This document shows positions 1 through 64,000 of a stretch of 64,000 bases of DNA, one piece after another. The notes below the pieces were generated by a model. That model had not been told where the DNA came from. It worked only from the letters and a program-made list of their open reading frames with translations, and did not search any database. A program made the position numbers and the translations under genes. Within the stretch, counting starts at the first letter, position 1, and each line of letters starts with the position of its first letter. Source of the DNA: Caldovatus aquaticus (lineage in GTDB: Bacteria; Pseudomonadota; Alphaproteobacteria; Acetobacterales; Acetobacteraceae); assembly GCF_019458025.1 (NCBI RefSeq), contig NZ_JAHZUY010000005.1, positions 62,001-126,000 of the forward strand. Reading direction: 5' to 3'.

Positions 1-763
1 GCGCCTGCATCGCCACCTGGCGCGTGAGCTTGAGGTCGTGGATGCGCCGCTCCAGCTCGTCGCGCGCGGCGCGGAGGTCGCGCAGGCGCTGCGCCGCGAC
101 CGCGTCGCCGCTCGCCACCTGCTGCGTCACCTCGGGGATCGCCTCGCGGTCCACGCGGGCGAGGGCGAGCTCGCCCGCGGCGATGTGGTCGCCGAGGGCG
201 TGGAACCATTCGAGCGTCGCGGCATAGAGCCGGTCGAGCTTCACCACGTCCTCGAGCAGCCGTGTGCGGTGGACGTCGAGACGGTCGCCGATCGCCTCGA
301 CCTGGGCGCGGATGTCCTCGTAGCGCTGGGCGATGCGCGCGACCTCGGCGCCGGTGCGGCCGAACAGCCGGGCGAAGAAGCTGGGCCGCTCGGCGAGCCT
401 GGTCACGTCGAAGCCGCGCAGCGTGGCGAGGAGGTTGGAGAGCGTCTCCCCCGCCTCCCCCGCGTCGCGGTTGCGCGCGCCCTCCAGCATGGCGTCGGCG
501 GCGGCGGAGGCGCGGTTCTGCACCTCGGCGCCGAAGCGGAGGATCGACTCCGGGTTCATGATGTCGAGCCGCGCCGCCAGCGCCTCGATCTCCGGCCGCC
601 GCTCGGGCGGGACCGGCGCCGCCGCCTCGGCGGCGACCGCGGCGGCGGTGGCGTCGCGCACCGCGGCGGCGTTCGCATCGAGCGCCACCTGGGCGAGCGT
701 GGCCGCCGTGTCGCTGCCGGGGCGGCCCTGCGGACCGGGGGTGGTCGTCTTCGCCTCGCTCAT
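1..763 (-). CDS. telA: TelA-family toxic anion resistance protein (3' part beyond window)
   Basis: Reads MSEAKTT from an ATG at 763 and stays open to base 1, so about 254 codons are visible and the C-terminus is missing; TelA proteins are usually 330-400 aa. The visible part is soluble, Ala-rich and helical, with phrases such as ESILRFGAEVQNRASAAAD, FFARLFGR and VQAIGDRL-type helices typical of the family. TelA proteins are linked to tellurite and other toxic-anion resistance, but their mechanism is not settled. The ATG overlaps the TGA of the upstream XpaC-like gene (ATGA, 760-763), which implies translational coupling, and the xpaC-telA pairing supports the call. It is the last visible gene of a leftward three-gene unit. 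Confidence 0.8.
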   Translation of the reverse strand, partial: MSEAKTTTPGPQGRPGSDTAATLAQVALDANAAAVRDATAAAVAAEAAAPVPPERRPEIEALAARLDIMNPESILRFGAEVQNRASAAADAMLEGARNRDAGEAGETLSNLLATLRGFDVTRLAERPSFFARLFGRTGAEVARIAQRYEDIRAQVEAIGDRLDVHRTRLLEDVVKLDRLYAATLEWFHALGDHIAAGELALARVDREAIPEVTQQVASGDAVAAQRLRDLRAARDELERRIHDLKLTRQVAMQA

Positions 764-1560
764 CCGTATCCCTCCTGGCGCAGGCGGTCGGAGAGGACCC
801 GCACCTGCACTTCGAGCGCCTCGGTCTCCTCGCGGCGCAGGTGCTCGCGCAGCTCCTGCGCCGTGCGCTCGAGCTCCGCGAGCAGCGCCGGCAGCGTGTC
901 CGGCGGGGTGGCGCCCGCCTCCAGGCGCCGGGTGATGCGCTCCAGCCCGTCCAGATGGACGTTCAGGAAGCGGCGGGCCAGGGGCAGGCGGTCGGGGCGC
1001 TGCGCCAGGTCGTCCAGCACGCCGGCCATGGCGCCGGCCACGCCCTGGAGGCGCCGGTCGGACAGGCGCGCCGCCGCGGCCCGGATGCGGGCGAGGCGCG
1101 CACGCGCCTCGGCGATCGCGGCCGGTTCGGCGGGAGGCTCGGGCGGCGGCAGGAGCGGCTCGGCCTCGACGAAGGCGCCGTCGTAGAGGAGGCGCGTGCC
1201 GAGCCAGGCGCCGCCGCCGAGCAGCAGGGCGGTCAGCGCCGGCATGCCGGCGGCAAGGCCGGCGGTGAGGCCCGCTGCCGCCCCCATGATCACCGCCGCG
1301 CGGTTGGTGTCGCCGCGCCGTCCCCGCCGCAGCATCGCGACGGCGAGCCATGGCAGGCCGATGCCGAGCAGCGTGCCGACCAGGTGCCTGGGATCGTGCC
1401 CGAGGATCAGCTCCAGCGGCACGTCGAGCCAGAGCGGCGCGGAGAAGCCGGGCAGCAGCAGCCCGCGCCAGAGGGTGCGCTGGCGGCGGAACTGCTCACC
1501 GAGCCAGCCGCCGTCGAGGCCGCCTGGCACGGCAGGAGAGGGACGGGGCGGCTCGGGCAT
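760..1560 (-). CDS. XpaC-like protein, partner of TelA
   Basis: 266 aa from ATG 1560 (MPEPPRPSPAV). The first half holds hydrophobic segments at about residues 40-77 and 88-115. The second half is a charged helical domain ending LSDRLRQEGYG, the usual C-terminal pattern of the XpaC (5-bromo-4-chloroindolyl phosphate hydrolysis) family. Such proteins are regularly encoded beside TelA, and their biochemical role is not established. The frame stays open upstream to 1740, but the 1560 start is preferred because it overlaps the stop of the small upstream gene (TGATG) and because the upstream residues look like out-of-frame translation. Its stop overlaps the TelA start. Confidence 0.7.
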   Translation of the reverse strand: MPEPPRPSPAVPGGLDGGWLGEQFRRQRTLWRGLLLPGFSAPLWLDVPLELILGHDPRHLVGTLLGIGLPWLAVAMLRRGRRGDTNRAAVIMGAAAGLTAGLAAGMPALTALLLGGGAWLGTRLLYDGAFVEAEPLLPPPEPPAEPAAIAEARARLARIRAAAARLSDRRLQGVAGAMAGVLDDLAQRPDRLPLARRFLNVHLDGLERITRRLEAGATPPDTLPALLAELERTAQELREHLRREETEALEVQVRVLSDRLRQEGYG

Positions 1561-1733
1561 CAATGGAACAGCGCAATCACGCTGGCGAGCCAGAGGGTCA
1601 GGCCCAGCAGGCCGATGCCCCAGGCACGGCGCAGGGGAACGGGAAAGCCGCCGAGCAGCACGGAACGATCCCGGGCCGCGGTCCGTCCGTCGCGCGGGGC
1701 GTCGTTGCGCGGGGCGTCGTTGCGCGAAGCCAT
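1560..1733 (-). CDS. 57-aa single-span membrane protein, coupled to xpaC-telA
   Basis: Short ORF starting MASRNDAPRNDAPRDG at ATG 1733 and ending ASVIALFH, with TGA at 1560-1562 sharing a base with the XpaC-like ATG. It has a charged N-terminus carrying a repeated RNDAP unit, then one hydrophobic segment (about residues 38-55), consistent with a single membrane span. AAGGA lies six to seven bases before the ATG. It is the promoter-proximal gene of the telA unit; the next gene upstream is divergent, 68 bp away. No family is recognised and the function is unknown. The stop-start overlap and the ribosome site argue that it is real. Confidence 0.55.
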   Translation of the reverse strand: MASRNDAPRNDAPRDGRTAARDRSVLLGGFPVPLRRAWGIGLLGLTLWLASVIALFH

Positions 1734-1801
1734 GGCACATCCTTAGATCGGGCGCCGGGCGCGCGGATCAACCGGCGCGCCGATGACGGGAACGGGGACG
1801 C

Positions 1802-2752
1802 ATGAGCGAGGCGGCAGGACCGGCGGAGCGCGTGGCGCTGGTGGGGGCGGGCCTGATCGGCCGCGCCTGGGCGATCGTCTTCGCGCGCGCCGGGCTGCCG
1901 GTGGCGCTGTGGGATCCGGTGCCGGGCGTGGCCGAGGCGGCGCTCGGCACGATCGGCGAACGTCTGGCCGACCTGCGCGCCGCCGGCTTGGTCGCGGAGG
2001 CGCCGGAGGCGATCGCGGCCCGGATCGCCGTGGCGCCCAGCCTGGAGGCGGCGGTCGCGGGCGCCGCGCACGTGCAGGAGCAGGGGCCGGAACGGGTGGA
2101 GGTGAAGCGCGCAACCTTCGCGCGTCTGGACGCGCTCTGTCCGCCGGACGTGGTGCTGGCGAGCTCGACCTCCGGCATCCCGGCGAGCGGCTTCACCGAG
2201 GGGCTCGCCGGCCGCGCGCGCTGCCTCGTCGCCCACCCGGTGAACCCGCCCTACCTGGTGCCGCTGGTGGAGCTGGTCGGCGCGCCCTGGACCGACCCGG
2301 CGGCGGTGGCGCGCACGCGGGCGCTGATGGAGCGCGTGGGGCAGGTGCCGGTGACGGCGTTCAGGGAGACGCGCGGCTTCGTCCTCAACCGCCTGCAGGC
2401 AGCGCTGGTGGCGGAGGCGTTCCGGCTGGTGCGCGACGGCGTGATGAGCGTCGAGGACGTGGATCGCTGCGTGAAGGACGGGCTCGGCCTGCGCTGGTCC
2501 TTCATGGGGCCGTTCGAGACCATCGACCTGAACGCGCCGGGCGGCGTGGCGGACTACGTGGCGCGGTTCGGGGCGCTGATGGGCGGGATCACGCAGGAGC
2601 AGACGCCCTACGACTACGACGCGCCGACGGTCGCGCGCGTCGCGGCGGCCCGCCGCGCGGCGCTGCCCCCGGAGCGGATCGCGGAGCGCAGCGCCTGGCG
2701 CGACCGGCGGCTGATGGCGCTGCTGGCGCACAAGCGGGGGCAGGCCGGATAG
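1802..2752 (+). CDS. 3-hydroxyacyl-CoA dehydrogenase / lambda-crystallin-like NAD oxidoreductase
   Basis: 316 aa, the length of the short lambda-crystallin (L-gulonate 3-dehydrogenase)/carnitine dehydrogenase-like branch of the 3-hydroxyacyl-CoA dehydrogenase family. It has an NAD-binding GAGLIG at residues 15-20, SSTSG at 121-125 and the family hallmark HPVNPP at 145-150 followed by LVELVG, which supplies the catalytic His-Glu pair. The C-terminal helical domain (about 180-290) is present. It should oxidise a 3-hydroxy acid or 3-hydroxyacyl substrate with NAD+ in the cytosol; the exact substrate cannot be read from sequence. It is divergent from the telA unit and followed by a TetR-like gene. 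A two-hairpin repeat begins on the last base of its stop codon. Confidence 0.85.
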   Translation: MSEAAGPAERVALVGAGLIGRAWAIVFARAGLPVALWDPVPGVAEAALGTIGERLADLRAAGLVAEAPEAIAARIAVAPSLEAAVAGAAHVQEQGPERVEVKRATFARLDALCPPDVVLASSTSGIPASGFTEGLAGRARCLVAHPVNPPYLVPLVELVGAPWTDPAAVARTRALMERVGQVPVTAFRETRGFVLNRLQAALVAEAFRLVRDGVMSVEDVDRCVKDGLGLRWSFMGPFETIDLNAPGGVADYVARFGALMGGITQEQTPYDYDAPTVARVAAARRAALPPERIAERSAWRDRRLMALLAHKRGQAG

Positions 2753-2853
2753 AGCGGATCGCGGACGGCGGGAAACGGCCGGGAGCCCGAATCCGCTCGA
2801 CGGAGGACGAGTCGGAGCCGTTCCCGCGGGCACCGCCGAGCGGAAACGGCTCC
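2752..2853 (+). repeat. Two-hairpin intergenic element, copy A
   Basis: 102-bp element starting on the G of the TAG stop of the preceding gene. Hairpin 1 spans 2752-2798 and is closed by GAGCGGAT / ATCCGCTC. Hairpin 2 has arms at 2814-2827 (GGAGCCGTTCCCGC) and 2840-2853 (GCGGAAACGGCTCC), pairing 13 of 14 bases around a 12-nt loop. About 75% identical without gaps to the element at 41689-41790 on the other strand. No T-run follows, so if it ends transcription it does so without a classical tail. Confidence 0.65.
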
Positions 2854-2921
2854 AGGGCGACCGGCGCCCCGCGGCCGTTCCGGCGGCCCGGCGGGGCGCG
2901 GTCCGGCGCAAGGAGGATGCC

Positions 2922-3521
2922 ATGCAGGAAGAGCCTTTGGCGGAGCGCCCGGCGCGGGATCCCCGCCGCGCGCGCATCCTCGACGCCGCGATGGAGGTCG
3001 CCGCGGCCACGGGCTGGTACGACCTCCGCCTGCACCTCGTCGCGGAGCGGCTCGGCCTGCCGCTCGCCGCGATCCACGCCGAGTTCCGCGACGCCGACGC
3101 GATCGCCAACGCCTGGTTCGCGCGCGCGCTCGAGGCGATGCTTGCCGAGCCGATGCCGGGCTTCACGGCGCTGCCACCGAGCGAGCGGATGCGCATCGTG
3201 CTGCTGCGCTGGTTCGACGCGCAGGCGGCGCACCGGCGCGTGGTGGCCTCGATGCTGCGCGCCAAGCTGCATCCCTCGCACCCGCACCATTGGGTGCCGC
3301 TGCCCTTCGACCTGTCGCGGCTGATGCACTGGGCGCTGGAGGCGGCGCGGCTCGACGCGCGCGGCCTCTCCCGACAGGCGGAGGAGGTCGGGCTGACGCT
3401 CGTGTTCCTGGGCGCGCTCGCGCTCTGGCTGCGCGACGAGAGCCCGGGGCAGGCGCGGACGCGCGCCTTCCTCGCGCGCAGCCTCGGCTGGCTCGACCGG
3501 CTGCCGCGGCGGGCGGGCTAG
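2922..3521 (+). CDS. TetR/AcrR-like regulator
   Basis: 199 aa. Residues 14-60 match a TetR-type DNA-binding head: an RRARILDAAMEVAAATGW helix, then VAERLGLPLAAIHAEF as the helix-turn-helix, followed by an all-helical ligand domain. COQ9-like proteins share this fold and are an alternative, as the head is rather divergent. ATG 2922 lies a few bases after AAGGAGG. It follows the dehydrogenase with a 169-bp gap filled mainly by the hairpin repeat, so it may have its own promoter. Its TAG stop shares all four bases of CTAG (3518-3521) with the stop of the convergent permease gene. Confidence 0.65.
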   Translation: MQEEPLAERPARDPRRARILDAAMEVAAATGWYDLRLHLVAERLGLPLAAIHAEFRDADAIANAWFARALEAMLAEPMPGFTALPPSERMRIVLLRWFDAQAAHRRVVASMLRAKLHPSHPHHWVPLPFDLSRLMHWALEAARLDARGLSRQAEEVGLTLVFLGALALWLRDESPGQARTRAFLARSLGWLDRLPRRAG

Positions 3522-4402
3522 CGCCGTTCCGCGCGCGGGTCGAACGCGTCGCGCAGCCCGTCGCCGACCAGGTTGAAGGACAGCACGACGAGGAAGATCG
3601 CCGCGCCCGGGAAGATCGCGAGCCAGGGCGCGCTCTCCAGGAAGCGCTGCGCGCTGTTTAGCATGCTGCCCCAGGACGGCGCCGGCGGCTGCTGGCCGAG
3701 GCCGAGGAAGGAGAGCGCGGCCTCGGCGATGATCGCCTCGGCGATGGCGAGGGTGGACTGCACGAGCAGCGGCGGGACGATGTTCGGCAGCACGTGCAGC
3801 GCCGCGATGCGCCAGGGCGGGTTGCCGAGGGCGCGCGCGGCCTCCACCCAGTCGGTGGCCTTCGCGTCCAGCGCCATGCCGCGGGCGAGGCGCACGAAGA
3901 CCGGGCTGAAGGTGATGGCGATGGCGAGCATCGCGTTCTCCAGCGCCGGGCCGAGGAAGGCGGCGAGCGCGATCGCCAGGATCAGGAACGGAACGGAGAG
4001 CATCGCATCCGCGATGCGCGACAGCACGGCATCGAGGACGCCGCCGGCGAAGCCCGCGACCAGGCCGATCGGCACGCCGATGGCGGCGGCGAACAGTACC
4101 GAGACGACGCCGGCCATCAGGCTCGCCCGCGCGCCCCAGACGACGCGGGAGAGCACGTCGCGCCCGTTCTCGTCGGTGCCGAACCAGTGCGCCGCCGAGG
4201 GCGCCTTGCGGATCGCGGTCCAGGAGGTGGCGAGCGGGTCGTAGGGCGCGACCCAGGGCGCGGCCAGCGCCACGGTCACGAACACGACGATCACCAGGAA
4301 CCCGAACAGCGCGATGCGATGGCGCAGGAAGCGGCGCAGCGCGCGCCGCCCGGGGCTCTCGCCGCGCTCGGCCGGCGCGGGGGCGGCGGCCGTGGCGCTC
4401 AT
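3518..4402 (-). CDS. DppC/OppC-type peptide ABC permease
   Basis: 294 aa inner-membrane permease. The N-terminal tail and first span (about 32-52) are followed by the periplasmic APYDPLAT and HWFGTDENGRD signatures of the DppC branch, five more spans, and a cytoplasmic EAA loop (EAARALGNPPWRIAALHVLP) that docks the ATPases. It forms a heterodimer with the upstream DppB-type protein for uptake of peptides or similar solutes. It is last in the operon, with its ATG overlapping the dppB stop (4399-4402). Confidence 0.9.
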   Translation of the reverse strand: MSATAAAPAPAERGESPGRRALRRFLRHRIALFGFLVIVVFVTVALAAPWVAPYDPLATSWTAIRKAPSAAHWFGTDENGRDVLSRVVWGARASLMAGVVSVLFAAAIGVPIGLVAGFAGGVLDAVLSRIADAMLSVPFLILAIALAAFLGPALENAMLAIAITFSPVFVRLARGMALDAKATDWVEAARALGNPPWRIAALHVLPNIVPPLLVQSTLAIAEAIIAEAALSFLGLGQQPPAPSWGSMLNSAQRFLESAPWLAIFPGAAIFLVVLSFNLVGDGLRDAFDPRAERR

Positions 4403-5346
4403 GCGTGGCGCAGCCTCGGGTTGATCGCCATGTAGAGCAGGTCGGCGACCAGGCTGAGCAGCACGAAGATCAGCGCGGTCGTCAGTACCACCCCCTGCAC
4501 CACCGGATAGTCGCGGTTGAACACGGCATCCACCACCAGCTTGCCGAAGCCCGGGATGGTGAAGATCTGCTCGGTCAGCACGGCGCCGGCGAGCAGCCGG
4601 CCGAACTCGATGGTGCCGAGGGTGACGACCGGGATCAGCGCGTTGCGCAGCGCGTGCTTCCAGACGACGACGCGCTCCGGCAGTCCCTTGGCGCGGGCGG
4701 TGCGGACGTAGTCCTGGGCGAGCGCCGTCAGCATCGCGGCGCGGGTGTGGCGCATCAGCACCCCGGCGACGTTGGTGCCGAGGACGAAGGCCGGCATGAT
4801 CGTCGTCGCGACGGACTGCCGGAAGTCCTCGGTCGGCGGCACGTAGCCCGAGGGCGGCAGCCAGCCGAGCTCGACGCTGACCAGAAGGATCAGCATGATC
4901 CCGAGCCAGAAATTCGGCGTCGAGATGCCGAACAGCGCGACCGCGTTCGCCAGCCAGTCCGCCGGCCGGTCGCGCCGCACCGCGGAGAGGATGCCCGCCG
5001 GCACGCCGATCAGCGCGCCGATCAGGAAGGCCATGGTGGCGAGCTGCGCGGTGACGGGCAGCTTCTGCAGGATCAGCTCCGCCACCGGCATGCGGATGCG
5101 CCAGGAGAAGCCGAAATCGCCGCGCAGCACGTCGCCGAGCCAGTGGAGGTACTGCTCGTGGAGCGGCCGGTCGAGCCGGAGCTCGGCGCGGATCTGCGCC
5201 AGCACCTGCGGATCCCCCCGCTCCTCTCCCGCGAGAATGAGGGCCGGGTCACCGGGCATGAGCTGCTGCAGCCCGAAGATCAGGAACGAGAGGATCAGCA
5301 GCGTCGGCACCACCTGCCCGAGCCGGCGCGCGAGCCAGACCCACAT
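4399..5346 (-). CDS. DppB/OppB-type peptide ABC permease
   Basis: 315 aa. Begins with the standard N-terminal span (VVPTLLILSFLIFGLQQLMPGDP), then a periplasmic helical insert and five further spans. An EAA loop (VRTARAKGLPERVVVWKHALRN) is present. It pairs with the DppC-type protein. GTG/ATG-type starts nearby do not alter the call. It lies seven bases after the binding-protein stop and overlaps dppC, so all subunits are cotranscribed. Confidence 0.9.
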   Translation of the reverse strand: MWVWLARRLGQVVPTLLILSFLIFGLQQLMPGDPALILAGEERGDPQVLAQIRAELRLDRPLHEQYLHWLGDVLRGDFGFSWRIRMPVAELILQKLPVTAQLATMAFLIGALIGVPAGILSAVRRDRPADWLANAVALFGISTPNFWLGIMLILLVSVELGWLPPSGYVPPTEDFRQSVATTIMPAFVLGTNVAGVLMRHTRAAMLTALAQDYVRTARAKGLPERVVVWKHALRNALIPVVTLGTIEFGRLLAGAVLTEQIFTIPGFGKLVVDAVFNRDYPVVQGVVLTTALIFVLLSLVADLLYMAINPRLRHA

Positions 5347-5353
5347 CGGCGCG

Positions 5354-6870
5354 CTAGTTCAGCCGCAGGTCCTGCACCCGGATCAGGCCGTCCGGGACGG
5401 GGCGATAACCGGTCAGGCGCGCCGAGTGCGCCATGATGTTCTTGCGGTGCCAGAGGAAGATCCGCGGCCGGTCCTGGCGCACCAGGATCTGCAGGATCTG
5501 CTCGTAGAGCGCCTTGCGCCGCTCCTGGTCGAGCTCCGCCCGCGCCGCGTTCAGCAGGCGGTCCACCTCCGGGTTGGAGTAGCGCCCGTCGTTGTTGCCG
5601 CCGCCGGTGACGAAGAAGGAGTAGATGTTGCCGTCCGGGTCCACGCGCCCCGACCAGCCGACCAGCCACAGCTCGAACTCGCCCCGCTGCGCCGCCTGCA
5701 GGCCGGAGGCGAACTCGATCGCGCGCAGCCGGATGTCGAAGCCCGCCTCTCCGGCCATCGCCTGGATCACCTCGCCGACCTGGCGCAGATCCGGATTGTT
5801 CGGCACCAGGAGCTCGACCGGGAGCGGCGCCGCGACACCCGCCTCGCGCAGCAGGGCGCGGGCGCGCGCGACGTCGCGCGGCTCCGGCCGCAGCGTGGCG
5901 ACGTGGTAGGGATTGGCCGGCGGCAGGGGCTGCACGGTCGGCGTGTACATGCCCTCATAGACCACCTGCACGATCGCCTGGCGGTCGAGCGCGAGCTCGA
6001 GCGCGTGGCGCACGCGCGGGTCGCGGCCGAGCGGGGTGTCGGCGCGCGGGCCGTTGCCGACATTGATCTGCAGGCTCTGCCAGCCGAGCTCGTCCACCGC
6101 CACGGCGCGCAGCCGCCGGTCGCGCTGGATCGCGCGCAGGTCGTCCGGTTCCATGCGCTCGCCGAACTCGACCGCGCCGGACTGCAGGTTGGCGAGCCGC
6201 ACCGTGTTGTCCGGGATCGGCAGGTAGGTGATGCGGTTCAGGTGGATGCGGCCGGCGTCCCAGTATTCGGGGAAGCGCTCGACCACGATGCGCTCCTGGG
6301 CGACGCGCTCGACGAAGCGGAAGGGGCCGGCGCAGACCGGGCGGGTGCCGAAGTTGCGCCCCGCCGCCTCGGCGGCCTTCGGCGAGACGACCATGCCGGC
6401 GCGGTCGGTGAGCTGCGAGAGGAACGCCGCCGAGGGCTGGCGCAGGCGGATGCGCACGGTGCGCGGGTCCACCACCTCCACCGCCTCCATGTCGTTGATC
6501 TCGCTGCGGCGGAAGCTGCCCTGCATGGTCAGGTGGCGCATCAGGGAGTAGCGCACCGCCTCGGCGTCCATTGCCTCGCCGTCGTGGAAGCGGACGCCCT
6601 CGCGCAGCGTGATGACCAGCGTCCGCGGGTCCTCCCAGCGGTGCGCGGTGGCGAGCTGGGGGACGATCTGCAGCCGCTCGTCGATGTCGAACAGCTTGTC
6701 GCACAGCGCCGCATAGACGATGCGGCCGACATAGGTGCGCGACAGGGTGGGGTCGAGGATGTCCGGGTCCTCGCGCAGCGCGATGCGCAGGTGCTGCTGC
6801 TGCGGTTGCGCCTCGGCCGTGCCGGAGAGCAGCGCGGCGGAGAGCGCCAGCGCGGCGGCGATCGTCGTCC

Positions 6871-6874
<4 letters not shown>
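5354..6874 (-). CDS. Periplasmic solute-binding protein, family 5 (peptide/opine/nickel type)
   Basis: 506 aa. Signal peptide about 1-22 ([22 protein letters not shown]). The mature protein opens [17 protein letters not shown], has a typical domain I/II layout with [21 protein letters not shown], and ends with an [19 protein letters not shown] segment common to family 5 proteins. It delivers the solute to the DppB/DppC-type permease. The ligand is unknown; family 5 covers peptides, opines, glutathione and nickel chelates. An open frame runs far upstream of the ATG, but residues before it are a shadow of oppF. Its ATG overlaps the oppF stop (ATGA). Confidence 0.9.
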
Positions 6875-7976
<1,102 letters not shown>

Positions 7977-7980
<4 letters not shown>

Positions 7981-8972
7981 GCGGCGGCCTCCAGGACGCT
8001 CTCGAGCGGCGCGCGCCAGCAGGCGCTGGCGTGGCCCGGCGCCACCTCGGCGAGCGGCGGGGCCTCCTCGGCGCAGCGCGCGATGCGGAACGGGCAGCGC
8101 GGGGCGAAGCGGCAACCGGGGGGCGGGCGCGCCATGTCGGGGACGGCGCCCTCGATGCTCGCCAGCCGCCCGCCGGCGGCGCGGCCGAGCCGCGGCGCGG
8201 CGCCGAGCAGCCCGACCGTGTAGGGGTGCTGCGGCAGGGCGAACAGCGCCGCGGCGGGCGCGCGCTCCGCGATGCGGCCGGCATACATAACCACGACCTC
8301 GTCGGCGTGGTCGGCGACGACGCCGAGGTCGTGGGTGATCAGCACCACTGCAGTGCCGGTCTCGCGCTTCAGCTCGTCGATCAGCGCGAGGATCTGCGCC
8401 TGCACGGTGACGTCGAGCGCGGTGGTCGGCTCGTCGGCGAGCAGCAGGCGCGGGCGGCAGGCGAGCGCCATCGCGATCATCACCCGCTGGCGCATCCCGC
8501 CCGAGAGCTGGTGCGGATACTGGCGCGCCCGCCGCGCCGCATCCGGGATGCGCACATGCGCGAGCATCTCGACCGCGCGGGCGAAGGCCTCGCGGCGCGA
8601 AAGGCCCTGGTGCAGGCGGAGCGCCTCCGCCACCTGCTCGCCGGCGGTGAAGGCGGGGTTGAGGCTGGTCATCGGCTCCTGGAAGACCATCGCCATCTCG
8701 GCGCCGCGCAGCCTGCGCCGCTCCTCGGGCGGCAGGGTCGCGATCTCGCGCCCGGCGAGGCGGATCGAGCCGGAGACGCGGACGTGGGGCGGCAGCAGGC
8801 CCATGATCGCCAGCGCGGTGACCGACTTGCCGCAGCCGCTCTCGCCGACGATGGCGAGGGTGCGGCCCGGGGCGACGGCGAAGGAGACGCCGTCCACCGC
8901 GCGCAGCGGGCCGCGATCGGTGAGGAACTCGGCCGCGAGGCCGCGCACCTCGAGGGCCGGGGGCGCGCTCAC
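7977..8972 (-). CDS. OppD/DppD-type ABC ATPase
   Basis: 331 aa. Walker A GESGCGKS (43-50), Q-loop [12 protein letters not shown] (95-106), signature LSGGMRQR (156-163), Walker B LLLADE (176-181) and H-loop LITHDLG. The C-terminal oligopeptide-transporter domain includes [14 protein letters not shown]. The start overlaps the stop of the upstream DUF1028 gene (8969-8972). It pairs with the OppF-type protein. Confidence 0.9.
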
Positions 8973-9676
8973 GGCGCCTCCGCCCCGGCGGCGGCGATCG
9001 CCGCCTCGATCACCGCGCGGTCGAAGACGCCGGGATGGTCGCGTCCCGGGAGGAAGCGCCGGAAGTGCACGAAGCGGCGCTGCGCCACCGCGTGCAGGCG
9101 GCGCAGCTCGGCGATCGGGTCCGGATGGTCGTCCGCGCGGAGGTCGAGATCGGGATAGGGATCCTCGCTCGCCACCTGCAGTGCGGCCGATTGCCGGCCG
9201 CGCCGGTCGCCGCCCGCCGCCTCGCCGGCCTCGAGCGCGGCGAGCAGGCGCTCGGCGAGCGGCGCGCCGGCGGTGGCGAGGAAGGCGTCGCGCGTCGCCG
9301 CGAGCACCTCCGGCCCCGTCAGCATGTTGCCGGCGATGGAGAAATTCTCCCCGGCGAGATGCCCGGCCCAGCCGACGCAGGCCGCGCCGGTGTGGCGGGC
9401 GCTGCGCCCGTCCCAGGCGAGAAGGTGGAATTGCCGCGTCGCGCGGCCGGCGTCGGCGGCGGTGAGGGCGGCGACGACCGCCTCCGGCGCCTCGCCGGCG
9501 CGCAGCCGGGCCATGCCCTCGAGGGCGTAGATCGGGTTGACCAGCGCCTGGGTGGCGAGGGCGCCGACGCGCCCCTCCGCCCGCGGGCAGAGCGCGCCGA
9601 CCGCGAAGAAGCGCGTCGCGACCGCGACGCCGAGGGCTCCGGAATCGGGATCACGCGCGAGGATGGACCAGGTCAT
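8969..9676 (-). CDS. DUF1028 family protein at the head of the peptide-uptake operon
   Basis: 235 aa from ATG 9676. N-terminus [21 protein letters not shown], followed by [18 protein letters not shown] and [13 protein letters not shown], match the DUF1028 family, whose proteins adopt an Ntn-hydrolase-like fold and have no settled function. If it works as an Ntn hydrolase, Thr2 exposed after Met removal is the obvious nucleophile; that is inference. No signal peptide is visible, so it is probably cytosolic, where it could act on imported peptides or amides. It is first in the DUF1028-oppD-oppF-SBP-dppB-dppC operon and overlaps oppD by four bases. The frame is open to 9721 but the added residues lack family similarity. 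Confidence 0.85.
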
Positions 9677-9738
9677 GCCTTTCCATTCCACCGCCCGCGG
9701 CGGCGGGCTGCCAAGGGCCAAATGCGGCCTGGCGCGGC

Positions 9739-9758
9739 GGCGCCGGCGGGCCGGCGCC
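9739..9758 (-). terminator. Possible stem-loop between liv and opp operons
   Basis: Perfect inverted repeat GGCGCCGGC / GCCGGCGCC with almost no spacer, so eight pairs and a four-base loop in practice. It lies 25 bp beyond the livM stop and 63 bp before the DUF1028 start. There is no U-run, so termination efficiency is uncertain and readthrough from the liv operon is possible. Confidence 0.35.
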
Positions 9759-9782
9759 CCGCGGGCGCGGATCCCGCCCGGG

Positions 9783-10811
9783 CTAGAGCCTGACCCGCAG
9801 CAGGCTGGCGATCTCGCCCACGATCCCGCGGCGGAAGGCGAGCACGCAGGCGACGAAGATCGCGCCCTGGATGACCGTCACCCAGGCGCCCATCTCGGCC
9901 AGGTAGTTCTGCATGGTGACGACCACCGCCGCGCCGATCACCGGGCCGAACACGGTGCCGAGGCCGCCGACCAGGGTCATCAGCACCACCTCGCCCGACA
10001 TGGACCAGTGCACGTCGGTCAGGGTGGCGATGCCGAACACCAGCGCCTTGGTGGCGCCCGCGACGCCGGCCAGGGTGGCCGAGAGGATGAAGGCCACCAG
10101 CTTGTAGTCGTCCGAACGGTAGCCGAGCGAGATGGCGCGCGGCTCGTTCTCGCGGATCGCCTTAATCACCTGGCCGAAGGGCGAGTGGACGATGCGGTGG
10201 ATCAGCAGGAATCCGGCGAGGAAGATGGCGGCGACGAACCAGTACATCGCCATGTCGTCCTGCATCCCGATCGCGCCGAGCAGGCGGCCGCGCGGGATCT
10301 GCTGGATGCCGTCCTCGCCCCCGGTGAAGGGTGCCTGGACGCAGAAGAAGTAGACCATCTGCGCCAGCGCCAGGGTGATCATGGCGAAGTAGATGCCCGA
10401 GCGGCGGATGGCGAGCCAGCCGAAGGCCGCGCCGAGCCCTCCCGCCACCGCCGCGCCGGCGATGACGGCGAGCTCCGGCGTCAGTCCCCAGACCTTCGCC
10501 GCGTGGCCGGCGATGTAGCCGCCCATGCCGAAATAGGCGGCATGGCCGAAGGAGAGCAGGCCGACATAGCCGATCAGCAGGTTGAAGGCGCAGGCGAACA
10601 GGGCGAAGCAGAGCAGCTTCATCAGGAACACGGGGTAGAGCCAGAACGGGCTCACCACCAGGAAGGCGACCAGCACGGCGAGCGCGCCGAGCTGGGCGCG
10701 GGTGAAGGCGAACGGCCCCCGGTCCGCCTCCGGGACCGGGATCGGGCGGTCGAGAGCCGCCGGGACGGCGCCGGCGCCGGCGGGGGTGGCAACGGGGGTG
10801 TCGGGCGACAT
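9783..10811 (-). CDS. livM: LivM-type ABC permease
   Basis: 342 aa integral membrane protein of the branched-chain amino acid/urea/amide permease family. After a Pro/Ala-rich N-terminal tail of about 45 residues, the hydrophobic core shows the LivM signatures FNLLIGYVGLLSFGHAAYFGMGGY and, near the C-terminus, VVLMTLVGGLGTVFGPVIGA. IKAIRENEPRAISLGY is the cytoplasmic coupling loop. It partners LivH. It is the last gene of the liv operon, separated from livH by three bases. Confidence 0.9.
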   Translation of the reverse strand: MSPDTPVATPAGAGAVPAALDRPIPVPEADRGPFAFTRAQLGALAVLVAFLVVSPFWLYPVFLMKLLCFALFACAFNLLIGYVGLLSFGHAAYFGMGGYIAGHAAKVWGLTPELAVIAGAAVAGGLGAAFGWLAIRRSGIYFAMITLALAQMVYFFCVQAPFTGGEDGIQQIPRGRLLGAIGMQDDMAMYWFVAAIFLAGFLLIHRIVHSPFGQVIKAIRENEPRAISLGYRSDDYKLVAFILSATLAGVAGATKALVFGIATLTDVHWSMSGEVVLMTLVGGLGTVFGPVIGAAVVVTMQNYLAEMGAWVTVIQGAIFVACVLAFRRGIVGEIASLLRVRL

Positions 10812-10814
10812 GGT

Positions 10815-11699
10815 TCAGGCCCTTCCGAACAGGCCGGCGGGACGTGCGAGCAGCACGATCGCCATGATGACGAAGATCACCGTGGCCGAGGCCTCCGGCC
10901 AGAACACCTTGGTCAGCCCCTCGATCAGGCCGAGGGTGAAGCCGGTGATCACCGAGCCGAGGATCGAGCCCATCCCGCCGATGACGACGACGGCGAAGAC
11001 CACGATGATCAGGTTGGTCCCCATCTGCGGATTGACCGAGTAGATCGGCGCCGCGAGCACGCCGGCGAGCGCCGCGAGCGCGACGCCGCCGCCGTAGGTG
11101 AGCGTGACCATGCGCGGCACGTTCACTCCGAAGGCCTGCACCAGCGGCGCGTTCTCGGTCGCGGCGCGGAGGTAGGCGCCGAGCCGAGTCTTCTCGATCA
11201 CCAGCCAGGTGGCGAGGCAGAAGAACAGGGCGGCGACCACGACCCAGCCGCGATAGACCGGCATGAACATGAAGCCGAGGTCCCACGCCCCCTGGAGCTC
11301 GCTCGGGATGCGGTAGGGCAGGCCGGAGGAGCCGTAATAGTTGCGGAACACCCCCTCGATCACCAGGGCGAGGCCGAAGGTGAGAAGCAGGCCGTAGAGG
11401 TGATCGAGCTTGTAGAGGCGGCTGATGAACAGCTTCTCGAGCACCATACCGAAGGCGCCGATGGCGAGCGGCGCGATCAGCATCGCCCACCAGTAGCCGA
11501 GGCCGAGGTAGTTGAGCAGCATCCAGGCCGCGAAGGCGCCCATCATGAACAGGGCGCCGTGCGTCATGTTGACGATGTTGAGCAGCCCGAAGATCACCGC
11601 GAGGCCGAGCGACAGCATCGCGTAGAAGGCGCCGTTGATCAGGCCGAGGAGGAGCTGTCCGAACAGGAGCGGTGCGGGGATGCCGAAGATCTCGTCCAT
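10815..11699 (-). CDS. livH: LivH-type ABC permease
   Basis: 294 aa integral membrane protein. Signatures are NGAFYAMLSLGLAVIFGLLNIVNMTHGALFM at the N-terminus, the cytoplasmic loop LRAATENAPLVQAFGVNV, and AVVVIGGMGSILGSVITGF near the end, all typical of LivH. It forms the membrane pore with LivM. It begins 24 bp after the last binding-protein gene and runs directly into livM. Confidence 0.9.
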   Translation of the reverse strand: MDEIFGIPAPLLFGQLLLGLINGAFYAMLSLGLAVIFGLLNIVNMTHGALFMMGAFAAWMLLNYLGLGYWWAMLIAPLAIGAFGMVLEKLFISRLYKLDHLYGLLLTFGLALVIEGVFRNYYGSSGLPYRIPSELQGAWDLGFMFMPVYRGWVVVAALFFCLATWLVIEKTRLGAYLRAATENAPLVQAFGVNVPRMVTLTYGGGVALAALAGVLAAPIYSVNPQMGTNLIIVVFAVVVIGGMGSILGSVITGFTLGLIEGLTKVFWPEASATVIFVIMAIVLLARPAGLFGRA

Positions 11700-11723
11700 G
11701 AGCGGTGTCTTCCGGGGTCTCGG

Positions 11724-12950
11724 TCAGCCGCGAAGGAAGGCGCAGCCGCCTTCGTTGAGCGGGCGGAACGCCTCCTCGCCGGGCGTGGTGGCGACCAGCC
11801 TGTAGTAGTCCCAGGGGCCGGAGGATTCGGCCGGCGCCTTCACCTGGAACAGATAGGCCGGGTGCAGCTTGCGGCCGTCCTCGCGGATGCGGCCCGGGCC
11901 GAAGGCGTCGTCGTCGGTCGGCATCGCCTTCATGCGCTGCACCACCTCGAGCCCGGAGGCCTTGGCGCGCTCCGCGCCGAGGTCGGCCACCGCCTTCAGG
12001 TAGTGCAGCGTGGCTCCGTAGCAGCCGGCCGGCACCATGGCAGGCGGGCGGTTCTGGTTGTGCGGGCGGATGCGGGCGGTGAAAGCGCGGGTGCGGTCGT
12101 TGAGGTCCCAGTAGAAGCTCTCGGTCAGCAGCAGGCCCTGTCCCTGCTCCAGCCCGAGCGCGTGGATGTCGATCACGCCCATCAGCAGCGCGGCGAAGCG
12201 CATGCTGCGGTGCAGGCCGAACTCGCGCGCCGCCTTGATGGTGTTGACGGTGTCGGTGCTGGCGTTCGCCATGCCGAGCACCTTGGCCCGGCTCGCCTGC
12301 GCCTGCACGACGAAGGCCGAGAAGTCGGTGGTCTGCGGGAAGGGATAGCGCACCGCGCCGAGCACCCGCCCGCCGGCGGCGCGGACGAAGTTCGCCGTGT
12401 CGCGCTCGAGCGCGTGGCCGAAGGCGTAGTCGGCGGTGATGAAGAACCAAGTGTCGCCGCCGGTTCGGGTGATCGCCCCGCCGGTGCCCTTGGCGAGCAT
12501 GTAGGTGTCGTAGGTCCAGTGGACGGTGTTCGGGCCGCACTGCGCCCCGGTGAGGTCGGAGGTGGCGGCCCCGGAGTTGAGGAACACCTTGTTCTTCTCG
12601 CGCGCGATCCCGGCGATCGCGAGCGCCACCGAGGAGGTCGGCACGTCAACGATCGCGTCCACCCCCTGGTCGAACCACTGCCGCGCCAGGTTGGCGCCGA
12701 CATCGGGCTTGTTCTGGTGGTCGGCCGCGAGCACCTCGATGGCGAAGCCGCGGTTGCGGAACTCCGCCGCCGCCTGCTGGGTGCAGACGACGCTGCCCGG
12801 GCCCGTCGTGTCGCGGTAGGGGCCGGACATGTCGGTCAGCACGCCGATGCGGATCGTAGGGGTCGCCTGCGCGCGCCCCGGCCGCGCCGGCAGGGCCGCC
12901 GCCGCGGCGCCGGCGGCGGCGAGAAGACCGCGCCGTGCCAGTCCGGTCAT
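11724..12950 (-). CDS. Liv-type solute-binding protein, paralogue 1 (adjacent to livH)
   Basis: 408 aa, one of five consecutive paralogues. Export signal about 1-27 with a Tat-like LARRGLLAAAG start. The mature protein is a type I periplasmic binding protein (Peripla_BP_6): TIRIGVLTDMSGPYRD, DHQNKPDVGANLARQWFDQGVD, DVPTSSVALA, TWFFITADYAFGHALERDT. It ends FRPLNEGGCAFLRG, unlike the other four, which end PLVRS. It is the most divergent of the five over the central lobe (for example YPFPQTTDFSAFVVQAQ). A GGGAGG site precedes the ATG. Ligand unknown; amino acids, amides or urea-like compounds are family possibilities. Confidence 0.9.
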   Translation of the reverse strand: MTGLARRGLLAAAGAAAAALPARPGRAQATPTIRIGVLTDMSGPYRDTTGPGSVVCTQQAAAEFRNRGFAIEVLAADHQNKPDVGANLARQWFDQGVDAIVDVPTSSVALAIAGIAREKNKVFLNSGAATSDLTGAQCGPNTVHWTYDTYMLAKGTGGAITRTGGDTWFFITADYAFGHALERDTANFVRAAGGRVLGAVRYPFPQTTDFSAFVVQAQASRAKVLGMANASTDTVNTIKAAREFGLHRSMRFAALLMGVIDIHALGLEQGQGLLLTESFYWDLNDRTRAFTARIRPHNQNRPPAMVPAGCYGATLHYLKAVADLGAERAKASGLEVVQRMKAMPTDDDAFGPGRIREDGRKLHPAYLFQVKAPAESSGPWDYYRLVATTPGEEAFRPLNEGGCAFLRG

Positions 12951-13004
12951 TCTTGCTTGCCTCCCTGTGGACGCGGCACCCCCGGCGCCTCCCTACCGCC
13001 CGGC

Positions 13005-14243
13005 TCAGCTCCGCACCAGCGGGCAGCCGCCCTCGGCGAGCGGGCGGAACGCCTCCTCCGCCGGCGTGGTCTGCAGGAGCTTGAGGTAGTCCCACGGGCC
13101 GCGGCTCTCCTCCGGCTTCTTCACCTCGAACAGGAAGGAAGGGATGATGCGCCGCCCGTCGGGGCGGATGCGGCCGGTGCCGAAGGCGTCGTCCTCCGTC
13201 GGCATCGCCTTCATGCGGTTGATCACCTCCACCCCCGAGGCCTTGGCCTGCGCCACCCCCATGTCCGCCACCGCCTTGAGGTAGTGCAGCACGGCGGAGT
13301 AGTTGCCCGCGGTGACCATGTTCGGCGGCTGGTTGTTGGTAAGCCGCCCGCGCACGCGCTGGGTGAAGGCGCGGGTGCGGTCGTTGAGGTCCCAGTAGAA
13401 GCTCTCGGTCATGACCAGCCCCTGCGCCGTCTGCAGGCCGAGCGCGTGGACGTCGTCCACGAACATCAGCAGCGCCGCGAGCTTGACCCCGCGCCGCGTC
13501 AGGCCGAACTCCGCCGCCTGCTTGATGCAGTTGGTGGTGTCCTGACCGGCGTTGGCGAGGCCGATCACCTTGGCGCGGCTCGCCTGCGCCTGCAGCAGGA
13601 AGGAGGAGAAGTCGGTCGTCCCCGGGAAGGGCGTGCGCACGCCGCCCAGGATGCGCCCGCCGGCGGCGCGGACGAAGTTGCTGGTGTCGCGCTCGAGCGC
13701 GTGGCCGAAGGCGTAGTCGGCGGTGATGAAGAACCAGGTGTCGCCGCCCGCCCGCACCGTGGCGCCGCCGGTGGACTTCGCCAGCATGTAGGTGTCGTAC
13801 ACCCAGTGGCAGGTCGTCGGCGCGCACTGCGCGCCGGTGAGGTCGGAGGTGGCGGAGCCGACGTTGATGTAGGCCTTGTTGCGCTCGCGGCAGACCTGGT
13901 TCACCGCCAGCCCGACCGAGGAGGTCGGCACGTCGAGGATCATGTCCACGCCGTCGCGGTCGATCCACTGCCGCGCGATGTTGGAGCCGACGTCGGGCTT
14001 GTTCTGGTGGTCGGCGGCCAGCACCTCGACGTTGAAGCCGCGGTTGCCGAACTCCTCGGCCGCCGCCCTGGCCAGCGCCACGCCGTTGACCCCTCCGATG
14101 TAGCTGTAGAGGCCGGACTGGTCGTTCAGCACGCCGATCCGGATGGTGTTCGCGGCCTGCGCGCGCGCAAGGCGCGGCGCGGCCTGCATGAAGGCGGCGC
14201 CGACGGCGACGCTGGCGACCAGCTTGCGGCGGGTGAGGGTCAT
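13005..14243 (-). CDS. Liv-type solute-binding protein, paralogue 2
   Basis: 412 aa. Tat-like signal (LTRRKLVASVAVGAAF) cleaved near ARAQAAN. Same fold landmarks as its neighbours: DQSGLYSYIGG in place of DMSGPYRD, DHQNKPDVGSNIARQWIDRDGVD, DVPTSSVGLAVN, TWFFITADYAFGHALERDT. The last 200 bp are almost identical to paralogue 3 (TEDDAFGTGRIRPDGRRIIPSF class), while the region encoding the central lobe differs. AAGGAGG lies five bases before the ATG. Confidence 0.9.
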   Translation of the reverse strand: MTLTRRKLVASVAVGAAFMQAAPRLARAQAANTIRIGVLNDQSGLYSYIGGVNGVALARAAAEEFGNRGFNVEVLAADHQNKPDVGSNIARQWIDRDGVDMILDVPTSSVGLAVNQVCRERNKAYINVGSATSDLTGAQCAPTTCHWVYDTYMLAKSTGGATVRAGGDTWFFITADYAFGHALERDTSNFVRAAGGRILGGVRTPFPGTTDFSSFLLQAQASRAKVIGLANAGQDTTNCIKQAAEFGLTRRGVKLAALLMFVDDVHALGLQTAQGLVMTESFYWDLNDRTRAFTQRVRGRLTNNQPPNMVTAGNYSAVLHYLKAVADMGVAQAKASGVEVINRMKAMPTEDDAFGTGRIRPDGRRIIPSFLFEVKKPEESRGPWDYLKLLQTTPAEEAFRPLAEGGCPLVRS

Positions 14244-14307
14244 GGGTGCCTCCTTGCGATCGGGGGACAGGCGGCACGCCGGCGCGCGCCGCCCGCCGCG
14301 TCCTTGC

Positions 14308-15537
14308 CTAGCTCCGCACCAGCGGGCAGCCGCCCTCGGCGAGCGGGCGGAACGCCTCCTCCGCCGGCGTGGTCTGCACCAGCTTGAGGTAGTCCCACGG
14401 GCCGCGGCTCTCCTCCGGCTTCTTCACCTCGAACAGGAAGGAGGGGATGATGCGCCGCCCGTCGGGACGGATGCGGCCGGTGCCGAAGGCGTCGTCCTCC
14501 GTCGGCATCGCCTTCATGCGGTTGACGAGCTCGAGGCCGGAGGCCTTGGCCTGCGCCACCCCCATGTCCGCCACCGCCTTGAGGAAGTGCAGGGTGGCCG
14601 AGTAGCAGCCGGCATGGATCATGTTCGGGTAGTTGTTCGGGGTGCGCGGCAGGACGCGGCGCGTGAAGGCGCGGGTGCGGTCGTTGAGGTCCCAGTAGAA
14701 GGTCTCGGTGCAGGTCAGGCCCTGCGCCGTCCTGAGCCCCATGCCGTGCACGTCGTTGATGAACAGCAGCAGCGAGGCAAGCCGGATGCCGCGCCGGGTC
14801 AGGCCGAACTCCGCCGCCTGCTTGACGCAGTTCTGGGTGTCCGAGCCGGCGTTGGCGAGCCCGATCACCTTCGCCCCGCTGGACTGCGCCTGCAGCAGGA
14901 AGGAGGAGAAGTCGGTGGTGCCGGGGAAGGGCGTGCGCACCGCCCCCAGCACCCGCCCGCCGCTCGCCCGCACGAAGTTCATGGTGTCGCGCTCGAGCGC
15001 GTGGCCGAAGGCGTAGTCGGCGGTGATGAAGAACCAGGTGTCGCCGCCCGCCTTCACCATCGCCCCGCCGTTCGACTTGGCGAGCATCCAGGTGTCGTAG
15101 GCCCAGTGGATGGTGGTCGGCGCGCAGGCCGGCCCGGTGAGATCGGCGGTCGCCGAGCCGACGTTGATGTACGCCTTGCCCTTCTCCCGCGCGATCTGGT
15201 TGACGGCGAGCCCGACCGAGGAGGTCGGCACGTCGAGGATCAGGTCCACGCCCTGGTCGTACCACTGCCGCGCGATGTTGGAGCCGACGTCGGGCTTGTT
15301 CTGGTGGTCGGCCTGGATCACCTCGATGTTGAAGCCGCGGTTGCCGAATTCCGCCACCGCCTGCTGCGTGCAGGCGACCGAGGTCGGACCGGTGTTGTCG
15401 CGATACATGCCCGACATGTCGGTCAGCACGCCGATCCGGATGGTGTTCGCGGCCTGGGCGCGCGCGAGGCGCGGCAGGGAGGTGACCGCGCCGGCGGCGG
15501 CGCCCGAGGCGATCAGTGTGCGGCGACCCAGAGTCAT
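14308..15537 (-). CDS. Liv-type solute-binding protein, paralogue 3
   Basis: 409 aa from ATG 15537. Signal about 1-27 (LGRRTLIASGAAAGAV...ARAQAAN). Mature landmarks are DMSGMYRDNTGP, DHQNKPDVGSNIARQWYDQGVD, DVPTSSVGLAVNQIAREKGK and TWFFITADYAFGHALERDT. The frame remains open far upstream into paralogue 4 but that part is shadow. C-terminal class RPDGRRIIPSF as in paralogue 2. Its own GGAGAG site precedes the start. Confidence 0.9.
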   Translation of the reverse strand: MTLGRRTLIASGAAAGAVTSLPRLARAQAANTIRIGVLTDMSGMYRDNTGPTSVACTQQAVAEFGNRGFNIEVIQADHQNKPDVGSNIARQWYDQGVDLILDVPTSSVGLAVNQIAREKGKAYINVGSATADLTGPACAPTTIHWAYDTWMLAKSNGGAMVKAGGDTWFFITADYAFGHALERDTMNFVRASGGRVLGAVRTPFPGTTDFSSFLLQAQSSGAKVIGLANAGSDTQNCVKQAAEFGLTRRGIRLASLLLFINDVHGMGLRTAQGLTCTETFYWDLNDRTRAFTRRVLPRTPNNYPNMIHAGCYSATLHFLKAVADMGVAQAKASGLELVNRMKAMPTEDDAFGTGRIRPDGRRIIPSFLFEVKKPEESRGPWDYLKLVQTTPAEEAFRPLAEGGCPLVRS

Positions 15538-15614
15538 CTTGTACGTCTCTCTCCTGATGTTCGGTCCGCGGGGCCGGAGTGCGGCCCGGCCCGCGCTCCC
15601 TGCCGTTCGCTGCG

Positions 15615-16853
15615 TCAGCTCCGCACCAGCGGGCAGCCGCCCTCGGCGAGCGGGCGGAACGCCTCCTCCGCCGGCACGGTCTGCAGCAGCTTGTAGTAGT
15701 CCCACGGGCCGCGGCTCTCCTCCGGCTTCTTCACCTCGAACAGGTAGGCCGGGTGCAGCTTGCGGCCGTCCTCGCGGATGCGGCCCGGGCCGAAGGCGTC
15801 GTCGTCGGTCGGCATCGCCTTCATCCGCGCGATCACGGCGGCGCCGTCGGCCTTCGCCGCGGCAACGCCCATCTGCTGCACCGTCTTCAGGTAGTGCAGC
15901 GTCGCCGAATAGCAGCCCGCCTGCACCATCGTCGGCGGGGCGTTGTTCGGCATGTGCGGCCGCACGCGCTGCGTCAGCGCGCGGGTGCGGTCGTTGAGGT
16001 CCCAGTAGAAGGTCTCGGTCAGCACCAGCCCCTGCGCCGTCTGCAGGCCGAGCGCGTGGATGTCGGAGAGGAAGACCAGCAGCCCCGCGAGCTTCACCCC
16101 GCGCCGGGTCAGGCCGAACTCCGCCGCCTGCTTGATGCAGTTGATGGTGTCGCCGCCGGCGTTGGCGAGCCCGATCACCTTGGCGCGGCTCGCCTGCGCC
16201 TGCACCAGGAACGAGGAGAAGTCGGTGGTGCCGGGGAAGGGCGTGCGCACCGCCCCCAGCACCCGCCCGCCGGCCCGGCGCACGAACTCCGCCGTGTCGC
16301 GCTCGAGCGCGTGGCCGAAGGCGTAGTCGGCGGTGATGAAGAACCAGGTGTCGCCGCCCGCCCGCACCATCGCCCCGCCGGTGCCCTTGGCGAGCATGTA
16401 GGTGTCGTAGGTCCAGTGGATCGTGTTGGGCGAGCAGGCAGGGCCGGTGAGGTCGGAGGTGGCGGCGGTGCTGTTGAGATAGACCTTGTTCTTCTCGCGC
16501 ACGACGCCGTTCACGGCGAGCGCCACCGAGGAGGTGGGCACGTCCATGATGACGTCCACCCCGTCGCGGTCGATCCACTGCCGGACGATGTTGGAGCCGA
16601 CGTCGGGCTTGTTCTGGTGGTCGGCCTGCACCACCTCGACGGCGAAGCCCTGGGCGCCGAACTCCTGGACCGCCTGGCGGACGCAGACGGTCGAGCCCGG
16701 CCCGGCAAGGTCGCGATAGAGGCCGGACTGGTCGTTCAGCACCCCGATCTTGATCGTATTCGCCGCCTGGGCGCGCACGCGGCGGCCGGGCAGCGCGGCA
16801 GCGAGCGGCGCCGCGGCGGCTCCCGCCAGTAGGCTGCGGCGATCAAGGGTCAT
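15615..16853 (-). CDS. Liv-type solute-binding protein, paralogue 4
   Basis: 412 aa. Signal about 1-31 with LDRRSLLAGAAAAPL. Landmarks are DQSGLYRDLAGPGST, DHQNKPDVGSNIVRQWIDRDGVD, DVPTSSVALAVNGVVREKNK and TWFFITADYAFGHALERDT. The C-terminal class is TDDDAFGPGRIREDGRKLHPAYLF, shared with paralogues 1 and 5. AAGGAG precedes the ATG. The high similarity to neighbours implies local duplication. Confidence 0.9.
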   Translation of the reverse strand: MTLDRRSLLAGAAAAPLAAALPGRRVRAQAANTIKIGVLNDQSGLYRDLAGPGSTVCVRQAVQEFGAQGFAVEVVQADHQNKPDVGSNIVRQWIDRDGVDVIMDVPTSSVALAVNGVVREKNKVYLNSTAATSDLTGPACSPNTIHWTYDTYMLAKGTGGAMVRAGGDTWFFITADYAFGHALERDTAEFVRRAGGRVLGAVRTPFPGTTDFSSFLVQAQASRAKVIGLANAGGDTINCIKQAAEFGLTRRGVKLAGLLVFLSDIHALGLQTAQGLVLTETFYWDLNDRTRALTQRVRPHMPNNAPPTMVQAGCYSATLHYLKTVQQMGVAAAKADGAAVIARMKAMPTDDDAFGPGRIREDGRKLHPAYLFEVKKPEESRGPWDYYKLLQTVPAEEAFRPLAEGGCPLVRS

Positions 16854-16916
16854 CGCACTCTCCTTCCGTTCCGGCCGGCCGGACCGGGGGCCGCCGGCCG
16901 AGGCTGGTGTTATGCC

Positions 16917-18143
16917 TCAACTCCGCACCAGCGGGCAGCCGCCCTCGGCGAGCGGGCGGAACGCCTCCTCCGCCGGCACGGTCTGCAGCAGCTTATAGTA
17001 GTCGAAGAGCCCGCGGCTCTCCTCCGGCTTCTTCACCTCGAACAGATAGGCCGGGTGCAGCTTGCGGCCGTCCTCGCGGATGCGGCCCGGGCCGAAGGCG
17101 TCGTCGTCGGTCGGCATCGCCTTCATGCGCTGCACCACCGCGCGCCCGTCCGCCTTCGCCGCCGCCACCCCCATGTCCGCCACCGCCTTGAGGTAGTGCA
17201 GCACCGCCGAATAGTCGCCCGCCTGCGCCATGCCGAGCGGCACCTGCCCCGCCGCCGCCCGCGCCCGGCGCGCGAAGGCGCGGGTGCGGTCGTTGAGGTC
17301 CCAGTAGAAGGTCTCGGAGCAGATCAGCCCCTGCGCGGTGTTCAGGCCGAGGGCGTGCACGTCGGGCAGGAACATCAGCATCGAGGCGAGCTTCACCCCG
17401 CGCCGGGTCAGGCCGAACTCCGCCGCCTGCTTGATGCAGTTGATGGTGTCGGTGCCGGCGTTGGCGAGCCCGATCACCTTCGCCCCGCTGGACTGCGCCT
17501 GCAACAGGAAGGAGGAGAAGTCGGTGGTGCCGGGGAAGGGCGTGCGCACGCCGCCGAGCACCCGTCCGCCGGCGGCGCGCACGAAGTTCGCCGTGTCGCG
17601 CTCGAGCGCATGGCCGAAGGCGTAGTCGGCGGTGATGAAGAACCAGGTGTCGCCGCCCGCCTTCACCATCGCCCCGCCGGTGGACCTGCCGAGCATCCAG
17701 GTGTCGTACACCCAGTGGACGGTGTTCGGCGTGCAGGCGCGGCCGGTCAGGTCCGCGGTCGCGGTCGAGGTCGCGATCCCCACCTTGTTCTTCTCGCGCG
17801 TCAGTTCCCACAGCGCGAGCGCGACCGAGGAGGCGGCCATGTTGAGGATCATGTCCACGCCGTCGCGGTCGAACCACTGCCGGGCGATGTTCAGGGCCAC
17901 GTCCGGCTTGTTCTGGTGGTCGGCGAAGACGACCTCGACCTGGAAGCCATGGGCGCCGAATTCCTGCGCCCCGAGCCGCGCGCAGGCGACCGAGACCGGG
18001 CCGTTGATGTCCCGATAGGGCCCGGACATGTCGGTCAGCACCCCGATCTTGATCGTGTTCGCCGCCTGGGCGCGGGCCCGCCGCCCCGGCAGCGCCGCAG
18101 CCGTCGCCGCCGCCCCGAGCAACGCCCTCCTTGCGATAGCCAT
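16917..18143 (-). CDS. Liv-type solute-binding protein, paralogue 5 (adjacent to livF)
   Basis: 408 aa. Signal about 1-25 (IARRALLGAAATAAALPG). Same overall fold, but the segment that reads DVPTSSVALA in its sisters is NMAASSVALALWELTREKNKVG here, and the following NxGxAT is IATSTAT. These lie in the first lobe near the usual ligand pocket, so its specificity probably differs. It is the first binding protein transcribed after livF. A GGAGGG site precedes the start. Confidence 0.9.
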   Translation of the reverse strand: MAIARRALLGAAATAAALPGRRARAQAANTIKIGVLTDMSGPYRDINGPVSVACARLGAQEFGAHGFQVEVVFADHQNKPDVALNIARQWFDRDGVDMILNMAASSVALALWELTREKNKVGIATSTATADLTGRACTPNTVHWVYDTWMLGRSTGGAMVKAGGDTWFFITADYAFGHALERDTANFVRAAGGRVLGGVRTPFPGTTDFSSFLLQAQSSGAKVIGLANAGTDTINCIKQAAEFGLTRRGVKLASMLMFLPDVHALGLNTAQGLICSETFYWDLNDRTRAFARRARAAAGQVPLGMAQAGDYSAVLHYLKAVADMGVAAAKADGRAVVQRMKAMPTDDDAFGPGRIREDGRKLHPAYLFEVKKPEESRGLFDYYKLLQTVPAEEAFRPLAEGGCPLVRS

Positions 18144-18209
18144 CTCCGCGTTCCCTCCCTCTCGCGTCGCTGGGCGCTGGCTGTCGTTCCTCCCGGCGCG
18201 CGCGCCCTC

Positions 18210-18894
18210 TCAGACGCCGAGATACTCGTGCAGCCGCTCCATCGAGGCTCCGAGCTGGTCGTTCGGCACCATGTCCACTACCCGCCCGTTCTCCATCACG
18301 TAGTGCCGGTCGGCCACGGTCTGGGCGAAGCGGAAGTTCTGCTCGACCAGCAGCACGGTGAAGCCGCGCGCCTTGATCTCGCGGATGGTGCGGCCGATCT
18401 GCTGGACGATGACCGGGGCGAGGCCCTCGGTCGGCTCGTCGAGCAGCAGGAGCTTCGCCCCGGTGCGCAGGATGCGCGCGATCGCGAGCATCTGCTGCTC
18501 GCCGCCCGAGAGCTTGGTGCCCTGGCTGCGCGCCCGTTCCTTCAGGTTCGGGAACATGGCGTAGATGGTGCCGAGGTCGAGCCCGCCCGGCTGCACCACG
18601 GGGGGCAGCAGCAGGTTCTCGGTGACGTCGAGCGAGGCGAAGATACCCCGCTCCTCCGGGCAGTAGGCGATGCCGCGCCGCGCGATCGCGTCCGAACGCT
18701 CGCGGACAAGCTCCTGGCCCTGGTAGCGGATGCTGCCCGAGCGCCGGGGAACCAGCCCCATGATGGCGCGCAGCGTGGTCGTCTTGCCGGCGCCGTTGCG
18801 GCCGAGCAGCGTCACCACCTCGCCGTCCTGCACGTCGAGCGAGACCCCGTGCAGCACGTGGCTCTCGCCGTACCAGGCCTCGAGGTCGCGGATC

Positions 18895-18902
<8 letters not shown>
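18210..18902 (-). CDS. livF: LivF-type ABC ATPase
   Basis: 230 aa, the normal LivF length. Walker A GRNGAGKT (34-41), Q-loop region PEERGIFASLDVTENL, signature LSGGEQQ (131-137), Walker B LLLLDEPTEGLAP, H-loop LVEQN. It heterodimerises with LivG to power uptake. It overlaps the end of livG by eight bases. Confidence 0.93.
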
Positions 18903-19656
<754 letters not shown>

Positions 19657-19839
19657 GCCCCTAACGCTCCCTCCTTGGCCCTCGGCCGGCCGCTTCCGGG
19701 CCGCGTGGTCGCGTAGGTATGGACACAGGCCGCGCGCCTTGCAAGGCACCCCTGCAACGCATGCGCGGCACCGCGCCGCCGCACGCCCGCGCGGGCACCT
19801 GCCCGGCCGGCGGGCGCCGTCAGCCATCCGGGATGCGGT

Positions 19840-19869
19840 CCGTCCGCCCCGGCGAGGGCGGGCGGACGG
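19840..19869 (-). terminator. Stem-loop after tig
   Basis: Perfect ten-pair inverted repeat CCGTCCGCCC / GGGCGGACGG around a ten-base loop, 18 bases beyond the tig stop. No T-run follows in the direction of transcription. It would separate tig from livG. Confidence 0.5.
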
Positions 19870-19887
19870 GGCGGGGGCGCCGTTCCT

Positions 19888-21246
19888 TCAGGCCTGCGCC
19901 GGGGTCGCCGTCAGCTCCTCCGGCGCCACCTCGCGCTCGGTCACCTTGGCCAGATCGAGCATGAAGTCCACGACCTTCTCCTCGAAGATCGGCGCGCGCA
20001 GGCCCTCCGCCGCCTGCGGGTTGCGGCGGAAGAACTCCATCACCTGCTGCTCCTGCCCCGGGTAACGCGCCGCCTCCTGGCGCATGGCGCGGGCCAGCTC
20101 CTCCGGCGTGACCTGGATGTTGTTGACCCGGCCGATCTCGGAGAGCAGCAGGCCGAGGCGGATGCGGCGCTCGGCGATGGCGCGGTACTCGGCGCGCAGC
20201 GTCGCTTCGTCCTTGCCCCGGTCGTCCTCGTCGAGCCGTCCGGCCTTGAGGTCGGCCTCGACGCGCTGCCAGATCTGGGCGAACTCGGCCTCCACCAGGC
20301 CCTCCGGCACCGGGAAGCTCGCCTGCTCGGCGAGCTTGTCGAGCAGCACGCGCTTGACGCGCAGGCGCGAGAGCGCGTCGTACTCCGCCTGGATCTGCTT
20401 GCGCACGAACTCCCGCAGCGCGGCGAGGTCGTCGAAGCCGAGCTTCTTCGCCAGCGCGTCGTCCACCGGCGGCACCACCGGGCGCTTGAGCGCCTTCGCC
20501 GTCACCTCGAACCGCGCCTCCTTGCCGGCGAGGTCCGCCATCCCGTAGTCGGCCGGGAAGGTGACGGTGACCGTGCGGGTCTCGCCCGGGACGATGCCCT
20601 CGAGCTGCTCGGTGAAGCCGGGGATGAAGCCGCTGCCGCCGATCTCGATCGGCATGTCGGTGGCGGAGCCGCCCGGGAAGGGCTCCCACGCCTCCGGCCC
20701 GTCGCCTTCGGCGCCCTCCTTGCGGCGCCGCCCCGTGAATTCGCAGATCACCACGTCGCCCTTGGCGGCGGGCCGCGCCTTGGGCACGTCCTCGAGGGTG
20801 CGGTTGCGCTCGGCGATCGCGGCCAGCGCCTTCTCCACCTGCTCCTCGGTCGGGCTGGCCTTCAGGCGCTCGAGCGTGATGCCGCCGAAGTCCGGCATCG
20901 GCACCTCGGGCATCACCTCGACGTCCATGCGGAACTCGAGGTCCTGGCCCTCGCCGCCGGCCTTCAGCTCGACCTTGGGCTGCAGCGCCGGGCGCAGGCC
21001 GCGGTCGCTGATCACCTGGCGGATGGCGTCGCCGACCGACTGCTCCAGCACCTCGCTCATCACCGCGGCGCCGTAGCGCTGGCGGACGATGCCCGCGGGC
21101 ACCTTGCCGGGGCGGAAGCCCGGGATGCGCAGGTCCTTGGCCAGCGCGGCGAGGCGCTTGTCCCGCTGCGCGGCGATCTCGCCGGCCGGAACCACCACCG
21201 TATAGGCCCGCTTCAGTCCCGCGGACTCGAGCTCGGTCACCTGCAT
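19888..21246 (-). CDS. tig: Trigger factor chaperone
   Basis: 452 aa from ATG 21246 (MQVTELESAGLKRAYTV). The N-terminal ribosome-binding domain has the GFRPGKVPAGIVRQRYG signature (about 45-61). The central FKBP-like prolyl isomerase domain (about 150-250) includes DVVICEFTGRR and the FIPGFTEQLEGIVPGE motif. The C-terminal helical chaperone domain ends EREVAPEELTATPAQA. It binds nascent chains at the ribosome exit. The frame continues upstream through the tRNA gene, an artefact. Unlike the common arrangement, clpP and clpX do not follow; the liv operon does. Confidence 0.95.
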   Translation of the reverse strand: MQVTELESAGLKRAYTVVVPAGEIAAQRDKRLAALAKDLRIPGFRPGKVPAGIVRQRYGAAVMSEVLEQSVGDAIRQVISDRGLRPALQPKVELKAGGEGQDLEFRMDVEVMPEVPMPDFGGITLERLKASPTEEQVEKALAAIAERNRTLEDVPKARPAAKGDVVICEFTGRRRKEGAEGDGPEAWEPFPGGSATDMPIEIGGSGFIPGFTEQLEGIVPGETRTVTVTFPADYGMADLAGKEARFEVTAKALKRPVVPPVDDALAKKLGFDDLAALREFVRKQIQAEYDALSRLRVKRVLLDKLAEQASFPVPEGLVEAEFAQIWQRVEADLKAGRLDEDDRGKDEATLRAEYRAIAERRIRLGLLLSEIGRVNNIQVTPEELARAMRQEAARYPGQEQQVMEFFRRNPQAAEGLRAPIFEEKVVDFMLDLAKVTEREVAPEELTATPAQA

Positions 21247-21317
21247 CGTCGGAGAATCCACCCTTGCCTCGCGCGCCGGGGGAGCGCGCGTCGCGCCGGA
21301 TCGCGGCCGGCCGGTGG

Positions 21318-21399
21318 TGCGGGCGGAGGGATTTGAACCCCCACGGCTTGCGCCACCGGAACCTAAATCCGGCGTGTCTGCCAGTTCCACCACGCCCGC
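21318..21399 (-). tRNA. tRNA-Leu(UAG)
   Basis: Folds as a class II tRNA of 82 nt with discriminator A. Acceptor arm GCGGGCG pairs with CGCCCGC, the anticodon stem CCGGA/TCCGG encloses TTTAGGT with anticodon TAG (21363-21365), there is a long variable arm, and the T-loop is TTCAAAT. It reads CUA leucine codons. CCA does not appear to be encoded. It lies 71 bp upstream of tig on the same strand. Confidence 0.95.
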
Positions 21400-21520
21400 C
21401 CGCCGCGCCGTCGGCCGCCCGGCCGACCCCGTCCGGCGGCAGTCGTGAAGGAGCCCGTGTAGCGCGGCCGGGCCGGAGGCGGAAGGGGCCGGACGCTCCC
21501 GCCCCGCCGGTTCCCGTCGC

Positions 21521-23926
21521 TCAGGCGCTCCCGAGCAGCGCCTGGGCGCAGGCGTCGAGGATCGCCTCCACGTCGAGACCGTACGCCCGGTAGAGGTCCG
21601 GGATGTCGCCGGCCTGGCCGAACCGGTCCACGCCGAGCGGCACCACCCGCTGCCCGCGCACCGCGCCGAGCCAGGCGTGCGCTGCCGGATGCCCGTCCAG
21701 CACCGTCACCAGCGCGCCCCCCGGCGCGAGCGGGGCGAGCAGCGCCTCGACATGGCTCGGCGGCACGCCGCGCTCGCCCGCGCGCGCCCGCCGCCGCGCG
21801 GCGAGCCAGCCCGCGTGCAGCCGGTCGGGCGAGGTGATGGCGAGCAGACCGGCGCCGGGCTCGTCCTCGCGCAGCTGGGCGAAGGCCTCCATCGCCTCCG
21901 GCGCGACCGGACCCTGGTAGGCGATGGCGATGCGCGCGCCCGGCGCCGGCGGCACCACCCAGTGCGCGCCGGCGATCACCGCGGCGGGGTCGAGCCGCCG
22001 CTCCGGCTGGGAGAGCGGCCGGGTCGAGAGCCGGAGCCAGACCGCGGAGCCGTCCGGCCGCTGCATGTGCTCGAACGCCCAGCGCATCAGGATCGCGAGC
22101 TCGTCCGCGTGCGCCGGCTCGAAGCTCGCGAGCCGGTCCTGCGCCATGCCGAGGAGCGGCGTGTTGACGCTCTGGTGCTGCCCGCCCTCGGGCGCGAGGG
22201 TGAGGCCGGAGGGGGTGCTCACCAGCAGGAAGCGCGCATCCTGGTAGCAGCCGTAGATCAGCGCATCGAGGCCGCGGTTGACGAACGGGTCGTACACCGT
22301 GCCGACGGGCAGCAGCCGCGCCCCGTAGAGGCTGTGCGAGAGCCCGAGCGCGGCGAGCACCAGGAACAGGTTCTGCTCGGCGATGCCGAGCTCGATGTGC
22401 TGGCCCGCGGGCGACATGCCCCAGCGCTGGGCGGAGGCGAGCTTGGCGTCGCGGAACACGTCGTTCTTGGTGTGCCGGTCGAAGATGCCGCGCCGGTTCA
22501 CCCAGGGGCCGAGATTGGTCGAGACCGTGACGTCCGGGCTGGTGGTGACGATGCGCGCGGCGAGCGCGGCGAGCTCGCCCTGCCCGCGCCCGATCTCGGC
22601 CAGGATGTCGCCGAACGCCGCCTGGGTGGAGAGCTTCCGCCCCGGCGCCGCCTTCGGCACCGGCAGCGCCGCGGGCACCGGCACGGCGGGCGCCGAGAGC
22701 GCTCGGCCCTCCGGCGCGAGGGGCCGGGCGAAGGGCACGGCGGCGAGGAAGGCGCGCAGCTCCTCCTCCGGCACGTCGAGGCCCTCGAACGGGTCCCATT
22801 CGTGGCCGTCGCGGATGTTCATGCTGCGCTTGAACTCGGCCATCTGCTCCGGCGTCATCAGGCCGGCGTGATTGTCCTTGTGGCCGGCGAAGGGCAGGCC
22901 CATGCCCTTGATGGTGTAGGCGATGAAGCAGGTGGGCTGGTCCGAGGCCGCGGCCTGGGCGTGGAAGGCCTCGAGCAGCGTCTCGATGTCGTGCCCGCCG
23001 AGATTGGTCATCAGGGCGTGCAGCTCCGCGTCCGAGAGCGGATCGATGATCGCCCGCACGCCCTCCGCCCGGCCGAGATCGGCGAGCAGCGCGTTGCGCC
23101 AGGCGGCGCCGCCCTGGAAGGTGAGCGCGGCGTAGAGGCTGTTCGGGCACTCGTCGATCCAGCGCCGGAGCGCCTCGCCCCCCGGGCGCGCGAAGGCGGC
23201 CCGCAGGCGCCGGCCGTACTTCAGCGTGACGACGTTCCAGCCCATGTCGCGGAACAGGCCCTCGATGCGGCCGAACAGGCGGTCGGGCACGACGGAATCG
23301 AGGCTCTGGCGGTTGTAGTCCACCACCCACCAGAGGTTGCGCACGTCGTGCTTCCAGCCCTCGAGCAGGGCCTCGTAGATGTTGCCCTCGTCGAGCTCGG
23401 CGTCGCCGACCACGGCGACGTGCCGTCCCGCGGGGATGTCGGGCCGCGCGAGGCCGTGCAGGCGGACGTAGTCCTGCACCAGGCTGCCGAAGGTGGTCAT
23501 GGCGACACCGAGGCCGACCGAGCCGGTGGAGAAGTCCACCTCCGGCCCGTCCTTGACGCGCGAGGGATAGGGCTGGATGCCGCCGAACTGCCGCAGGGTG
23601 GCGAGCCGCTCCCGCGTCTGCCGCCCGAGCAGGTAGTTCACGGCGTGGAACACCGGCCCGGCGTGCGGCTTCACCGCCACCCGGTCCTGCGGCCGCAGCA
23701 CCTCGAAGTAGAGCGCGGCCAGGATCGAGATCACCGAGGCGCAGGAGGCCTGATGGCCGCCCACCTTGAGCCCGTCGCGGTTGGGGCGGACGTGGTTCGC
23801 GTGGTGGATCATCCAGGCGGAGAGCCAGAGCAGCTTGCGCTCGAGCGCGCGCAGGGCGCGCAGGCGGCCGGCGTCCTCGCCCGGCGTCCCGGCCGGCGCC
23901 GGCCTGCGCTGCGCAACGACGGTCAT
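21521..23926 (-). CDS. AceE/transketolase-like thiamine diphosphate enzyme
   Basis: 801 aa, shorter than AceE (about 890 aa). The N-terminal half has GGHQAS (56-61) and the ThDP motif GDAELDEGN (174-182) through DYNRQSLD (203-210), which corresponds to the AceE rather than the classical transketolase version. The central pyrimidine-binding domain has IELGIAEQNLFLVLAALG, and a C-terminal transketolase-like domain follows. The likely role is decarboxylation of a 2-oxo acid or a related ketol transfer; the substrate is not clear. No lipoyl E2 or E3 gene is adjacent, which argues against a housekeeping pyruvate dehydrogenase E1. It stands as a single gene. Confidence 0.75.
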   Translation of the reverse strand: MTVVAQRRPAPAGTPGEDAGRLRALRALERKLLWLSAWMIHHANHVRPNRDGLKVGGHQASCASVISILAALYFEVLRPQDRVAVKPHAGPVFHAVNYLLGRQTRERLATLRQFGGIQPYPSRVKDGPEVDFSTGSVGLGVAMTTFGSLVQDYVRLHGLARPDIPAGRHVAVVGDAELDEGNIYEALLEGWKHDVRNLWWVVDYNRQSLDSVVPDRLFGRIEGLFRDMGWNVVTLKYGRRLRAAFARPGGEALRRWIDECPNSLYAALTFQGGAAWRNALLADLGRAEGVRAIIDPLSDAELHALMTNLGGHDIETLLEAFHAQAAASDQPTCFIAYTIKGMGLPFAGHKDNHAGLMTPEQMAEFKRSMNIRDGHEWDPFEGLDVPEEELRAFLAAVPFARPLAPEGRALSAPAVPVPAALPVPKAAPGRKLSTQAAFGDILAEIGRGQGELAALAARIVTTSPDVTVSTNLGPWVNRRGIFDRHTKNDVFRDAKLASAQRWGMSPAGQHIELGIAEQNLFLVLAALGLSHSLYGARLLPVGTVYDPFVNRGLDALIYGCYQDARFLLVSTPSGLTLAPEGGQHQSVNTPLLGMAQDRLASFEPAHADELAILMRWAFEHMQRPDGSAVWLRLSTRPLSQPERRLDPAAVIAGAHWVVPPAPGARIAIAYQGPVAPEAMEAFAQLREDEPGAGLLAITSPDRLHAGWLAARRRARAGERGVPPSHVEALLAPLAPGGALVTVLDGHPAAHAWLGAVRGQRVVPLGVDRFGQAGDIPDLYRAYGLDVEAILDACAQALLGSA

Positions 23927-24058
23927 GCGATGTCCTCCACCTCCGGCGCGGGGGATGCCCGGCGAAGCGCGCCCATCATAGCGGCCCGCGCGCGGCGGCG
24001 GGAACGGACGCGCGGCGGCCGCTTCCCCCTGCCGCGCCGCGCCCTGGCCCCGGCGGCC

Positions 24059-25543
24059 TCAGCCCCAGCCCCGCGCCAGGCGCCTCAGCGCCGTCGCCGC
24101 CGGGCGCTTGCCCTCGCCCACGTAGTCCTCGTGGTAGTCCTCGATCTTCGCCGGGTCGTAGAGGTAGTTGACCATCAGCCCGGCGCTCTCGCGCAGGCCC
24201 TTCTCGGAGACGTCGGCCTTCCAGTTGATCCGCTCGATGCGCGCGCCGTTGGAGAGGTGGAAGTGCGCCACCGGGTCGCGCGCGCGCTTTGGGTCGCGCG
24301 GGTCGCTCTCGGCGAGCAGGTAGCGGGCGCAGAGGCGGGTCAGCACCGGCTCCAGCACCTTCGCCAGCGCCTCGTCGCGGTGCCAGCCGCGGCGCGCGAG
24401 CAGGCGGCGCAGCGCCTGCGCGCCCCCGGACGGCGGCATCGTGCCGGCGGGCGCGGCCCCCGGCCCTGCCGCCGCCCCCTCCGGCGCCGGCAGGGCGGGC
24501 GGCGGCGGCGCCGCCGCGAGCAGCGCCTCCGCCTCGGCCTCGGAGAGCAGCCTCGGGTCCTCGGCGAGCGCGTGCTCGAGCCAGCGGCAGAAGCCCGGGA
24601 TCGGCGAGAGCGTCGCGAAGGTCTTGAGGTTGCGGAACTCGGCGCCGAGCAGCGCGACGACGCGCTTGATGAGGAAATTGCCGAAGGAGATTCCGGCGAG
24701 GCCGCGCTGGCAGTTGTTGATCGAGTAGAAGATCGCGGTGTCGGCCTCGCGCGGATCGAGCAGGGGCGCCTTCTCGTCGAGCAGGCGCTGCACGCTTCCC
24801 GCCATGCCCTCGACGAGGGCCACCTCGACGAAGATCAGCGGCTCGTCCGGCATGCGCGGATGGAAGAAGGCGTAGCAGCGCCGGTCGGAGTCGAGCCGGT
24901 TCTTGAGGTCGCGCCAGGTGCGGATGCGGTGCACCGCCTCGTAGCCGACCAGCTTCTCGAGCAGCGAGGCCGGCGAGGACCAGTCGATGCGCCGCAGGTC
25001 GAGGAAGCCGACGTCGAACCAGCTGGCGAGCAGCGACTTGAGGTCGGCCTCCAGCGCCGCGAGCAGCGGGTCGCCGTTGGCCGCGCGCAGCAGATGGGCG
25101 CGCAGGTTGACCAGGAACTTCACCCCGTCCGGGATGGTGGTGAACTGCGTCAGGAGGCGCAGGCGCGGCGGCTCCAGCGCGCGGCGGAGCTGGGCCTGCG
25201 CGGCGGAGCGCTCGGCCCGGTCGCGCGCCGCCTGGACGCGCTCGATGGCACGCGCCACCATCTCCGGATCGGAGTCAAAGCCGGCGAGCGCGCGCAGGAA
25301 GGCAAGGCGCCCGGCCTCGTCGGCGGCGAGGTATTCCTGGGCCAGCCGGGCGGCGCGGTTGCGCGCCGAGACCTCGCCGCCGCGCCCGTCGAGGCAGGCG
25401 CGCATCTGCGCCTCGATCCCCTCCTCGGCGCCGCCCGCCACCGCCGAGGCCATGTCGCGCCAGAGGCTGGCGACACGCCGCAGCGCCCGGTCGAACAGGC
25501 CGATCTGCTCGGGCTGGGAAGTCGGGATGGCGATGTCCGACAT
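24059..25543 (-). CDS. Malonyl-CoA decarboxylase
   Basis: 494 aa from ATG 25543 (MSDIAIPTSQPEQ). The N-terminal helical domain is followed by the GNAT-like catalytic domain. The family motif YSINNCQRGLAGISFGNF begins at about residue 273, and DPVAHFHLSNGARIERINW carries the catalytic His. It converts malonyl-CoA to acetyl-CoA and CO2. An Ala/Pro-rich insertion of roughly 35 residues (around 335-370) sits inside the catalytic domain, unusual for the family. It has no malonate transporter or MatB neighbour. The frame extends upstream to 25708, but the added residues are not family-like. Confidence 0.9.
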   Translation of the reverse strand: MSDIAIPTSQPEQIGLFDRALRRVASLWRDMASAVAGGAEEGIEAQMRACLDGRGGEVSARNRAARLAQEYLAADEAGRLAFLRALAGFDSDPEMVARAIERVQAARDRAERSAAQAQLRRALEPPRLRLLTQFTTIPDGVKFLVNLRAHLLRAANGDPLLAALEADLKSLLASWFDVGFLDLRRIDWSSPASLLEKLVGYEAVHRIRTWRDLKNRLDSDRRCYAFFHPRMPDEPLIFVEVALVEGMAGSVQRLLDEKAPLLDPREADTAIFYSINNCQRGLAGISFGNFLIKRVVALLGAEFRNLKTFATLSPIPGFCRWLEHALAEDPRLLSEAEAEALLAAAPPPPALPAPEGAAAGPGAAPAGTMPPSGGAQALRRLLARRGWHRDEALAKVLEPVLTRLCARYLLAESDPRDPKRARDPVAHFHLSNGARIERINWKADVSEKGLRESAGLMVNYLYDPAKIEDYHEDYVGEGKRPAATALRRLARGWG

Positions 25544-25569
25544 GCGGCCCCTCACGCTGATCGTCGTCC

Positions 25570-27102
25570 TCACCGGATGTAACCTAGCGCAACGCGGCGT
25601 GAAGGACAGGCGCCGTCCACGGCGGACAGCGCCGCCGGCAGGAAGTTGATGAGGTCCTCCGCGATCAGGCCCTGCGGTTGCTGCAACGCAGCGGCGCCCT
25701 GCAGCCACGCCCCGGCGCAGGCCGCCTCGAACGGCGCCATGCCGCGGGCGAGCAGCGCGCCGATGATGCCGGCCAGCACGTCGCCGCTGCCCGCCGTGGC
25801 GAGGGAAGACGGGGCATTGGCGTTGATCGCGACCCGCCCGTCCGGGGCGGCGATCACCGTGTCCGGCCCCTTGAGCAGCACCGCCGCGCCGGTCAGCGCG
25901 GCGGCGCGGCGCGCGGCGGCGGGCTTGTCGCCGCCGACCGGGCCGAAGACGCGGGCGTACTCCCCCTCATGCGGGGTGAGGACGGCGGCGCCGCGCAGCG
26001 CCTCGGGTGCGTCCGCGCACGCGGTGATCGCCCCGGCATCGGCCAGCACCTGGCGCCCCCCGGCCGCGAGGAGCCGGCGCAGCGCGGCGCGGGTGGCCGG
26101 CTCCGGGGCGAGGCCGGGGCCGATCACCCAGGCGCGGCGCCGCGCATCGGCGAGCAGCGCGGCGAGCGGCTCCTCGGTGACGATCGTGCCCGGCTCGCCG
26201 GCGCGGCAGGCGGCGGCCGAGGCGGCGTCCGGCGCGGCGATCGTCACCAGCCCCGCGCCCGCCCGCCGCGCCGCGCCGGCGACCAGCCGCGCGGCGCCGG
26301 TCATCGCCGGCCCGCCGACGACGGTGAGGTGGCCACGCGCGTATTTGTGCACCGCGGCCCCATGCTCCGGCAGCCGCCAGAGCGCGCCCGGGAGGTTGAC
26401 GAAGCTGCGCGGCGCGACCGCGGCGAGCACCGCGGCGGGCAGGCCGATGTCGGCGAGCAGCGTCTCGCCGCAGAGGATGCGCCCGGGCAGCAGCAGGTGC
26501 CCGGGCTTGAGCCGGAAGAAGGTGACGGTGAGCGCGGCCTGCGGCGCGACGCCGCGCACCTGCCCGGTCGCGCCGTCCACGCCCGAGGGCACGTCCACCG
26601 CGAGCACCGCGCGGCCGGCGCAGGCGGCGAGCGTCGCCGCCACGACTCCCTCCACCGGCCGGGCCAGGCCGGCGCCGAACACCGCGTCGATGACCAGCGC
26701 GGCGCGCGCCACCGCCTCGGGCCCGAACGGCACCGTCGGTCCGCGCCAGCGCGCCGCCGCCGCCGCCGCGTCGGAGCCGGCGCGCGGCGGGGCGAGCGCG
26801 GCCACCGCGACCGGCCAGCCGGCTTGCTCCAAAAGCCGCGCCGCGACATAGCCGTCGCCGCCGTTGTTGCCGGGCCCGGCCAGCACCACGGTCGGGCCGG
26901 GCCGGAAGCGGCGCAGGGCGGCGCGGGCGACCGCGCGCCCGGCCGCCTCCATCAGCGCGAGGCCGGACACGCCGCCGGCGATCGCCAGCGCGTCGGCGCG
27001 CGCCATCTCCTCCGGCGTCAGCAGCTCGGGCGGGAGCGACGGCGCCGGGACGGCCGGATCGCTCCCGGCGGCGCCGATCGGGGGGACGGAACGACGGGTC
27101 AC
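25570..27102 (-). CDS. nnr: Bifunctional NAD(P)HX epimerase/dehydratase
   Basis: 510 aa. The N-terminal YjeF epimerase domain (about 30-235) has LAGPGNNGGDGYVAARLL and VDVPSGVDG. The C-terminal ribokinase-like ADP/ATP-dependent dehydratase domain (about 245-500) has LTPHEGEYARVFG and NAPSSLATAGSGDVLAGIIG. Together they repair hydrated NADH and NADPH. The first 25 or so residues are Pro/Ala-rich and a later start is possible. Its stop lies just 26 bp before the malonyl-CoA decarboxylase start, so cotranscription is likely. Confidence 0.93.
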   Translation of the reverse strand: MTRRSVPPIGAAGSDPAVPAPSLPPELLTPEEMARADALAIAGGVSGLALMEAAGRAVARAALRRFRPGPTVVLAGPGNNGGDGYVAARLLEQAGWPVAVAALAPPRAGSDAAAAAARWRGPTVPFGPEAVARAALVIDAVFGAGLARPVEGVVAATLAACAGRAVLAVDVPSGVDGATGQVRGVAPQAALTVTFFRLKPGHLLLPGRILCGETLLADIGLPAAVLAAVAPRSFVNLPGALWRLPEHGAAVHKYARGHLTVVGGPAMTGAARLVAGAARRAGAGLVTIAAPDAASAAACRAGEPGTIVTEEPLAALLADARRRAWVIGPGLAPEPATRAALRRLLAAGGRQVLADAGAITACADAPEALRGAAVLTPHEGEYARVFGPVGGDKPAAARRAAALTGAAVLLKGPDTVIAAPDGRVAINANAPSSLATAGSGDVLAGIIGALLARGMAPFEAACAGAWLQGAAALQQPQGLIAEDLINFLPAALSAVDGACPSRRVALGYIR

Positions 27103-27181
27103 GGCTCAGCCTCCTGGCGGCCGCGGCGGCCGCGCGGGCGAGGCGCCTCCCGGCCGGCCGCGCCTCCCGCCGGCCCCTGCC

Positions 27182-28162
27182 CTACTGCGGCTGCACCCCG
27201 GCGGCGCGGAGGATCGCCGTGTAGCGCTCCACCCCTTCGCGCACCAGCGCCATCACCTGCTCCGGCGTGTCATAGCCGTCACGCGGCGTGACGCCCGCCA
27301 TCTCGCGCAGCTTGTCGGCGTTCTGCCGGATCGCCTGGCGGAAGGCGGCGCCGAGGCTGGCGAGGACCGGCGCGGGCGTGCCGGCGGGGGCGAGGATGGG
27401 GAAGAACTCCTCGTGGATCAGCCGCGGCAGGCCGGCTTCCGGCGCCGAAGGCACGTCGGGCAGCACCGGGCTGCGGGTCTCGGCCAGCACTGCGAGCGCG
27501 CGCAGGCCGCCGCCGCGGATCTGGCCGATCGAGGAGGCCATGGTCGGGGTGCCGAACTGCGACTCGCCGCTCACCAGCGCCGCCACGCCGGGCCCGCCGC
27601 CGCGGTAGTGCACGATCTCGACCTCGACCCCGGTGAGGCTGCGGAACAGCTCGCCCGCCACATGCACGCCGCTGCCGAGGCCGGCGGAGGCGAAGTTGTA
27701 GCGCCCCGGATTGGCCCGCAGCAGGGCCACCAGCTCCTGCGCGGTCTGCACCGGCAGGCGCGGATTGACCGCCAGCACGTGCGGCGAGAAGCCGGCCACC
27801 GCCACGCCCGCGAAGTCGTTCACCGCGTCGTAGGGCATGCGCGCGACGATCGCCGGGACCGTGGCGTGGGCGCTGTTGATCAGCACCGTGTGGCCATCGG
27901 CCGGCGAGCGCGCGACATGTTCGGCGCCGACCATGCTGCCGGCGCCCGCCCGGTTCTCCACCACCAGCGGCTGGCCGAGGGCCTGGCTCACCGATTCGGT
28001 CAGGATCCGGCCCACGATGTCGTTCGAGCCGCCGGGCGCGAAGGGAACGATCAGGCGGACGGGACGCGTCGGCCGCCAGGCGGGGGCGCTCTGCGCGCGT
28101 ACCACCGCCGGGGCGAGGCCGGCGGCGAGGGCAAGGGCGAGGGCTTGGCGGCGATGCGGCAT
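27182..28162 (-). CDS. Bug/TctC-family periplasmic solute-binding protein
   Basis: 326 aa from ATG 28162, preceded by GGAG. Signal peptide about 1-23 (RRQALALALAAGLAPAVVRA). The mature protein has RPVRLIVPFAPGGSNDIVGR, the near-invariant opening of Bug proteins, then VVENRAGAGSMVGAEHVARS and GLPRLIHEEFFPILAPAGTP. Bug proteins bind carboxylates or other small acids for tripartite tricarboxylate transporters. No TctA/TctB gene is nearby, as is common for orphan Bug genes. Confidence 0.9.
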   Translation of the reverse strand: MPHRRQALALALAAGLAPAVVRAQSAPAWRPTRPVRLIVPFAPGGSNDIVGRILTESVSQALGQPLVVENRAGAGSMVGAEHVARSPADGHTVLINSAHATVPAIVARMPYDAVNDFAGVAVAGFSPHVLAVNPRLPVQTAQELVALLRANPGRYNFASAGLGSGVHVAGELFRSLTGVEVEIVHYRGGGPGVAALVSGESQFGTPTMASSIGQIRGGGLRALAVLAETRSPVLPDVPSAPEAGLPRLIHEEFFPILAPAGTPAPVLASLGAAFRQAIRQNADKLREMAGVTPRDGYDTPEQVMALVREGVERYTAILRAAGVQPQ

Positions 28163-28398
28163 GCGGGCGTCTCCTTGGCTGTTGGGTGCGCCGCGCTGGC
28201 GCCGCGCGGGGACCGGCGCGCAGCACGTCGTTGCCGCCCCCATGCTTAGCCCGATCCGCCGCCGGCGCCAGACCCGGCGTGGATCGCCGGCGCCTGCCGC
28301 GCTATCAGGGCGGCTCGGGGCGGCGCGGCCGCCGCCCGGCGCCGTCGCCGCGGCCGGGGGCGGGGGAGCGGCGCCGCAAAGGGGCACGGGCATTCCGC

Positions 28399-29049
28399 AT
28401 GGCCTTCGTGGTGGCGGTGGCACAGCGCAAGGGCGGAGCGGGGAAGTCCACCGTCGCGGCGACGCTCGCCACCGCGCTCGCGGCGGCGGGGGCGCGCGTG
28501 GCGCTGCTCGACACCGATCCGCAGGGCACGCTCGCCCGCTGGCATGCCGAGCGGTGCCGGGCGCAGGGCGGGCGCGGCGCGCCGCACCCGCTGGTCTTCG
28601 ACGCCCCGGCGGGCTGGCGGGTCGGCGGCGCGCTGGACCGGCTGCGCCGGGGCGCAGGCGCCGAGGTCGTGCTGCTCGACACCCCGCCGCACGACGACAC
28701 GGACGCCCGGCTCGCGATCCGCAACGCGGACCTGGTGCTGGTGCCGCTGCAGCCCTCGCCGGCCGACCTCTGGGCGACCGAGGCGACGCTGGGGCTGGCG
28801 GCGGCCGAGCGGCGGCCGGTGCGGCTGGTGCTGAACCGCGTCCCGGCGGCCGGCCGGCTCGCGCCGCAGATCGCGGCCGAGATCGCCCGGCGCGGGCTGC
28901 CGCTGCTCGAGACGACGCTCGGCAACCGCAGCGCCTATGCCAGCGCCTTCGCTTGGGGCCTCGGGGTGGTGGAGGCGGCGCCGCGCAGCGTCGCGGCGGA
29001 GGAGGCGCGCCGGCTGGCTGCGGCGGTCGCGGCGCTCGGAGGAGGGTGA
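28399..29049 (+). CDS. ParA/MinD-like ATPase
   Basis: 216 aa. Deviant Walker A QRKGGAGKST (10-18), switch II VVLLDTPPHDD, and a mid-protein VLVPLQPSPADLWA segment. This is the compact ParA form without a DNA-binding N-terminal domain, often called ParA-like or VirC1/Soj-like. No parB partner or centromere-like repeat lies beside it, so its cargo is unknown. The frame is open upstream, but ATG 28399 begins the conserved beta strand directly. The next gene starts six bases after its stop. Confidence 0.85.
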   Translation: MAFVVAVAQRKGGAGKSTVAATLATALAAAGARVALLDTDPQGTLARWHAERCRAQGGRGAPHPLVFDAPAGWRVGGALDRLRRGAGAEVVLLDTPPHDDTDARLAIRNADLVLVPLQPSPADLWATEATLGLAAAERRPVRLVLNRVPAAGRLAPQIAAEIARRGLPLLETTLGNRSAYASAFAWGLGVVEAAPRSVAAEEARRLAAAVAALGGG

Positions 29050-29055
29050 AGAGAG

Positions 29056-29517
29056 GTGGGGAATCTGCTCTACGCCCTGCACGTGCTGGGGGCGGTGCTC
29101 TGGGTGGGCGGCATGGCCTTCGCGATCCTCGCGCTCGCGCCCTCGCTCGCGGCGGTCGAGGCGCCGCAGCAGCGGCTGGCGCTGCTCTGCGGCGTGTTCC
29201 GGCGGTTCTTCCTCCTCGTCTGGCATGCCATGCCGGCGGTGCTGCTCAGCGGCTGGGCGCTGCTGTTCGTCTGGTATGGCGGGTTCCGCGGCGCGGGCTG
29301 GCATGTGCACCTGATGCACCTGACCGGCCTGGTGATGGGCGCGGTCTATCTGACGATCGCCCTCGGGCCGTGGCGCGAGATGCGCGCCGCGCTGGCGGCG
29401 GGCGAGACCGCGGCCGCCGCCGGCGCGGCCGGGCGCATCCGGCAGCTCGTGACGCTCAACCTCGCGCTCGGGCTGCTCACGGTGGCGGTGGCGGCATGGG
29501 GACGGTTCGGCGGATGA
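29056..29517 (+). CDS. CopD-like small integral membrane protein
   Basis: 153 aa from a GTG at 29056. Four hydrophobic spans (about 1-27, 50-73, 85-103, 130-148). The opening NLLYALHVLGAVLWVGGMAF and the internal His residues (HVHLMHLTG, FLLVWHAM) resemble the CopD/DUF2269-type family, in which conserved His residues may bind haem or copper. Function not established. It sits between the ParA-like gene and a GNAT gene, overlapping the latter by four bases (ATGA). Confidence 0.7.
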   Translation: MGNLLYALHVLGAVLWVGGMAFAILALAPSLAAVEAPQQRLALLCGVFRRFFLLVWHAMPAVLLSGWALLFVWYGGFRGAGWHVHLMHLTGLVMGAVYLTIALGPWREMRAALAAGETAAAAGAAGRIRQLVTLNLALGLLTVAVAAWGRFGG

Positions 29518-29957
29518 CGCCCCCCCGCGCGCTGCCCGAGGACATCGAGATCATCGAGGACGCGGCGCCGGAATTCGAGGACGTGGCGGCGATCCAGCGC
29601 GGACTTCACGCCTTCAACCAGGAGATGGGCGGCCCCTACGACCGCGAGCCGGTGACGCTGCTGGTGCGCGACGCGGAGGGCAGGACCGTCGGCGGGCTGC
29701 TCGGCCTCACCTTCTGGGGCTGGCTGTTCATCGACTGGCTGTGGCTCGCGCGCGAGCGGCGGGGCCAGGGGATCGGCGCCGAGCTGCTGCGCCGCGCCGA
29801 GGCGATCGCGCGTGCGCGCGGCTGCACCAACGCCTACACCGACACCTTCAGCTTCCAGGCCCCCGGCTTCTGGGAGCGCTGCGGCTACGTGGAGTTCGGC
29901 CGGCTGGAGGGCATGCCGGCCGGGCACGCCCGGATCTGGTTCCGCAAGGCGCTGTAG
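29514..29957 (+). CDS. GNAT-family N-acetyltransferase
   Basis: 147 aa. Single acetyltransferase domain: LVRDAEGRTVGGLLGLTFWGWLFIDWLWLARERRGQGIG contains the acetyl-CoA-binding RRGQGIG loop, and FSFQAPGFWERCGYVEFGRL is the typical C-terminal motif. Cytosolic; substrate unknown. The ATG overlaps the upstream stop, making a ParA-CopD-GNAT unit. Confidence 0.85.
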   Translation: MTPPRALPEDIEIIEDAAPEFEDVAAIQRGLHAFNQEMGGPYDREPVTLLVRDAEGRTVGGLLGLTFWGWLFIDWLWLARERRGQGIGAELLRRAEAIARARGCTNAYTDTFSFQAPGFWERCGYVEFGRLEGMPAGHARIWFRKAL

Positions 29958-30120
29958 CGGGCGGGGCGGCCGGCCGCACCCTCCCCGCTCGGCATGCCGC
30001 GCCCGTTCCGGGCGATCGCCCGCCGCGCGCTTCGTCGCTCGCGCGAGGGCGGGGCGCAGCATTCGTGCGGCAACGGGACGATGCGGTGCCGTGCTGCCGA
30101 CCGCCGTTCCGGATGAACGC

Positions 30121-31329
30121 TCATGTCGGCGCCACGCCGGCCGAGGCCGGCCCCGCCTGTCGAAGCCGGGTCCGGCGCAGCGCACGCCACGCGACCGCCG
30201 CAAATGCGGCGAGCACGAGCGGAGACAGCATCCAACCACGGCTGCCGAACCACGCGGAGACCGCCGGCCAGAGCCACGCGAGCGCCGTGATGGGCCCAAT
30301 CCGCCACCCCCAGTGCGCGAGAACCACCGCGACCGCGGCCCCGAGCGCAACGAGGTCGTAAGTATAGGCGTAGGGCGTCGCCAGGAACGCTAGCGGGACG
30401 CAGAGCGCCATGCGCAGCGCCGGGTCTGCATCCGGCATCCGCCATGCCCGGACGGCAAGGACCACGGCGCAGGCCGTCACGATCCCCTGCGTCGCGTGCG
30501 CTGCCTCCAGACCAAAGCCGAGCGAGCGCGCCATGAAGAACACGCTCACGCCGTTGACCAGGTGCCCGCTCGGCCAGGGGGCCTCCATCACCGCCATCAT
30601 CAAGGGGCGGGTGCGAATCCAGAACAGCGTCCAGACCTGGGGGCCGAAGGCAACCGTCGCCGCGGCGGCGAGCGCGATCGCGACGGCCCCGGCCACCATG
30701 AACGCGCGCCAGGCGCGGCCCGCGAGGTAGACCACCGGCAGCAGCAGCCCGAGCTGCGGCTTGAGCGTGAGCAGGCCGGCGCCGATCCCCGCAGCGACCG
30801 GCCGCGCCTGCGGCAGCAGCAGGGCGGCGCAAAGCAGCGCGGCGGTCAGCGCCCCGTTCTGCCCAAAGACGATGTTCTGCACCATCGCCGGGCTCAGCGT
30901 CGCCACGGCGGCGACGGCGGGCGAAAGCCCCGCGCGCCAGAGCACGACGAACAGCACGACGGCCGTGCCCGCCGTCCACAACAGATAGGCCGGGATCACA
31001 GGCAGCAGCGAGAACGGGACGCCGAGGAACAGCATCGCCGGCGGGTAGCTCCACTCGCTGTCCTCGTAGCGGGGGGAGAAGGCCGTTCGCAGCCAAGCAC
31101 GGTAGGATTCCTCGTCGAACAGCGCGACGAGGTTTCCGGCGCGTGCGAGCACGCCACCGGCCCAGAGGTTCGCGAAGTCCACGACGGGAAGCTTCCGCGT
31201 GACGACCGAGATGCCGTCAGCCTCGACCGAGGACCATATCCTGGCCAGCAGAACCAATCCTGGCGCCAGAGCGGCACCGAGGAAAACGAGAGTGATGAGG
31301 CGACGGGACAAGGCGTGATCTGCGGGCAT
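30121..31329 (-). CDS. GT87/DUF2029-type polytopic membrane glycosyltransferase
   Basis: 402 aa from ATG 31329; a GTG ten codons upstream is an alternative. About ten hydrophobic spans. DFANLWAGGVLA at about residues 50-61 holds the Asp expected in a GT-C catalytic loop, and LLTLKPQLGLLLPVVYLAGR is highly typical of the DUF2029 family, whose known members add polyprenyl-phosphate-linked mannose to cell-envelope glycans. Its base composition is visibly less GC-rich than its neighbours (codons such as GAA, AAA, GTC, ACG mixed), and it stands alone, so it may have been acquired separately. Confidence 0.75.
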   Translation of the reverse strand: MPADHALSRRLITLVFLGAALAPGLVLLARIWSSVEADGISVVTRKLPVVDFANLWAGGVLARAGNLVALFDEESYRAWLRTAFSPRYEDSEWSYPPAMLFLGVPFSLLPVIPAYLLWTAGTAVVLFVVLWRAGLSPAVAAVATLSPAMVQNIVFGQNGALTAALLCAALLLPQARPVAAGIGAGLLTLKPQLGLLLPVVYLAGRAWRAFMVAGAVAIALAAAATVAFGPQVWTLFWIRTRPLMMAVMEAPWPSGHLVNGVSVFFMARSLGFGLEAAHATQGIVTACAVVLAVRAWRMPDADPALRMALCVPLAFLATPYAYTYDLVALGAAVAVVLAHWGWRIGPITALAWLWPAVSAWFGSRGWMLSPLVLAAFAAVAWRALRRTRLRQAGPASAGVAPT

Positions 31330-31606
31330 GGCCGGCGAGATTGCCGGCCGGACCAGCACGCGCCTAGCCCCTCCCGCGCATCGCCCGCGCGCCGGCGCGC
31401 ATCCCGCCCCCGTCCTCGATCACGCGTGGCAGCATCGCGAACCCCTCACCCGCGCACGCCCCAGCCCCTTCGCTGCCGCGCGCTGGTCCTCGGGCTGGCA
31501 GTCTGCCGGCCGGGATCGCCGCCCTGATCGAATCAACGGCGCATCACTCTGCCGCGCCGCACTCTGGCGCGCGCGCAAGGCCGCACATCCGGCACAGGCG
31601 CCGCCT
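31330..31606 (-). other. Intergenic region, no gene seen
   Basis: 277 bp between the start of the GT87 gene and the stop of the EamA gene, both leftward. It contains a GCGCGCCGGCGCGC palindrome and scattered short inverted repeats but no ORF with convincing codon use. It presumably holds the GT87 promoter. Confidence 0.5.
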
Positions 31607-32563
31607 TCACCCGAGGTTCCCCGGTTTCGCCACCACCTGGGACAGCGTCACCTCCCGGTGCCAGATGTAGAGGCCGGAGCCGATCAGCACGGCGATCCCG
31701 GCCGCGTCCCACGGATCGGGCAGCTCGCCCCAGAGCACGGCGCCCATCGCCACCGTCCAGACGATGGCGGAGTACTCGAAGGGCGCGAGCAGCGTGCTCT
31801 CGCCGGTGCGGTAGGCGTTGGTCATCATCACCTGCGCCAGCGCCGAGACCAGGCCGACGCCGGCTAGCAGCAGCCATTGCCCGGGCGTCGGCCACACCCA
31901 GACCGGGATCGCCGCCACCGCCGCGGCCAGCGAGGACCCGATCGCGAACCACAGCACGATCGTCACCCCCTGCTCGCCCGCCTCGCCCATGCGCCGGATG
32001 GTGATCATGGCGAGCGCCCAGCCCACCGCGCCGAGCAGCACCGCGCCGGCCGCGAACAGGTCGAGCGACGCCGCGCCTTCCGCGCCGGGCCGCACGATCA
32101 GCAGCACGCCGAGGAAGCCCACCGCCACCGCCGCGCTGCGCCGCCACCCGACCCGCTCGCCGAGCAGCGGCACGGACAGCATGGCGAGGAACAGCGGCAT
32201 GGTGAAGCCGAGCGCCGAGACCACCGCGAAGGGGAGGTGCGCGAGGCCGTAGAAGCTGCCGAACATGCCGAGCAGCCCGAACAGGGTGCGCGCCGCATGG
32301 CTCAGCGGATGGGAGGTGCGCAGCGCGGCGAGGCCGCCATGACGGAGCATCAGCGGCAGCAGGGCCGGGATCGCGAAGGCGTTGCGGAAGAACACCACCT
32401 CGGCGAGCGGCACCGTCCCGCCGAGCGCCTTCACGCAGGCCCCGGCGAGCGAGAAGGCGGCGGCCGCGGCGAGCACGAGCAGGATCGCGCGGGCGCGGGC
32501 CCGGCGCAGAACCTCGGGCACGAGGGCACCGGGCGGGCGCGGAGGGGACGGGGAGGCGGACAT
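31607..32563 (-). CDS. EamA/DMT-family transporter
   Basis: 318 aa, ten predicted spans in two five-span EamA repeats (about 26-160 and 168-305). Typical phrases are AFSLAGACVKALGGTVPLAEVVFFRNAF and VSALGFTMPLFLAMLSVPLLGE in the first repeat, and MTNAYRTGESTLLAPFEYSAIVW in the second. The family exports amino acids, purines or other metabolites; substrate unknown. It is divergent from the NUDIX gene with 37 bp between starts, so promoters must overlap. Confidence 0.9.
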   Translation of the reverse strand: MSASPSPPRPPGALVPEVLRRARARAILLVLAAAAAFSLAGACVKALGGTVPLAEVVFFRNAFAIPALLPLMLRHGGLAALRTSHPLSHAARTLFGLLGMFGSFYGLAHLPFAVVSALGFTMPLFLAMLSVPLLGERVGWRRSAAVAVGFLGVLLIVRPGAEGAASLDLFAAGAVLLGAVGWALAMITIRRMGEAGEQGVTIVLWFAIGSSLAAAVAAIPVWVWPTPGQWLLLAGVGLVSALAQVMMTNAYRTGESTLLAPFEYSAIVWTVAMGAVLWGELPDPWDAAGIAVLIGSGLYIWHREVTLSQVVAKPGNLG

Positions 32564-32600
32564 GGACGGGCGCTGCCGCCGAGGCTACGGTCGGCGCCGC

Positions 32601-33239
32601 ATGAAGGCCAGACACCCGAAGGCGCCCCCCCTTCCCGCCTATCCCGGGCTGCGCGTCGTCTCCGACGAGATCGTCTGGAACGGCCGCTTCCCGCTGCAGC
32701 TCGTGCGCTTCCACCATCGCCGCTTCGACGGGCGCGAGAGCGGCCTGCGCACCTGGGAGCTGTGGCGCCGCGGCCCCGCCGTCGCCGTGCTGCCCTACGA
32801 CCCCGGCGCGGACCGCGTGGCGCTGATCGAGCAGTTCCGCCTGCCCGCCCTCGCTGCCGGGCTCGACCCGGTGATGACCGAGTGCGCCGCGGGCTTCGTG
32901 GACCCGGGCGAGACGCCGGAGGCGGCGGCGCGGCGCGAGGCGATGGAGGAGACGGGCCTCGCCCCGGCGCGCCTCGAGCGCATGGGCCGCTGGATCCTGA
33001 GCCAGGGCGGCTGCGACGAGACCATCACCTGCTTCTGCGCCTGCCTGCCGCTGCCCGAGCCGGGCGCCGCGGCGCATCACGGCCTGACAGAGGAACACGA
33101 GGACATCCGGCTCAAGATCCTGGCCGCCGAGGAGGCCTTCGCCATGCTCGACGACAACCGCATCGCCAACGCCACGGCGGCGCTGGCGCTGTTCTGGCTG
33201 CGCACCCACCGCGACCGGCTGCGCCGCGAATGGGCATGA
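32601..33239 (+). CDS. NUDIX hydrolase, ADP-ribose pyrophosphatase-like
   Basis: 212 aa from ATG 32601. Complete NUDIX box GFVDPGETPEAAARREAMEETGL starting at residue 98. The preceding VALIEQFRLPALA and the ALALFWL helix near the end match the ADP-sugar pyrophosphatase (NudF) branch. It hydrolyses ADP-ribose or a similar nucleoside diphosphate derivative. First gene of a chained rightward operon; its TGA overlaps the alaX ATG. Confidence 0.88.
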   Translation: MKARHPKAPPLPAYPGLRVVSDEIVWNGRFPLQLVRFHHRRFDGRESGLRTWELWRRGPAVAVLPYDPGADRVALIEQFRLPALAAGLDPVMTECAAGFVDPGETPEAAARREAMEETGLAPARLERMGRWILSQGGCDETITCFCACLPLPEPGAAAHHGLTEEHEDIRLKILAAEEAFAMLDDNRIANATAALALFWLRTHRDRLRREWA

Positions 33240-33970
33240 GGACGATGGCGACCGAGGCGATCTTCCGCGCCGATCCCCGCGCGCGCGCGTGCGCCGCCCG
33301 CGTGCTCGCCGCGGGGCCGGAGGGCGTGGTGCTCGACCGCACCGTGTTCTATGCGCAGGGCGGCGGGCAGCCCGGCGATGTCGGCGTGCTGCGCTGGGAC
33401 GGCGGCGAGATGGCCGTGGCCAACGCCGTGAAGGGGCCGGAGGAGACGATCCTGCACCTGCCGGCGCCCGGCGCCCTCCTGCCGCCGGTCGGCGCCGAGG
33501 TGACGGCCGCGATCGACTGGGCGCGGCGGCACCGGCTGATGCGCATGCACACGACGCTGCACCTGCTCTGCAGCCTGATCCCGGGCGCCGGCGTGACCGG
33601 GGGGCAGGTCGGCCCGGACCGCTCGCGGCTCGACTTCGACCTGCCCGACCCCCCGGCGAAGGAGTGGCTCACCGAGCGCCTGAACGCGCTGATCGCCGCC
33701 GACCATCCGGTCGGCGAGCGGTGGATCGAGGAGGCGGAGCTGGATGCGAACCCGGGCCTCGTGCGCACGCTCTCGGTCAAGCCGCCGCGGGGGACGGGAC
33801 GGGTGCGGCTGGTGCGGATCGGGCCGGAGGCGGCGCCGGTGGACCTGCAGCCCTGCGGCGGGACGCATGTGCGCTCCACCGCCGAGATCGGCCGGGTCGA
33901 GGTGACGAAGCTGGAGAGCAAGGGCCGGCAGAACCGCCGCGTCTATGTCGTGCTGGCCGGGGAGGGATGA
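33236..33970 (+). CDS. alaX: AlaX-type alanyl-tRNA editing protein
   Basis: 244 aa from the ATG overlapping the NUDIX stop (33236-33239); ATGs at 33230 and 33245 are alternatives. It is a free-standing homologue of the AlaRS editing domain: an N-terminal beta-barrel part with VFYAQGGGQPGD (37-48), then the zinc motifs HTTLH (105-109) and CGGTH (207-211). It hydrolyses mischarged Ser- or Gly-tRNA(Ala) in the cytosol. There is no AlaRS synthetase domain. It is chained to sseA by an ATGA overlap. Confidence 0.9.
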   Translation: MRTMATEAIFRADPRARACAARVLAAGPEGVVLDRTVFYAQGGGQPGDVGVLRWDGGEMAVANAVKGPEETILHLPAPGALLPPVGAEVTAAIDWARRHRLMRMHTTLHLLCSLIPGAGVTGGQVGPDRSRLDFDLPDPPAKEWLTERLNALIAADHPVGERWIEEAELDANPGLVRTLSVKPPRGTGRVRLVRIGPEAAPVDLQPCGGTHVRSTAEIGRVEVTKLESKGRQNRRVYVVLAGEG

Positions 33971-34818
33971 GGGCGATGGAGGATCTCGTCTCGACGGCGT
34001 GGCTGGCGACAGAGCTGGGCAGGCCCGACCTGGTGGTGTTCGACTGCACCAAGTACCTGCCGAACGAGCCGCTCGACGGCCAGGCGGAGTTCCTCCGGGC
34101 CCACATCCCGGGGGCGCGCTACTTCGACATCGACCTGTTCGCCGATCCCGACACCGACCTGCCGCACATGGTCCCGACGCCGGGGCGCTTCGCGCGGCTC
34201 GCCGGCGCCGCCGGGATCGCGAACGCCTCGCGCGTCGTGTTCTACGACCAGAAGGGCCTCGCCAGCGCCGCGCGCGGCTGGTGGCTGATGCGGCTGTTCG
34301 GCCACGAGCGGGTGGCGGTGCTCGACGGCGGCCTGCCGAAGTGGCGCGCCGAGGGCCGCCCGGTCGAGAGCGGCGAGCCCGCGCCGCCGCGGCCTGCGGC
34401 CTTCGTGCCCGATTTCCGCGCCGACCGGCTCGCCGGCATCGGCGACGTCAAGCGCGTGGTGCGCGAGGGCGGCGCGGTGATCCTGGATGCGCGGGCGAAG
34501 GGGCGCTTCGACGGCACGGCGCCGGAGATCCGCCCCGGCGTCGCCTCCGGCCACATGCCGGGCGCGCGCAACCTGCCCTACACCGAGCTGCTCAACCCGG
34601 ACCAGACGATGAAGGACCCGGCGGCGCTGCGCGCGCTCTTCGCCGCGCGCGGCGTGGACGGGACCGCGCCGGTGATCACCTCCTGCGGCTCCGGCGTCAC
34701 CGCCTGCATCCTGACGCTCGGCTTGGTGCGCGCGGGGCTGCCGGAGGGCGCGGTGTACGACGGCTCCTGGACCGAGTGGGGCAGCCGCCCCGAGACCCCG
34801 AAGGCGACGAACCCCTGA
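33967..34818 (+). CDS. sseA: 3-mercaptopyruvate/thiosulfate sulfurtransferase
   Basis: 283 aa with two rhodanese domains: the N-terminal inactive one (about 5-140), with HIPGARYFDIDLFAD and GWWLMRLFGHERVAVLDGG, and the catalytic C-terminal one (about 160-280). The active loop is CGSGVT at 240-245, the mercaptopyruvate sulfurtransferase type. It moves sulfur from 3-mercaptopyruvate to thiols or cyanide. The start overlaps the alaX stop; the stop shares a base with the metC start (TGATG). Confidence 0.93.
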   Translation: MRAMEDLVSTAWLATELGRPDLVVFDCTKYLPNEPLDGQAEFLRAHIPGARYFDIDLFADPDTDLPHMVPTPGRFARLAGAAGIANASRVVFYDQKGLASAARGWWLMRLFGHERVAVLDGGLPKWRAEGRPVESGEPAPPRPAAFVPDFRADRLAGIGDVKRVVREGGAVILDARAKGRFDGTAPEIRPGVASGHMPGARNLPYTELLNPDQTMKDPAALRALFAARGVDGTAPVITSCGSGVTACILTLGLVRAGLPEGAVYDGSWTEWGSRPETPKATNP

Positions 34819-36038
34819 TGCCCGACGACAGCGCCCGGACCGGCCGGCGGCCCGCCGAGGGCGGCCACGGCTTCGCCACCCGCATGTCGCATGCCGGCCG
34901 CGCCGGCACGCGCGTGCACGGCTTCGTCAACCCGGCGGTGCACCGCGGCTCCACCGTGCTCGCGCCGAGCTGCGCGGCGCGGCGGGAGTTCGCGAAGCGC
35001 CGCTTCGACCAGTTCCTCACCTACGGCACCCAGGGCGGCCCGACGCACTATGCGCTCGAGGACGTCGTCGCCGAGATCGAGGGCGGCACGCGCTCGCTGA
35101 TCGTGAGCACCGGGCTTGCCGCCATCGCCGTGCCGCTGCTCGCCTATCTCAAGGCCGGCGACCACTGCCTGATGCCGGACAGCGTGTACGGGCCGGCGCG
35201 CGCCCTCGCCGACGGGCTGATGCGGGGCTGGGACATCGAGACCACCTTCTACGACCCGACGGTGGACGAAGCGGGGATGCGCGCGCTGATCCGCCCCAAC
35301 ACCCGCGTCGTCTACGTGGAAAGCCCGGGCAGCCACACCTTCGAGGTGCAGGACGTCCCGGCCATCGCCCGCGCCGCGCACGCCGCCGGGGCGAAGGTGC
35401 TGATGGACAACACCTGGGGCATCCACCACTTCCGGCCCTTCGCGCACGGCGTGGACGTCTCGATCCAGGCGCTCACGAAGTACGTCGGCGGGCACTCGGA
35501 CCTCCTGCTCGGCGCGGTCACGGTCAACAGCGAGGAGGACTGGCGCGCGGTGCGCGGCGCCGCCTCGCAGCTCGGCCAGTATGCCTCTCCGGACGACGTG
35601 TGGCTGGCGCTGCGCGGCGTGCGGACCCTGGCGGTCAGGCTGAAGCAGCAGGAGCGGAGCGGGCTCGAGGTGGCGCGCTGGTTCGAATCCCGGCCCGAGG
35701 TGCTGCGCGTGCTGCACCCCGCGCTCCCCTCCCACCCGCAGCACGCGCTGTTCAAGCGCGACTTCACCGGCGCCTGCAGCCTGTTCGGCGTGGTGTTCCA
35801 GCCGCGCTACAGCGAGGCCGACCTGTGCCGCATGATCGACGGCCTCGCGCTGTTCGGCATCGGCGCGAGCTGGGGCGGGTTCGAGAGCCTCGCGATCCCG
35901 ACCACCGGCTCCATCACGCGCACGGCAACGAGCGCCGATCTCGGCGGCCCCGCGGCCCGCTTCCACATCGGCCTCGAGGACCCGGCGGACCTGATCGCCG
36001 ATCTCGAGCGCGGGCTTGCGCTTCTCGAGGCGCGCTGA
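34818..36038 (+). CDS. metC: Cystathionine beta-lyase
   Basis: 406 aa Cys/Met-metabolism PLP enzyme. The PLP Lys is residue 221 in ALTKYVGGHSD, preceded by VLMDNTWG with the cofactor Asp. YGTQGGPTHYALEDVV near residue 69 and the C-terminal SWGGFESLA motif place it in the bacterial MetC branch rather than MetB/MetZ. It cleaves cystathionine to homocysteine, pyruvate and ammonia, and may also desulfurate cysteine. Its ATG shares a base with the sseA stop. Confidence 0.93.
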   Translation: MPDDSARTGRRPAEGGHGFATRMSHAGRAGTRVHGFVNPAVHRGSTVLAPSCAARREFAKRRFDQFLTYGTQGGPTHYALEDVVAEIEGGTRSLIVSTGLAAIAVPLLAYLKAGDHCLMPDSVYGPARALADGLMRGWDIETTFYDPTVDEAGMRALIRPNTRVVYVESPGSHTFEVQDVPAIARAAHAAGAKVLMDNTWGIHHFRPFAHGVDVSIQALTKYVGGHSDLLLGAVTVNSEEDWRAVRGAASQLGQYASPDDVWLALRGVRTLAVRLKQQERSGLEVARWFESRPEVLRVLHPALPSHPQHALFKRDFTGACSLFGVVFQPRYSEADLCRMIDGLALFGIGASWGGFESLAIPTTGSITRTATSADLGGPAARFHIGLEDPADLIADLERGLALLEAR

Positions 36039-37262
36039 GTGCGCCCCGCGCTTCCCGCCGGCGCCTGGCCGATCCTGCTCGGCGCGGCGCTGATGATGAG
36101 CCTCGCGATGGGGCTGCGGCAGAGCCTCGGCCTGTTCATGCCGCCCGCGGTGCGCGATCTCGGCATCGCGGTCAGCGAGTTCACGCTGGCGATCGCGGTG
36201 CAGAACCTGGTGTGGGGCTTCGGGCAGCCGGTCGCCGGCGCGCTCGCGCAGCGCCACGGCTTCCGCCCGGTGCTGCTCGCCGGCGGCGCGTTCTACGCCG
36301 CGGGCTTCGTCGTGCTGGCGCGCGCCGGCGGGACGGCGGCGGTGATGACCGGCGCGGGCGTGCTGATCGGCCTCGCCCTCGCCTGCACCGCCGCGGCGAT
36401 GGGCATGGCGGTGGCGGCGCGGGCCGTGCCGGCGGCGGTGCGCAGCACGGTGCTCGGGCTCGTCTCGGCGGCGGGGTCGCTCGGCGCGCTGTTCTCGGCG
36501 CCGATCGGGCAGGCGCTGTCCGACGCCTTCGGCTGGCGCGCCGGGGTGCTGGGCTTCGCGGCGCTGGCGCTGCTCATGCTGCCCGCGGCCTGGGCCGCCG
36601 GGCGGGTGGACCGGATGCCGGTGCAGCGCCTGGCGGGCGAGGCCGGCAGCGCGGGCGACGCGCTGCGCCTCGCCCTGCGGCACGGACCGTTCGCGGTGAT
36701 GGCGGGGGCCTACTTCATCTGCGGGCTGCAGCTCGTCTTCCTGACGACGCACCTGCCCTCCTACCTCGTGCTCTGCGGCATGGACCCGATGCTCGGGGCG
36801 CAGGCGCTGGCGGCGATCGGCGGCTTCAACGTGCTCGGCAGCCTGTTCTTCGGCTGGGCCGGCGGGCGCTGGTCCAAGCCCGGGCTGCTCGGCGGGATCT
36901 ATCTCGCGCGCTCGCTGGTGCTCGCCTGGTACTTCGCGACGCCGCCGACGCCGGGCTCCACGCTCGTCTTCGCGGCGGTGATGGGCTTCCTGTGGCTCGG
37001 CGTGGCGCCGCTGATCGCGGGCGCGGTGGTCGAGATGTTCGGGCTGCGCTGGCAGGCGATGATCCAGGGCGTGGCCTTCACCAGCCACCAGCTCGGCAGC
37101 TTCCTCGGCGCCTTCGGCGGCGGGCTGCTGTTCGATGCGCTCGGGTCCTACGACCTCGCCTGGAGGCTCGGGGTCGGCATGGGGATCGTGGCGGGGACCG
37201 CGCAGATCCTGGGGGCGTTCCCGCCGCGCTGGCCGGGGGCGCGGCGCGCCGCGCCAGGCTGA
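36039..37262 (+). CDS. MFS transporter
   Basis: 407 aa from a GTG directly abutting the metC stop. Twelve hydrophobic spans in two six-span halves, with a cytoplasmic central loop around residues 190-215 (RVDRMPVQRLAGEAG). SLAMGLRQSLGLFMPP at the start resembles the monocarboxylate/oxalate-formate antiporter-like MFS group. Its place behind sseA-metC suggests movement of a sulfur-containing or keto acid, but that is inference. Confidence 0.85.
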   Translation: MRPALPAGAWPILLGAALMMSLAMGLRQSLGLFMPPAVRDLGIAVSEFTLAIAVQNLVWGFGQPVAGALAQRHGFRPVLLAGGAFYAAGFVVLARAGGTAAVMTGAGVLIGLALACTAAAMGMAVAARAVPAAVRSTVLGLVSAAGSLGALFSAPIGQALSDAFGWRAGVLGFAALALLMLPAAWAAGRVDRMPVQRLAGEAGSAGDALRLALRHGPFAVMAGAYFICGLQLVFLTTHLPSYLVLCGMDPMLGAQALAAIGGFNVLGSLFFGWAGGRWSKPGLLGGIYLARSLVLAWYFATPPTPGSTLVFAAVMGFLWLGVAPLIAGAVVEMFGLRWQAMIQGVAFTSHQLGSFLGAFGGGLLFDALGSYDLAWRLGVGMGIVAGTAQILGAFPPRWPGARRAAPG

Positions 37263-37293
37263 GCCCGGGCGCGGCGCGGAGACGGCCTCGCGC

Positions 37294-37803
37294 TCAGGCG
37301 GCGCCGGCGCAGGCGGGGCAGCGCCCCTCGATCTCGACCGTCGCGCGCAGGGCCGTGAAGCCGGCCCGGGAGGCCGCCGCGGCGACGGCGCGGGCCACGG
37401 CGTCGTCGGTCAGCTCGTGCGTTGCGCCGCAGCCGCGGCAGATCAGGAACTGGTGCGGGTGGTCGTGGGCGCCGTCGCAGGCGCAGTCGGCGGGGTGGCC
37501 CTCGGCCTCGCGGCAGCCGACGAAGGCGTTCAGGCGCTCCACCTTGTGGATCAGCCCCTGCTCCAGCAGGAAATCGAGCGCGCGATAGACGGTCGGCGGC
37601 GCCGCGCCGGGACGCTCGGCCTTCAGCCGGTCGAGCAGCGCGTAGGCGCCGACCGGCTGGCGGGCCTCCAGCACGAGGCGCAGCACCTGGCGGCGCAGCT
37701 CGGTCAACTGGGTGCCGCGCCGGGCGCAGGCCGCTGCGGCCCGGTCCAGCGCCGCCTCCACGGCCGCCCCCGTCGCCGCTCCGCCCAGGCCGCCCCTGTC
37801 CAT
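37294..37803 (-). CDS. zur: Fur-family regulator, probably Zur
   Basis: 169 aa. The winged-helix half (about 28-90) has LTELRRQVLRLVLEARQPVGAYALLDRL and PPTVYRALDFLLEQGLIHKVE. The dimerisation/metal half has HDHPHQFLICRGCG and a C-terminal CPAC, giving the two CxxC pairs of a structural zinc site. The HxHPHQF pattern and overall length favour Zur (zinc uptake repressor) over Fur. It is divergent from hisI with 46 bp between starts. GGAGG precedes the ATG. Confidence 0.82.
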   Translation of the reverse strand: MDRGGLGGAATGAAVEAALDRAAAACARRGTQLTELRRQVLRLVLEARQPVGAYALLDRLKAERPGAAPPTVYRALDFLLEQGLIHKVERLNAFVGCREAEGHPADCACDGAHDHPHQFLICRGCGATHELTDDAVARAVAAAASRAGFTALRATVEIEGRCPACAGAA

Positions 37804-37836
37804 CCCGCGAGGTCCTCCGCGATCGTCCGTCGCGGC

Positions 37837-37842
37837 AGTATA
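37837..37842 (-). promoter_or_regulatory. Candidate -10 box for zur
   Basis: TATACT on the minus strand, within a TATATA stretch that is the only AT-rich spot of the zur-hisI gap. It would give a leader of about 27 nt with GGAGG before the zur ATG. No good -35 is seen. The AT-rich palindromic patch could equally be an operator. Confidence 0.35.
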
Positions 37843-37849
37843 TAGGGGC

Positions 37850-38269
37850 ATGAGCGAAATCGCGCCCGTCGCCGATGCGACCGCCCGCGCCCGGCTGCTC
37901 GATGCCGTGCGCTTCGACGCCCGCGGCCTCGTCCCCGTCGTGGCCCAGCAGCACGACACGGGGGAGGTGCTGATGCTGGCCTGGATGAACCGCGCCGCCC
38001 TCGCCGAGACGCTGGCGACGGGCCGCGTGACCTACTACTCGCGCTCGCGCGACGCGCTGTGGCGCAAGGGCGAGACCAGCGGGCAGGTCCAGCGCCTGGT
38101 GGACCTGCGGCTCGACTGCGACGGCGACGCCCTGCTCGCGCTGGTGGACCAGCAGGGGGTCGCCTGCCACACCGGGCGGCGGAGCTGCTTCTCCTGGGCG
38201 CTGCGCGAGGGCGCCGTGCGGTCGGTCGCCGAACCCCTGGTTGATCCGAAGACACTCTACGACCGGTGA
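37850..38269 (+). CDS. hisI: Phosphoribosyl-AMP cyclohydrolase
   Basis: 139 aa, full-length single-domain HisI without a HisE fusion. Motifs are VRFDARGLVPVVAQ, WMNRAALAETL, YYSRSRDALWRKGETSG, the metal-binding DCDGDALLALV and HTGRRSCF. It catalyses the third step of histidine synthesis. No other his gene is adjacent. The spacer before ATG 37850 is unusual: AGGGGC almost touches the ATG, so translation may be leaderless or weakly initiated. Confidence 0.95.
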   Translation: MSEIAPVADATARARLLDAVRFDARGLVPVVAQQHDTGEVLMLAWMNRAALAETLATGRVTYYSRSRDALWRKGETSGQVQRLVDLRLDCDGDALLALVDQQGVACHTGRRSCFSWALREGAVRSVAEPLVDPKTLYDR

Positions 38270-38360
38270 CACGGACGGCCGCAGGCGGCGGGGCCGGCGC
38301 GGAACGGCGCGCGGCCTGCGGGCCTTTCATCGGCTCCCCTCCCTCCCTATGCATCGGCCC

Positions 38361-38993
38361 ATGACGAGCACCGCCTCCGCCCCCCTCCGATTCGAGCTGC
38401 TGCGCGGCGCGGCGCTCACGCCCTGGCTCGGCCAGGCGGCGCGGCTGCGGATCGCGGTGTTCCGCGAATGGCCCTATCTCTATGACGGGGACGAGGAGTA
38501 CGAGCGCCGCTACCTCGCCACCTACGCGGCGAGCCCGGGGGCGGCGATGGTCCTCGCCATCGCGCCGGGCGAGGAGGTGGTCGGCGTCTCCACCTGCCAG
38601 CCGATGACCGAGGCCGCTGAGCCGGTGCGCACGGCCTTCGAGCGGCGCGGCCTGGACCCGCGGCGCTTCTGCTACTTCGGCGAGTCGGTGCTGCTGCCCG
38701 CCTGGCGCGGGCGCGGCGCCGGCGTGCGCTTCTTCGAGATGCGCGAGGCCTATGCGCGGGACACGCTCGGCCTCGACTACGCCGCCTTCTGCGCGGTGCA
38801 GCGCGACCCGGACGACCCGCGCCGGCCGAAGGACTACGTGCCGCTCGACGCCTTCTGGCGCCGGCGAGGCTACACCTTCTATCCCGACCTGCGCTGCGTC
38901 TTCCACTGGCGCGAGATCGGGCAGACGGAGGAGACGCCGCACGAGCTCGCCTTCTGGATCAAGCCGCTGGCCGAGGGGGTGCCCCTGCCGTGA
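38361..38993 (+). CDS. GNAT-family acetyltransferase paired with nitrilase
   Basis: 210 aa from ATG 38361; ATG 38349 is an alternative. Acetyltransferase core with VLAIAPGEEVVGVSTCQPM and the acetyl-CoA loop LLPAWRGRGAGVRFFEMREAY. The C-terminal part (FWRRRGYTFYPDLRCVFHWREIG) is typical of the GNATs found fused to, or next to, carbon-nitrogen hydrolases. Its stop overlaps the GTG start of that hydrolase. Substrate unknown. Confidence 0.8.
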   Translation: MTSTASAPLRFELLRGAALTPWLGQAARLRIAVFREWPYLYDGDEEYERRYLATYAASPGAAMVLAIAPGEEVVGVSTCQPMTEAAEPVRTAFERRGLDPRRFCYFGESVLLPAWRGRGAGVRFFEMREAYARDTLGLDYAAFCAVQRDPDDPRRPKDYVPLDAFWRRRGYTFYPDLRCVFHWREIGQTEETPHELAFWIKPLAEGVPLP

Positions 38994-39886
38994 CCGCCGC
39001 TCCGCTGCGCCTCGGCCTGCTGCAGTACCCGATCGAGCGGCCGGCGAGCGTCGGCGCCTGGGCGGCGAAGCTCGACCGCTGGCTGGCCGCGGGCCGCGCC
39101 GGGGGGGCGGGGCTGCTGGTGCTGCCCGAATACGCCTGCGTCGAGCTGGGCGCGTCCCTCTCCGGCCGGGACGTGCCCGACGAGGCGGCCGAGCTCGCGG
39201 CGACGGTCGCGGCCGCGGAGGAGATCCTCGACGCGATGCGGGAGGCGGCGCGCCGCCACGCCGTCTGGCTGCTGCCCGGCTCGCTGCCGGTGCGCGACGG
39301 ACGCTCCGGCCGCATCGTCAACCGGGCGCCGCTGATCACGCCGGACGGGCGCCTCGCGCACCAGGAGAAGCGCATGATGACGCGCTTCGAAGCCGAGCGC
39401 TGGGGCGTCTCCCCCGGCGCCTGCCCGGCGGTGTTCGAGACGCCGTGGGGGCTGGTCGGCGTCTCGATCTGCTACGACGTGGAGTTCCCGAAGCACGTCC
39501 GCACCCAGGTCGAGGCGGGCGCCTGGCTCATCCTCGCCCCGAGCTGCACGGACTCGATGCACGGCTTCAACCGCGTGCGGCTCGCCGCGCAGGCGCGCGC
39601 GCTGGAGAACCAGTGCTACGTCGCGATCGCGCCGACGGTGGGCGAGGCGCCGTGGTCGGCGGCGCTCGACCGCAACCGCGGCTTCGCCGCGGTGTTCGGC
39701 CCGGTGGACCGCGGCTTCCCGGAGGACGGGGTGCTGGCGCGCGGGCCGCTCGACATGCCGGGCTGGGTGTTCTGCGACCTCGACCCGGCGCGGCTCGAGG
39801 AGGCGCGCGAGCACGGGGCGGTGCGCAACCACCGCGACTGGCCGCACGAGCACTACGCGGCGCCCCCGCGCGCCGCGTTCCGATGA
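38990..39886 (+). CDS. Carbon-nitrogen hydrolase (nitrilase superfamily)
   Basis: 298 aa from a GTG overlapping the GNAT stop. The Glu-Lys-Cys triad is visible: E47 in VLPEYAC, K127 in QEKRMMTRFE, and C161 in SICYDVEFP. It hydrolyses an amide or nitrile of unknown identity. Its stop overlaps the lpxB ATG. It belongs to the branch often associated with a GNAT domain, sometimes as one polypeptide. Confidence 0.88.
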   Translation: MTAAPLRLGLLQYPIERPASVGAWAAKLDRWLAAGRAGGAGLLVLPEYACVELGASLSGRDVPDEAAELAATVAAAEEILDAMREAARRHAVWLLPGSLPVRDGRSGRIVNRAPLITPDGRLAHQEKRMMTRFEAERWGVSPGACPAVFETPWGLVGVSICYDVEFPKHVRTQVEAGAWLILAPSCTDSMHGFNRVRLAAQARALENQCYVAIAPTVGEAPWSAALDRNRGFAAVFGPVDRGFPEDGVLARGPLDMPGWVFCDLDPARLEEAREHGAVRNHRDWPHEHYAAPPRAAFR

Positions 39887-41040
39887 GCCTCGTCTACCTG
39901 GTCGCCGGCGAGGCTTCGGGCGACGCGCTGGGGGCGCGGCTGATCGCGGCGCTGCGCGCGCGGCGGCCCGACCTCGCCTTCGCCGGCATCGGCGGGGAGC
40001 GCATGGCGGCGCAAGGCGTCGCCTCGCTGTTCCCGATGCGCGAGCTGGCGCTGATGGGGCTCCTCGAGGTGCTGCCGAACCTGCGCCGACTCGCGCGCCG
40101 GCTGCGCGAGGCGGCGGCGGACATCGCGGCGCGCCGGCCGGCGGTGGTGGTGACGATCGACTCGCCCGGCTTCGCGATGCGCCTCGCCGCGCGGGTGAAG
40201 CCGCTCGGCATCCCGCTGGTGCACTACGTCGCGCCGCAGGTCTGGGCCTGGCGCCCGGGCCGCGTGGCCCAGATCCGCGAGCGGGTGGACCGTATCCTCG
40301 CGCTGCTGCCGTTCGAGCTGCCGTTCTTCGAGGCCGCCAGCATCCCGGTGACCTTCGTCGGCCATCCGGTGCTGGAGAGCGGCGCCGATGCCGGCGACGC
40401 CGCCCGCTTCCGCGCCCGGCACGGGATCGCGCCGGAGGAGCGCGTGGTGGTGGCGATGCCGGGCAGCCGGCGGATGGAGGCGGCCCGGCTGCTGCCGGTG
40501 TTCGGCGAGGCGCTCCGCCTCGCCGCCCGGCGGGCGCCGGGGCTGCGCCCGGTGGTGCCGGTGGCGGGCGTGGTGGAGGGCATGGTGCGCGCCGCCGCGG
40601 CCGCCTGGCCGGTGGCGCCGGTGCTGGTCGCGACGCCGGAGGACAAGCACGACGCTTTCGCCGCCGCCGCGGCGGGGCTGATCAAGAGCGGCACCTCCTC
40701 GCTGGAGATGGCGGTGGCAGGGGTGCCGCACGTGGTGGCCTACCGCGTCAACCCGGTGACGGCGGCGATCGTGCGGCGGCTGGTGCGGGTGCCGTATGCG
40801 TCGCTGGTGAATCTGCTGAACGAGGCGCCGGTCGTCACCGAGCACCTGCAGGAGGATTGCACGCCGCCGGCGCTGGCGGAGAGCCTGGTGCGGCTGCTGC
40901 GCGATCCGGCAGCGGCGGCGGCGCAGCGCGCGGGCTTCGCCGCGGCGCTCGCGCGGTTGCGCCCGCCGCAGGGCCGGCCGAGCGAGGCGGCGGCGGCGGC
41001 GGTGCTCGAGGCGATGGCGCGGCGGGAGGCGGCGGCATGA
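39883..41040 (+). CDS. lpxB: Lipid-A-disaccharide synthase
   Basis: 385 aa. GT19 enzyme with VAGEASGDALGARL at the N-terminus, VTIDSPGFAMRLAARVK, HYVAPQVWAWRPGRV, FVGHPVLE, and LIKSGTSSLEMAVAGVPHVVAYR near residue 260. It condenses UDP-2,3-diacylglucosamine with lipid X at the inner membrane. ATG 39883 overlaps the nitrilase stop; upstream residues in the open frame are shadow. The lpxD/fabZ/lpxA genes are not adjacent. Confidence 0.95.
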   Translation: MSLVYLVAGEASGDALGARLIAALRARRPDLAFAGIGGERMAAQGVASLFPMRELALMGLLEVLPNLRRLARRLREAAADIAARRPAVVVTIDSPGFAMRLAARVKPLGIPLVHYVAPQVWAWRPGRVAQIRERVDRILALLPFELPFFEAASIPVTFVGHPVLESGADAGDAARFRARHGIAPEERVVVAMPGSRRMEAARLLPVFGEALRLAARRAPGLRPVVPVAGVVEGMVRAAAAAWPVAPVLVATPEDKHDAFAAAAAGLIKSGTSSLEMAVAGVPHVVAYRVNPVTAAIVRRLVRVPYASLVNLLNEAPVVTEHLQEDCTPPALAESLVRLLRDPAAAAAQRAGFAAALARLRPPQGRPSEAAAAAVLEAMARREAAA

Positions 41041-41690
41041 CGCGGCCGGAGGAGGCGGCGGCGCGGGCGGAGATCGTGCGGCTCGCCCGGGCGCTCGACG
41101 CGGCGGGGATGATGCCGTCGAAGTCGGGCAACCTCTCCTGCCGCACCGGCGACGGCGGGATGCTGATCACCCCCTCCGGCCTGCCCTATGCGGCGATGCG
41201 GCCGGAGGATCTGGTGCGGCTCGGGCCGGACGGGCAGGTGCGGGCGGGCGGACGGCCCTCCTCGGAGTGGCGGCTGCACCAGGCGATCTACCGCGCCCGG
41301 CCGGAGGTCGCGGCGGTGGTGCACACGCACAGCCCGAAGGCCACCGCGCTGTCCTGCGCGCGGCGCGGCATCCCGGCCTTCCACTACATGGTCGCCCTGG
41401 CCGGCGGGAGCGACATCCGCTGCGGCGACTACGCCACCTTCGGCACGGCGGCGCTGGCCGAGGCGACGCTGCGCGCGCTGGAGGGACGGCGCGCGGCGCT
41501 GCTCGCCAACCACGGGGTGGTGGCGGTCGGGGCGAGTCTCGCCGCCGCCTACACCCTGGCGCTCGAGGTCGAGAACCTGGCGGGGCAGTATCTCGCGCTG
41601 CTCGCCGCGGGGCTCGCGCCCGTCCTGCTGGACGAGGCGGAGATGGCGCGGGTGCTGGAGCGGTTCGCGGACTACAAGCGGCTCGGCTAG
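41037..41690 (+). CDS. Class II aldolase/adducin-family protein
   Basis: 217 aa. Zinc-site residues of the fuculose-phosphate aldolase type: E77 (SSEWRLH), H96 and H98 (VVHTHSP) and H159 (LANHG). SKSGNLSCR near residue 28 is the phosphate-loop signature. It probably cleaves or isomerises a phosphorylated sugar. It overlaps the lpxB stop (ATGA). Its stop lies at the edge of the convergent hairpin repeat. Confidence 0.85.
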   Translation: MTRPEEAAARAEIVRLARALDAAGMMPSKSGNLSCRTGDGGMLITPSGLPYAAMRPEDLVRLGPDGQVRAGGRPSSEWRLHQAIYRARPEVAAVVHTHSPKATALSCARRGIPAFHYMVALAGGSDIRCGDYATFGTAALAEATLRALEGRRAALLANHGVVAVGASLAAAYTLALEVENLAGQYLALLAAGLAPVLLDEAEMARVLERFADYKRLG

Positions 41691-41790
41691 GGCCGTTTCC
41701 GCCCGGCCGTGCCCGCGGCGGCGGCCCTGGCGCGTTGCCTGTCGCGCCGATCCCCGCTTCCGGCTGCTTCCCGCCGTCCGCGATCGGCGC
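41689..41790 (-). repeat. Two-hairpin intergenic element, copy B
   Basis: 102 bp, filling the gap between two convergent genes. On the minus strand it begins on the G of the Gfo/Idh TAG stop. Hairpin 1 (41744-41790) is closed by GCGCCGAT / ATCGGCGC. The second stem pairs AGGGCCG (41689-41695) with CGGCCCT (41722-41728). It aligns without gaps to copy A (77 of 102 positions) and keeps the 8-bp outer stem by paired changes. Confidence 0.65.
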
Positions 41791-42806
41791 TAGGGCGGGC
41801 CGAGCAGGCCCGAGGCTTCCGCCTTCGCCCGGCTCGCCGCGATCGCCTCCAGCACCCGGAGCCCCGCTTCGAGCGCCCGCCGTCCCGCCGCCCCGTCCAC
41901 GACGACCGGCGCGCCGTCGAGGCAGCTCGCGACGAAGGCGCGCAGCTCGGCCTCCAGCGAGTCGTGGTCCTGCCAGGTGTGCGTCTCGATGCCGAATTCC
42001 GGCATCGCCGGGATCGCCTCCCCGGCGCCCCTGCGGACCACGTGCAGGCTGCGGGCGAGGAAGTCGGCGTTCAGGTAGCCGCGCGTGCCGAACACCCGCA
42101 GCTTGCGCTCCATGCGCAGGCTCACCCGGCTCGCCGTGATCGTCGCCGCCGCGCCGTCGGCGAAGCGCAGCCGGGCGTTGGCGATGTCGGTGTGCGGGGA
42201 CACCACCGGCGCGCCGATCGCGTCCACCGATTCGAGCGCGCTCCCGACCAGGACCAGCGCCAGGTCGAGGTCGTGGATCATCAGGTCGAGGACGACCGGG
42301 ATGTCGAGACTGCGCGGGCGGAACGGCGCGATGCGGACCGCCTCCAGGTAGAGCGGGCGGCCGATCCATTCGCGCAGCACGCCGCCCCCGCCGCCGGGGT
42401 CGGCGCCGCAGAGCCACTGCAGCGCGGCCGAGAACCGTTCCAGATGGCCGACCTGCAGCACCAGGCCCCGCGCGCGCGCCAGGGCGATCAGTGCGTCGGC
42501 CTCCGCTACGGTGGCGGCGATCGGCTTCTCCACCAGCACGTGCCGGCCGGCGGCGAGGGCGCTGCCGGCAAGCTCGGCGTGGAACCGCGTCGGTGCCGCC
42601 ACGACCAGCGCGTCGGAGGCGGCGATCAGCGCCGCGGCGGATTCCAGGGCTGGCGCGCCGGTCTCGGCCGCGACCGCGGCGGCGCGCGCCGGGTTCGTGT
42701 CGAACACGCCGGAAAGCCGCGCGCGCGGCACCGCGGAGGCGAGCTTGAGCGCATGGAAGCGGCCGAAATGGCCCACGCCGAGCACGCCGACGGAGAGCAT
42801 CCCCAT
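41790..42806 (-). CDS. Gfo/Idh/MocA-family oxidoreductase
   Basis: 338 aa. NAD-binding GVGHFG (10-15), EKPIA (93-97) and a DLMIHDLDLALVLVG segment carrying the usual substrate His/Asp. It oxidises a sugar or sugar nucleotide. In alphaproteobacteria a gene of this family often sits between lpxI and lpxB, and some members (GnnA) oxidise UDP-GlcNAc for 3-amino lipid A, so a role in lipid A sugar chemistry is possible here. It is convergent with the lpxB-aldolase run. Confidence 0.85.
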   Translation of the reverse strand: MGMLSVGVLGVGHFGRFHALKLASAVPRARLSGVFDTNPARAAAVAAETGAPALESAAALIAASDALVVAAPTRFHAELAGSALAAGRHVLVEKPIAATVAEADALIALARARGLVLQVGHLERFSAALQWLCGADPGGGGGVLREWIGRPLYLEAVRIAPFRPRSLDIPVVLDLMIHDLDLALVLVGSALESVDAIGAPVVSPHTDIANARLRFADGAAATITASRVSLRMERKLRVFGTRGYLNADFLARSLHVVRRGAGEAIPAMPEFGIETHTWQDHDSLEAELRAFVASCLDGAPVVVDGAAGRRALEAGLRVLEAIAASRAKAEASGLLGPP

Positions 42807-42926
42807 GCCGGCCGATCCCTCGATGAGGGGGCCTTCCTAGCAGCCCGGGCGCCAGGGTTGCATCCCCCCGGCCCGGCTGCCAGATAGCCGCCTGGCCGCC
42901 AAGAGCCCGGGGAGTCGCTTCGCCCG

Positions 42927-45533
42927 ATGATGCATTTCGCGCGCTGGAAGACCGCCGCGATCCTGGCCGTCCTGGTCCTCGGCGTGCTGCTCTGCGTGCC
43001 GAACCTGATCCCGCGCGCGGCCTTCCCCGACTGGCTCCCGGCGCGCCAGATCCACCTCGGCCTCGACCTGCGGGGCGGGTCCTACCTGCTGCTCGAGGTG
43101 GATACGAGCGCGATCGTGCGCGAGCGGCTGGCCGCGCTGGAGGACGCGGTGCGCACCGGCGCGGCGCGCGCCAGCCCGCGCATCCTCTACACCGGGCTCG
43201 CCGCGAACGTCGCGGAGCGGCGCGTGACGGTGCGCCCCTCGGACCCGGCGCGCGCCCAGGACCTCGCCCGCATCCTGCGCGAGGCGGCGGTGCCGGTCCC
43301 GATCGGCGGCGGGGCGACGCAGCCCGACATCACCGTCGAGGTCCTGCCCGACGGCACCGTCGCGGCCACGCTCTCCGAGGCCGGCCTGCGCGCGCGGGCG
43401 GGCGCCGCCGTCGAGCAGTCGCTCGAGATCGTGCGCCGGCGCATCGACGAGAGCGGCCTCGTCGAGGCGCTCGTCGCCCGGCAGGGGGCGAACCGCATCC
43501 TGGTCCAGCTCCCCGGCGTCGAGGATCCGAACCGGATCAAGGAGCTGCTCGGCAGGACCGCGCGGATGACCTTCCACCTGCTGGACGAGAGCGCCGACCT
43601 CACGCGCCCGACGCCGCCGCCCGGGGTGCTGTTCCTGCCCGGCGAGCGCCCGGGCGAGCGCTACGCGGTGCGGCGGCAGGTCGCGGTGGACGGGGCGAAC
43701 CTCACCGATGCGCGGCCGGCGCAGGATCCGCGCACCGGCGAATGGGTGGTCAATTTCCAGTTCGACAGCGTCGGCGCCCGCCGCTTCGCCGACGTCACGC
43801 GCCAGAACGTCGGCCGCCCCTTCGCCATCGTGCTCGACGACAAGGTGATCTCCGCTCCGGTGATCCGCGAGCCGATCACCGGCGGGCGCGGGCAGATCAG
43901 CGGCAACTTCAACGCCCGCACCGCGAACGACCTCGCGGTGCTGCTGCGCGCCGGCGCGCTGCCCGCGCCGCTGACGGTGGTGGAGGAGCGCACCGTCGGG
44001 CCGGAGCTCGGGGCGGACGCGATCCGCGCCGGCATCTACGCGATGGCGGCCGGGACGGCCTTCGTGTTCCTCTACATGGGGCTCGCCTACGGGCTGCTCG
44101 GCTGGTTCGCGAACGTCGCGCTGGTGTTCAACATCATCCTGATGATCGCGGTGCTGTCGCTGCTGGAGGCGACGCTGACACTGCCGGGCATCGCGGGCAT
44201 CGTGCTCACCCTCGGCACCGCGCTCGACGCCAACATCCTGATCAACGAGCGCATCCGCGAGGAGGTGAAGAACGGCCGCACGCCGATCGCGGCGCTGGAG
44301 GCCGGGTTCACGAAGGCGTCGGGGACGATCACCGACTCGAACCTGACCAACCTGTTCGCGATGATCTGCCTCTACATCTTCGGCTCGGGGCCGGTGAAGG
44401 GCTTCGCGGTCACGGTCGGGATCGGCACGATCATCCAGATGTGGACCGCGACCACGCTGGTCCGGCTGATGGTGGCCCACTGGTACCGCCGGACGCGGCC
44501 GAAGGAGCTCCCGGTGATCGAGAAGCCCGGCGCCCCGCTGCTCGAGCGGCTGCGCCGGCCGATGTTCCGCCTCGTGCCCGACGTGACGAACATCCCCTTC
44601 ATGCGCGGCGCGCGGGCCGGTCTCCTCGCCTCGGCGCTCCTCTCCACCGCCTCGGTCGTGCTCGCCTTCTATCCCGGGCTGGAGAAGGGGATCGACTTCA
44701 AGGGCGGCATCGAGATGGAGGTGCGCACGCCGCGGCCCGTGGACATCGGCGTGGTGCGGACCGCGACCGCCGGCCTCGGCCTCGGCGACGTGACCGTGCA
44801 GCAGTTCGGCGATCCCAGCACCTTCGCCCTGCGCCTCCCCGCCCAGGGCGACGAGGCCGGCACCCAGCGCGCCGTGAGCGCGGTGCGCGACGCGCTCGAG
44901 CGGGCGGTGCCGGGCACCCGCATCCTGCGCACCGAGGCGGTGGGCAACCGCGTCTCCGGCGAGCTGTTCCGCGGCGGGCTGATCGCGCTCGGCCTCAGCA
45001 TGCTGGTGATGCTGGTCTACATCTGGTTCCGCTTCGAATGGCAGTTCGGAATCGCCGCGATCGCCACCCTGATCCTCGACACCACCAAGACGGTCGGCTT
45101 CATGGCACTGACCTCGCTGCTCGGCTTCGGCATCGAGTTCAACCTCACCACCGTGGCGGCGATCCTCACCGTGATCGGCTTCTCGGCCAACGACAAGGTG
45201 GTGGTGTTCGACCGGATGCGGGAGAACCTGCGCCGCTACAAGCAGATGCCGCTGCAGCAGCTGGTGGACCTCTCGATCAACGAGACGCTGAACCGCTCGC
45301 TCGGCACCTCGATGACGCTGCTGCTCTCGGCGGTGCCGCTCGCGCTGTTCGGCGGCGAGACGCTCTCGGGTTTCGCCTGGGTGATGCTGTTCGGCATCGT
45401 GGTCAGCGCCAGCTCGTCGGTGTTCATCGCCGCACCGATCGTGCTGTTCACCGGCCGGCAGGCGCTGCGGCCCGGCAGCGGCGGGAGCGGCGAGGCGGAG
45501 AAGGCGGCGACGGCGCGCGCCGCCAAGGCGTGA
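42927..45533 (+). CDS. secDF: Fused protein translocase subunits SecD-SecF
   Basis: 868 aa. SecD part about 1-525: first span (9-27), HLGLDLRGGSYLLLEVD, a periplasmic P1 region with TVRPSDPARAQ and the DDKVISAPVIREPI segment, then five spans including GTALDANILINERIREE. SecF part about 535-868: EKGIDFKGGIEMEV, IWFRFEWQFGIAAIATL, IGFSANDKVVVFDRMREN and SINETLNRSLGTSMT. It uses proton motive force to complete protein export at the Sec channel. Fusion into one protein is known in some alphaproteobacteria and other phyla. No yajC is adjacent. Confidence 0.95.
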   Translation: MMHFARWKTAAILAVLVLGVLLCVPNLIPRAAFPDWLPARQIHLGLDLRGGSYLLLEVDTSAIVRERLAALEDAVRTGAARASPRILYTGLAANVAERRVTVRPSDPARAQDLARILREAAVPVPIGGGATQPDITVEVLPDGTVAATLSEAGLRARAGAAVEQSLEIVRRRIDESGLVEALVARQGANRILVQLPGVEDPNRIKELLGRTARMTFHLLDESADLTRPTPPPGVLFLPGERPGERYAVRRQVAVDGANLTDARPAQDPRTGEWVVNFQFDSVGARRFADVTRQNVGRPFAIVLDDKVISAPVIREPITGGRGQISGNFNARTANDLAVLLRAGALPAPLTVVEERTVGPELGADAIRAGIYAMAAGTAFVFLYMGLAYGLLGWFANVALVFNIILMIAVLSLLEATLTLPGIAGIVLTLGTALDANILINERIREEVKNGRTPIAALEAGFTKASGTITDSNLTNLFAMICLYIFGSGPVKGFAVTVGIGTIIQMWTATTLVRLMVAHWYRRTRPKELPVIEKPGAPLLERLRRPMFRLVPDVTNIPFMRGARAGLLASALLSTASVVLAFYPGLEKGIDFKGGIEMEVRTPRPVDIGVVRTATAGLGLGDVTVQQFGDPSTFALRLPAQGDEAGTQRAVSAVRDALERAVPGTRILRTEAVGNRVSGELFRGGLIALGLSMLVMLVYIWFRFEWQFGIAAIATLILDTTKTVGFMALTSLLGFGIEFNLTTVAAILTVIGFSANDKVVVFDRMRENLRRYKQMPLQQLVDLSINETLNRSLGTSMTLLLSAVPLALFGGETLSGFAWVMLFGIVVSASSSVFIAAPIVLFTGRQALRPGSGGSGEAEKAATARAAKA

Positions 45534-45534
45534 C

Positions 45535-46551
45535 ATGGCACGCGCGGCCGAGCCGCATCGGCCGCCGCCGCGGCAGGGTCGCCGCACGGTCCTCGGCGGC
45601 GGCGCGGCGGGCGCCGCCCTGCTGCTCGCCGCGCCGGCGCTCGCGGTCCGCCCGGTCGCCCTGACGCTGCTGGTCGGCGCCCGTCCAGGCAGCCCTGCGG
45701 ACCGCTGGGCGCGCGGCTTCGCGCCCTTCCTCGAGCGCCACTGGCCGCGCAGCAGCGTCGCGCTGCGGAACCTGCCCGGCGAGGGCGGCCTCGCCGCCGC
45801 CCGCGCGCTGGCCGAGACGGTCCCGGCGGACGGACGGACCTTCGGCGTCGTCTCCACGCCGGCGCTGATCGCCCGCTGCATCGAGCGTGCCGAGGAGGCG
45901 CTGCTGGCGCGCCTCGATCTCGTCGCCGCGGTGGCCGAGGAGCCGGTGGTGCTGGTCGCGGGCGCGGCCGGCGCCGCCTCCGGCGACGCCGCGGCGGAAC
46001 TCGCGGCGCTGCGCGCTCCGGAGGCGCACGGGCGGCTGCTCGGCACGCCGCCGCCGGGCGGGGCGGCGGAGCTGGCCGCGGCGATGCTCTCGGCGGGCGC
46101 CCTGCCGCTGCAGCGCCTCGCCTTCCCGAATGCGGCCGCGGCGCGCAGCGCGGCGATCGCCGGCAACGTCGCCGCGGCGCTGCTGCCGCTTCCGGATGCG
46201 ATGGCGGCGCTGCGCGAGGGCAGGCTGCTCGGCATCGCCATCGCGCGCGCGCACCGCCATGCCTCGCTGGCCGAGGTTCCGACCTTCGCCGAGGCGGGCC
46301 TGCCGCCGCTCCGCCTCGCCAACCATCGCGGCCTCGCGGCGCCGCGCGGCACGCCGGAGGAGCGGCTGGCCGCGCTCGCGGCGGCGCTCGGCGCCCTGGT
46401 GGCGGATCCGGAATTCGTCGCCCAGGCCGAGGCGGACGGCTACGAGCCGCGGCTTCTCCCGAACGCCCGTTGGGCGGCGGCGATCGCCGAGCTGACCGCC
46501 ACGCTGCGCCGGCGCTGGGACCAGGAGCCCTGGACCGCCCGCGAGGGCTGA
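45535..46551 (+). CDS. Bug/TctC-like periplasmic solute-binding protein
   Basis: 338 aa beginning one base after the secDF stop. A Tat-like signal (QGRRTVLGGGAAGAALLLAAPALA, about 15-38) precedes a divergent Bug-type fold: LTLLVGARPGSPADRWARGF, NLPGEGGLAAARALAE, EVPTFAEAGLPPL and APRGTPEERLAAL. Less conserved than the copy at 27-28 kb; the ligand is unknown. No TctA/TctB neighbour. Probably cotranscribed with secDF. Confidence 0.75.
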   Translation: MARAAEPHRPPPRQGRRTVLGGGAAGAALLLAAPALAVRPVALTLLVGARPGSPADRWARGFAPFLERHWPRSSVALRNLPGEGGLAAARALAETVPADGRTFGVVSTPALIARCIERAEEALLARLDLVAAVAEEPVVLVAGAAGAASGDAAAELAALRAPEAHGRLLGTPPPGGAAELAAAMLSAGALPLQRLAFPNAAAARSAAIAGNVAAALLPLPDAMAALREGRLLGIAIARAHRHASLAEVPTFAEAGLPPLRLANHRGLAAPRGTPEERLAALAAALGALVADPEFVAQAEADGYEPRLLPNARWAAAIAELTATLRRRWDQEPWTAREG

Positions 46552-46569
46552 CCCGCCCCCCGCCGCGGC

Positions 46570-47742
46570 TCACCCGCCCGCGTAGCAGCGCCGGTAGAGG
46601 GCGACGATCTCCTCCGCATCGGGCACGCGCGGGTTGTTCGCCGGACTGCCGGAGGCGAGGGCCTGCTCGGCCATCCTCGGCAGCAATTCGTTCCACCGCG
46701 CCTCCTCGATGCCGTAGGCGCGCGGCGTCGGCACCTCGAGGTCGCGATTGAGCGCGCGCAGCTCCTCGAGCAGCTTCGCCGCCGCCGACTGGTCGCCCTC
46801 GGCGGCGGAGGCGACGCCCATCGCCCGCGCCGCCTCGGCGTAGCGCGGCAGCGCGGCCGGCAGCGAGTACTCGGTGACGACGGGCAGCAGCATGGCGTTG
46901 GAGAGGCCGTGCGGGACGTGGAAATGCGCCCCGATCGGGCGCGACATGCCGTGCACCAGCGCCACCGAGGCGTTCGAGAAGGCGAGGCCGGCGAGCGTGG
47001 CGCCGAGCATCATCGCCTCGCGCGCTCGGGCGTTGCCCGGTTCGCGATAGACGGCGCGCAGATGGGGCGCGATCAGGCGCATGGCGCGCAGCGCGTACTG
47101 GTCGGCCTCCGGGTTCGCGCGCCGCGAGACGAAGGCCTCCAGCGCATGGGTCAGGCTGTCGATGCCGGTGTCCGCGGTGGTGCGCGGCGGGACCGAGAAG
47201 GTGAGCTCGTAGTCCACGACGGCCGCGAGCGGCAGCGCGCCGAGGCCCGCGATCAGCATCTTCTCGTCGCGCCCGGTGTCGGTGATGACGGTGAAGCGCG
47301 TCACCTCGGAGCCGGTGCCGGCGGTGGTCGGCACGCAGATCACCGGCAGCGCGGCGCGGTTGGCCTGGGCCGGGACCTTGAACGCGCGGATGTGGGTCCC
47401 GGCGGGCGCGGCGGCGAGGATCGCCATCGCCTTTGCCGTGTCCATCGGGCTGCCCCCGCCGAAGCCGATCAGACAGTCGAAGTCGCCGGCGCGCAGCCTC
47501 GCCACCCCGGCCTCGACGACCGTGTCGGTCGGGTCGGAGACCGTCTCGGAGAACACGGCCGCCTGGATGCCGGCGGCGCGCAGCGGGGCGAGGAGGCGCT
47601 CGACCGTGCCGGAGGAGGCCATCCAGGGATCGGTCACGACCAGCGGGCGCGACAGGCCGAACTGGGCGAGCACCTCCGCCACCCGTGCGACGGCGCCGCC
47701 GCCGATCATCAGGAGGCGCGGCGAGACGAGCGAGACGACCAT
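46570..47742 (-). CDS. Iron-containing alcohol dehydrogenase
   Basis: 390 aa group III dehydrogenase. The NAD-binding half has FGGGSPMDTAKAMA (about 95-108) and PTTAGTGSEVT. The metal site includes the Asp of DTGIDSLTHALEAF, plus HGMSRPIGAHFHVPHG, which supplies His ligands. It oxidises an alcohol or reduces an aldehyde with NAD(P). Substrate unknown. It is followed by a class II aldolase upstream on the same strand, which could make its aldehyde. Confidence 0.9.
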   Translation of the reverse strand: MVVSLVSPRLLMIGGGAVARVAEVLAQFGLSRPLVVTDPWMASSGTVERLLAPLRAAGIQAAVFSETVSDPTDTVVEAGVARLRAGDFDCLIGFGGGSPMDTAKAMAILAAAPAGTHIRAFKVPAQANRAALPVICVPTTAGTGSEVTRFTVITDTGRDEKMLIAGLGALPLAAVVDYELTFSVPPRTTADTGIDSLTHALEAFVSRRANPEADQYALRAMRLIAPHLRAVYREPGNARAREAMMLGATLAGLAFSNASVALVHGMSRPIGAHFHVPHGLSNAMLLPVVTEYSLPAALPRYAEAARAMGVASAAEGDQSAAAKLLEELRALNRDLEVPTPRAYGIEEARWNELLPRMAEQALASGSPANNPRVPDAEEIVALYRRCYAGG

Positions 47743-47859
47743 GGCGCGATCCTCCGGGCCGGGCTCAGGGATGCGCAGACTAGGGGCGCCGGCGGGCCGC
47801 CGCCACCCCCGGCGCCGCGGCGCGGGCGGGCCGCCGCGCCCCCTCCCCCGCGGCGGACG

Positions 47860-48642
47860 TCACTGCCGCCAGTCCGGCCCCTGGCCCTCGATCAGCCGCA
47901 GCGCCGCCTGCCAGACCCTCTCGCAATGGGCGAGATCGTCCAGCGCCTCGCACTGCGCCGCGGTGCGCTCGCACACCTCCGGCGGCGGCAGGATCAGCTC
48001 CGCCCCGCCGGCCATCGCCGCGAGCTGCGCCTGGCAGGCGCGCTCCAGGGTGTAGATCAGGCGGAAGGCCTCGGGGACGGTGCGCCCGCACACCAGCAGG
48101 CCGTGGTTGCGCAGGATCATCGCCCGGTGCGGGCCGAGATCGGCAACCAGCCGCTCCCGCTCGCCGAGCTCGAGCGCGACGCCCTCGTAGTCGTGATAGG
48201 CGAGCCGGCCGTGGAAGGCGAGCGCGTGCTGGCTGACCGGCAGCAGCCCGCGCTTCTGCGCCGAGACCGCGATGCCGGCGACGGTGTGGGTGTGGACGAC
48301 GCAGATCGCGTCCTCGCGCGCCCCGTGCACCGCCGAGTGGATGGTGAAGCCCGCCGCGTTCACCGGGCGCGGGCCCGGATCGGGCTCCCGCACTCTCCCC
48401 TCCAGGTCGATCCGCACCAGGTCGGAGGCGCGCATCTCGTGGAACAGCACGCCGTAGCGGTTGAGGAGGAAGTGGCGCTCCGGCCCCGGCAGGCGCACGC
48501 TGATGTGGGTGTAGATCAGGTCGGTCATGCGGAAATGCGCGACCAGCCGGTAGAGGGCGGCGAGGTCGCAGCGGATGCGCCACTCCTCGGCGCCGGCGCC
48601 GCGCGGCGGGGCGGCGGGAGGGGATGCGGCCGGGGTGGCCAT
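47860..48642 (-). CDS. Class II aldolase/adducin-family protein
   Basis: 260 aa. HTHTVAG carries the two zinc His, and LRNHGLLVCG the third, with YTHISVRLPG replacing the phosphate-loop SGN motif. Loss of SGN suggests a non-phosphorylated or carboxylate substrate, as in adducin-like members. Same strand as the Fe-ADH, 117 bp away. The N-terminal 18 residues are Ala/Pro-rich and a later start is possible. Confidence 0.85.
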   Translation of the reverse strand: MATPAASPPAAPPRGAGAEEWRIRCDLAALYRLVAHFRMTDLIYTHISVRLPGPERHFLLNRYGVLFHEMRASDLVRIDLEGRVREPDPGPRPVNAAGFTIHSAVHGAREDAICVVHTHTVAGIAVSAQKRGLLPVSQHALAFHGRLAYHDYEGVALELGERERLVADLGPHRAMILRNHGLLVCGRTVPEAFRLIYTLERACQAQLAAMAGGAELILPPPEVCERTAAQCEALDDLAHCERVWQAALRLIEGQGPDWRQ

Positions 48643-48938
48643 CGGCGGGGCTCCCTCGAGGGGCGCGATGGTCCCGCCACGGGCAGGGCGGCGTCAACAT
48701 CGGAACCGGAACCCGCGGCCCCCCGCACGGCGCGGCCGGGCAACGGCGGCTTTCTTCCCCGCGATCGCGGCGGCGCCCGGCACCGCGCCACCCTCCCCGG
48801 CGGTGTCCGGGGCGGCCGCGATGACGGGGCGGACCGGGGGCACGATCCGCCCGCCCGGCCGGCCCGGCGACCTCTTGTGCGCCGCCGGCGCGGGCGGAAT
48901 GCTCCCCGTCCTGCCGGCCCGGAGCCTCGCGCGCCGCC

Positions 48939-50258
48939 ATGGCGAACCCTCCCCCGCCCTTCGCCCCGGACTTCAAGACCCGTCCCTACTGGTGGGAGGA
49001 CGCGGCCCCCCCGAGCGCCGCGCCGCGCTGCCCGACCGGGCCGAGGTGGCGATCGTCGGCGGCGGCTATGCCGGCCTGTCGGCGGCGCTGACCCTGGGCC
49101 GCCTCGGCCATGCGCCGGTGGTGCTGGACGCGGAGCGCATCGGCTGGGAGGCGTCGTCGCGCAACGGGGGCATGGTCTCGGGCGGGCTCAAGGTCGCCGC
49201 CTCCGCGCTGGAGCGCCGGTTCGGGCCGGAGCGGGCGCGCCGCATCGCGCTCGCCGCCGCCGCGAGCTTCCCCTTCCTCGAGGCGACCATCGCGCGCGAG
49301 GGGATCGCCTGCGACTACGTCCGCTGCGGGCGGTTCACGCCGGCCTGGAGCCCGAGGCACTACGATGCGCTGGCGGCGCAGGTGGAGCGGATCGCCGCGA
49401 TCACCGGGTTGCCCGCCGCGATGCTGCCGCGCGCGCGCCAGCGCGAGGCGCTCGGGAGCGACTTCTATCACGGCGGCATGCTGGTCGCCGCCACCGGCAG
49501 CCTGCATCCCGGCAAGTACGCGCGCGGCCTCGCGGACGCCGCCGGGCGCGCCGGGGCACGGCTGGTGGACCGGGTGCGCGTCGCCGCGATCCGCGAGGAG
49601 CGCGGCGGATTCCGCCTCGCCACCGACCGGGGGGAAATGCGCGCGGACGCCGTGCTGGTGGCGACCAACGGCTACGCGCGCGGGCTCGGCGGCGCCTCCG
49701 CCATGCCCTGGCTGGCGCGGCGCCTGGTGCCGCTGGCGAGCTACATCATCGCCACCGAGCCGCTCGGCGAGGGCGTGGTGGACCGGCTGTTCCCGGGGCG
49801 GCGCATGATCGTCGACACGCGGCGCATCCTGAACTACTTCCCCCCTCGCCCGACGGCACGCGCGTGCTCTGGGGCGGGCGCGCGCGCTTCCGAGGCTGGG
49901 ACGCGGAGCGGACGGCGCCCGTGCTGCACGCGGCCATGGCCGAGGTGTTCCCCGAGCTAAAGGGCGCGAGGCTGACGCATGCTGGAACGGCAACGTCGCC
50001 TTCGACGGCATCCCGCACATCGGCGTGCAGGACGGCGTGCATTACGCCGCGGGCTGCCAGGGCAGCGGCGTGGCGATGGCGACTTGGCTCGGGCACCAGG
50101 CGACGCCGAAGATCGCCGGCGCGGCGAACGAGCCCTTCGCGCTCGACGGCCTGCCCTTCCCGACCCGGCCCTTCCACCGGAGCGATCCGCGCTGGCTCCT
50201 GCCGCTGGTCGGGGGGTGGTACCGGCTGCGCGACGGGCTGGACCGCGCGGCGGCGTGA
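48939..50258 (+). pseudogene. FAD-dependent amine oxidase (DadA/PuuB type), three frameshifts
   Basis: Continuous homology to about 440 aa of an FAD oxidoreductase is spread over three frames in order. Segment 1 begins MANPPPPFAPDFKTRPYWWE at 48939. Segment 2 (to about 49840) holds the FAD motif VAIVGGGYAGLSAAL and GWEASSRNGGMVSGG. Segment 3 (about 49846-49980) reads SPDGTRVLWGGRARFRGW, and segment 4 ends at 50258 with GVHYAAGCQGSGVAMATW. Shifts fall at a C7 run (49006-49012), a C6 run (49840-49845) and near 49982 (GCTGG where GCCTGG is expected). Each is repaired by adding one base. It may be true decay or base-calling error. Confidence 0.8.
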
Positions 50259-50366
50259 TGCCCGCATCCGTGCGCACGCGCCCTTGCGCACCCGGCGCGG
50301 CGCGCGCCCCGTTCCGCCGGCGGGCCGGACGTGCGAAAGGCTCGCCGCAGAGGGAGGAGGACCGCC

Positions 50367-50933
50367 ATGTTCCGCCGATTCGCGCTCACGGCCGCGCTGC
50401 TTGCCCCGGCCGCCACGTCCGCCCAGGCGCCCGGCGCCGCGCCGCCGCCCGCCGCGGCGCCGCCCGCCGCGGCGCCGCAGGCCCAGCAGCAGGCGGCGCC
50501 GCGCGGCAGCCTGGTGACGGAGCGCAGCATCGCCGCCGCGCTCGCCGCCGAGGCCGCGGCCGCCGCGGTGGAGGCCTGCGCCGGCCGCGGCTGGCGCGTC
50601 GCGGCGGCGGTGGTGGACCGCTCCGGCGTGCTGAAGGCACTGCTGCGCGGCGACGGCGCCGCGCCGCACACCGTGGACAGCGCGCGCGGCAAGGCCTACA
50701 CGGCGGCGACCCTGCGCAACACCACCAGCGCGCTGCAGGAGACGGTGCGCACCAATCCCGGCGCGTCGCAGCTTCCCGCCATCCCCGGCCTGCTGATCCT
50801 GGGCGGCGGCATCCCGATCCGGGTCGGCGAGGAGGTGGTCGGCGCGATCGGCGTCGGTGGCGCGCCGGGAGGGAATTTCGACGACCAGTGCGCGGAAGCC
50901 GGCATCGCCCGCATCCGCGACCGGCTGCCGTGA
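50367..50933 (+). CDS. GlcG/HbpS (DUF336) family protein with signal peptide
   Basis: 188 aa from ATG 50367 with a strong AGGGAGGAGG upstream. Signal peptide about 1-19, an Ala/Pro/Gln-rich linker (20-45), then the DUF336 domain: VAAAVVDRSGVLKALLRGDGA, SARGKAYTAATLRNTTS, IPGLLILGGGIPIRV and EVVGAIGVGGAPGG. Family members bind haem or small molecules; the role is not settled. A periplasmic location is expected. It follows the broken oxidase by 108 bp. Confidence 0.85.
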   Translation: MFRRFALTAALLAPAATSAQAPGAAPPPAAAPPAAAPQAQQQAAPRGSLVTERSIAAALAAEAAAAAVEACAGRGWRVAAAVVDRSGVLKALLRGDGAAPHTVDSARGKAYTAATLRNTTSALQETVRTNPGASQLPAIPGLLILGGGIPIRVGEEVVGAIGVGGAPGGNFDDQCAEAGIARIRDRLP

Positions 50934-51084
50934 GTGCGACGCGGCACCCGCGCGCCGCGGCGCCCCGGGCGCGGCGTGAGGGGCCGCCTCCGGCCGATCG
51001 CGGCCGCGGGCCGCGCGGCGGCGCGATTCGCCGGGCCGGTCGCGCGAGGGCGCGGGATGCCGCCATGACGCGGATCGGCGCCGC

Positions 51085-52011
51085 TTGAGGCCGTCCGTCC
51101 CTCCGCCCTCCGCCGGCGCGCTCGATGCGACCGCGGTCGGGCTTCTGGTCCTGCTCTGCGCGCTGTGGGGCGTCGCGCAAGTGGCGGTGAAGGCGGGCAA
51201 TGCGGGCATCGCGCCGGTGCTGCACTGCGCGCTGCGCTCGCTCGGCGCGGCGGCGCTGGTGCTGCTGTGGTGCCGGTTGCGCGGCATCCGGCTCGGCATG
51301 CGCGACGGCTCGCTCGCGCCGGGGCTGCTCGCCGGCCTGCTGTTCGCCGGCGAGTTCCTGCTGATCTTCGCCGGCATGGACCGCACCACCGCGGCGCGCG
51401 GCGTGGTGTTCGTCTATTTCGCGCCCTTCGTCGTCGCGCTCGGCGCGCACCGGTTCACGCCGGGGGACCGGCTGACCGGCGCGAAGCTCGCCGGCCTCGC
51501 CGCCGCCTTCCTCGGCCTCGCCCTCGCCTTCGCCGACAGCCTGCGCCTGCCCTCGGCGCGCGAGCTGGAGGGCGACCTGATGTGCCTCGCCGCGGCGGTG
51601 CTCTGGGGCGCGACGACGGTGGTGATCAAGGCGTCGCGGCTTGCGCGCGTGCCGGCGGCCAAGACGCTGCTGTACCAGCTCGGCGTCTCGGCGGCGGTGC
51701 TGCCGCCGGCCTCGCTGCTGCTCGGCGAGAGCTGGACGATCCGCTGGGAGCCGCCGGTGGTCGCCGCCCTCGCCTACCAGGTGCTGATCGTCGCCTCGGC
51801 AAGCTACGTCGCCTGGTTCTGGCTGATCGCGCGCTACCCGGCCTCGCGCCTTGCCGCCTTCACCTTCCTCACGCCCGTCTTCGGCGTCGCCGCCGGCGCG
51901 CTGCTGCTGGGCGAGCCGGTGACGCCGGCGCTCGCCGCCGCGGTGGCGCTGATCGGCTTCGGCATCTGGCTCGTCAACCGGCCGGAGCCGGCGCGCCCGC
52001 CCGCGGATTGA
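51085..52011 (+). CDS. EamA/DMT-family transporter
   Basis: 308 aa from a TTG at 51085; the true start is uncertain. Ten spans in two EamA repeats: LCALWGVAQVAVKAG, VVFVYFAPFVVALGAHRF and AAVLWGATTVVIKASRL, with a C-terminal FTFLTPVFGVAAGALLLGEP. A probable metabolite exporter. Its last 38 bases overlap the 3' end of the convergent thioesterase gene. Confidence 0.85.
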   Translation: MRPSVPPPSAGALDATAVGLLVLLCALWGVAQVAVKAGNAGIAPVLHCALRSLGAAALVLLWCRLRGIRLGMRDGSLAPGLLAGLLFAGEFLLIFAGMDRTTAARGVVFVYFAPFVVALGAHRFTPGDRLTGAKLAGLAAAFLGLALAFADSLRLPSARELEGDLMCLAAAVLWGATTVVIKASRLARVPAAKTLLYQLGVSAAVLPPASLLLGESWTIRWEPPVVAALAYQVLIVASASYVAWFWLIARYPASRLAAFTFLTPVFGVAAGALLLGEPVTPALAAAVALIGFGIWLVNRPEPARPPAD

Positions 52012-52438
52012 GCCGCAGGCGCCTGGCCGGATTGCCGGTAGCGACGGCGGCGAAGCGCGCCAGCACGTCCTCGGGCCAGGGCGCGACGCGGCGGGCGCCG
52101 AGATCCACGCAGAGGTAGAGCACCTCGTTCTCCGCCACCTCCCATCCCTCCTCGGCGTGGCGCATGCGGTGGCGCAGCAGCAGCCGCTTGGCGTCGAAGG
52201 CGAGCACCTCCGAGTCGCAGGCGAGCGGCGCGCCGAGCGTCACCTCCCGGAGGTAGGCCTGCCAGGATTCGGCGGCGAAGGTGCCGAGGCCGCGCGCGCG
52301 GAACCCGGGGCCGAGCCCGAGGCGCGGCCACAGGGCGTCGGTCGCCATGTCGAAGACGACCAGGTAGTAGGCGAGGTTCATGTGCCCGTAGTGGTCCACC
52401 CATTCCGGACGGACGCGGGCGAGCGGTTCGGTCGGCAT
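51974..52438 (-). CDS. Hotdog-fold acyl-CoA thioesterase
   Basis: 154 aa. VRPEWVDHYGHMNLAYYLVVFD at the N-terminus is the 4-hydroxybenzoyl-CoA thioesterase/YbgC-like pattern with the active-site Asp, and TFAAESWQAYLREVTLG follows. It hydrolyses a short or carnitine-type acyl-CoA. The Pro/Ala-rich tail overlaps the end of the convergent EamA gene by 38 bp. Confidence 0.8.
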   Translation of the reverse strand: MPTEPLARVRPEWVDHYGHMNLAYYLVVFDMATDALWPRLGLGPGFRARGLGTFAAESWQAYLREVTLGAPLACDSEVLAFDAKRLLLRHRMRHAEEGWEVAENEVLYLCVDLGARRVAPWPEDVLARFAAVATGNPARRLRLNPRAGAPAPAG

Positions 52439-52654
52439 GACGCGCTTCCTACCCGCAGGCAGGGCGGGCGGACCAGCCCGGGGCGGCGCCGTCCGCGGCC
52501 TCCGCCCGCCGCGCGCCGCCGCCGGGGAAATCGCCCGCGAGGCCGGCGCGTGCCGCCGGGACCCAGGGGAGCCGCCCCCGCGCCTGCGCCGCAGCCGCGG
52601 CCGGGAGCGGAAGCGCCGCGCGCCGTGCCGCCGCGCCGGCGGGCGGCGGCCGCA

Positions 52655-53362
52655 TCAGTGGATGTCGTCCATCCGGGCGAAGGCCTCGCGCAGCGCGGCG
52701 ACGGTGAGCCGGCCCGAGCGGCACAGGTCGAGGATCACCTTCTCCCGCCGCGCGCCGAGCTCGATCGCGGCGGGCAGCAGCTTCACCGCCTCGTGCGGGA
52801 TCACCACCGCGCCGTGGCGGTCGGCGTGCACCACGTCGTTGTGCGCGCAGGGCATGCCGTGGACGTTCACCGGGCTGCCGAAGTCCACCACATGCACGTA
52901 GGCGTGCGAGGGGCCGACCATCCCGGCGAGCATCTGGAAGCCGGGCGCCACCATGTCGAGGTCGCGGATCGAGCCCGAGGTGACCACGCCCAGCGCGCCG
53001 AGCGCCTTGTGCACGGCGCTGTTCACCTCGCCCCAGAAGGCGCCGGTGCCGGGAACCTGGTCGAGGTCCTCGATCACCACCACGGTCGGCAGCGGGCTGT
53101 CGGCGACGTATTCGTACCAGCCGAGGCGGGCGGCGCGGTCCTCCTCCCGGCTGCGGCCGGAGGGGCGGGCGGCGCGTATGGTGCCGGTGCGGGCGAGGCC
53201 GCAGATCGGCGGCAGCGACGGGTCGGCGCAGACGAAGGGGCGGACGGTGAAGCCGTGGCCGCGGCGCGCGGGAGCGACGATCTCGAGCGCATTGCAGATC
53301 GTCGGCGTGTCCCACTGGCGCAGCGCCTCGAGATCGGTGGCGGTGAACGGCAGATCGGTCAT
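52655..53362 (-). CDS. RraA-like / HMG aldolase-family protein
   Basis: 235 aa. Core motif GEVNSAVHKALGALGVVTSGSIRDLDM corresponds to the GExxxxxAxxxGxxGxVxxGxxRD signature of RraA and of HMG/CHA aldolases; the Arg-Asp pair is kept. Preceding QWDTPTICNALE is also typical. It may act as an aldolase or oxaloacetate decarboxylase-type enzyme rather than an RNase E inhibitor. Same strand as the molybdenum hydroxylase gene, 559 bp downstream of it. Confidence 0.8.
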   Translation of the reverse strand: MTDLPFTATDLEALRQWDTPTICNALEIVAPARRGHGFTVRPFVCADPSLPPICGLARTGTIRAARPSGRSREEDRAARLGWYEYVADSPLPTVVVIEDLDQVPGTGAFWGEVNSAVHKALGALGVVTSGSIRDLDMVAPGFQMLAGMVGPSHAYVHVVDFGSPVNVHGMPCAHNDVVHADRHGAVVIPHEAVKLLPAAIELGARREKVILDLCRSGRLTVAALREAFARMDDIH

Positions 53363-53921
53363 GACGGGGTCCCTCCGCCCGCACCATCGGCGGCGGCGGG
53401 CGCGTCGTCAAATGCGCGACCGGCCGGCGCGCCTCGGCGGCGACGCCGTGCCACCAGGGGACGCGGGCAGGATCGCGGCGAGGATGGCCCACGCGCAAGG
53501 CGTCCCGGCGACAGCAGCGACGGTACCGCCGGGCGTCCGTTGCGGCTCCGCCTGGCCGGGCCCCGCCGCGGACCGTCCGCGTACCGTCCGGATGGCCCTG
53601 TGCGGCATCGCGCCGCCCGGCCAGGCGCAGCGCTGCGTGCGCGCCGACGCCGGCGGGACGGCGGGAGGCGGCGCGGCCCGGCCGGTTGCCGGGGAGCAGG
53701 GCCGTGCGGCGGCCCGGCAGCGCCCCGCGCCCCCGCGCGCGTGCTCGCGATGGGCCGCTCGCGCGCGGTCCGCTCAACGCCGCCTGCGCGATATCCGGCG
53801 CCGTCGCCGTGGACCGCTTGTGCGCGCGGTCCGCTCCGGCGGAGAGCGGCCGTGCCGCCGCCATCGCGCCGGACGCGACGCGGGCCCCTCGCACCGCCCG
53901 TTCCGCCCGCGGGGCGCGGTC
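53363..53921. other. 559-bp intergenic region, no gene seen
   Basis: Very GC-rich. It contains a 15-bp direct repeat GCGCGCGGTCCGCTC at 53761-53775 and 53822-53836 (61 bp apart). Short open frames exist on both strands but none begins with a clear ribosome site or has credible composition. It probably carries the promoter of the RraA-like gene. Confidence 0.5.
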
Positions 53922-56240
53922 TCAGGCCGCGGCGGGGCGCCGCAGCGCGCGCCAGACCTTCTCCGGCGTCAGCGGCATGTCGAGATGCGCCACGCCGAGC
54001 GCGTCGCACACCGCCGAGACGATCGCCGGCGGCGCGCCGCACGCCCCGCCCTCGCCTGCGCCCTTCACGCCGAGGTCGTTGGAGGGGCAGGGCACGACGT
54101 TGAGGTCGAGGCGGAAGGAGGGCGCGTCGGACGCGCGCGGCAGGGCGTAGTCCTGGAAGGTGGCGGTGAGGAACTGGCCGCTTTCCGGGTCGTAGCGCGC
54201 GTGCTCGAGCATCGCCTGGCCGATGCCGGCCACGATGCCGCCGTGGCACTGCCCATGCACGAGCATCGGATTGATCGGCACGCCGACATCGTCCACCGCG
54301 GCATAGTTCACCAGCGCCACCTCCCCGGTCTCTGGGTCCACCTCCACCTCGGCGACATGGCAGCCGTTGGGGAAGTTGCACTCCGTGTCGCGTCGGTAGA
54401 GGAGCTTCTCGTCCAGGCCCGGCGTCTCCCCGGGCGGCAGGCGCGCGGGGTCGTGCGCGGCGGCGATCACCTGGTCCCAGGTAACGGCGAGATCGGTGCC
54501 GGCGACGCGGAAGACGCCGTCCTCGAACTGCAGGTCCTCGGTGCCGGCCTCGAGCAGGTGCGCGGCGATGCGGCGCGCCTTCTCCAGCACCCGCTCGGCC
54601 GCGCGCGCCACCGCCACCCCGCCCATCTGCGAGGAGCGCGAGCCGCCGGTGCCGCCCCCCTGCTCCACCACCTCGGTGTCGCCCTGGATCAGGTCGATGC
54701 GGTCGAAGGGGATGCCGAGCCTGTCCGCGAGCACCTGGGCGAAGGCCGTCTCGTGCCCCTGGCCGTGGCTGAAGGTGCCGACGACGACGCGCGCGCGGCC
54801 CTCCTCGGTCAGCGTCACCCGCGCCCATTCCTGCGGCTGGCCGCCGGAGGCCTCGATGAAGTAGCCGAGGCCGATGCCGCGCAGCCGGCCGCGCGCGCGC
54901 GCCGCGGCGCGGCGGGCGGGGAAGCCCTGCCAGTCGGCGAGCCGCAGCGCCATCTCCTGCGTCTCCGCGAAGCGGCCGCTGTCGATCACGTTGCCGACGC
55001 AGTTGGCGTAGGGGATCTGCTCCGGCCGGATGAAGTTGCGCCGGCGGATCTCGTCGCGGCCGATGCCGAAGGCGGCAGCGCCCAGGTCGAGCAGGCGCTC
55101 GACGACGTACACGGTCTCCGGCCGGCCGGCACCACGGTAGGCGTCGGTCGGCGCGGTGTTGGTGAAGACGCAGCGCACCTGCACGTTGACCGGCTGGATG
55201 TCGTACACCGTGCCGTTGATGCGCCCGCCCGCCAGCGTCGGGATGCGCGGGCCGAAGTCGAGCAGGTAGGCGCCCATCGCCGCGACGGTGCGCACCTTCA
55301 GGCCGATCGCCCTGGCGTCCGCATCGAAGGCCATCTCGGCGTGGGTAACGTGGTCGCGGCCGTGCGGGTCGCAGAGGAAGGTCTCGGCGCGGTCGGCGCG
55401 CCACTTCACCGGCCGGCCGAGCCGCCGCGCCGCCCACAGCACCAGCGCGCTCTCCGGGAACAGCTTGCCGCGCAGACCGAAGCCGCCGCCGACATCGGGC
55501 GAGATCACGCGCAGCCTGTCCTTCGGCACCTTGAAGACGTGCTGCGCCAGGCCGTCGCGCACCCGGATCACCCCTTGGGTGGGCGAGCGGAGGATGTAGC
55601 GCACGCCGTCCCACTCGCCGATCGCGACGCGCGGCTCCATCGGGTTGCCGACCAGGCGGTTGTTGACGAGGTCCACCGTGACGACCTTGTGGGCGCGGGC
55701 GAAGGCCTCCTCGGTCTCCCGCTCGCGCCCGCTCGACCAGTGGACGCAGAGGTTGGAGCCGCGCTCCGGCCAGATCACCGGCGCATCCGGCGCGTCGGCG
55801 GCGGCGGTGTCGGTGACGGAGGGCAGGATCTCGTACTCGACCTCGATCAGCTCGGCCGCCTCGATCGCCTGCGCGCGCGTCTCGGCGACGACGAGGGCGA
55901 CGGGGTCGCCGACATAGCGCACGCGCTCGCTCTGCAGGATCGGGCGCGGCGGGCACCACAGCGGCTTGCCGTCCACGCCGGGCACCTCGACCAGGACCGG
56001 CAAGAGGCCGAGACCGTCCTCGGCCACCTCCCGGCCGGTGAGCACGGCGATCACGCCGGGGGCGGCCTGCGCCGCGCGGGTGTCGATCGCGACGATGCGC
56101 GCATGGGCGTGCGGCGAGCGGAGGATCGCGGCGTGCGCCTGGCCGGGGCGGTTGATGTCGTCGGTGTAGGTGCCGCGGCCGGTGAGGAAGCGGACATCCT
56201 CCTTCCGGCGCACGGGCTGTCCGATGCCGAACTTCTCCAT
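53922..56240 (-). CDS. Molybdopterin-binding large subunit of a xanthine dehydrogenase/CoxL-like hydroxylase
   Basis: 772 aa from ATG 56240 (MEKFGIGQPVRRKEDVRFLTGRG). The N-terminal domain (about 10-120) is followed by the molybdopterin domain with PDVGGGFGLRGK, TDAYRGAGRPE and GGGTGGSRSSQMGG. The catalytic Glu is residue 730 in GVKGAGEGG. The motif AYRGAGRP marks a form II CoxL/xanthine dehydrogenase-like enzyme, not true CO dehydrogenase (no AYRCSFR). It hydroxylates an aldehyde or N-heterocycle. The usual FAD (CoxM) and 2Fe-2S (CoxS) subunits are absent on both sides. Confidence 0.9.
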   Translation of the reverse strand: MEKFGIGQPVRRKEDVRFLTGRGTYTDDINRPGQAHAAILRSPHAHARIVAIDTRAAQAAPGVIAVLTGREVAEDGLGLLPVLVEVPGVDGKPLWCPPRPILQSERVRYVGDPVALVVAETRAQAIEAAELIEVEYEILPSVTDTAAADAPDAPVIWPERGSNLCVHWSSGRERETEEAFARAHKVVTVDLVNNRLVGNPMEPRVAIGEWDGVRYILRSPTQGVIRVRDGLAQHVFKVPKDRLRVISPDVGGGFGLRGKLFPESALVLWAARRLGRPVKWRADRAETFLCDPHGRDHVTHAEMAFDADARAIGLKVRTVAAMGAYLLDFGPRIPTLAGGRINGTVYDIQPVNVQVRCVFTNTAPTDAYRGAGRPETVYVVERLLDLGAAAFGIGRDEIRRRNFIRPEQIPYANCVGNVIDSGRFAETQEMALRLADWQGFPARRAAARARGRLRGIGLGYFIEASGGQPQEWARVTLTEEGRARVVVGTFSHGQGHETAFAQVLADRLGIPFDRIDLIQGDTEVVEQGGGTGGSRSSQMGGVAVARAAERVLEKARRIAAHLLEAGTEDLQFEDGVFRVAGTDLAVTWDQVIAAAHDPARLPPGETPGLDEKLLYRRDTECNFPNGCHVAEVEVDPETGEVALVNYAAVDDVGVPINPMLVHGQCHGGIVAGIGQAMLEHARYDPESGQFLTATFQDYALPRASDAPSFRLDLNVVPCPSNDLGVKGAGEGGACGAPPAIVSAVCDALGVAHLDMPLTPEKVWRALRRPAAA

Positions 56241-56473
56241 GGGTCTCCCCCGAAGATGCGGCGCCAAGGAAGCGGGGCGGCGGCGATCTGTCGAGTGGGC
56301 CGCCGGGCCCGCCCCGCGCCACCGCGTCGCCCCGGGCGCCGCACGCCCGGCGTGAGCGCGAGTCGCGCATCGCCGCCGCCGCCTTCCCCGCACGCCGGCG
56401 GGCGGAGCACGGGCGCATTGACGCGCCGCCGCCCGCCCCCCAGCCTGGGCGCGCGGATCAGGGGGCCAGGACC

Positions 56474-56665
56474 ATGCGCGCCTACGAAGGCCAATTCTCC
56501 GACAACCGACCGATCAGGCGCTCGCGCGAGGAGAAGCGGCGGCAGCTCGCCGAGCTGCGGCAGACGCTCGCGGGGATGAAGCCGCACGTCTCGCCCGCGC
56601 TGCGGGCCTCGATCGCGGCGAAGATCGCGGCCCTGGAGGCGGAGCTGGGCGAACGCCGGGGCTGA
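56474..56665 (+). CDS. 63-aa charged helical protein, unknown
   Basis: Starts MRAYEGQFSDNRPIRRSREEK. From about residue 17 it is a single amphipathic or coiled-coil stretch (RRQLAELRQTLAGMKPHVSP then AALEAELGERRG). Third codon positions are almost all G or C, matching real genes of the region. CCAGGA lies close before the ATG. It is divergent from the hydroxylase gene. No family is recognised; it could be a small regulator or subunit. Confidence 0.55.
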   Translation: MRAYEGQFSDNRPIRRSREEKRRQLAELRQTLAGMKPHVSPALRASIAAKIAALEAELGERRG

Positions 56666-56704
56666 CCGGCGGCGCGCCGCCGGCCGCGGCCCATGCTGTC
56701 CAAG

Positions 56705-56802
56705 GAACGGATCGCCGACGGCGGAAGACAGCCGGGCACGCGGCTCCGCCCGGCCGGTGACGCGCCGGCGCCGCCATCGCGCCCGGCCGAGCGGCGACAA
56801 CA
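56705..56802 (+). repeat. Two-hairpin intergenic element, degenerate copy C
   Basis: Starts GAACGGATCGCCGACGGCGG, matching 18 of the first 20 bases of copy A, and keeps GCCGAGCGG near its end (56786-56794). The middle has diverged and the outer stem of hairpin 1 is lost. It lies between the 63-aa gene and the stop of the convergent glycosyltransferase. Confidence 0.45.
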
Positions 56803-58980
56803 CTACGGGCGGCAGGGCAGGCGGCGCTGTTCGAGGAATGCGATCCGCGCCGGGAGGTCGTATGGCCGGCAGAGCAACAGAGCGGCGAGGCCGAGGCCCA
56901 CCCGCCGGCCGTCCGGCAGGGCAGCGCCCGGCTCGTCGCTGTCGATCTCCAGATCCACGGCCGCGAGTCCGGGCGGCGCCTCCAGCGTCAGCGTGAACCG
57001 CAGGCCCGCTGGCGCGAGCAGCCGCCGCTCCGGCCCGCCGGGACCGAGGCGCACCCGCACCGTCAGGTCCTCCGGCGGCGCCACGCAGTCGAGCTGCAGG
57101 CGCATCGGCGCCGCGGTCGGTGCCTCGAGAGGAAGGCGCAGCTGCGCCCGCCCCGGCCTGGTCCACACCCCCCAGGGCTCGAGCGGATGCCAGCCGAGGC
57201 CGACGCGCGCCATGTCCGCGAGCGCCATGTCGACGCTCGGCATCGTCTCCCCGGCCAGGCGCAGCGCCAGCACGCGGCCCGGACGCAACGCCACCTGCCG
57301 TGCCCGCGCCTCCGCGAGCGCCGCCGCCTCCTCCTTCGCCGGCACGGCGCGCAGCGCCGCGAGAATCTGATCCTTCACCGCCCGCCAGTCGCGCAGCCGC
57401 ACGCGCCGCGCAAGACGCGCCTCCGCCGCCTGCCGCGCCGCCGCATCGAACAGCAGGACCTCGAGCTTCGACACCAGATCGTCGAGATCGCCGGGCGCGA
57501 AGTACACCGCTCCCTCCCCGCCCGCCTCCGGCAGCGAGGAATGGCGCGGCACCAGCGGCACGCGGCCGAAGGCGAGGCTCTCCGTAACCGGGAGCCCCCA
57601 GCCCTCGTAATGGCTGTTGTAGAGGGTGAACAGGCAGCGCCGGTAGAGCGCCGCGAGCGTGCTGTCCGGCACGCCGTGCACGATGGACACGCGGTGCGCG
57701 AGCTCCTGCGCCTCGGCCAGCAGCGCGAGGGCCGGCTCCGCCAGCCAGCCCGGCTTGCCGACGCAAAGCAGGCGCGGCACCGCCGCGGTGCCGTGCCGGG
57801 CGATCAGCCTCCGCCAGGCGCGGAAGGCCAGCAGGTGGTCCTTGCGCGATTCGATGGTGCCTACGAACAGCACGAAGGGCTCGCCGGGCGCCGGCAGCCG
57901 CGGGTCCGCGTCCGCCCCGGCCGCGCCGCTCGCCTCGGCGCCGAGCGCCGGCCGGGGGTCGGCGTCAAGCGGAACGACCGTCGCCGGCAGCTCCGCCGCC
58001 GGGAGCAACGCCGCGAGCTCGCGCCGCACATCCACGAGGGTGCAGCGCGAATTGCAGAGCAGCGCGTCGGCATGCAGCGCGAGCGAGGCGAACCACTGGG
58101 CGAACTCGCGCACCAGCCCGGCGCTGCAGTGCTGCGGCACGATCAGGGGGATGCAGTCGTGCACGAAGGGCACATAGCGCAGGCCGAAGCGCGCCTTGGC
58201 ATCGCGCACGCGCAGGAAGTAGTCGCGGATCCACCACGAGGTGCCGAGATTGCAGAGCACCGCCCCCGGCGCGAAGGCGAGGGCGGCCCCCTCGGCCAGC
58301 GCGCCGCGCAGCTCCGCGAGCGCCGCCTGCCAAGCGAAGTCGTGCGGGTCAGCGCCGCACTGGGAGAGCCGCCAGAGGCGCAGGAACAGCGCCGGCGCGA
58401 CCGCCCGCCAGGCACCGTGCTGCTGGTCGAAGGCGGCGACCGCGACCGGCTCCCCGGCCGGCGCATCGAGCAGCGCATGAGCGATGACGTTGAGCTGGAC
58501 GCGCTGGATCCCGGTCGGGGCCCGGTTGTCGGCGAAATAGGCGAACAGGTCGGAAGCGTCGAAGACGAAGCGGGCGTCCGCCGCGCCCTCGCGCCCTGCA
58601 GCGGCCTCGGGCGCGACGGCGGGAGGCGGCGCGCCCGCCGCGGTGCGGGCCGCACGGGCGCGGGCCAGGGCGGCGGCGGCGGGCCCGCGCTCGCCCAGCG
58701 CGTCGAGCGCCTCGGCCAGGCGCTCCTCCGCCTCCGCGGCCCCGGGCGTTCCCGCCGCGAGCGCCGCCGCCTCCTCGCACGCGCGCAGGGCGGCGGCGAG
58801 GTCGCCCGCGGCGGCCAGGCAGGCGCCGAGCGCAAGGCGCGCGCGCCAGTCCTCCGGACGCTCCGCCAGCGCCGCGCGCCACGCCGCGATCGCCGCGCTG
58901 CGCATCCCGGACGCCGCGAGCGCCGCCGCGAGGCCGGCGGCGTCGGGCAAGGCGGAGTGCTGCGGCGCCGCGCCGTCCAT
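56803..58980 (-). CDS. Glycosyltransferase with TPR-like N-terminus
   Basis: 725 aa. Residues about 10-110 form Ala-rich helical pairs resembling TPR repeats (AAWRAALAERPEDWRARLALGACLAAAGD). The GT4-like core (about 138-560) opens FADNRAPTGIQRVQLNVIAHAL and has FVLFVGTIESRKDHLLAFRAW and NSHYEGWGLPVTESLAFGRVPL, the GPGTP-type donor site equivalent. A beta-rich C-terminal region (600-725) of unknown type follows. It is likely to build a surface polysaccharide. It starts 16 bp after the other glycosyltransferase. Confidence 0.8.
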   Translation of the reverse strand: MDGAAPQHSALPDAAGLAAALAASGMRSAAIAAWRAALAERPEDWRARLALGACLAAAGDLAAALRACEEAAALAAGTPGAAEAEERLAEALDALGERGPAAAALARARAARTAAGAPPPAVAPEAAAGREGAADARFVFDASDLFAYFADNRAPTGIQRVQLNVIAHALLDAPAGEPVAVAAFDQQHGAWRAVAPALFLRLWRLSQCGADPHDFAWQAALAELRGALAEGAALAFAPGAVLCNLGTSWWIRDYFLRVRDAKARFGLRYVPFVHDCIPLIVPQHCSAGLVREFAQWFASLALHADALLCNSRCTLVDVRRELAALLPAAELPATVVPLDADPRPALGAEASGAAGADADPRLPAPGEPFVLFVGTIESRKDHLLAFRAWRRLIARHGTAAVPRLLCVGKPGWLAEPALALLAEAQELAHRVSIVHGVPDSTLAALYRRCLFTLYNSHYEGWGLPVTESLAFGRVPLVPRHSSLPEAGGEGAVYFAPGDLDDLVSKLEVLLFDAAARQAAEARLARRVRLRDWRAVKDQILAALRAVPAKEEAAALAEARARQVALRPGRVLALRLAGETMPSVDMALADMARVGLGWHPLEPWGVWTRPGRAQLRLPLEAPTAAPMRLQLDCVAPPEDLTVRVRLGPGGPERRLLAPAGLRFTLTLEAPPGLAAVDLEIDSDEPGAALPDGRRVGLGLAALLLCRPYDLPARIAFLEQRRLPCRP

Positions 58981-58996
58981 CGCGCCAGGCCGCGGC

Positions 58997-60364
58997 TCAC
59001 TGCGGCCAGTTCACGCCGACGCGGGCATAGGCCTCGCGCAGCCTGGCACGGTACCGCTCCGCGCTGAACCGCGCCGCCTGGGCGGGCCCCTCCACGGACA
59101 GGCGGCCGCGCAGGTCGGAATCGGCATCGAGCGCGCGGATGGCTTGCGCCATCTCGCGCACGTCGTAGGGGTCCGCCTGCAGCGCGGCGTCGCCCACGAC
59201 CTCGGGCATCGAGGCGGTGTTGGAGGTCATCACCGGCGTCCCGAGGGTCATCGCCTCCAGCGCCGGCAGGCCGAAGCCCTCGTAGAGCGAGGGGAAGAGC
59301 ACCGCCTTGGCGCCGCGGATCAGGCTGACCAGCAGCGGGAAGGAGGCGTAGTCCACCAGCATCACCGTATGGCGCGTCATGGTGCGGTCGCCGCGGGTGA
59401 GCAGGTAGCGGATGTGCTCGTTGTCGGCGATGATGCGCAGCTCCTCCTCCGACTTCCACGCCCGCTTGCCGACGATGACCAGCGGGTCCGCGGCGCCGGA
59501 GGCGAGGTAGGCCTCGATCAGCCGCCCGACGTTCTTCTTTGGCTCGATCGCGCCGAAGAAGAGGAAGTAGCGCCGGAATTCCAGCCCGAAGGTCCCGGCC
59601 ACCTCGGTGCGCACCTCGTCGAGCGGCTTGGCCGCGTATTTCGCCGGGATCTCCACGCTCTGGTAGGTGTTGGTGACCTTGTCCTCCGGCACGCCGAGCA
59701 GGTTGACGATGTCGCGCCGCGAGCACTCGGAGACGGTGATGATGTGGTCGGCGCGGCGCGCGATCTGGCGCACCAGGCGGAAGTAGAGGCGCTTGTTGTC
59801 GAGCGTGGTGTAGGGCAGCCGGAGCGGCACCAGGTCGTGCATCGTGTACACGTTGCGCGCGCCGGGCACCCTCAGCGCCAGCGGGTAGGTCCAGTGCATC
59901 ACCTGGGGCGCCGAGCGGAAGTGCACGCGCATCCGCGTGCGGTAGGTCCGGAAGTGCAGATGCGAGGTCGCGAACAGGTTCTGCACGTTCCAGAGATGGT
60001 CGAAATGCGGCAGGCGGCTCTGGAACTGGGTGCTGATCACCCTCCCCGTGATCGGCACCCGGGTGGCGATCTCGCCGAAGGGCGAGCTGACGACGCGCCG
60101 GAGGGTGTGCAGGGCGCGCACGAGCTTCGAGGGGCTGCCGACCAGCGGGTCGAAGAAGGCGATCTCCCGGATCAGCGAGTTCAGCGCGAGGGTGGAGCTG
60201 CGCGTGCCGTAGAGCACCCCGACCTCCGCCCCGAGGTCGCGCAGCGCGAAGGACAGGTTGCGGGCGTAGGTCGCCACCCCCGTCCCCTGTTCCAGGGCGA
60301 GATTGTATCCGTCAATGAAGATGCGCGGACGGCGGTTCCGGTCGCGGCTGCTGGAGGAGAACAC
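58997..60364 (-). CDS. GT4-family glycosyltransferase
   Basis: 455 aa if started at GTG 60364; a TTG at 60463 is the longest alternative, and the first conserved residues are [24 protein letters not shown]. The C-terminal donor-binding half has [21 protein letters not shown] and [25 protein letters not shown], with the Glu-x7-Glu pattern. It transfers a sugar from a nucleotide donor, probably to a cell-surface glycan. Moderate composition shift toward A/T in places. First of a two-gene leftward unit. Confidence 0.85.
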
Positions 60365-60609
60365 CGGTTCGGGCCCGTTCCTTCCGTGCCGGCGCGGGCG
60401 GGCGAGAGTCGTGTTGCGCCAGGGTACTGGTCTCAACCTGTCGTTTATGCCGCCTGGCGTCAAGCGCGGCTGGGCGCGCCCCCCTTCCTTCCGCTCCCTT
60501 GAACGCGCCCGGGCGGTCTCCTACCTCCGGTGGCGTGGCCGGCCGGGCCCGGACGCCGGGCCACGGCCGTCGTGCCCGCAGGCGATCCTCACCAGACCGT
60601 CTCACGGTC

Positions 60610-60792
60610 ATGACGACGCGACCGACCACGCTCTTCCGTTCCAGGCCGCCGGTGCGCGGCCGGATGTCCCTCCGCCCCGCTCCCCCGCTCCTCGCCGATG
60701 CGCTCTCGCTGCTCGCCCGCAGCGCGGCGATCGGGCTCGGCGTGCTGGCGCTGCTGGGCGGGCTCGGCCTCGCGGGGATGGCGCCGCGCTGA
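60610..60792 (+). CDS. 60-aa single-span membrane peptide, unknown
   Basis: Starts MTTRPTTLFRSRPPVRGR and ends GGLGLAGMAPR. A positively charged N-terminal half is followed by one hydrophobic segment (about residues 28-56), consistent with an inner-membrane anchor. It lies 98 bp before purH on the same strand, with a GGTC-type weak site before the ATG. No family seen. Confidence 0.4.
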   Translation: MTTRPTTLFRSRPPVRGRMSLRPAPPLLADALSLLARSAAIGLGVLALLGGLGLAGMAPR

Positions 60793-60890
60793 GGCGGCAC
60801 GGCGGCCGGCGGGGCAGCGCGGCCACGGCGCCGGGTTGAAGCGGCGCCGGGGCGGGGCTAGAGCACGCGCGCCCCGTCCGGAAGCCCGCC

Positions 60891-62468
<1,578 letters not shown>

Positions 62469-62491
62469 AACGTCCGGCGGCCGATTCGCGA

Positions 62492-62512
62492 CGGCCCCGG
62501 AGGGAGGGGCCG
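62492..62512 (+). promoter_or_regulatory. Hairpin enclosing the rmuC ribosome-binding site
   Basis: Seven-pair stem CGGCCCC / GGGGCCG with loop GGAGGGA. The loop is the only Shine-Dalgarno-like sequence before the rmuC ATG (62516). It begins 24 bases after the purH stop. It could attenuate readthrough from purH or modulate rmuC translation. Confidence 0.45.
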
Positions 62513-62515
62513 AAG

Positions 62516-64000
62516 ATGGGATCGGACGCAGCAATGCTGCTCGCAGCCCAGATCGTACTGGGCCTGCTGACCGTTGCCGCCGTCTTCCTTATTGCCCGGC
62601 GGTCGCGCGACGACGGGGCTGTCAGCGCACTGGCCACCAAAGTGGACTCGCTGATGATTCTGCAGGAGCGCCAAGCCGGGCATTTGGCCGATATCGAGCG
62701 CCTCATGGAGCGGCGCCTATCCGATGTAGCGGAGCGCCTGAATGCGGCCATGCTCGACCAGACGAAGGCGCTCGGCAGGGCCGCCACTGAGCAGGCCGAA
62801 CGGCTGGGGACCATGGAGAACCGCCTTTCGGACCGGCTCGCCGACGACGCGAAGGCCACCCAGGCCACGGTCCGGGCTTCGGAGGAGTCGATCTCCAGGG
62901 CATTCGAGGAGCAGCGGATGCAACTCGCCGACCGGGCCGCCGCGCTGCGCCGCGATGTCATGCAAGGTGTCGGGGACCTCAATCGTGCGGTCGAGACCGT
63001 CAAGACCACCCTGGTCGAGGGACAAGCGAAGATCGAGCAGGGAATAGCGCGCGAGATGAAGGAAGCGCGCGACCTGATCGACCGGAAGAGCGAGGAGACA
63101 CGCAGCCTTGTGGATCTGCGCCTCAAGGAAATACGGGAGGCGAACGACGCACGTCTGGCGGAGATCCAGAGGGCTGTGAACGAGCAGCTGCACAGCGCGG
63201 TCGAGAAGCAGATGAACGAGAGCTTCAACCGCGTAATCGACCAGTTCGCAGCGGTCCAGAAGGCGATGGGCGACGTGCAGCAGGTCACGTCCCAGATCGG
63301 CGACATCAAGCGGATCTTCTCCAACGTGAAGACTCGCGGCGGCTGGGCCGAGGCGCAAGTCAAGGCCCTGCTTGACGACATCCTCCCTCCCGGCGGCTAC
63401 GAGACGAACGTGCGCCTGAAGGACGACAGCCAGGAGGCGGTAGAGTTCGCCGTACTGATGCCGTCGCAGGGCGGGGAACGGGTCTATCTTCCCATCGATG
63501 CGAAGTTTCCGACCGAGGACTACGAACGTCTCCTCACAGCATCCGAATGCGGCGACGCCGAAGGCGAGGCGCGCGCCCGCAACGCCCTGCAACGCCGTGT
63601 GCGCGAGGAGGCGGCGAAGATCGCGGCGAAATACATCCATCCACCACGCACGGTAGAGTTCGCCGTGCTCTATCTGCCGACTGAAGGCCTCTACGCCGAG
63701 GTGGCGAGGGTGAACGGGCTCCTGGAGGAGCTAGGCAGGGTACACCGCGTCCTCATTCTCGGCCCGAGCCTGCTGCCGGCGATGCTTCGCACTATCCAGC
63801 TCGGGCACGTGACCCTGGCGCTGAATCAGAAGGCCGATCTGGTACGCGAACTCCTCGGCGCCACCAAGACCGAGATGGAAAAGATGGACAAGGTGCTCGG
63901 AACCTTGGCGAAGCAGGTGGGCACGGTCGGCAGCACAATCGAGAAAGCCAAGGTTCGCACGCGTGCCGTTGCGCGGAAGCTCAAGGGTATCGAGGCAGTG
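62516..64000 (+). CDS. rmuC: RmuC-family DNA recombination protein (3' end beyond window)
   Basis: 495 codons visible, still open at base 64000. N-terminal membrane span (about 7-25), a long charged coiled coil (about 40-265, with many IERLMERR and EQGIAREMKEAR heptad-like stretches), then the endonuclease-like domain: TRGGWAEAQVKALLDDILPP, YLPIDAKFPTEDYERL and VLYLPTEGLYAEV. RmuC limits inversions and deletions between inverted repeats in E. coli. Codons such as GTA, CTA, ATA and ACA occur repeatedly, unlike purH and other neighbours, which hints at a different history. Confidence 0.9.
   Translation, partial: MGSDAAMLLAAQIVLGLLTVAAVFLIARRSRDDGAVSALATKVDSLMILQERQAGHLADIERLMERRLSDVAERLNAAMLDQTKALGRAATEQAERLGTMENRLSDRLADDAKATQATVRASEESISRAFEEQRMQLADRAAALRRDVMQGVGDLNRAVETVKTTLVEGQAKIEQGIAREMKEARDLIDRKSEETRSLVDLRLKEIREANDARLAEIQRAVNEQLHSAVEKQMNESFNRVIDQFAAVQKAMGDVQQVTSQIGDIKRIFSNVKTRGGWAEAQVKALLDDILPPGGYETNVRLKDDSQEAVEFAVLMPSQGGERVYLPIDAKFPTEDYERLLTASECGDAEGEARARNALQRRVREEAAKIAAKYIHPPRTVEFAVLYLPTEGLYAEVARVNGLLEELGRVHRVLILGPSLLPAMLRTIQLGHVTLALNQKADLVRELLGATKTEMEKMDKVLGTLAKQVGTVGSTIEKAKVRTRAVARKLKGIEAV

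Follow-up and report, generated by a model that had tools for sequence, protein, structure and literature searches.

An alaX gene conserved beside cysteine and methionine genes in Acetobacteraceae and other Alphaproteobacteria

A putative cysteine/methionine operon with its own predicted tRNA proofreading enzyme is a conserved gene set. We found it in Caldovatus aquaticus, in a 64-kb stretch of DNA (the window), where the gene for a free-standing editing protein, alaX, overlaps the sulfur gene sseA, which in turn overlaps metC. The recurrence of the same alaX pairing in many relatives suggests that the cell checks protein-building errors where serine and cysteine are handled. In our preferred reading (probability about 0.6), AlaX would deacylate Ser-tRNAAla as a backup and be expressed together with the genes of serine-to-cysteine metabolism; we infer both the substrate and the co-transcription.

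Results

Organization of the gene run

Five genes on the plus strand form the run. The first encodes a NUDIX hydrolase of the YffH/AdpP type (ADP-sugar pyrophosphatase-like; 32601..33239). It is followed by alaX (33236..33970), encoding an AlaRS-type editing protein of 244 aa; sseA (33967..34818), encoding a 3-mercaptopyruvate sulfurtransferase-like protein with two rhodanese stretches; metC (34818..36038), encoding a cystathionine beta-lyase; and a gene with a GTG start for an MFS transporter with no assigned substrate (36039..37262), which stands in the run here but is not conserved there. The preliminary description had the five genes chained by overlaps of 4, 4 and 1 bases and an abutment, and recomputing from the sequence confirmed this: the NUDIX gene and alaX overlap by 4 bases, alaX and sseA by 4, and sseA and metC by 1, and metC abuts the MFS gene. 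The span given at that time, 33236-37262, covers alaX through the MFS gene but leaves out nearly all of the NUDIX gene (32601-33239). In a relative of the same genus (L063), the alaX/sseA (-4), sseA/metC (-1) and metC/MFS (0) junctions are repeated and the NUDIX gene and alaX lie 2 bases apart; gap sizes in relatives were taken with the start codon nearest to the preceding stop, which favours small gaps.

The gene overlaps suggest a single transcript for the run. An EamA gene (31607-32563, minus strand) diverges from the NUDIX gene, leaving a gap of 37 bases by gene coordinates (32564..32600). A shared promoter, if any, would lie within this gap or inside the start of the EamA gene. A consensus scan of 32300-37900, which says little in DNA so rich in G+C, gave no sigma-70-type promoter and no intrinsic terminator. 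No known regulatory RNA was found near the operon with Rfam at gathering scores, which gave only a tRNA in the whole window.

Products of the run were identified with NCBIfam and Pfam. The NUDIX protein scored 119.1 bits on TIGR00052 (cut-off 79.55) and matched PF00293, and it stayed below the ADP-ribose diphosphatase equivalog PRK10729 (149.6 of 248). MetC scored 450.6 bits on TIGR01324 (cut-off 365.9), and the MFS protein 113.3 bits on PF07690. SseA matched PF00581 in two stretches and scored 236.3 bits on PRK11493, for which the cut-off is 250; its sequence contains a CGSGVT loop. The idea that sseA was named for serine sensitivity was dropped, since a passage of PMC7667032 gives that name to sseB.

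AlaX is an AlaX-M-like editing protein

AlaX contains an AlaRS-type editing region, as judged by Pfam (PF07973, 52.2 bits, cut-off 24; PF01411, 45.5 bits, cut-off 30.3). Its score on the NCBIfam AlaXM equivalog NF040865 was 192.9 bits, below the cut-off of 300, and we therefore filed it as AlaX-M-like, not as an AlaXM equivalog. The predicted structure (mean pLDDT 93.5) matched AlaRS editing domains and AlaX-M. The HxxxH and CxxxH motifs, for which a zinc role is described in passages of PMC8857464, are present as H105, H109, C207 and H211. These four positions were identical in 154/154 aligned AlaX sequences (2 of 156 were dropped as too short; residue numbers in this alignment run 2 higher) and in all 32 sequences of a second alignment. 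Thus, as far as the model and the motifs indicate, the fold and the zinc ligands look intact.

Pyrococcus AlaX-M (2e1b and 9iuw) resembles this protein in predicted fold (Foldseek E 1.2e-16 and 2.0e-17, 26-27% identity), and AlaX-M proteins are also free-standing single editing domains with HxxxH and CxxxH ligand motifs. The C. aquaticus protein differs from them in falling below the NF040865 cut-off and in being encoded within a cysteine/methionine gene cluster, a setting for which our literature search found no paper. The best fold matches were AlaRS editing domains, and identity to the genome's own AlaRS was 31% over 229 columns (L076 was skipped in this comparison). Unlike AlaRS, AlaX is free-standing and has no aminoacylation domain, and a separate AlaRS is encoded in the same genome. 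That AlaRS retains both editing motifs, HSATH and CGGTH; we therefore rejected AlaX as a substitute for a lost AlaRS editing site and regard it as at most a backup.

According to passages of PMC11295145 and PMC3158927, clearance of Ser-tRNAAla and Gly-tRNAAla by AlaXp is established. PMC3158927 also portrays AlaX as a redundant safeguard against the misincorporation of serine for alanine, with little on when bacteria need it. YbaK, which edits Cys-tRNAPro, is likewise a free-standing mischarging guard, there against cysteine; the same review lists it as a different family.

The neighbourhood is conserved within Acetobacteraceae

Neighbours were scored by tblastn matches in position windows, at loci no longer than about 12.7 kb. 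Many loci were cut by contig ends, so 'directly' below means directly by position, and an absent match is not always a loss because some genomes are incomplete. ORF clustering, muddied by shadow frames in G+C-rich DNA, served only to find candidate partners, which were then counted by tblastn.

In the 75 further family genomes that carry alaX, sseA stands directly behind it in 69 and metC comes next in 64. The alaX-sseA-metC neighbourhood is more than chance. The NUDIX gene adjoins alaX in 51 of these loci. The MFS gene, counted earlier as a member of the set, adjoins metC in only 3 and lies further off in 6, and we no longer include it. Other neighbours kept were EamA (31 loci), Fur/Zur (29) and hisI (35). 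Two family loci, L122 and L127, carry alaX without sseA although they are uncut.

An AlaX match above 200 bits was absent from 74 of the 150 family genomes searched. Of the AlaX-less genomes, 50 have both sulfur genes, and sseA stands beside metC in 49 of them; the sole exception (G128) has sseA at a contig end and metC on another contig. This count used one SseA and one MetC match per genome; in G123 we used the weaker SseA match, which lies beside metC, in place of a stronger one elsewhere. The sulfur genes thus do not need AlaX, and both the AlaX-less genomes and the AlaX-independent pairing count against a tight tie of AlaX to the sulfur genes.

The alaX pairing extends to other families and another class

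We scored 80 alaX loci from other families of Alphaproteobacteria, taken from 109 matching genomes other than our own; the other 29 were left out, and one of these (G413) entered the later analysis. A cysK gene, encoding a PRK10717 cysteine synthase, lies upstream of alaX in 51 loci, and sseA follows alaX in 53 (47 directly, 6 further off). The preliminary description had named an order unique to this genome as a refuting outcome; with 69/75 family loci and 53/80 class loci sharing alaX-sseA, we rejected uniqueness, and the association between AlaX and enzymes of sulfur amino acids proved real and conserved. As an internal control, the same scored positions gave EamA 0, MFS 0, Fur 3 and HisI 7, versus CysK 51 and SseA 53. 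The NUDIX gene, adjacent in most family loci, was found further upstream in 23 class loci, 22 of which also had cysK upstream. In 14 further class loci, cysK was upstream in 12 and sseA was present in 10. Across family and class, named relatives with the conserved linkage include Azospirillum brasilense (L278), Dongia mobilis (L269) and Belnapia rosea (L227).

In view of these counts for cysK and sseA, NUDIX-cysK-alaX-sseA-metC is probably the older order; in Acetobacteraceae, cysK now lies at another site. Loss of PRK10717-type cysK from the family was rejected: 124 of the 150 family genomes match at E <= 1e-90, including our own, where the gene lies on contig C120.

Other arrangements also occurred. 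A PRK06110 dehydratase gene took the place directly upstream of alaX in 7 of the 80 loci. No scored partner was near alaX in 15; two of these had a dehydratase-like gene further upstream, and others had unrelated genes. Where an MscS-like gene lay between cysK and alaX, sseA was absent in the four such loci read.

In another class, 15/17 alaX genes stand behind a different cysteine synthase-like gene and a CysE-like gene, as seen in 1.5-kb flanks that held the cysteine synthase-like gene in part; three genomes (L306, L309 and L311) were also viewed with 6-kb flanks. This cysteine synthase shares 35% identity with the alphaproteobacterial type. In a quick tree that sampled 22 family loci at random, the nearest sister AlaX sequences had no cysteine-gene link. 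In one search, 3 of 6 loci found outside Alphaproteobacteria lacked any cysteine gene near alaX.

Discussion

The partners of alaX act on serine or serine products, as judged from the PRK10717 cysteine synthase, the PRK06110 dehydratase, and the cysteine synthase-like and CysE-like genes. The gene context indicates serine or O-acetylserine no less than it indicates a thiol. Ser-tRNAAla left uncorrected by alanyl-tRNA synthetase, and probably Gly-tRNAAla too, would be hydrolysed by AlaX. AlaX would be produced along with enzymes that handle sulfur amino acids derived from serine, namely CysK in the older gene order and SseA and MetC in C. aquaticus. When serine or O-acetylserine accumulates, for example during sulfide shortage, more proofreading capacity could then be at hand; we infer such a build-up as the condition under which AlaX matters. 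Speaking against this reading are the 15 class loci with no scored partner, the family loci L122 and L127, the loci with an MscS-like gene and no sseA, and the 3 of 6 loci outside the class that have no cysteine gene near alaX.

Another reading is that alaX merely sits in a compact block of amino acid genes and shares expression with them, with no link through a substrate. The sseA-metC pair that stands without AlaX, the loci with alaX beside other genes and the intact editing motifs of the genome's own AlaRS all fit it. However, cysK and sseA persist from one family to the next where EamA and MFS drop out, and a second class has AlaX behind another cysteine synthase-like gene and a CysE-like gene; we consider this reading unlikely. 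AlaX might instead clear a mischarge arising in the cysteine pathway itself, namely cysteine, O-acetylserine or another beta-substituted alanine from PLP enzymes, rather than plain serine. The association of AlaX with sseA, with metC and with two subfamilies of cysteine synthase favours this, and its specificity could differ, because 192.9 of 300 is well below the AlaXM cut-off. Against it, the described AlaXp substrates are Ser- and Gly-tRNAAla, at least in the passages of PMC11295145 cited, and the ligand positions are fully conserved. The term Cys-tRNAAla occurred in none of the literature matches listed, and a search on mischarged O-acetylserine gave nothing related, judging by the matches listed. 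We hold a pathway-derived substrate to be quite improbable.

In a bolder form, operon structure would tie AlaX to cysteine synthesis, in no fewer than two bacterial classes, because the pathway yields an amino acid (O-acetylserine, cysteine or a by-product) that ends up wrongly attached to tRNAAla or a different tRNA, and this AlaX subfamily would have specialised for it; such pathway-dedicated proofreading is a speculative and rather doubtful proposal. Should a non-canonical amino acid underlie the link, the known editing substrates would be joined by a new one. Under the preferred reading, a backup for Ser-tRNAAla, the conserved serine/cysteine gene link offers a testable answer to when bacteria need AlaX: editing capacity would rise and fall with the metabolic conditions that increase serine or one of its products.

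Gene run around alaX

Five genes are chained on the forward strand: a NUDIX gene of the YffH/AdpP type (32601-33239), alaX (33236-33970), an sseA gene encoding a mercaptopyruvate sulfurtransferase-like protein (33967-34818), metC, encoding cystathionine beta-lyase (34818-36038), and an MFS transporter gene with no substrate assigned (36039-37262). Family scans identified the NUDIX and MetC proteins, both over the cut-offs, and the MFS protein. AlaX passed its Pfam cut-offs and scored 192.9 bits against the AlaXM equivalog (cut-off 300); SseA scored 236.3 (cut-off 250). The coordinates confirmed the chain of the preliminary description, with overlaps of 4 (NUDIX/alaX), 4 (alaX/sseA) and 1 base (sseA/metC), followed by abutment of metC and the MFS gene (gap 0). 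The span it gave, 33236-37262, does contain the four genes from alaX to MFS; nearly all of the NUDIX gene lies outside it. Upstream, a gap of 37 bases separates the NUDIX gene from the start of a divergent EamA transporter gene (31607-32563, reverse strand). On the far side of the MFS gene, a Fur/Zur-type gene (37294-37806, reverse strand) converges on it and ends 31 bases away; thus, the five genes are the entire unit, if they form one operon. We infer that the run is expressed as a single transcript.

Elsewhere in the window, a tRNA-Leu (21315-21399) was called by both ARAGORN and Rfam. ARAGORN also called a tRNA-Pyl (60821-60894, reverse strand) and a tRNA-Gly (40457-40533, forward strand) that falls within a long ORF. 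Rfam at gathering scores reported neither of these two in the window, so both calls may be false.

Conservation in the family

The family is probably Acetobacteraceae, judging by its named close relatives Roseomonas, Neoroseomonas and Belnapia. AlaX, counted above 200 bits, was found in 76 of 150 family genomes (own included). Flanks of up to about 6 kb on each side were examined in the 75 other alaX-bearing genomes. In 69 loci, sseA came immediately after alaX in the same orientation, and in 2 it lay further off; it was absent nearby in 4, of which 2 were cut by a contig end. The metC gene came next in 64 (further off in 4), so the alaX-sseA-metC order noted in the preliminary description is not unique to this genome. 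NUDIX adjoined alaX in 51 of the 75, and MFS adjoined metC in 3 (further off in 6). In Belnapia rosea (L227), the order is NUDIX-AlaX-SseA-MetC-MFS. The comparison neighbours EamA, Fur/Zur and hisI were kept in 31, 29 and 35 loci, respectively. With start codons picked in a way that favours small gaps, overlap or abutment was counted in 40/50 measurable NUDIX-alaX pairs, 25/68 alaX-sseA pairs and 32/66 sseA-metC pairs. Among the 74 family genomes without AlaX above 200 bits, 50 had both sseA and metC, which were adjacent in 49; the pair is therefore a unit of its own, which speaks against a close dependence between it and AlaX.

Position of cysK in other families of the class

AlaX matches were found in 109 other genomes of the class, and 80 of these loci, from other families, were read. 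A PRK10717-type cysteine synthase gene (cysK) stood directly upstream of alaX in 45 of these and further upstream in 6; one representative protein scored 568.3 bits with PRK10717 (cut-off 387). Directly after alaX came sseA in 47 loci (further off in 6), and metC was next in 9 (further off in 12). A GNAT gene followed in 32, and NUDIX was further upstream in 23, 22 of which also had cysK upstream. None of the 80 had a window-type EamA or MFS gene at a scored position. Of 14 further class loci, outside the 80 counted, 12 had cysK before alaX and 10 had sseA after it. The order is NUDIX-CysK-AlaX-SseA-GNAT in Azospirillum brasilense (L278) and CysK-AlaX-SseA in Dongia mobilis (L269); in Thalassovita autumnalis (L276) and Cognatishimia activa (L300), an MscS-like insert separates NUDIX-CysK from AlaX, and SseA is missing. 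Because cysK stands upstream of alaX in most of these class loci, the window arrangement looks derived, namely NUDIX-cysK-alaX-sseA-metC with cysK removed. A PRK10717-type cysK is still present in the family (124/150 genomes at E <= 1e-90), in our genome on another contig.

An MscS-like gene also separates cysK and alaX in L212 (781 codons), L320, L321, L324 and L325; the named loci of this type belong to Rhodobacteraceae-like genomes. Behind the run, the window carries the Fur/Zur-type gene (reverse strand) and then hisI (forward strand) at 37294-38269, and metC followed by Fur/Zur and hisI also occurs in other-family loci L172, L183, L194 and L304.

Two further observations speak against a close tie. 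A PRK06110-type dehydratase gene was directly upstream of alaX in 7/80 class loci; this link may favour serine. The loci with this threonine dehydratase in the place of cysK are L145, L153, L158, L159, L174, L178 and L184; some have an ORF near alaX that we take to be PhzF-like. Fifteen of the 80 loci had no scored partner near alaX; a dehydratase-like gene was further upstream in L177 and L213, and others lay beside unrelated genes.

AlaX loci outside the class

A profile from 32 AlaX sequences (E <= 1e-45) matched 39 of 299 phylum genomes (own included), 6 of them outside the class. Three of the 6, all from one family (f177), had JAB-ThiF-rhodanese, cysteine synthase-like and CysE-like (serine acetyltransferase) genes before alaX; the remaining three were without this set upstream. 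We name the synthase-like and CysE-like proteins 'like' because they score below the curated equivalog cut-offs. The set resembles sulfur-carrier-dependent cysteine synthesis. In L306, L309 and L311 (L311:2129-6711), the JAB-ThiF-rhodanese gene is a fusion, and the genes leading to alaX have short overlaps. AlaX occurred at E <= 1e-40 in 17 of 148 f177 genomes, and both cysteine genes were directly upstream in 15. Of the exceptions, L341 was without both. L342 appears to be a decayed copy: there, a JAB gene and a shortened ThiF-type gene lead straight into a partial alaX (L342:190-1914), as if the intervening cysteine genes had been deleted.

The link between AlaX and cysteine synthase could have a single old origin followed by replacement. 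The f177 synthase-like protein shares 35% identity with the alphaproteobacterial type, and in a quick tree the f177 AlaX proteins grouped as a single clade; its nearest sister rows (L307, L310) are without the cysteine-gene link. Two origins are thus likely and are favoured over a single one.

Proposed role of AlaX

AlaX, SseA and MetC are known families; the open-access literature searched yielded no description of this gene neighbourhood. The predicted AlaX model was confident (mean pLDDT 93.5) and matched AlaRS editing domains and Pyrococcus AlaX-M, and four ligand positions were identical in 154/154 aligned AlaX proteins. According to earlier studies, this motif in AlaRS holds a zinc that recognises the serine hydroxyl (PMC8857464), AlaXp proteins hydrolyse Ser- and Gly-tRNAAla (PMC11295145) and are described as a redundant guard against serine-for-alanine errors (PMC3158927), and in E. 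coli both CysK and MetC can act as cysteine desulfhydrases, with SseA adding to sulfane sulfur (PMC6401616). Our genome's own AlaRS retains HSATH and CGGTH, which would leave AlaX as a second safeguard. Joined together, these lines suggest that AlaX would most likely clear Ser-tRNAAla under conditions of abundant serine or O-acetylserine. The link between AlaX and sulfur genes is real and widely conserved, and the mechanism proposed for it is plain and testable.
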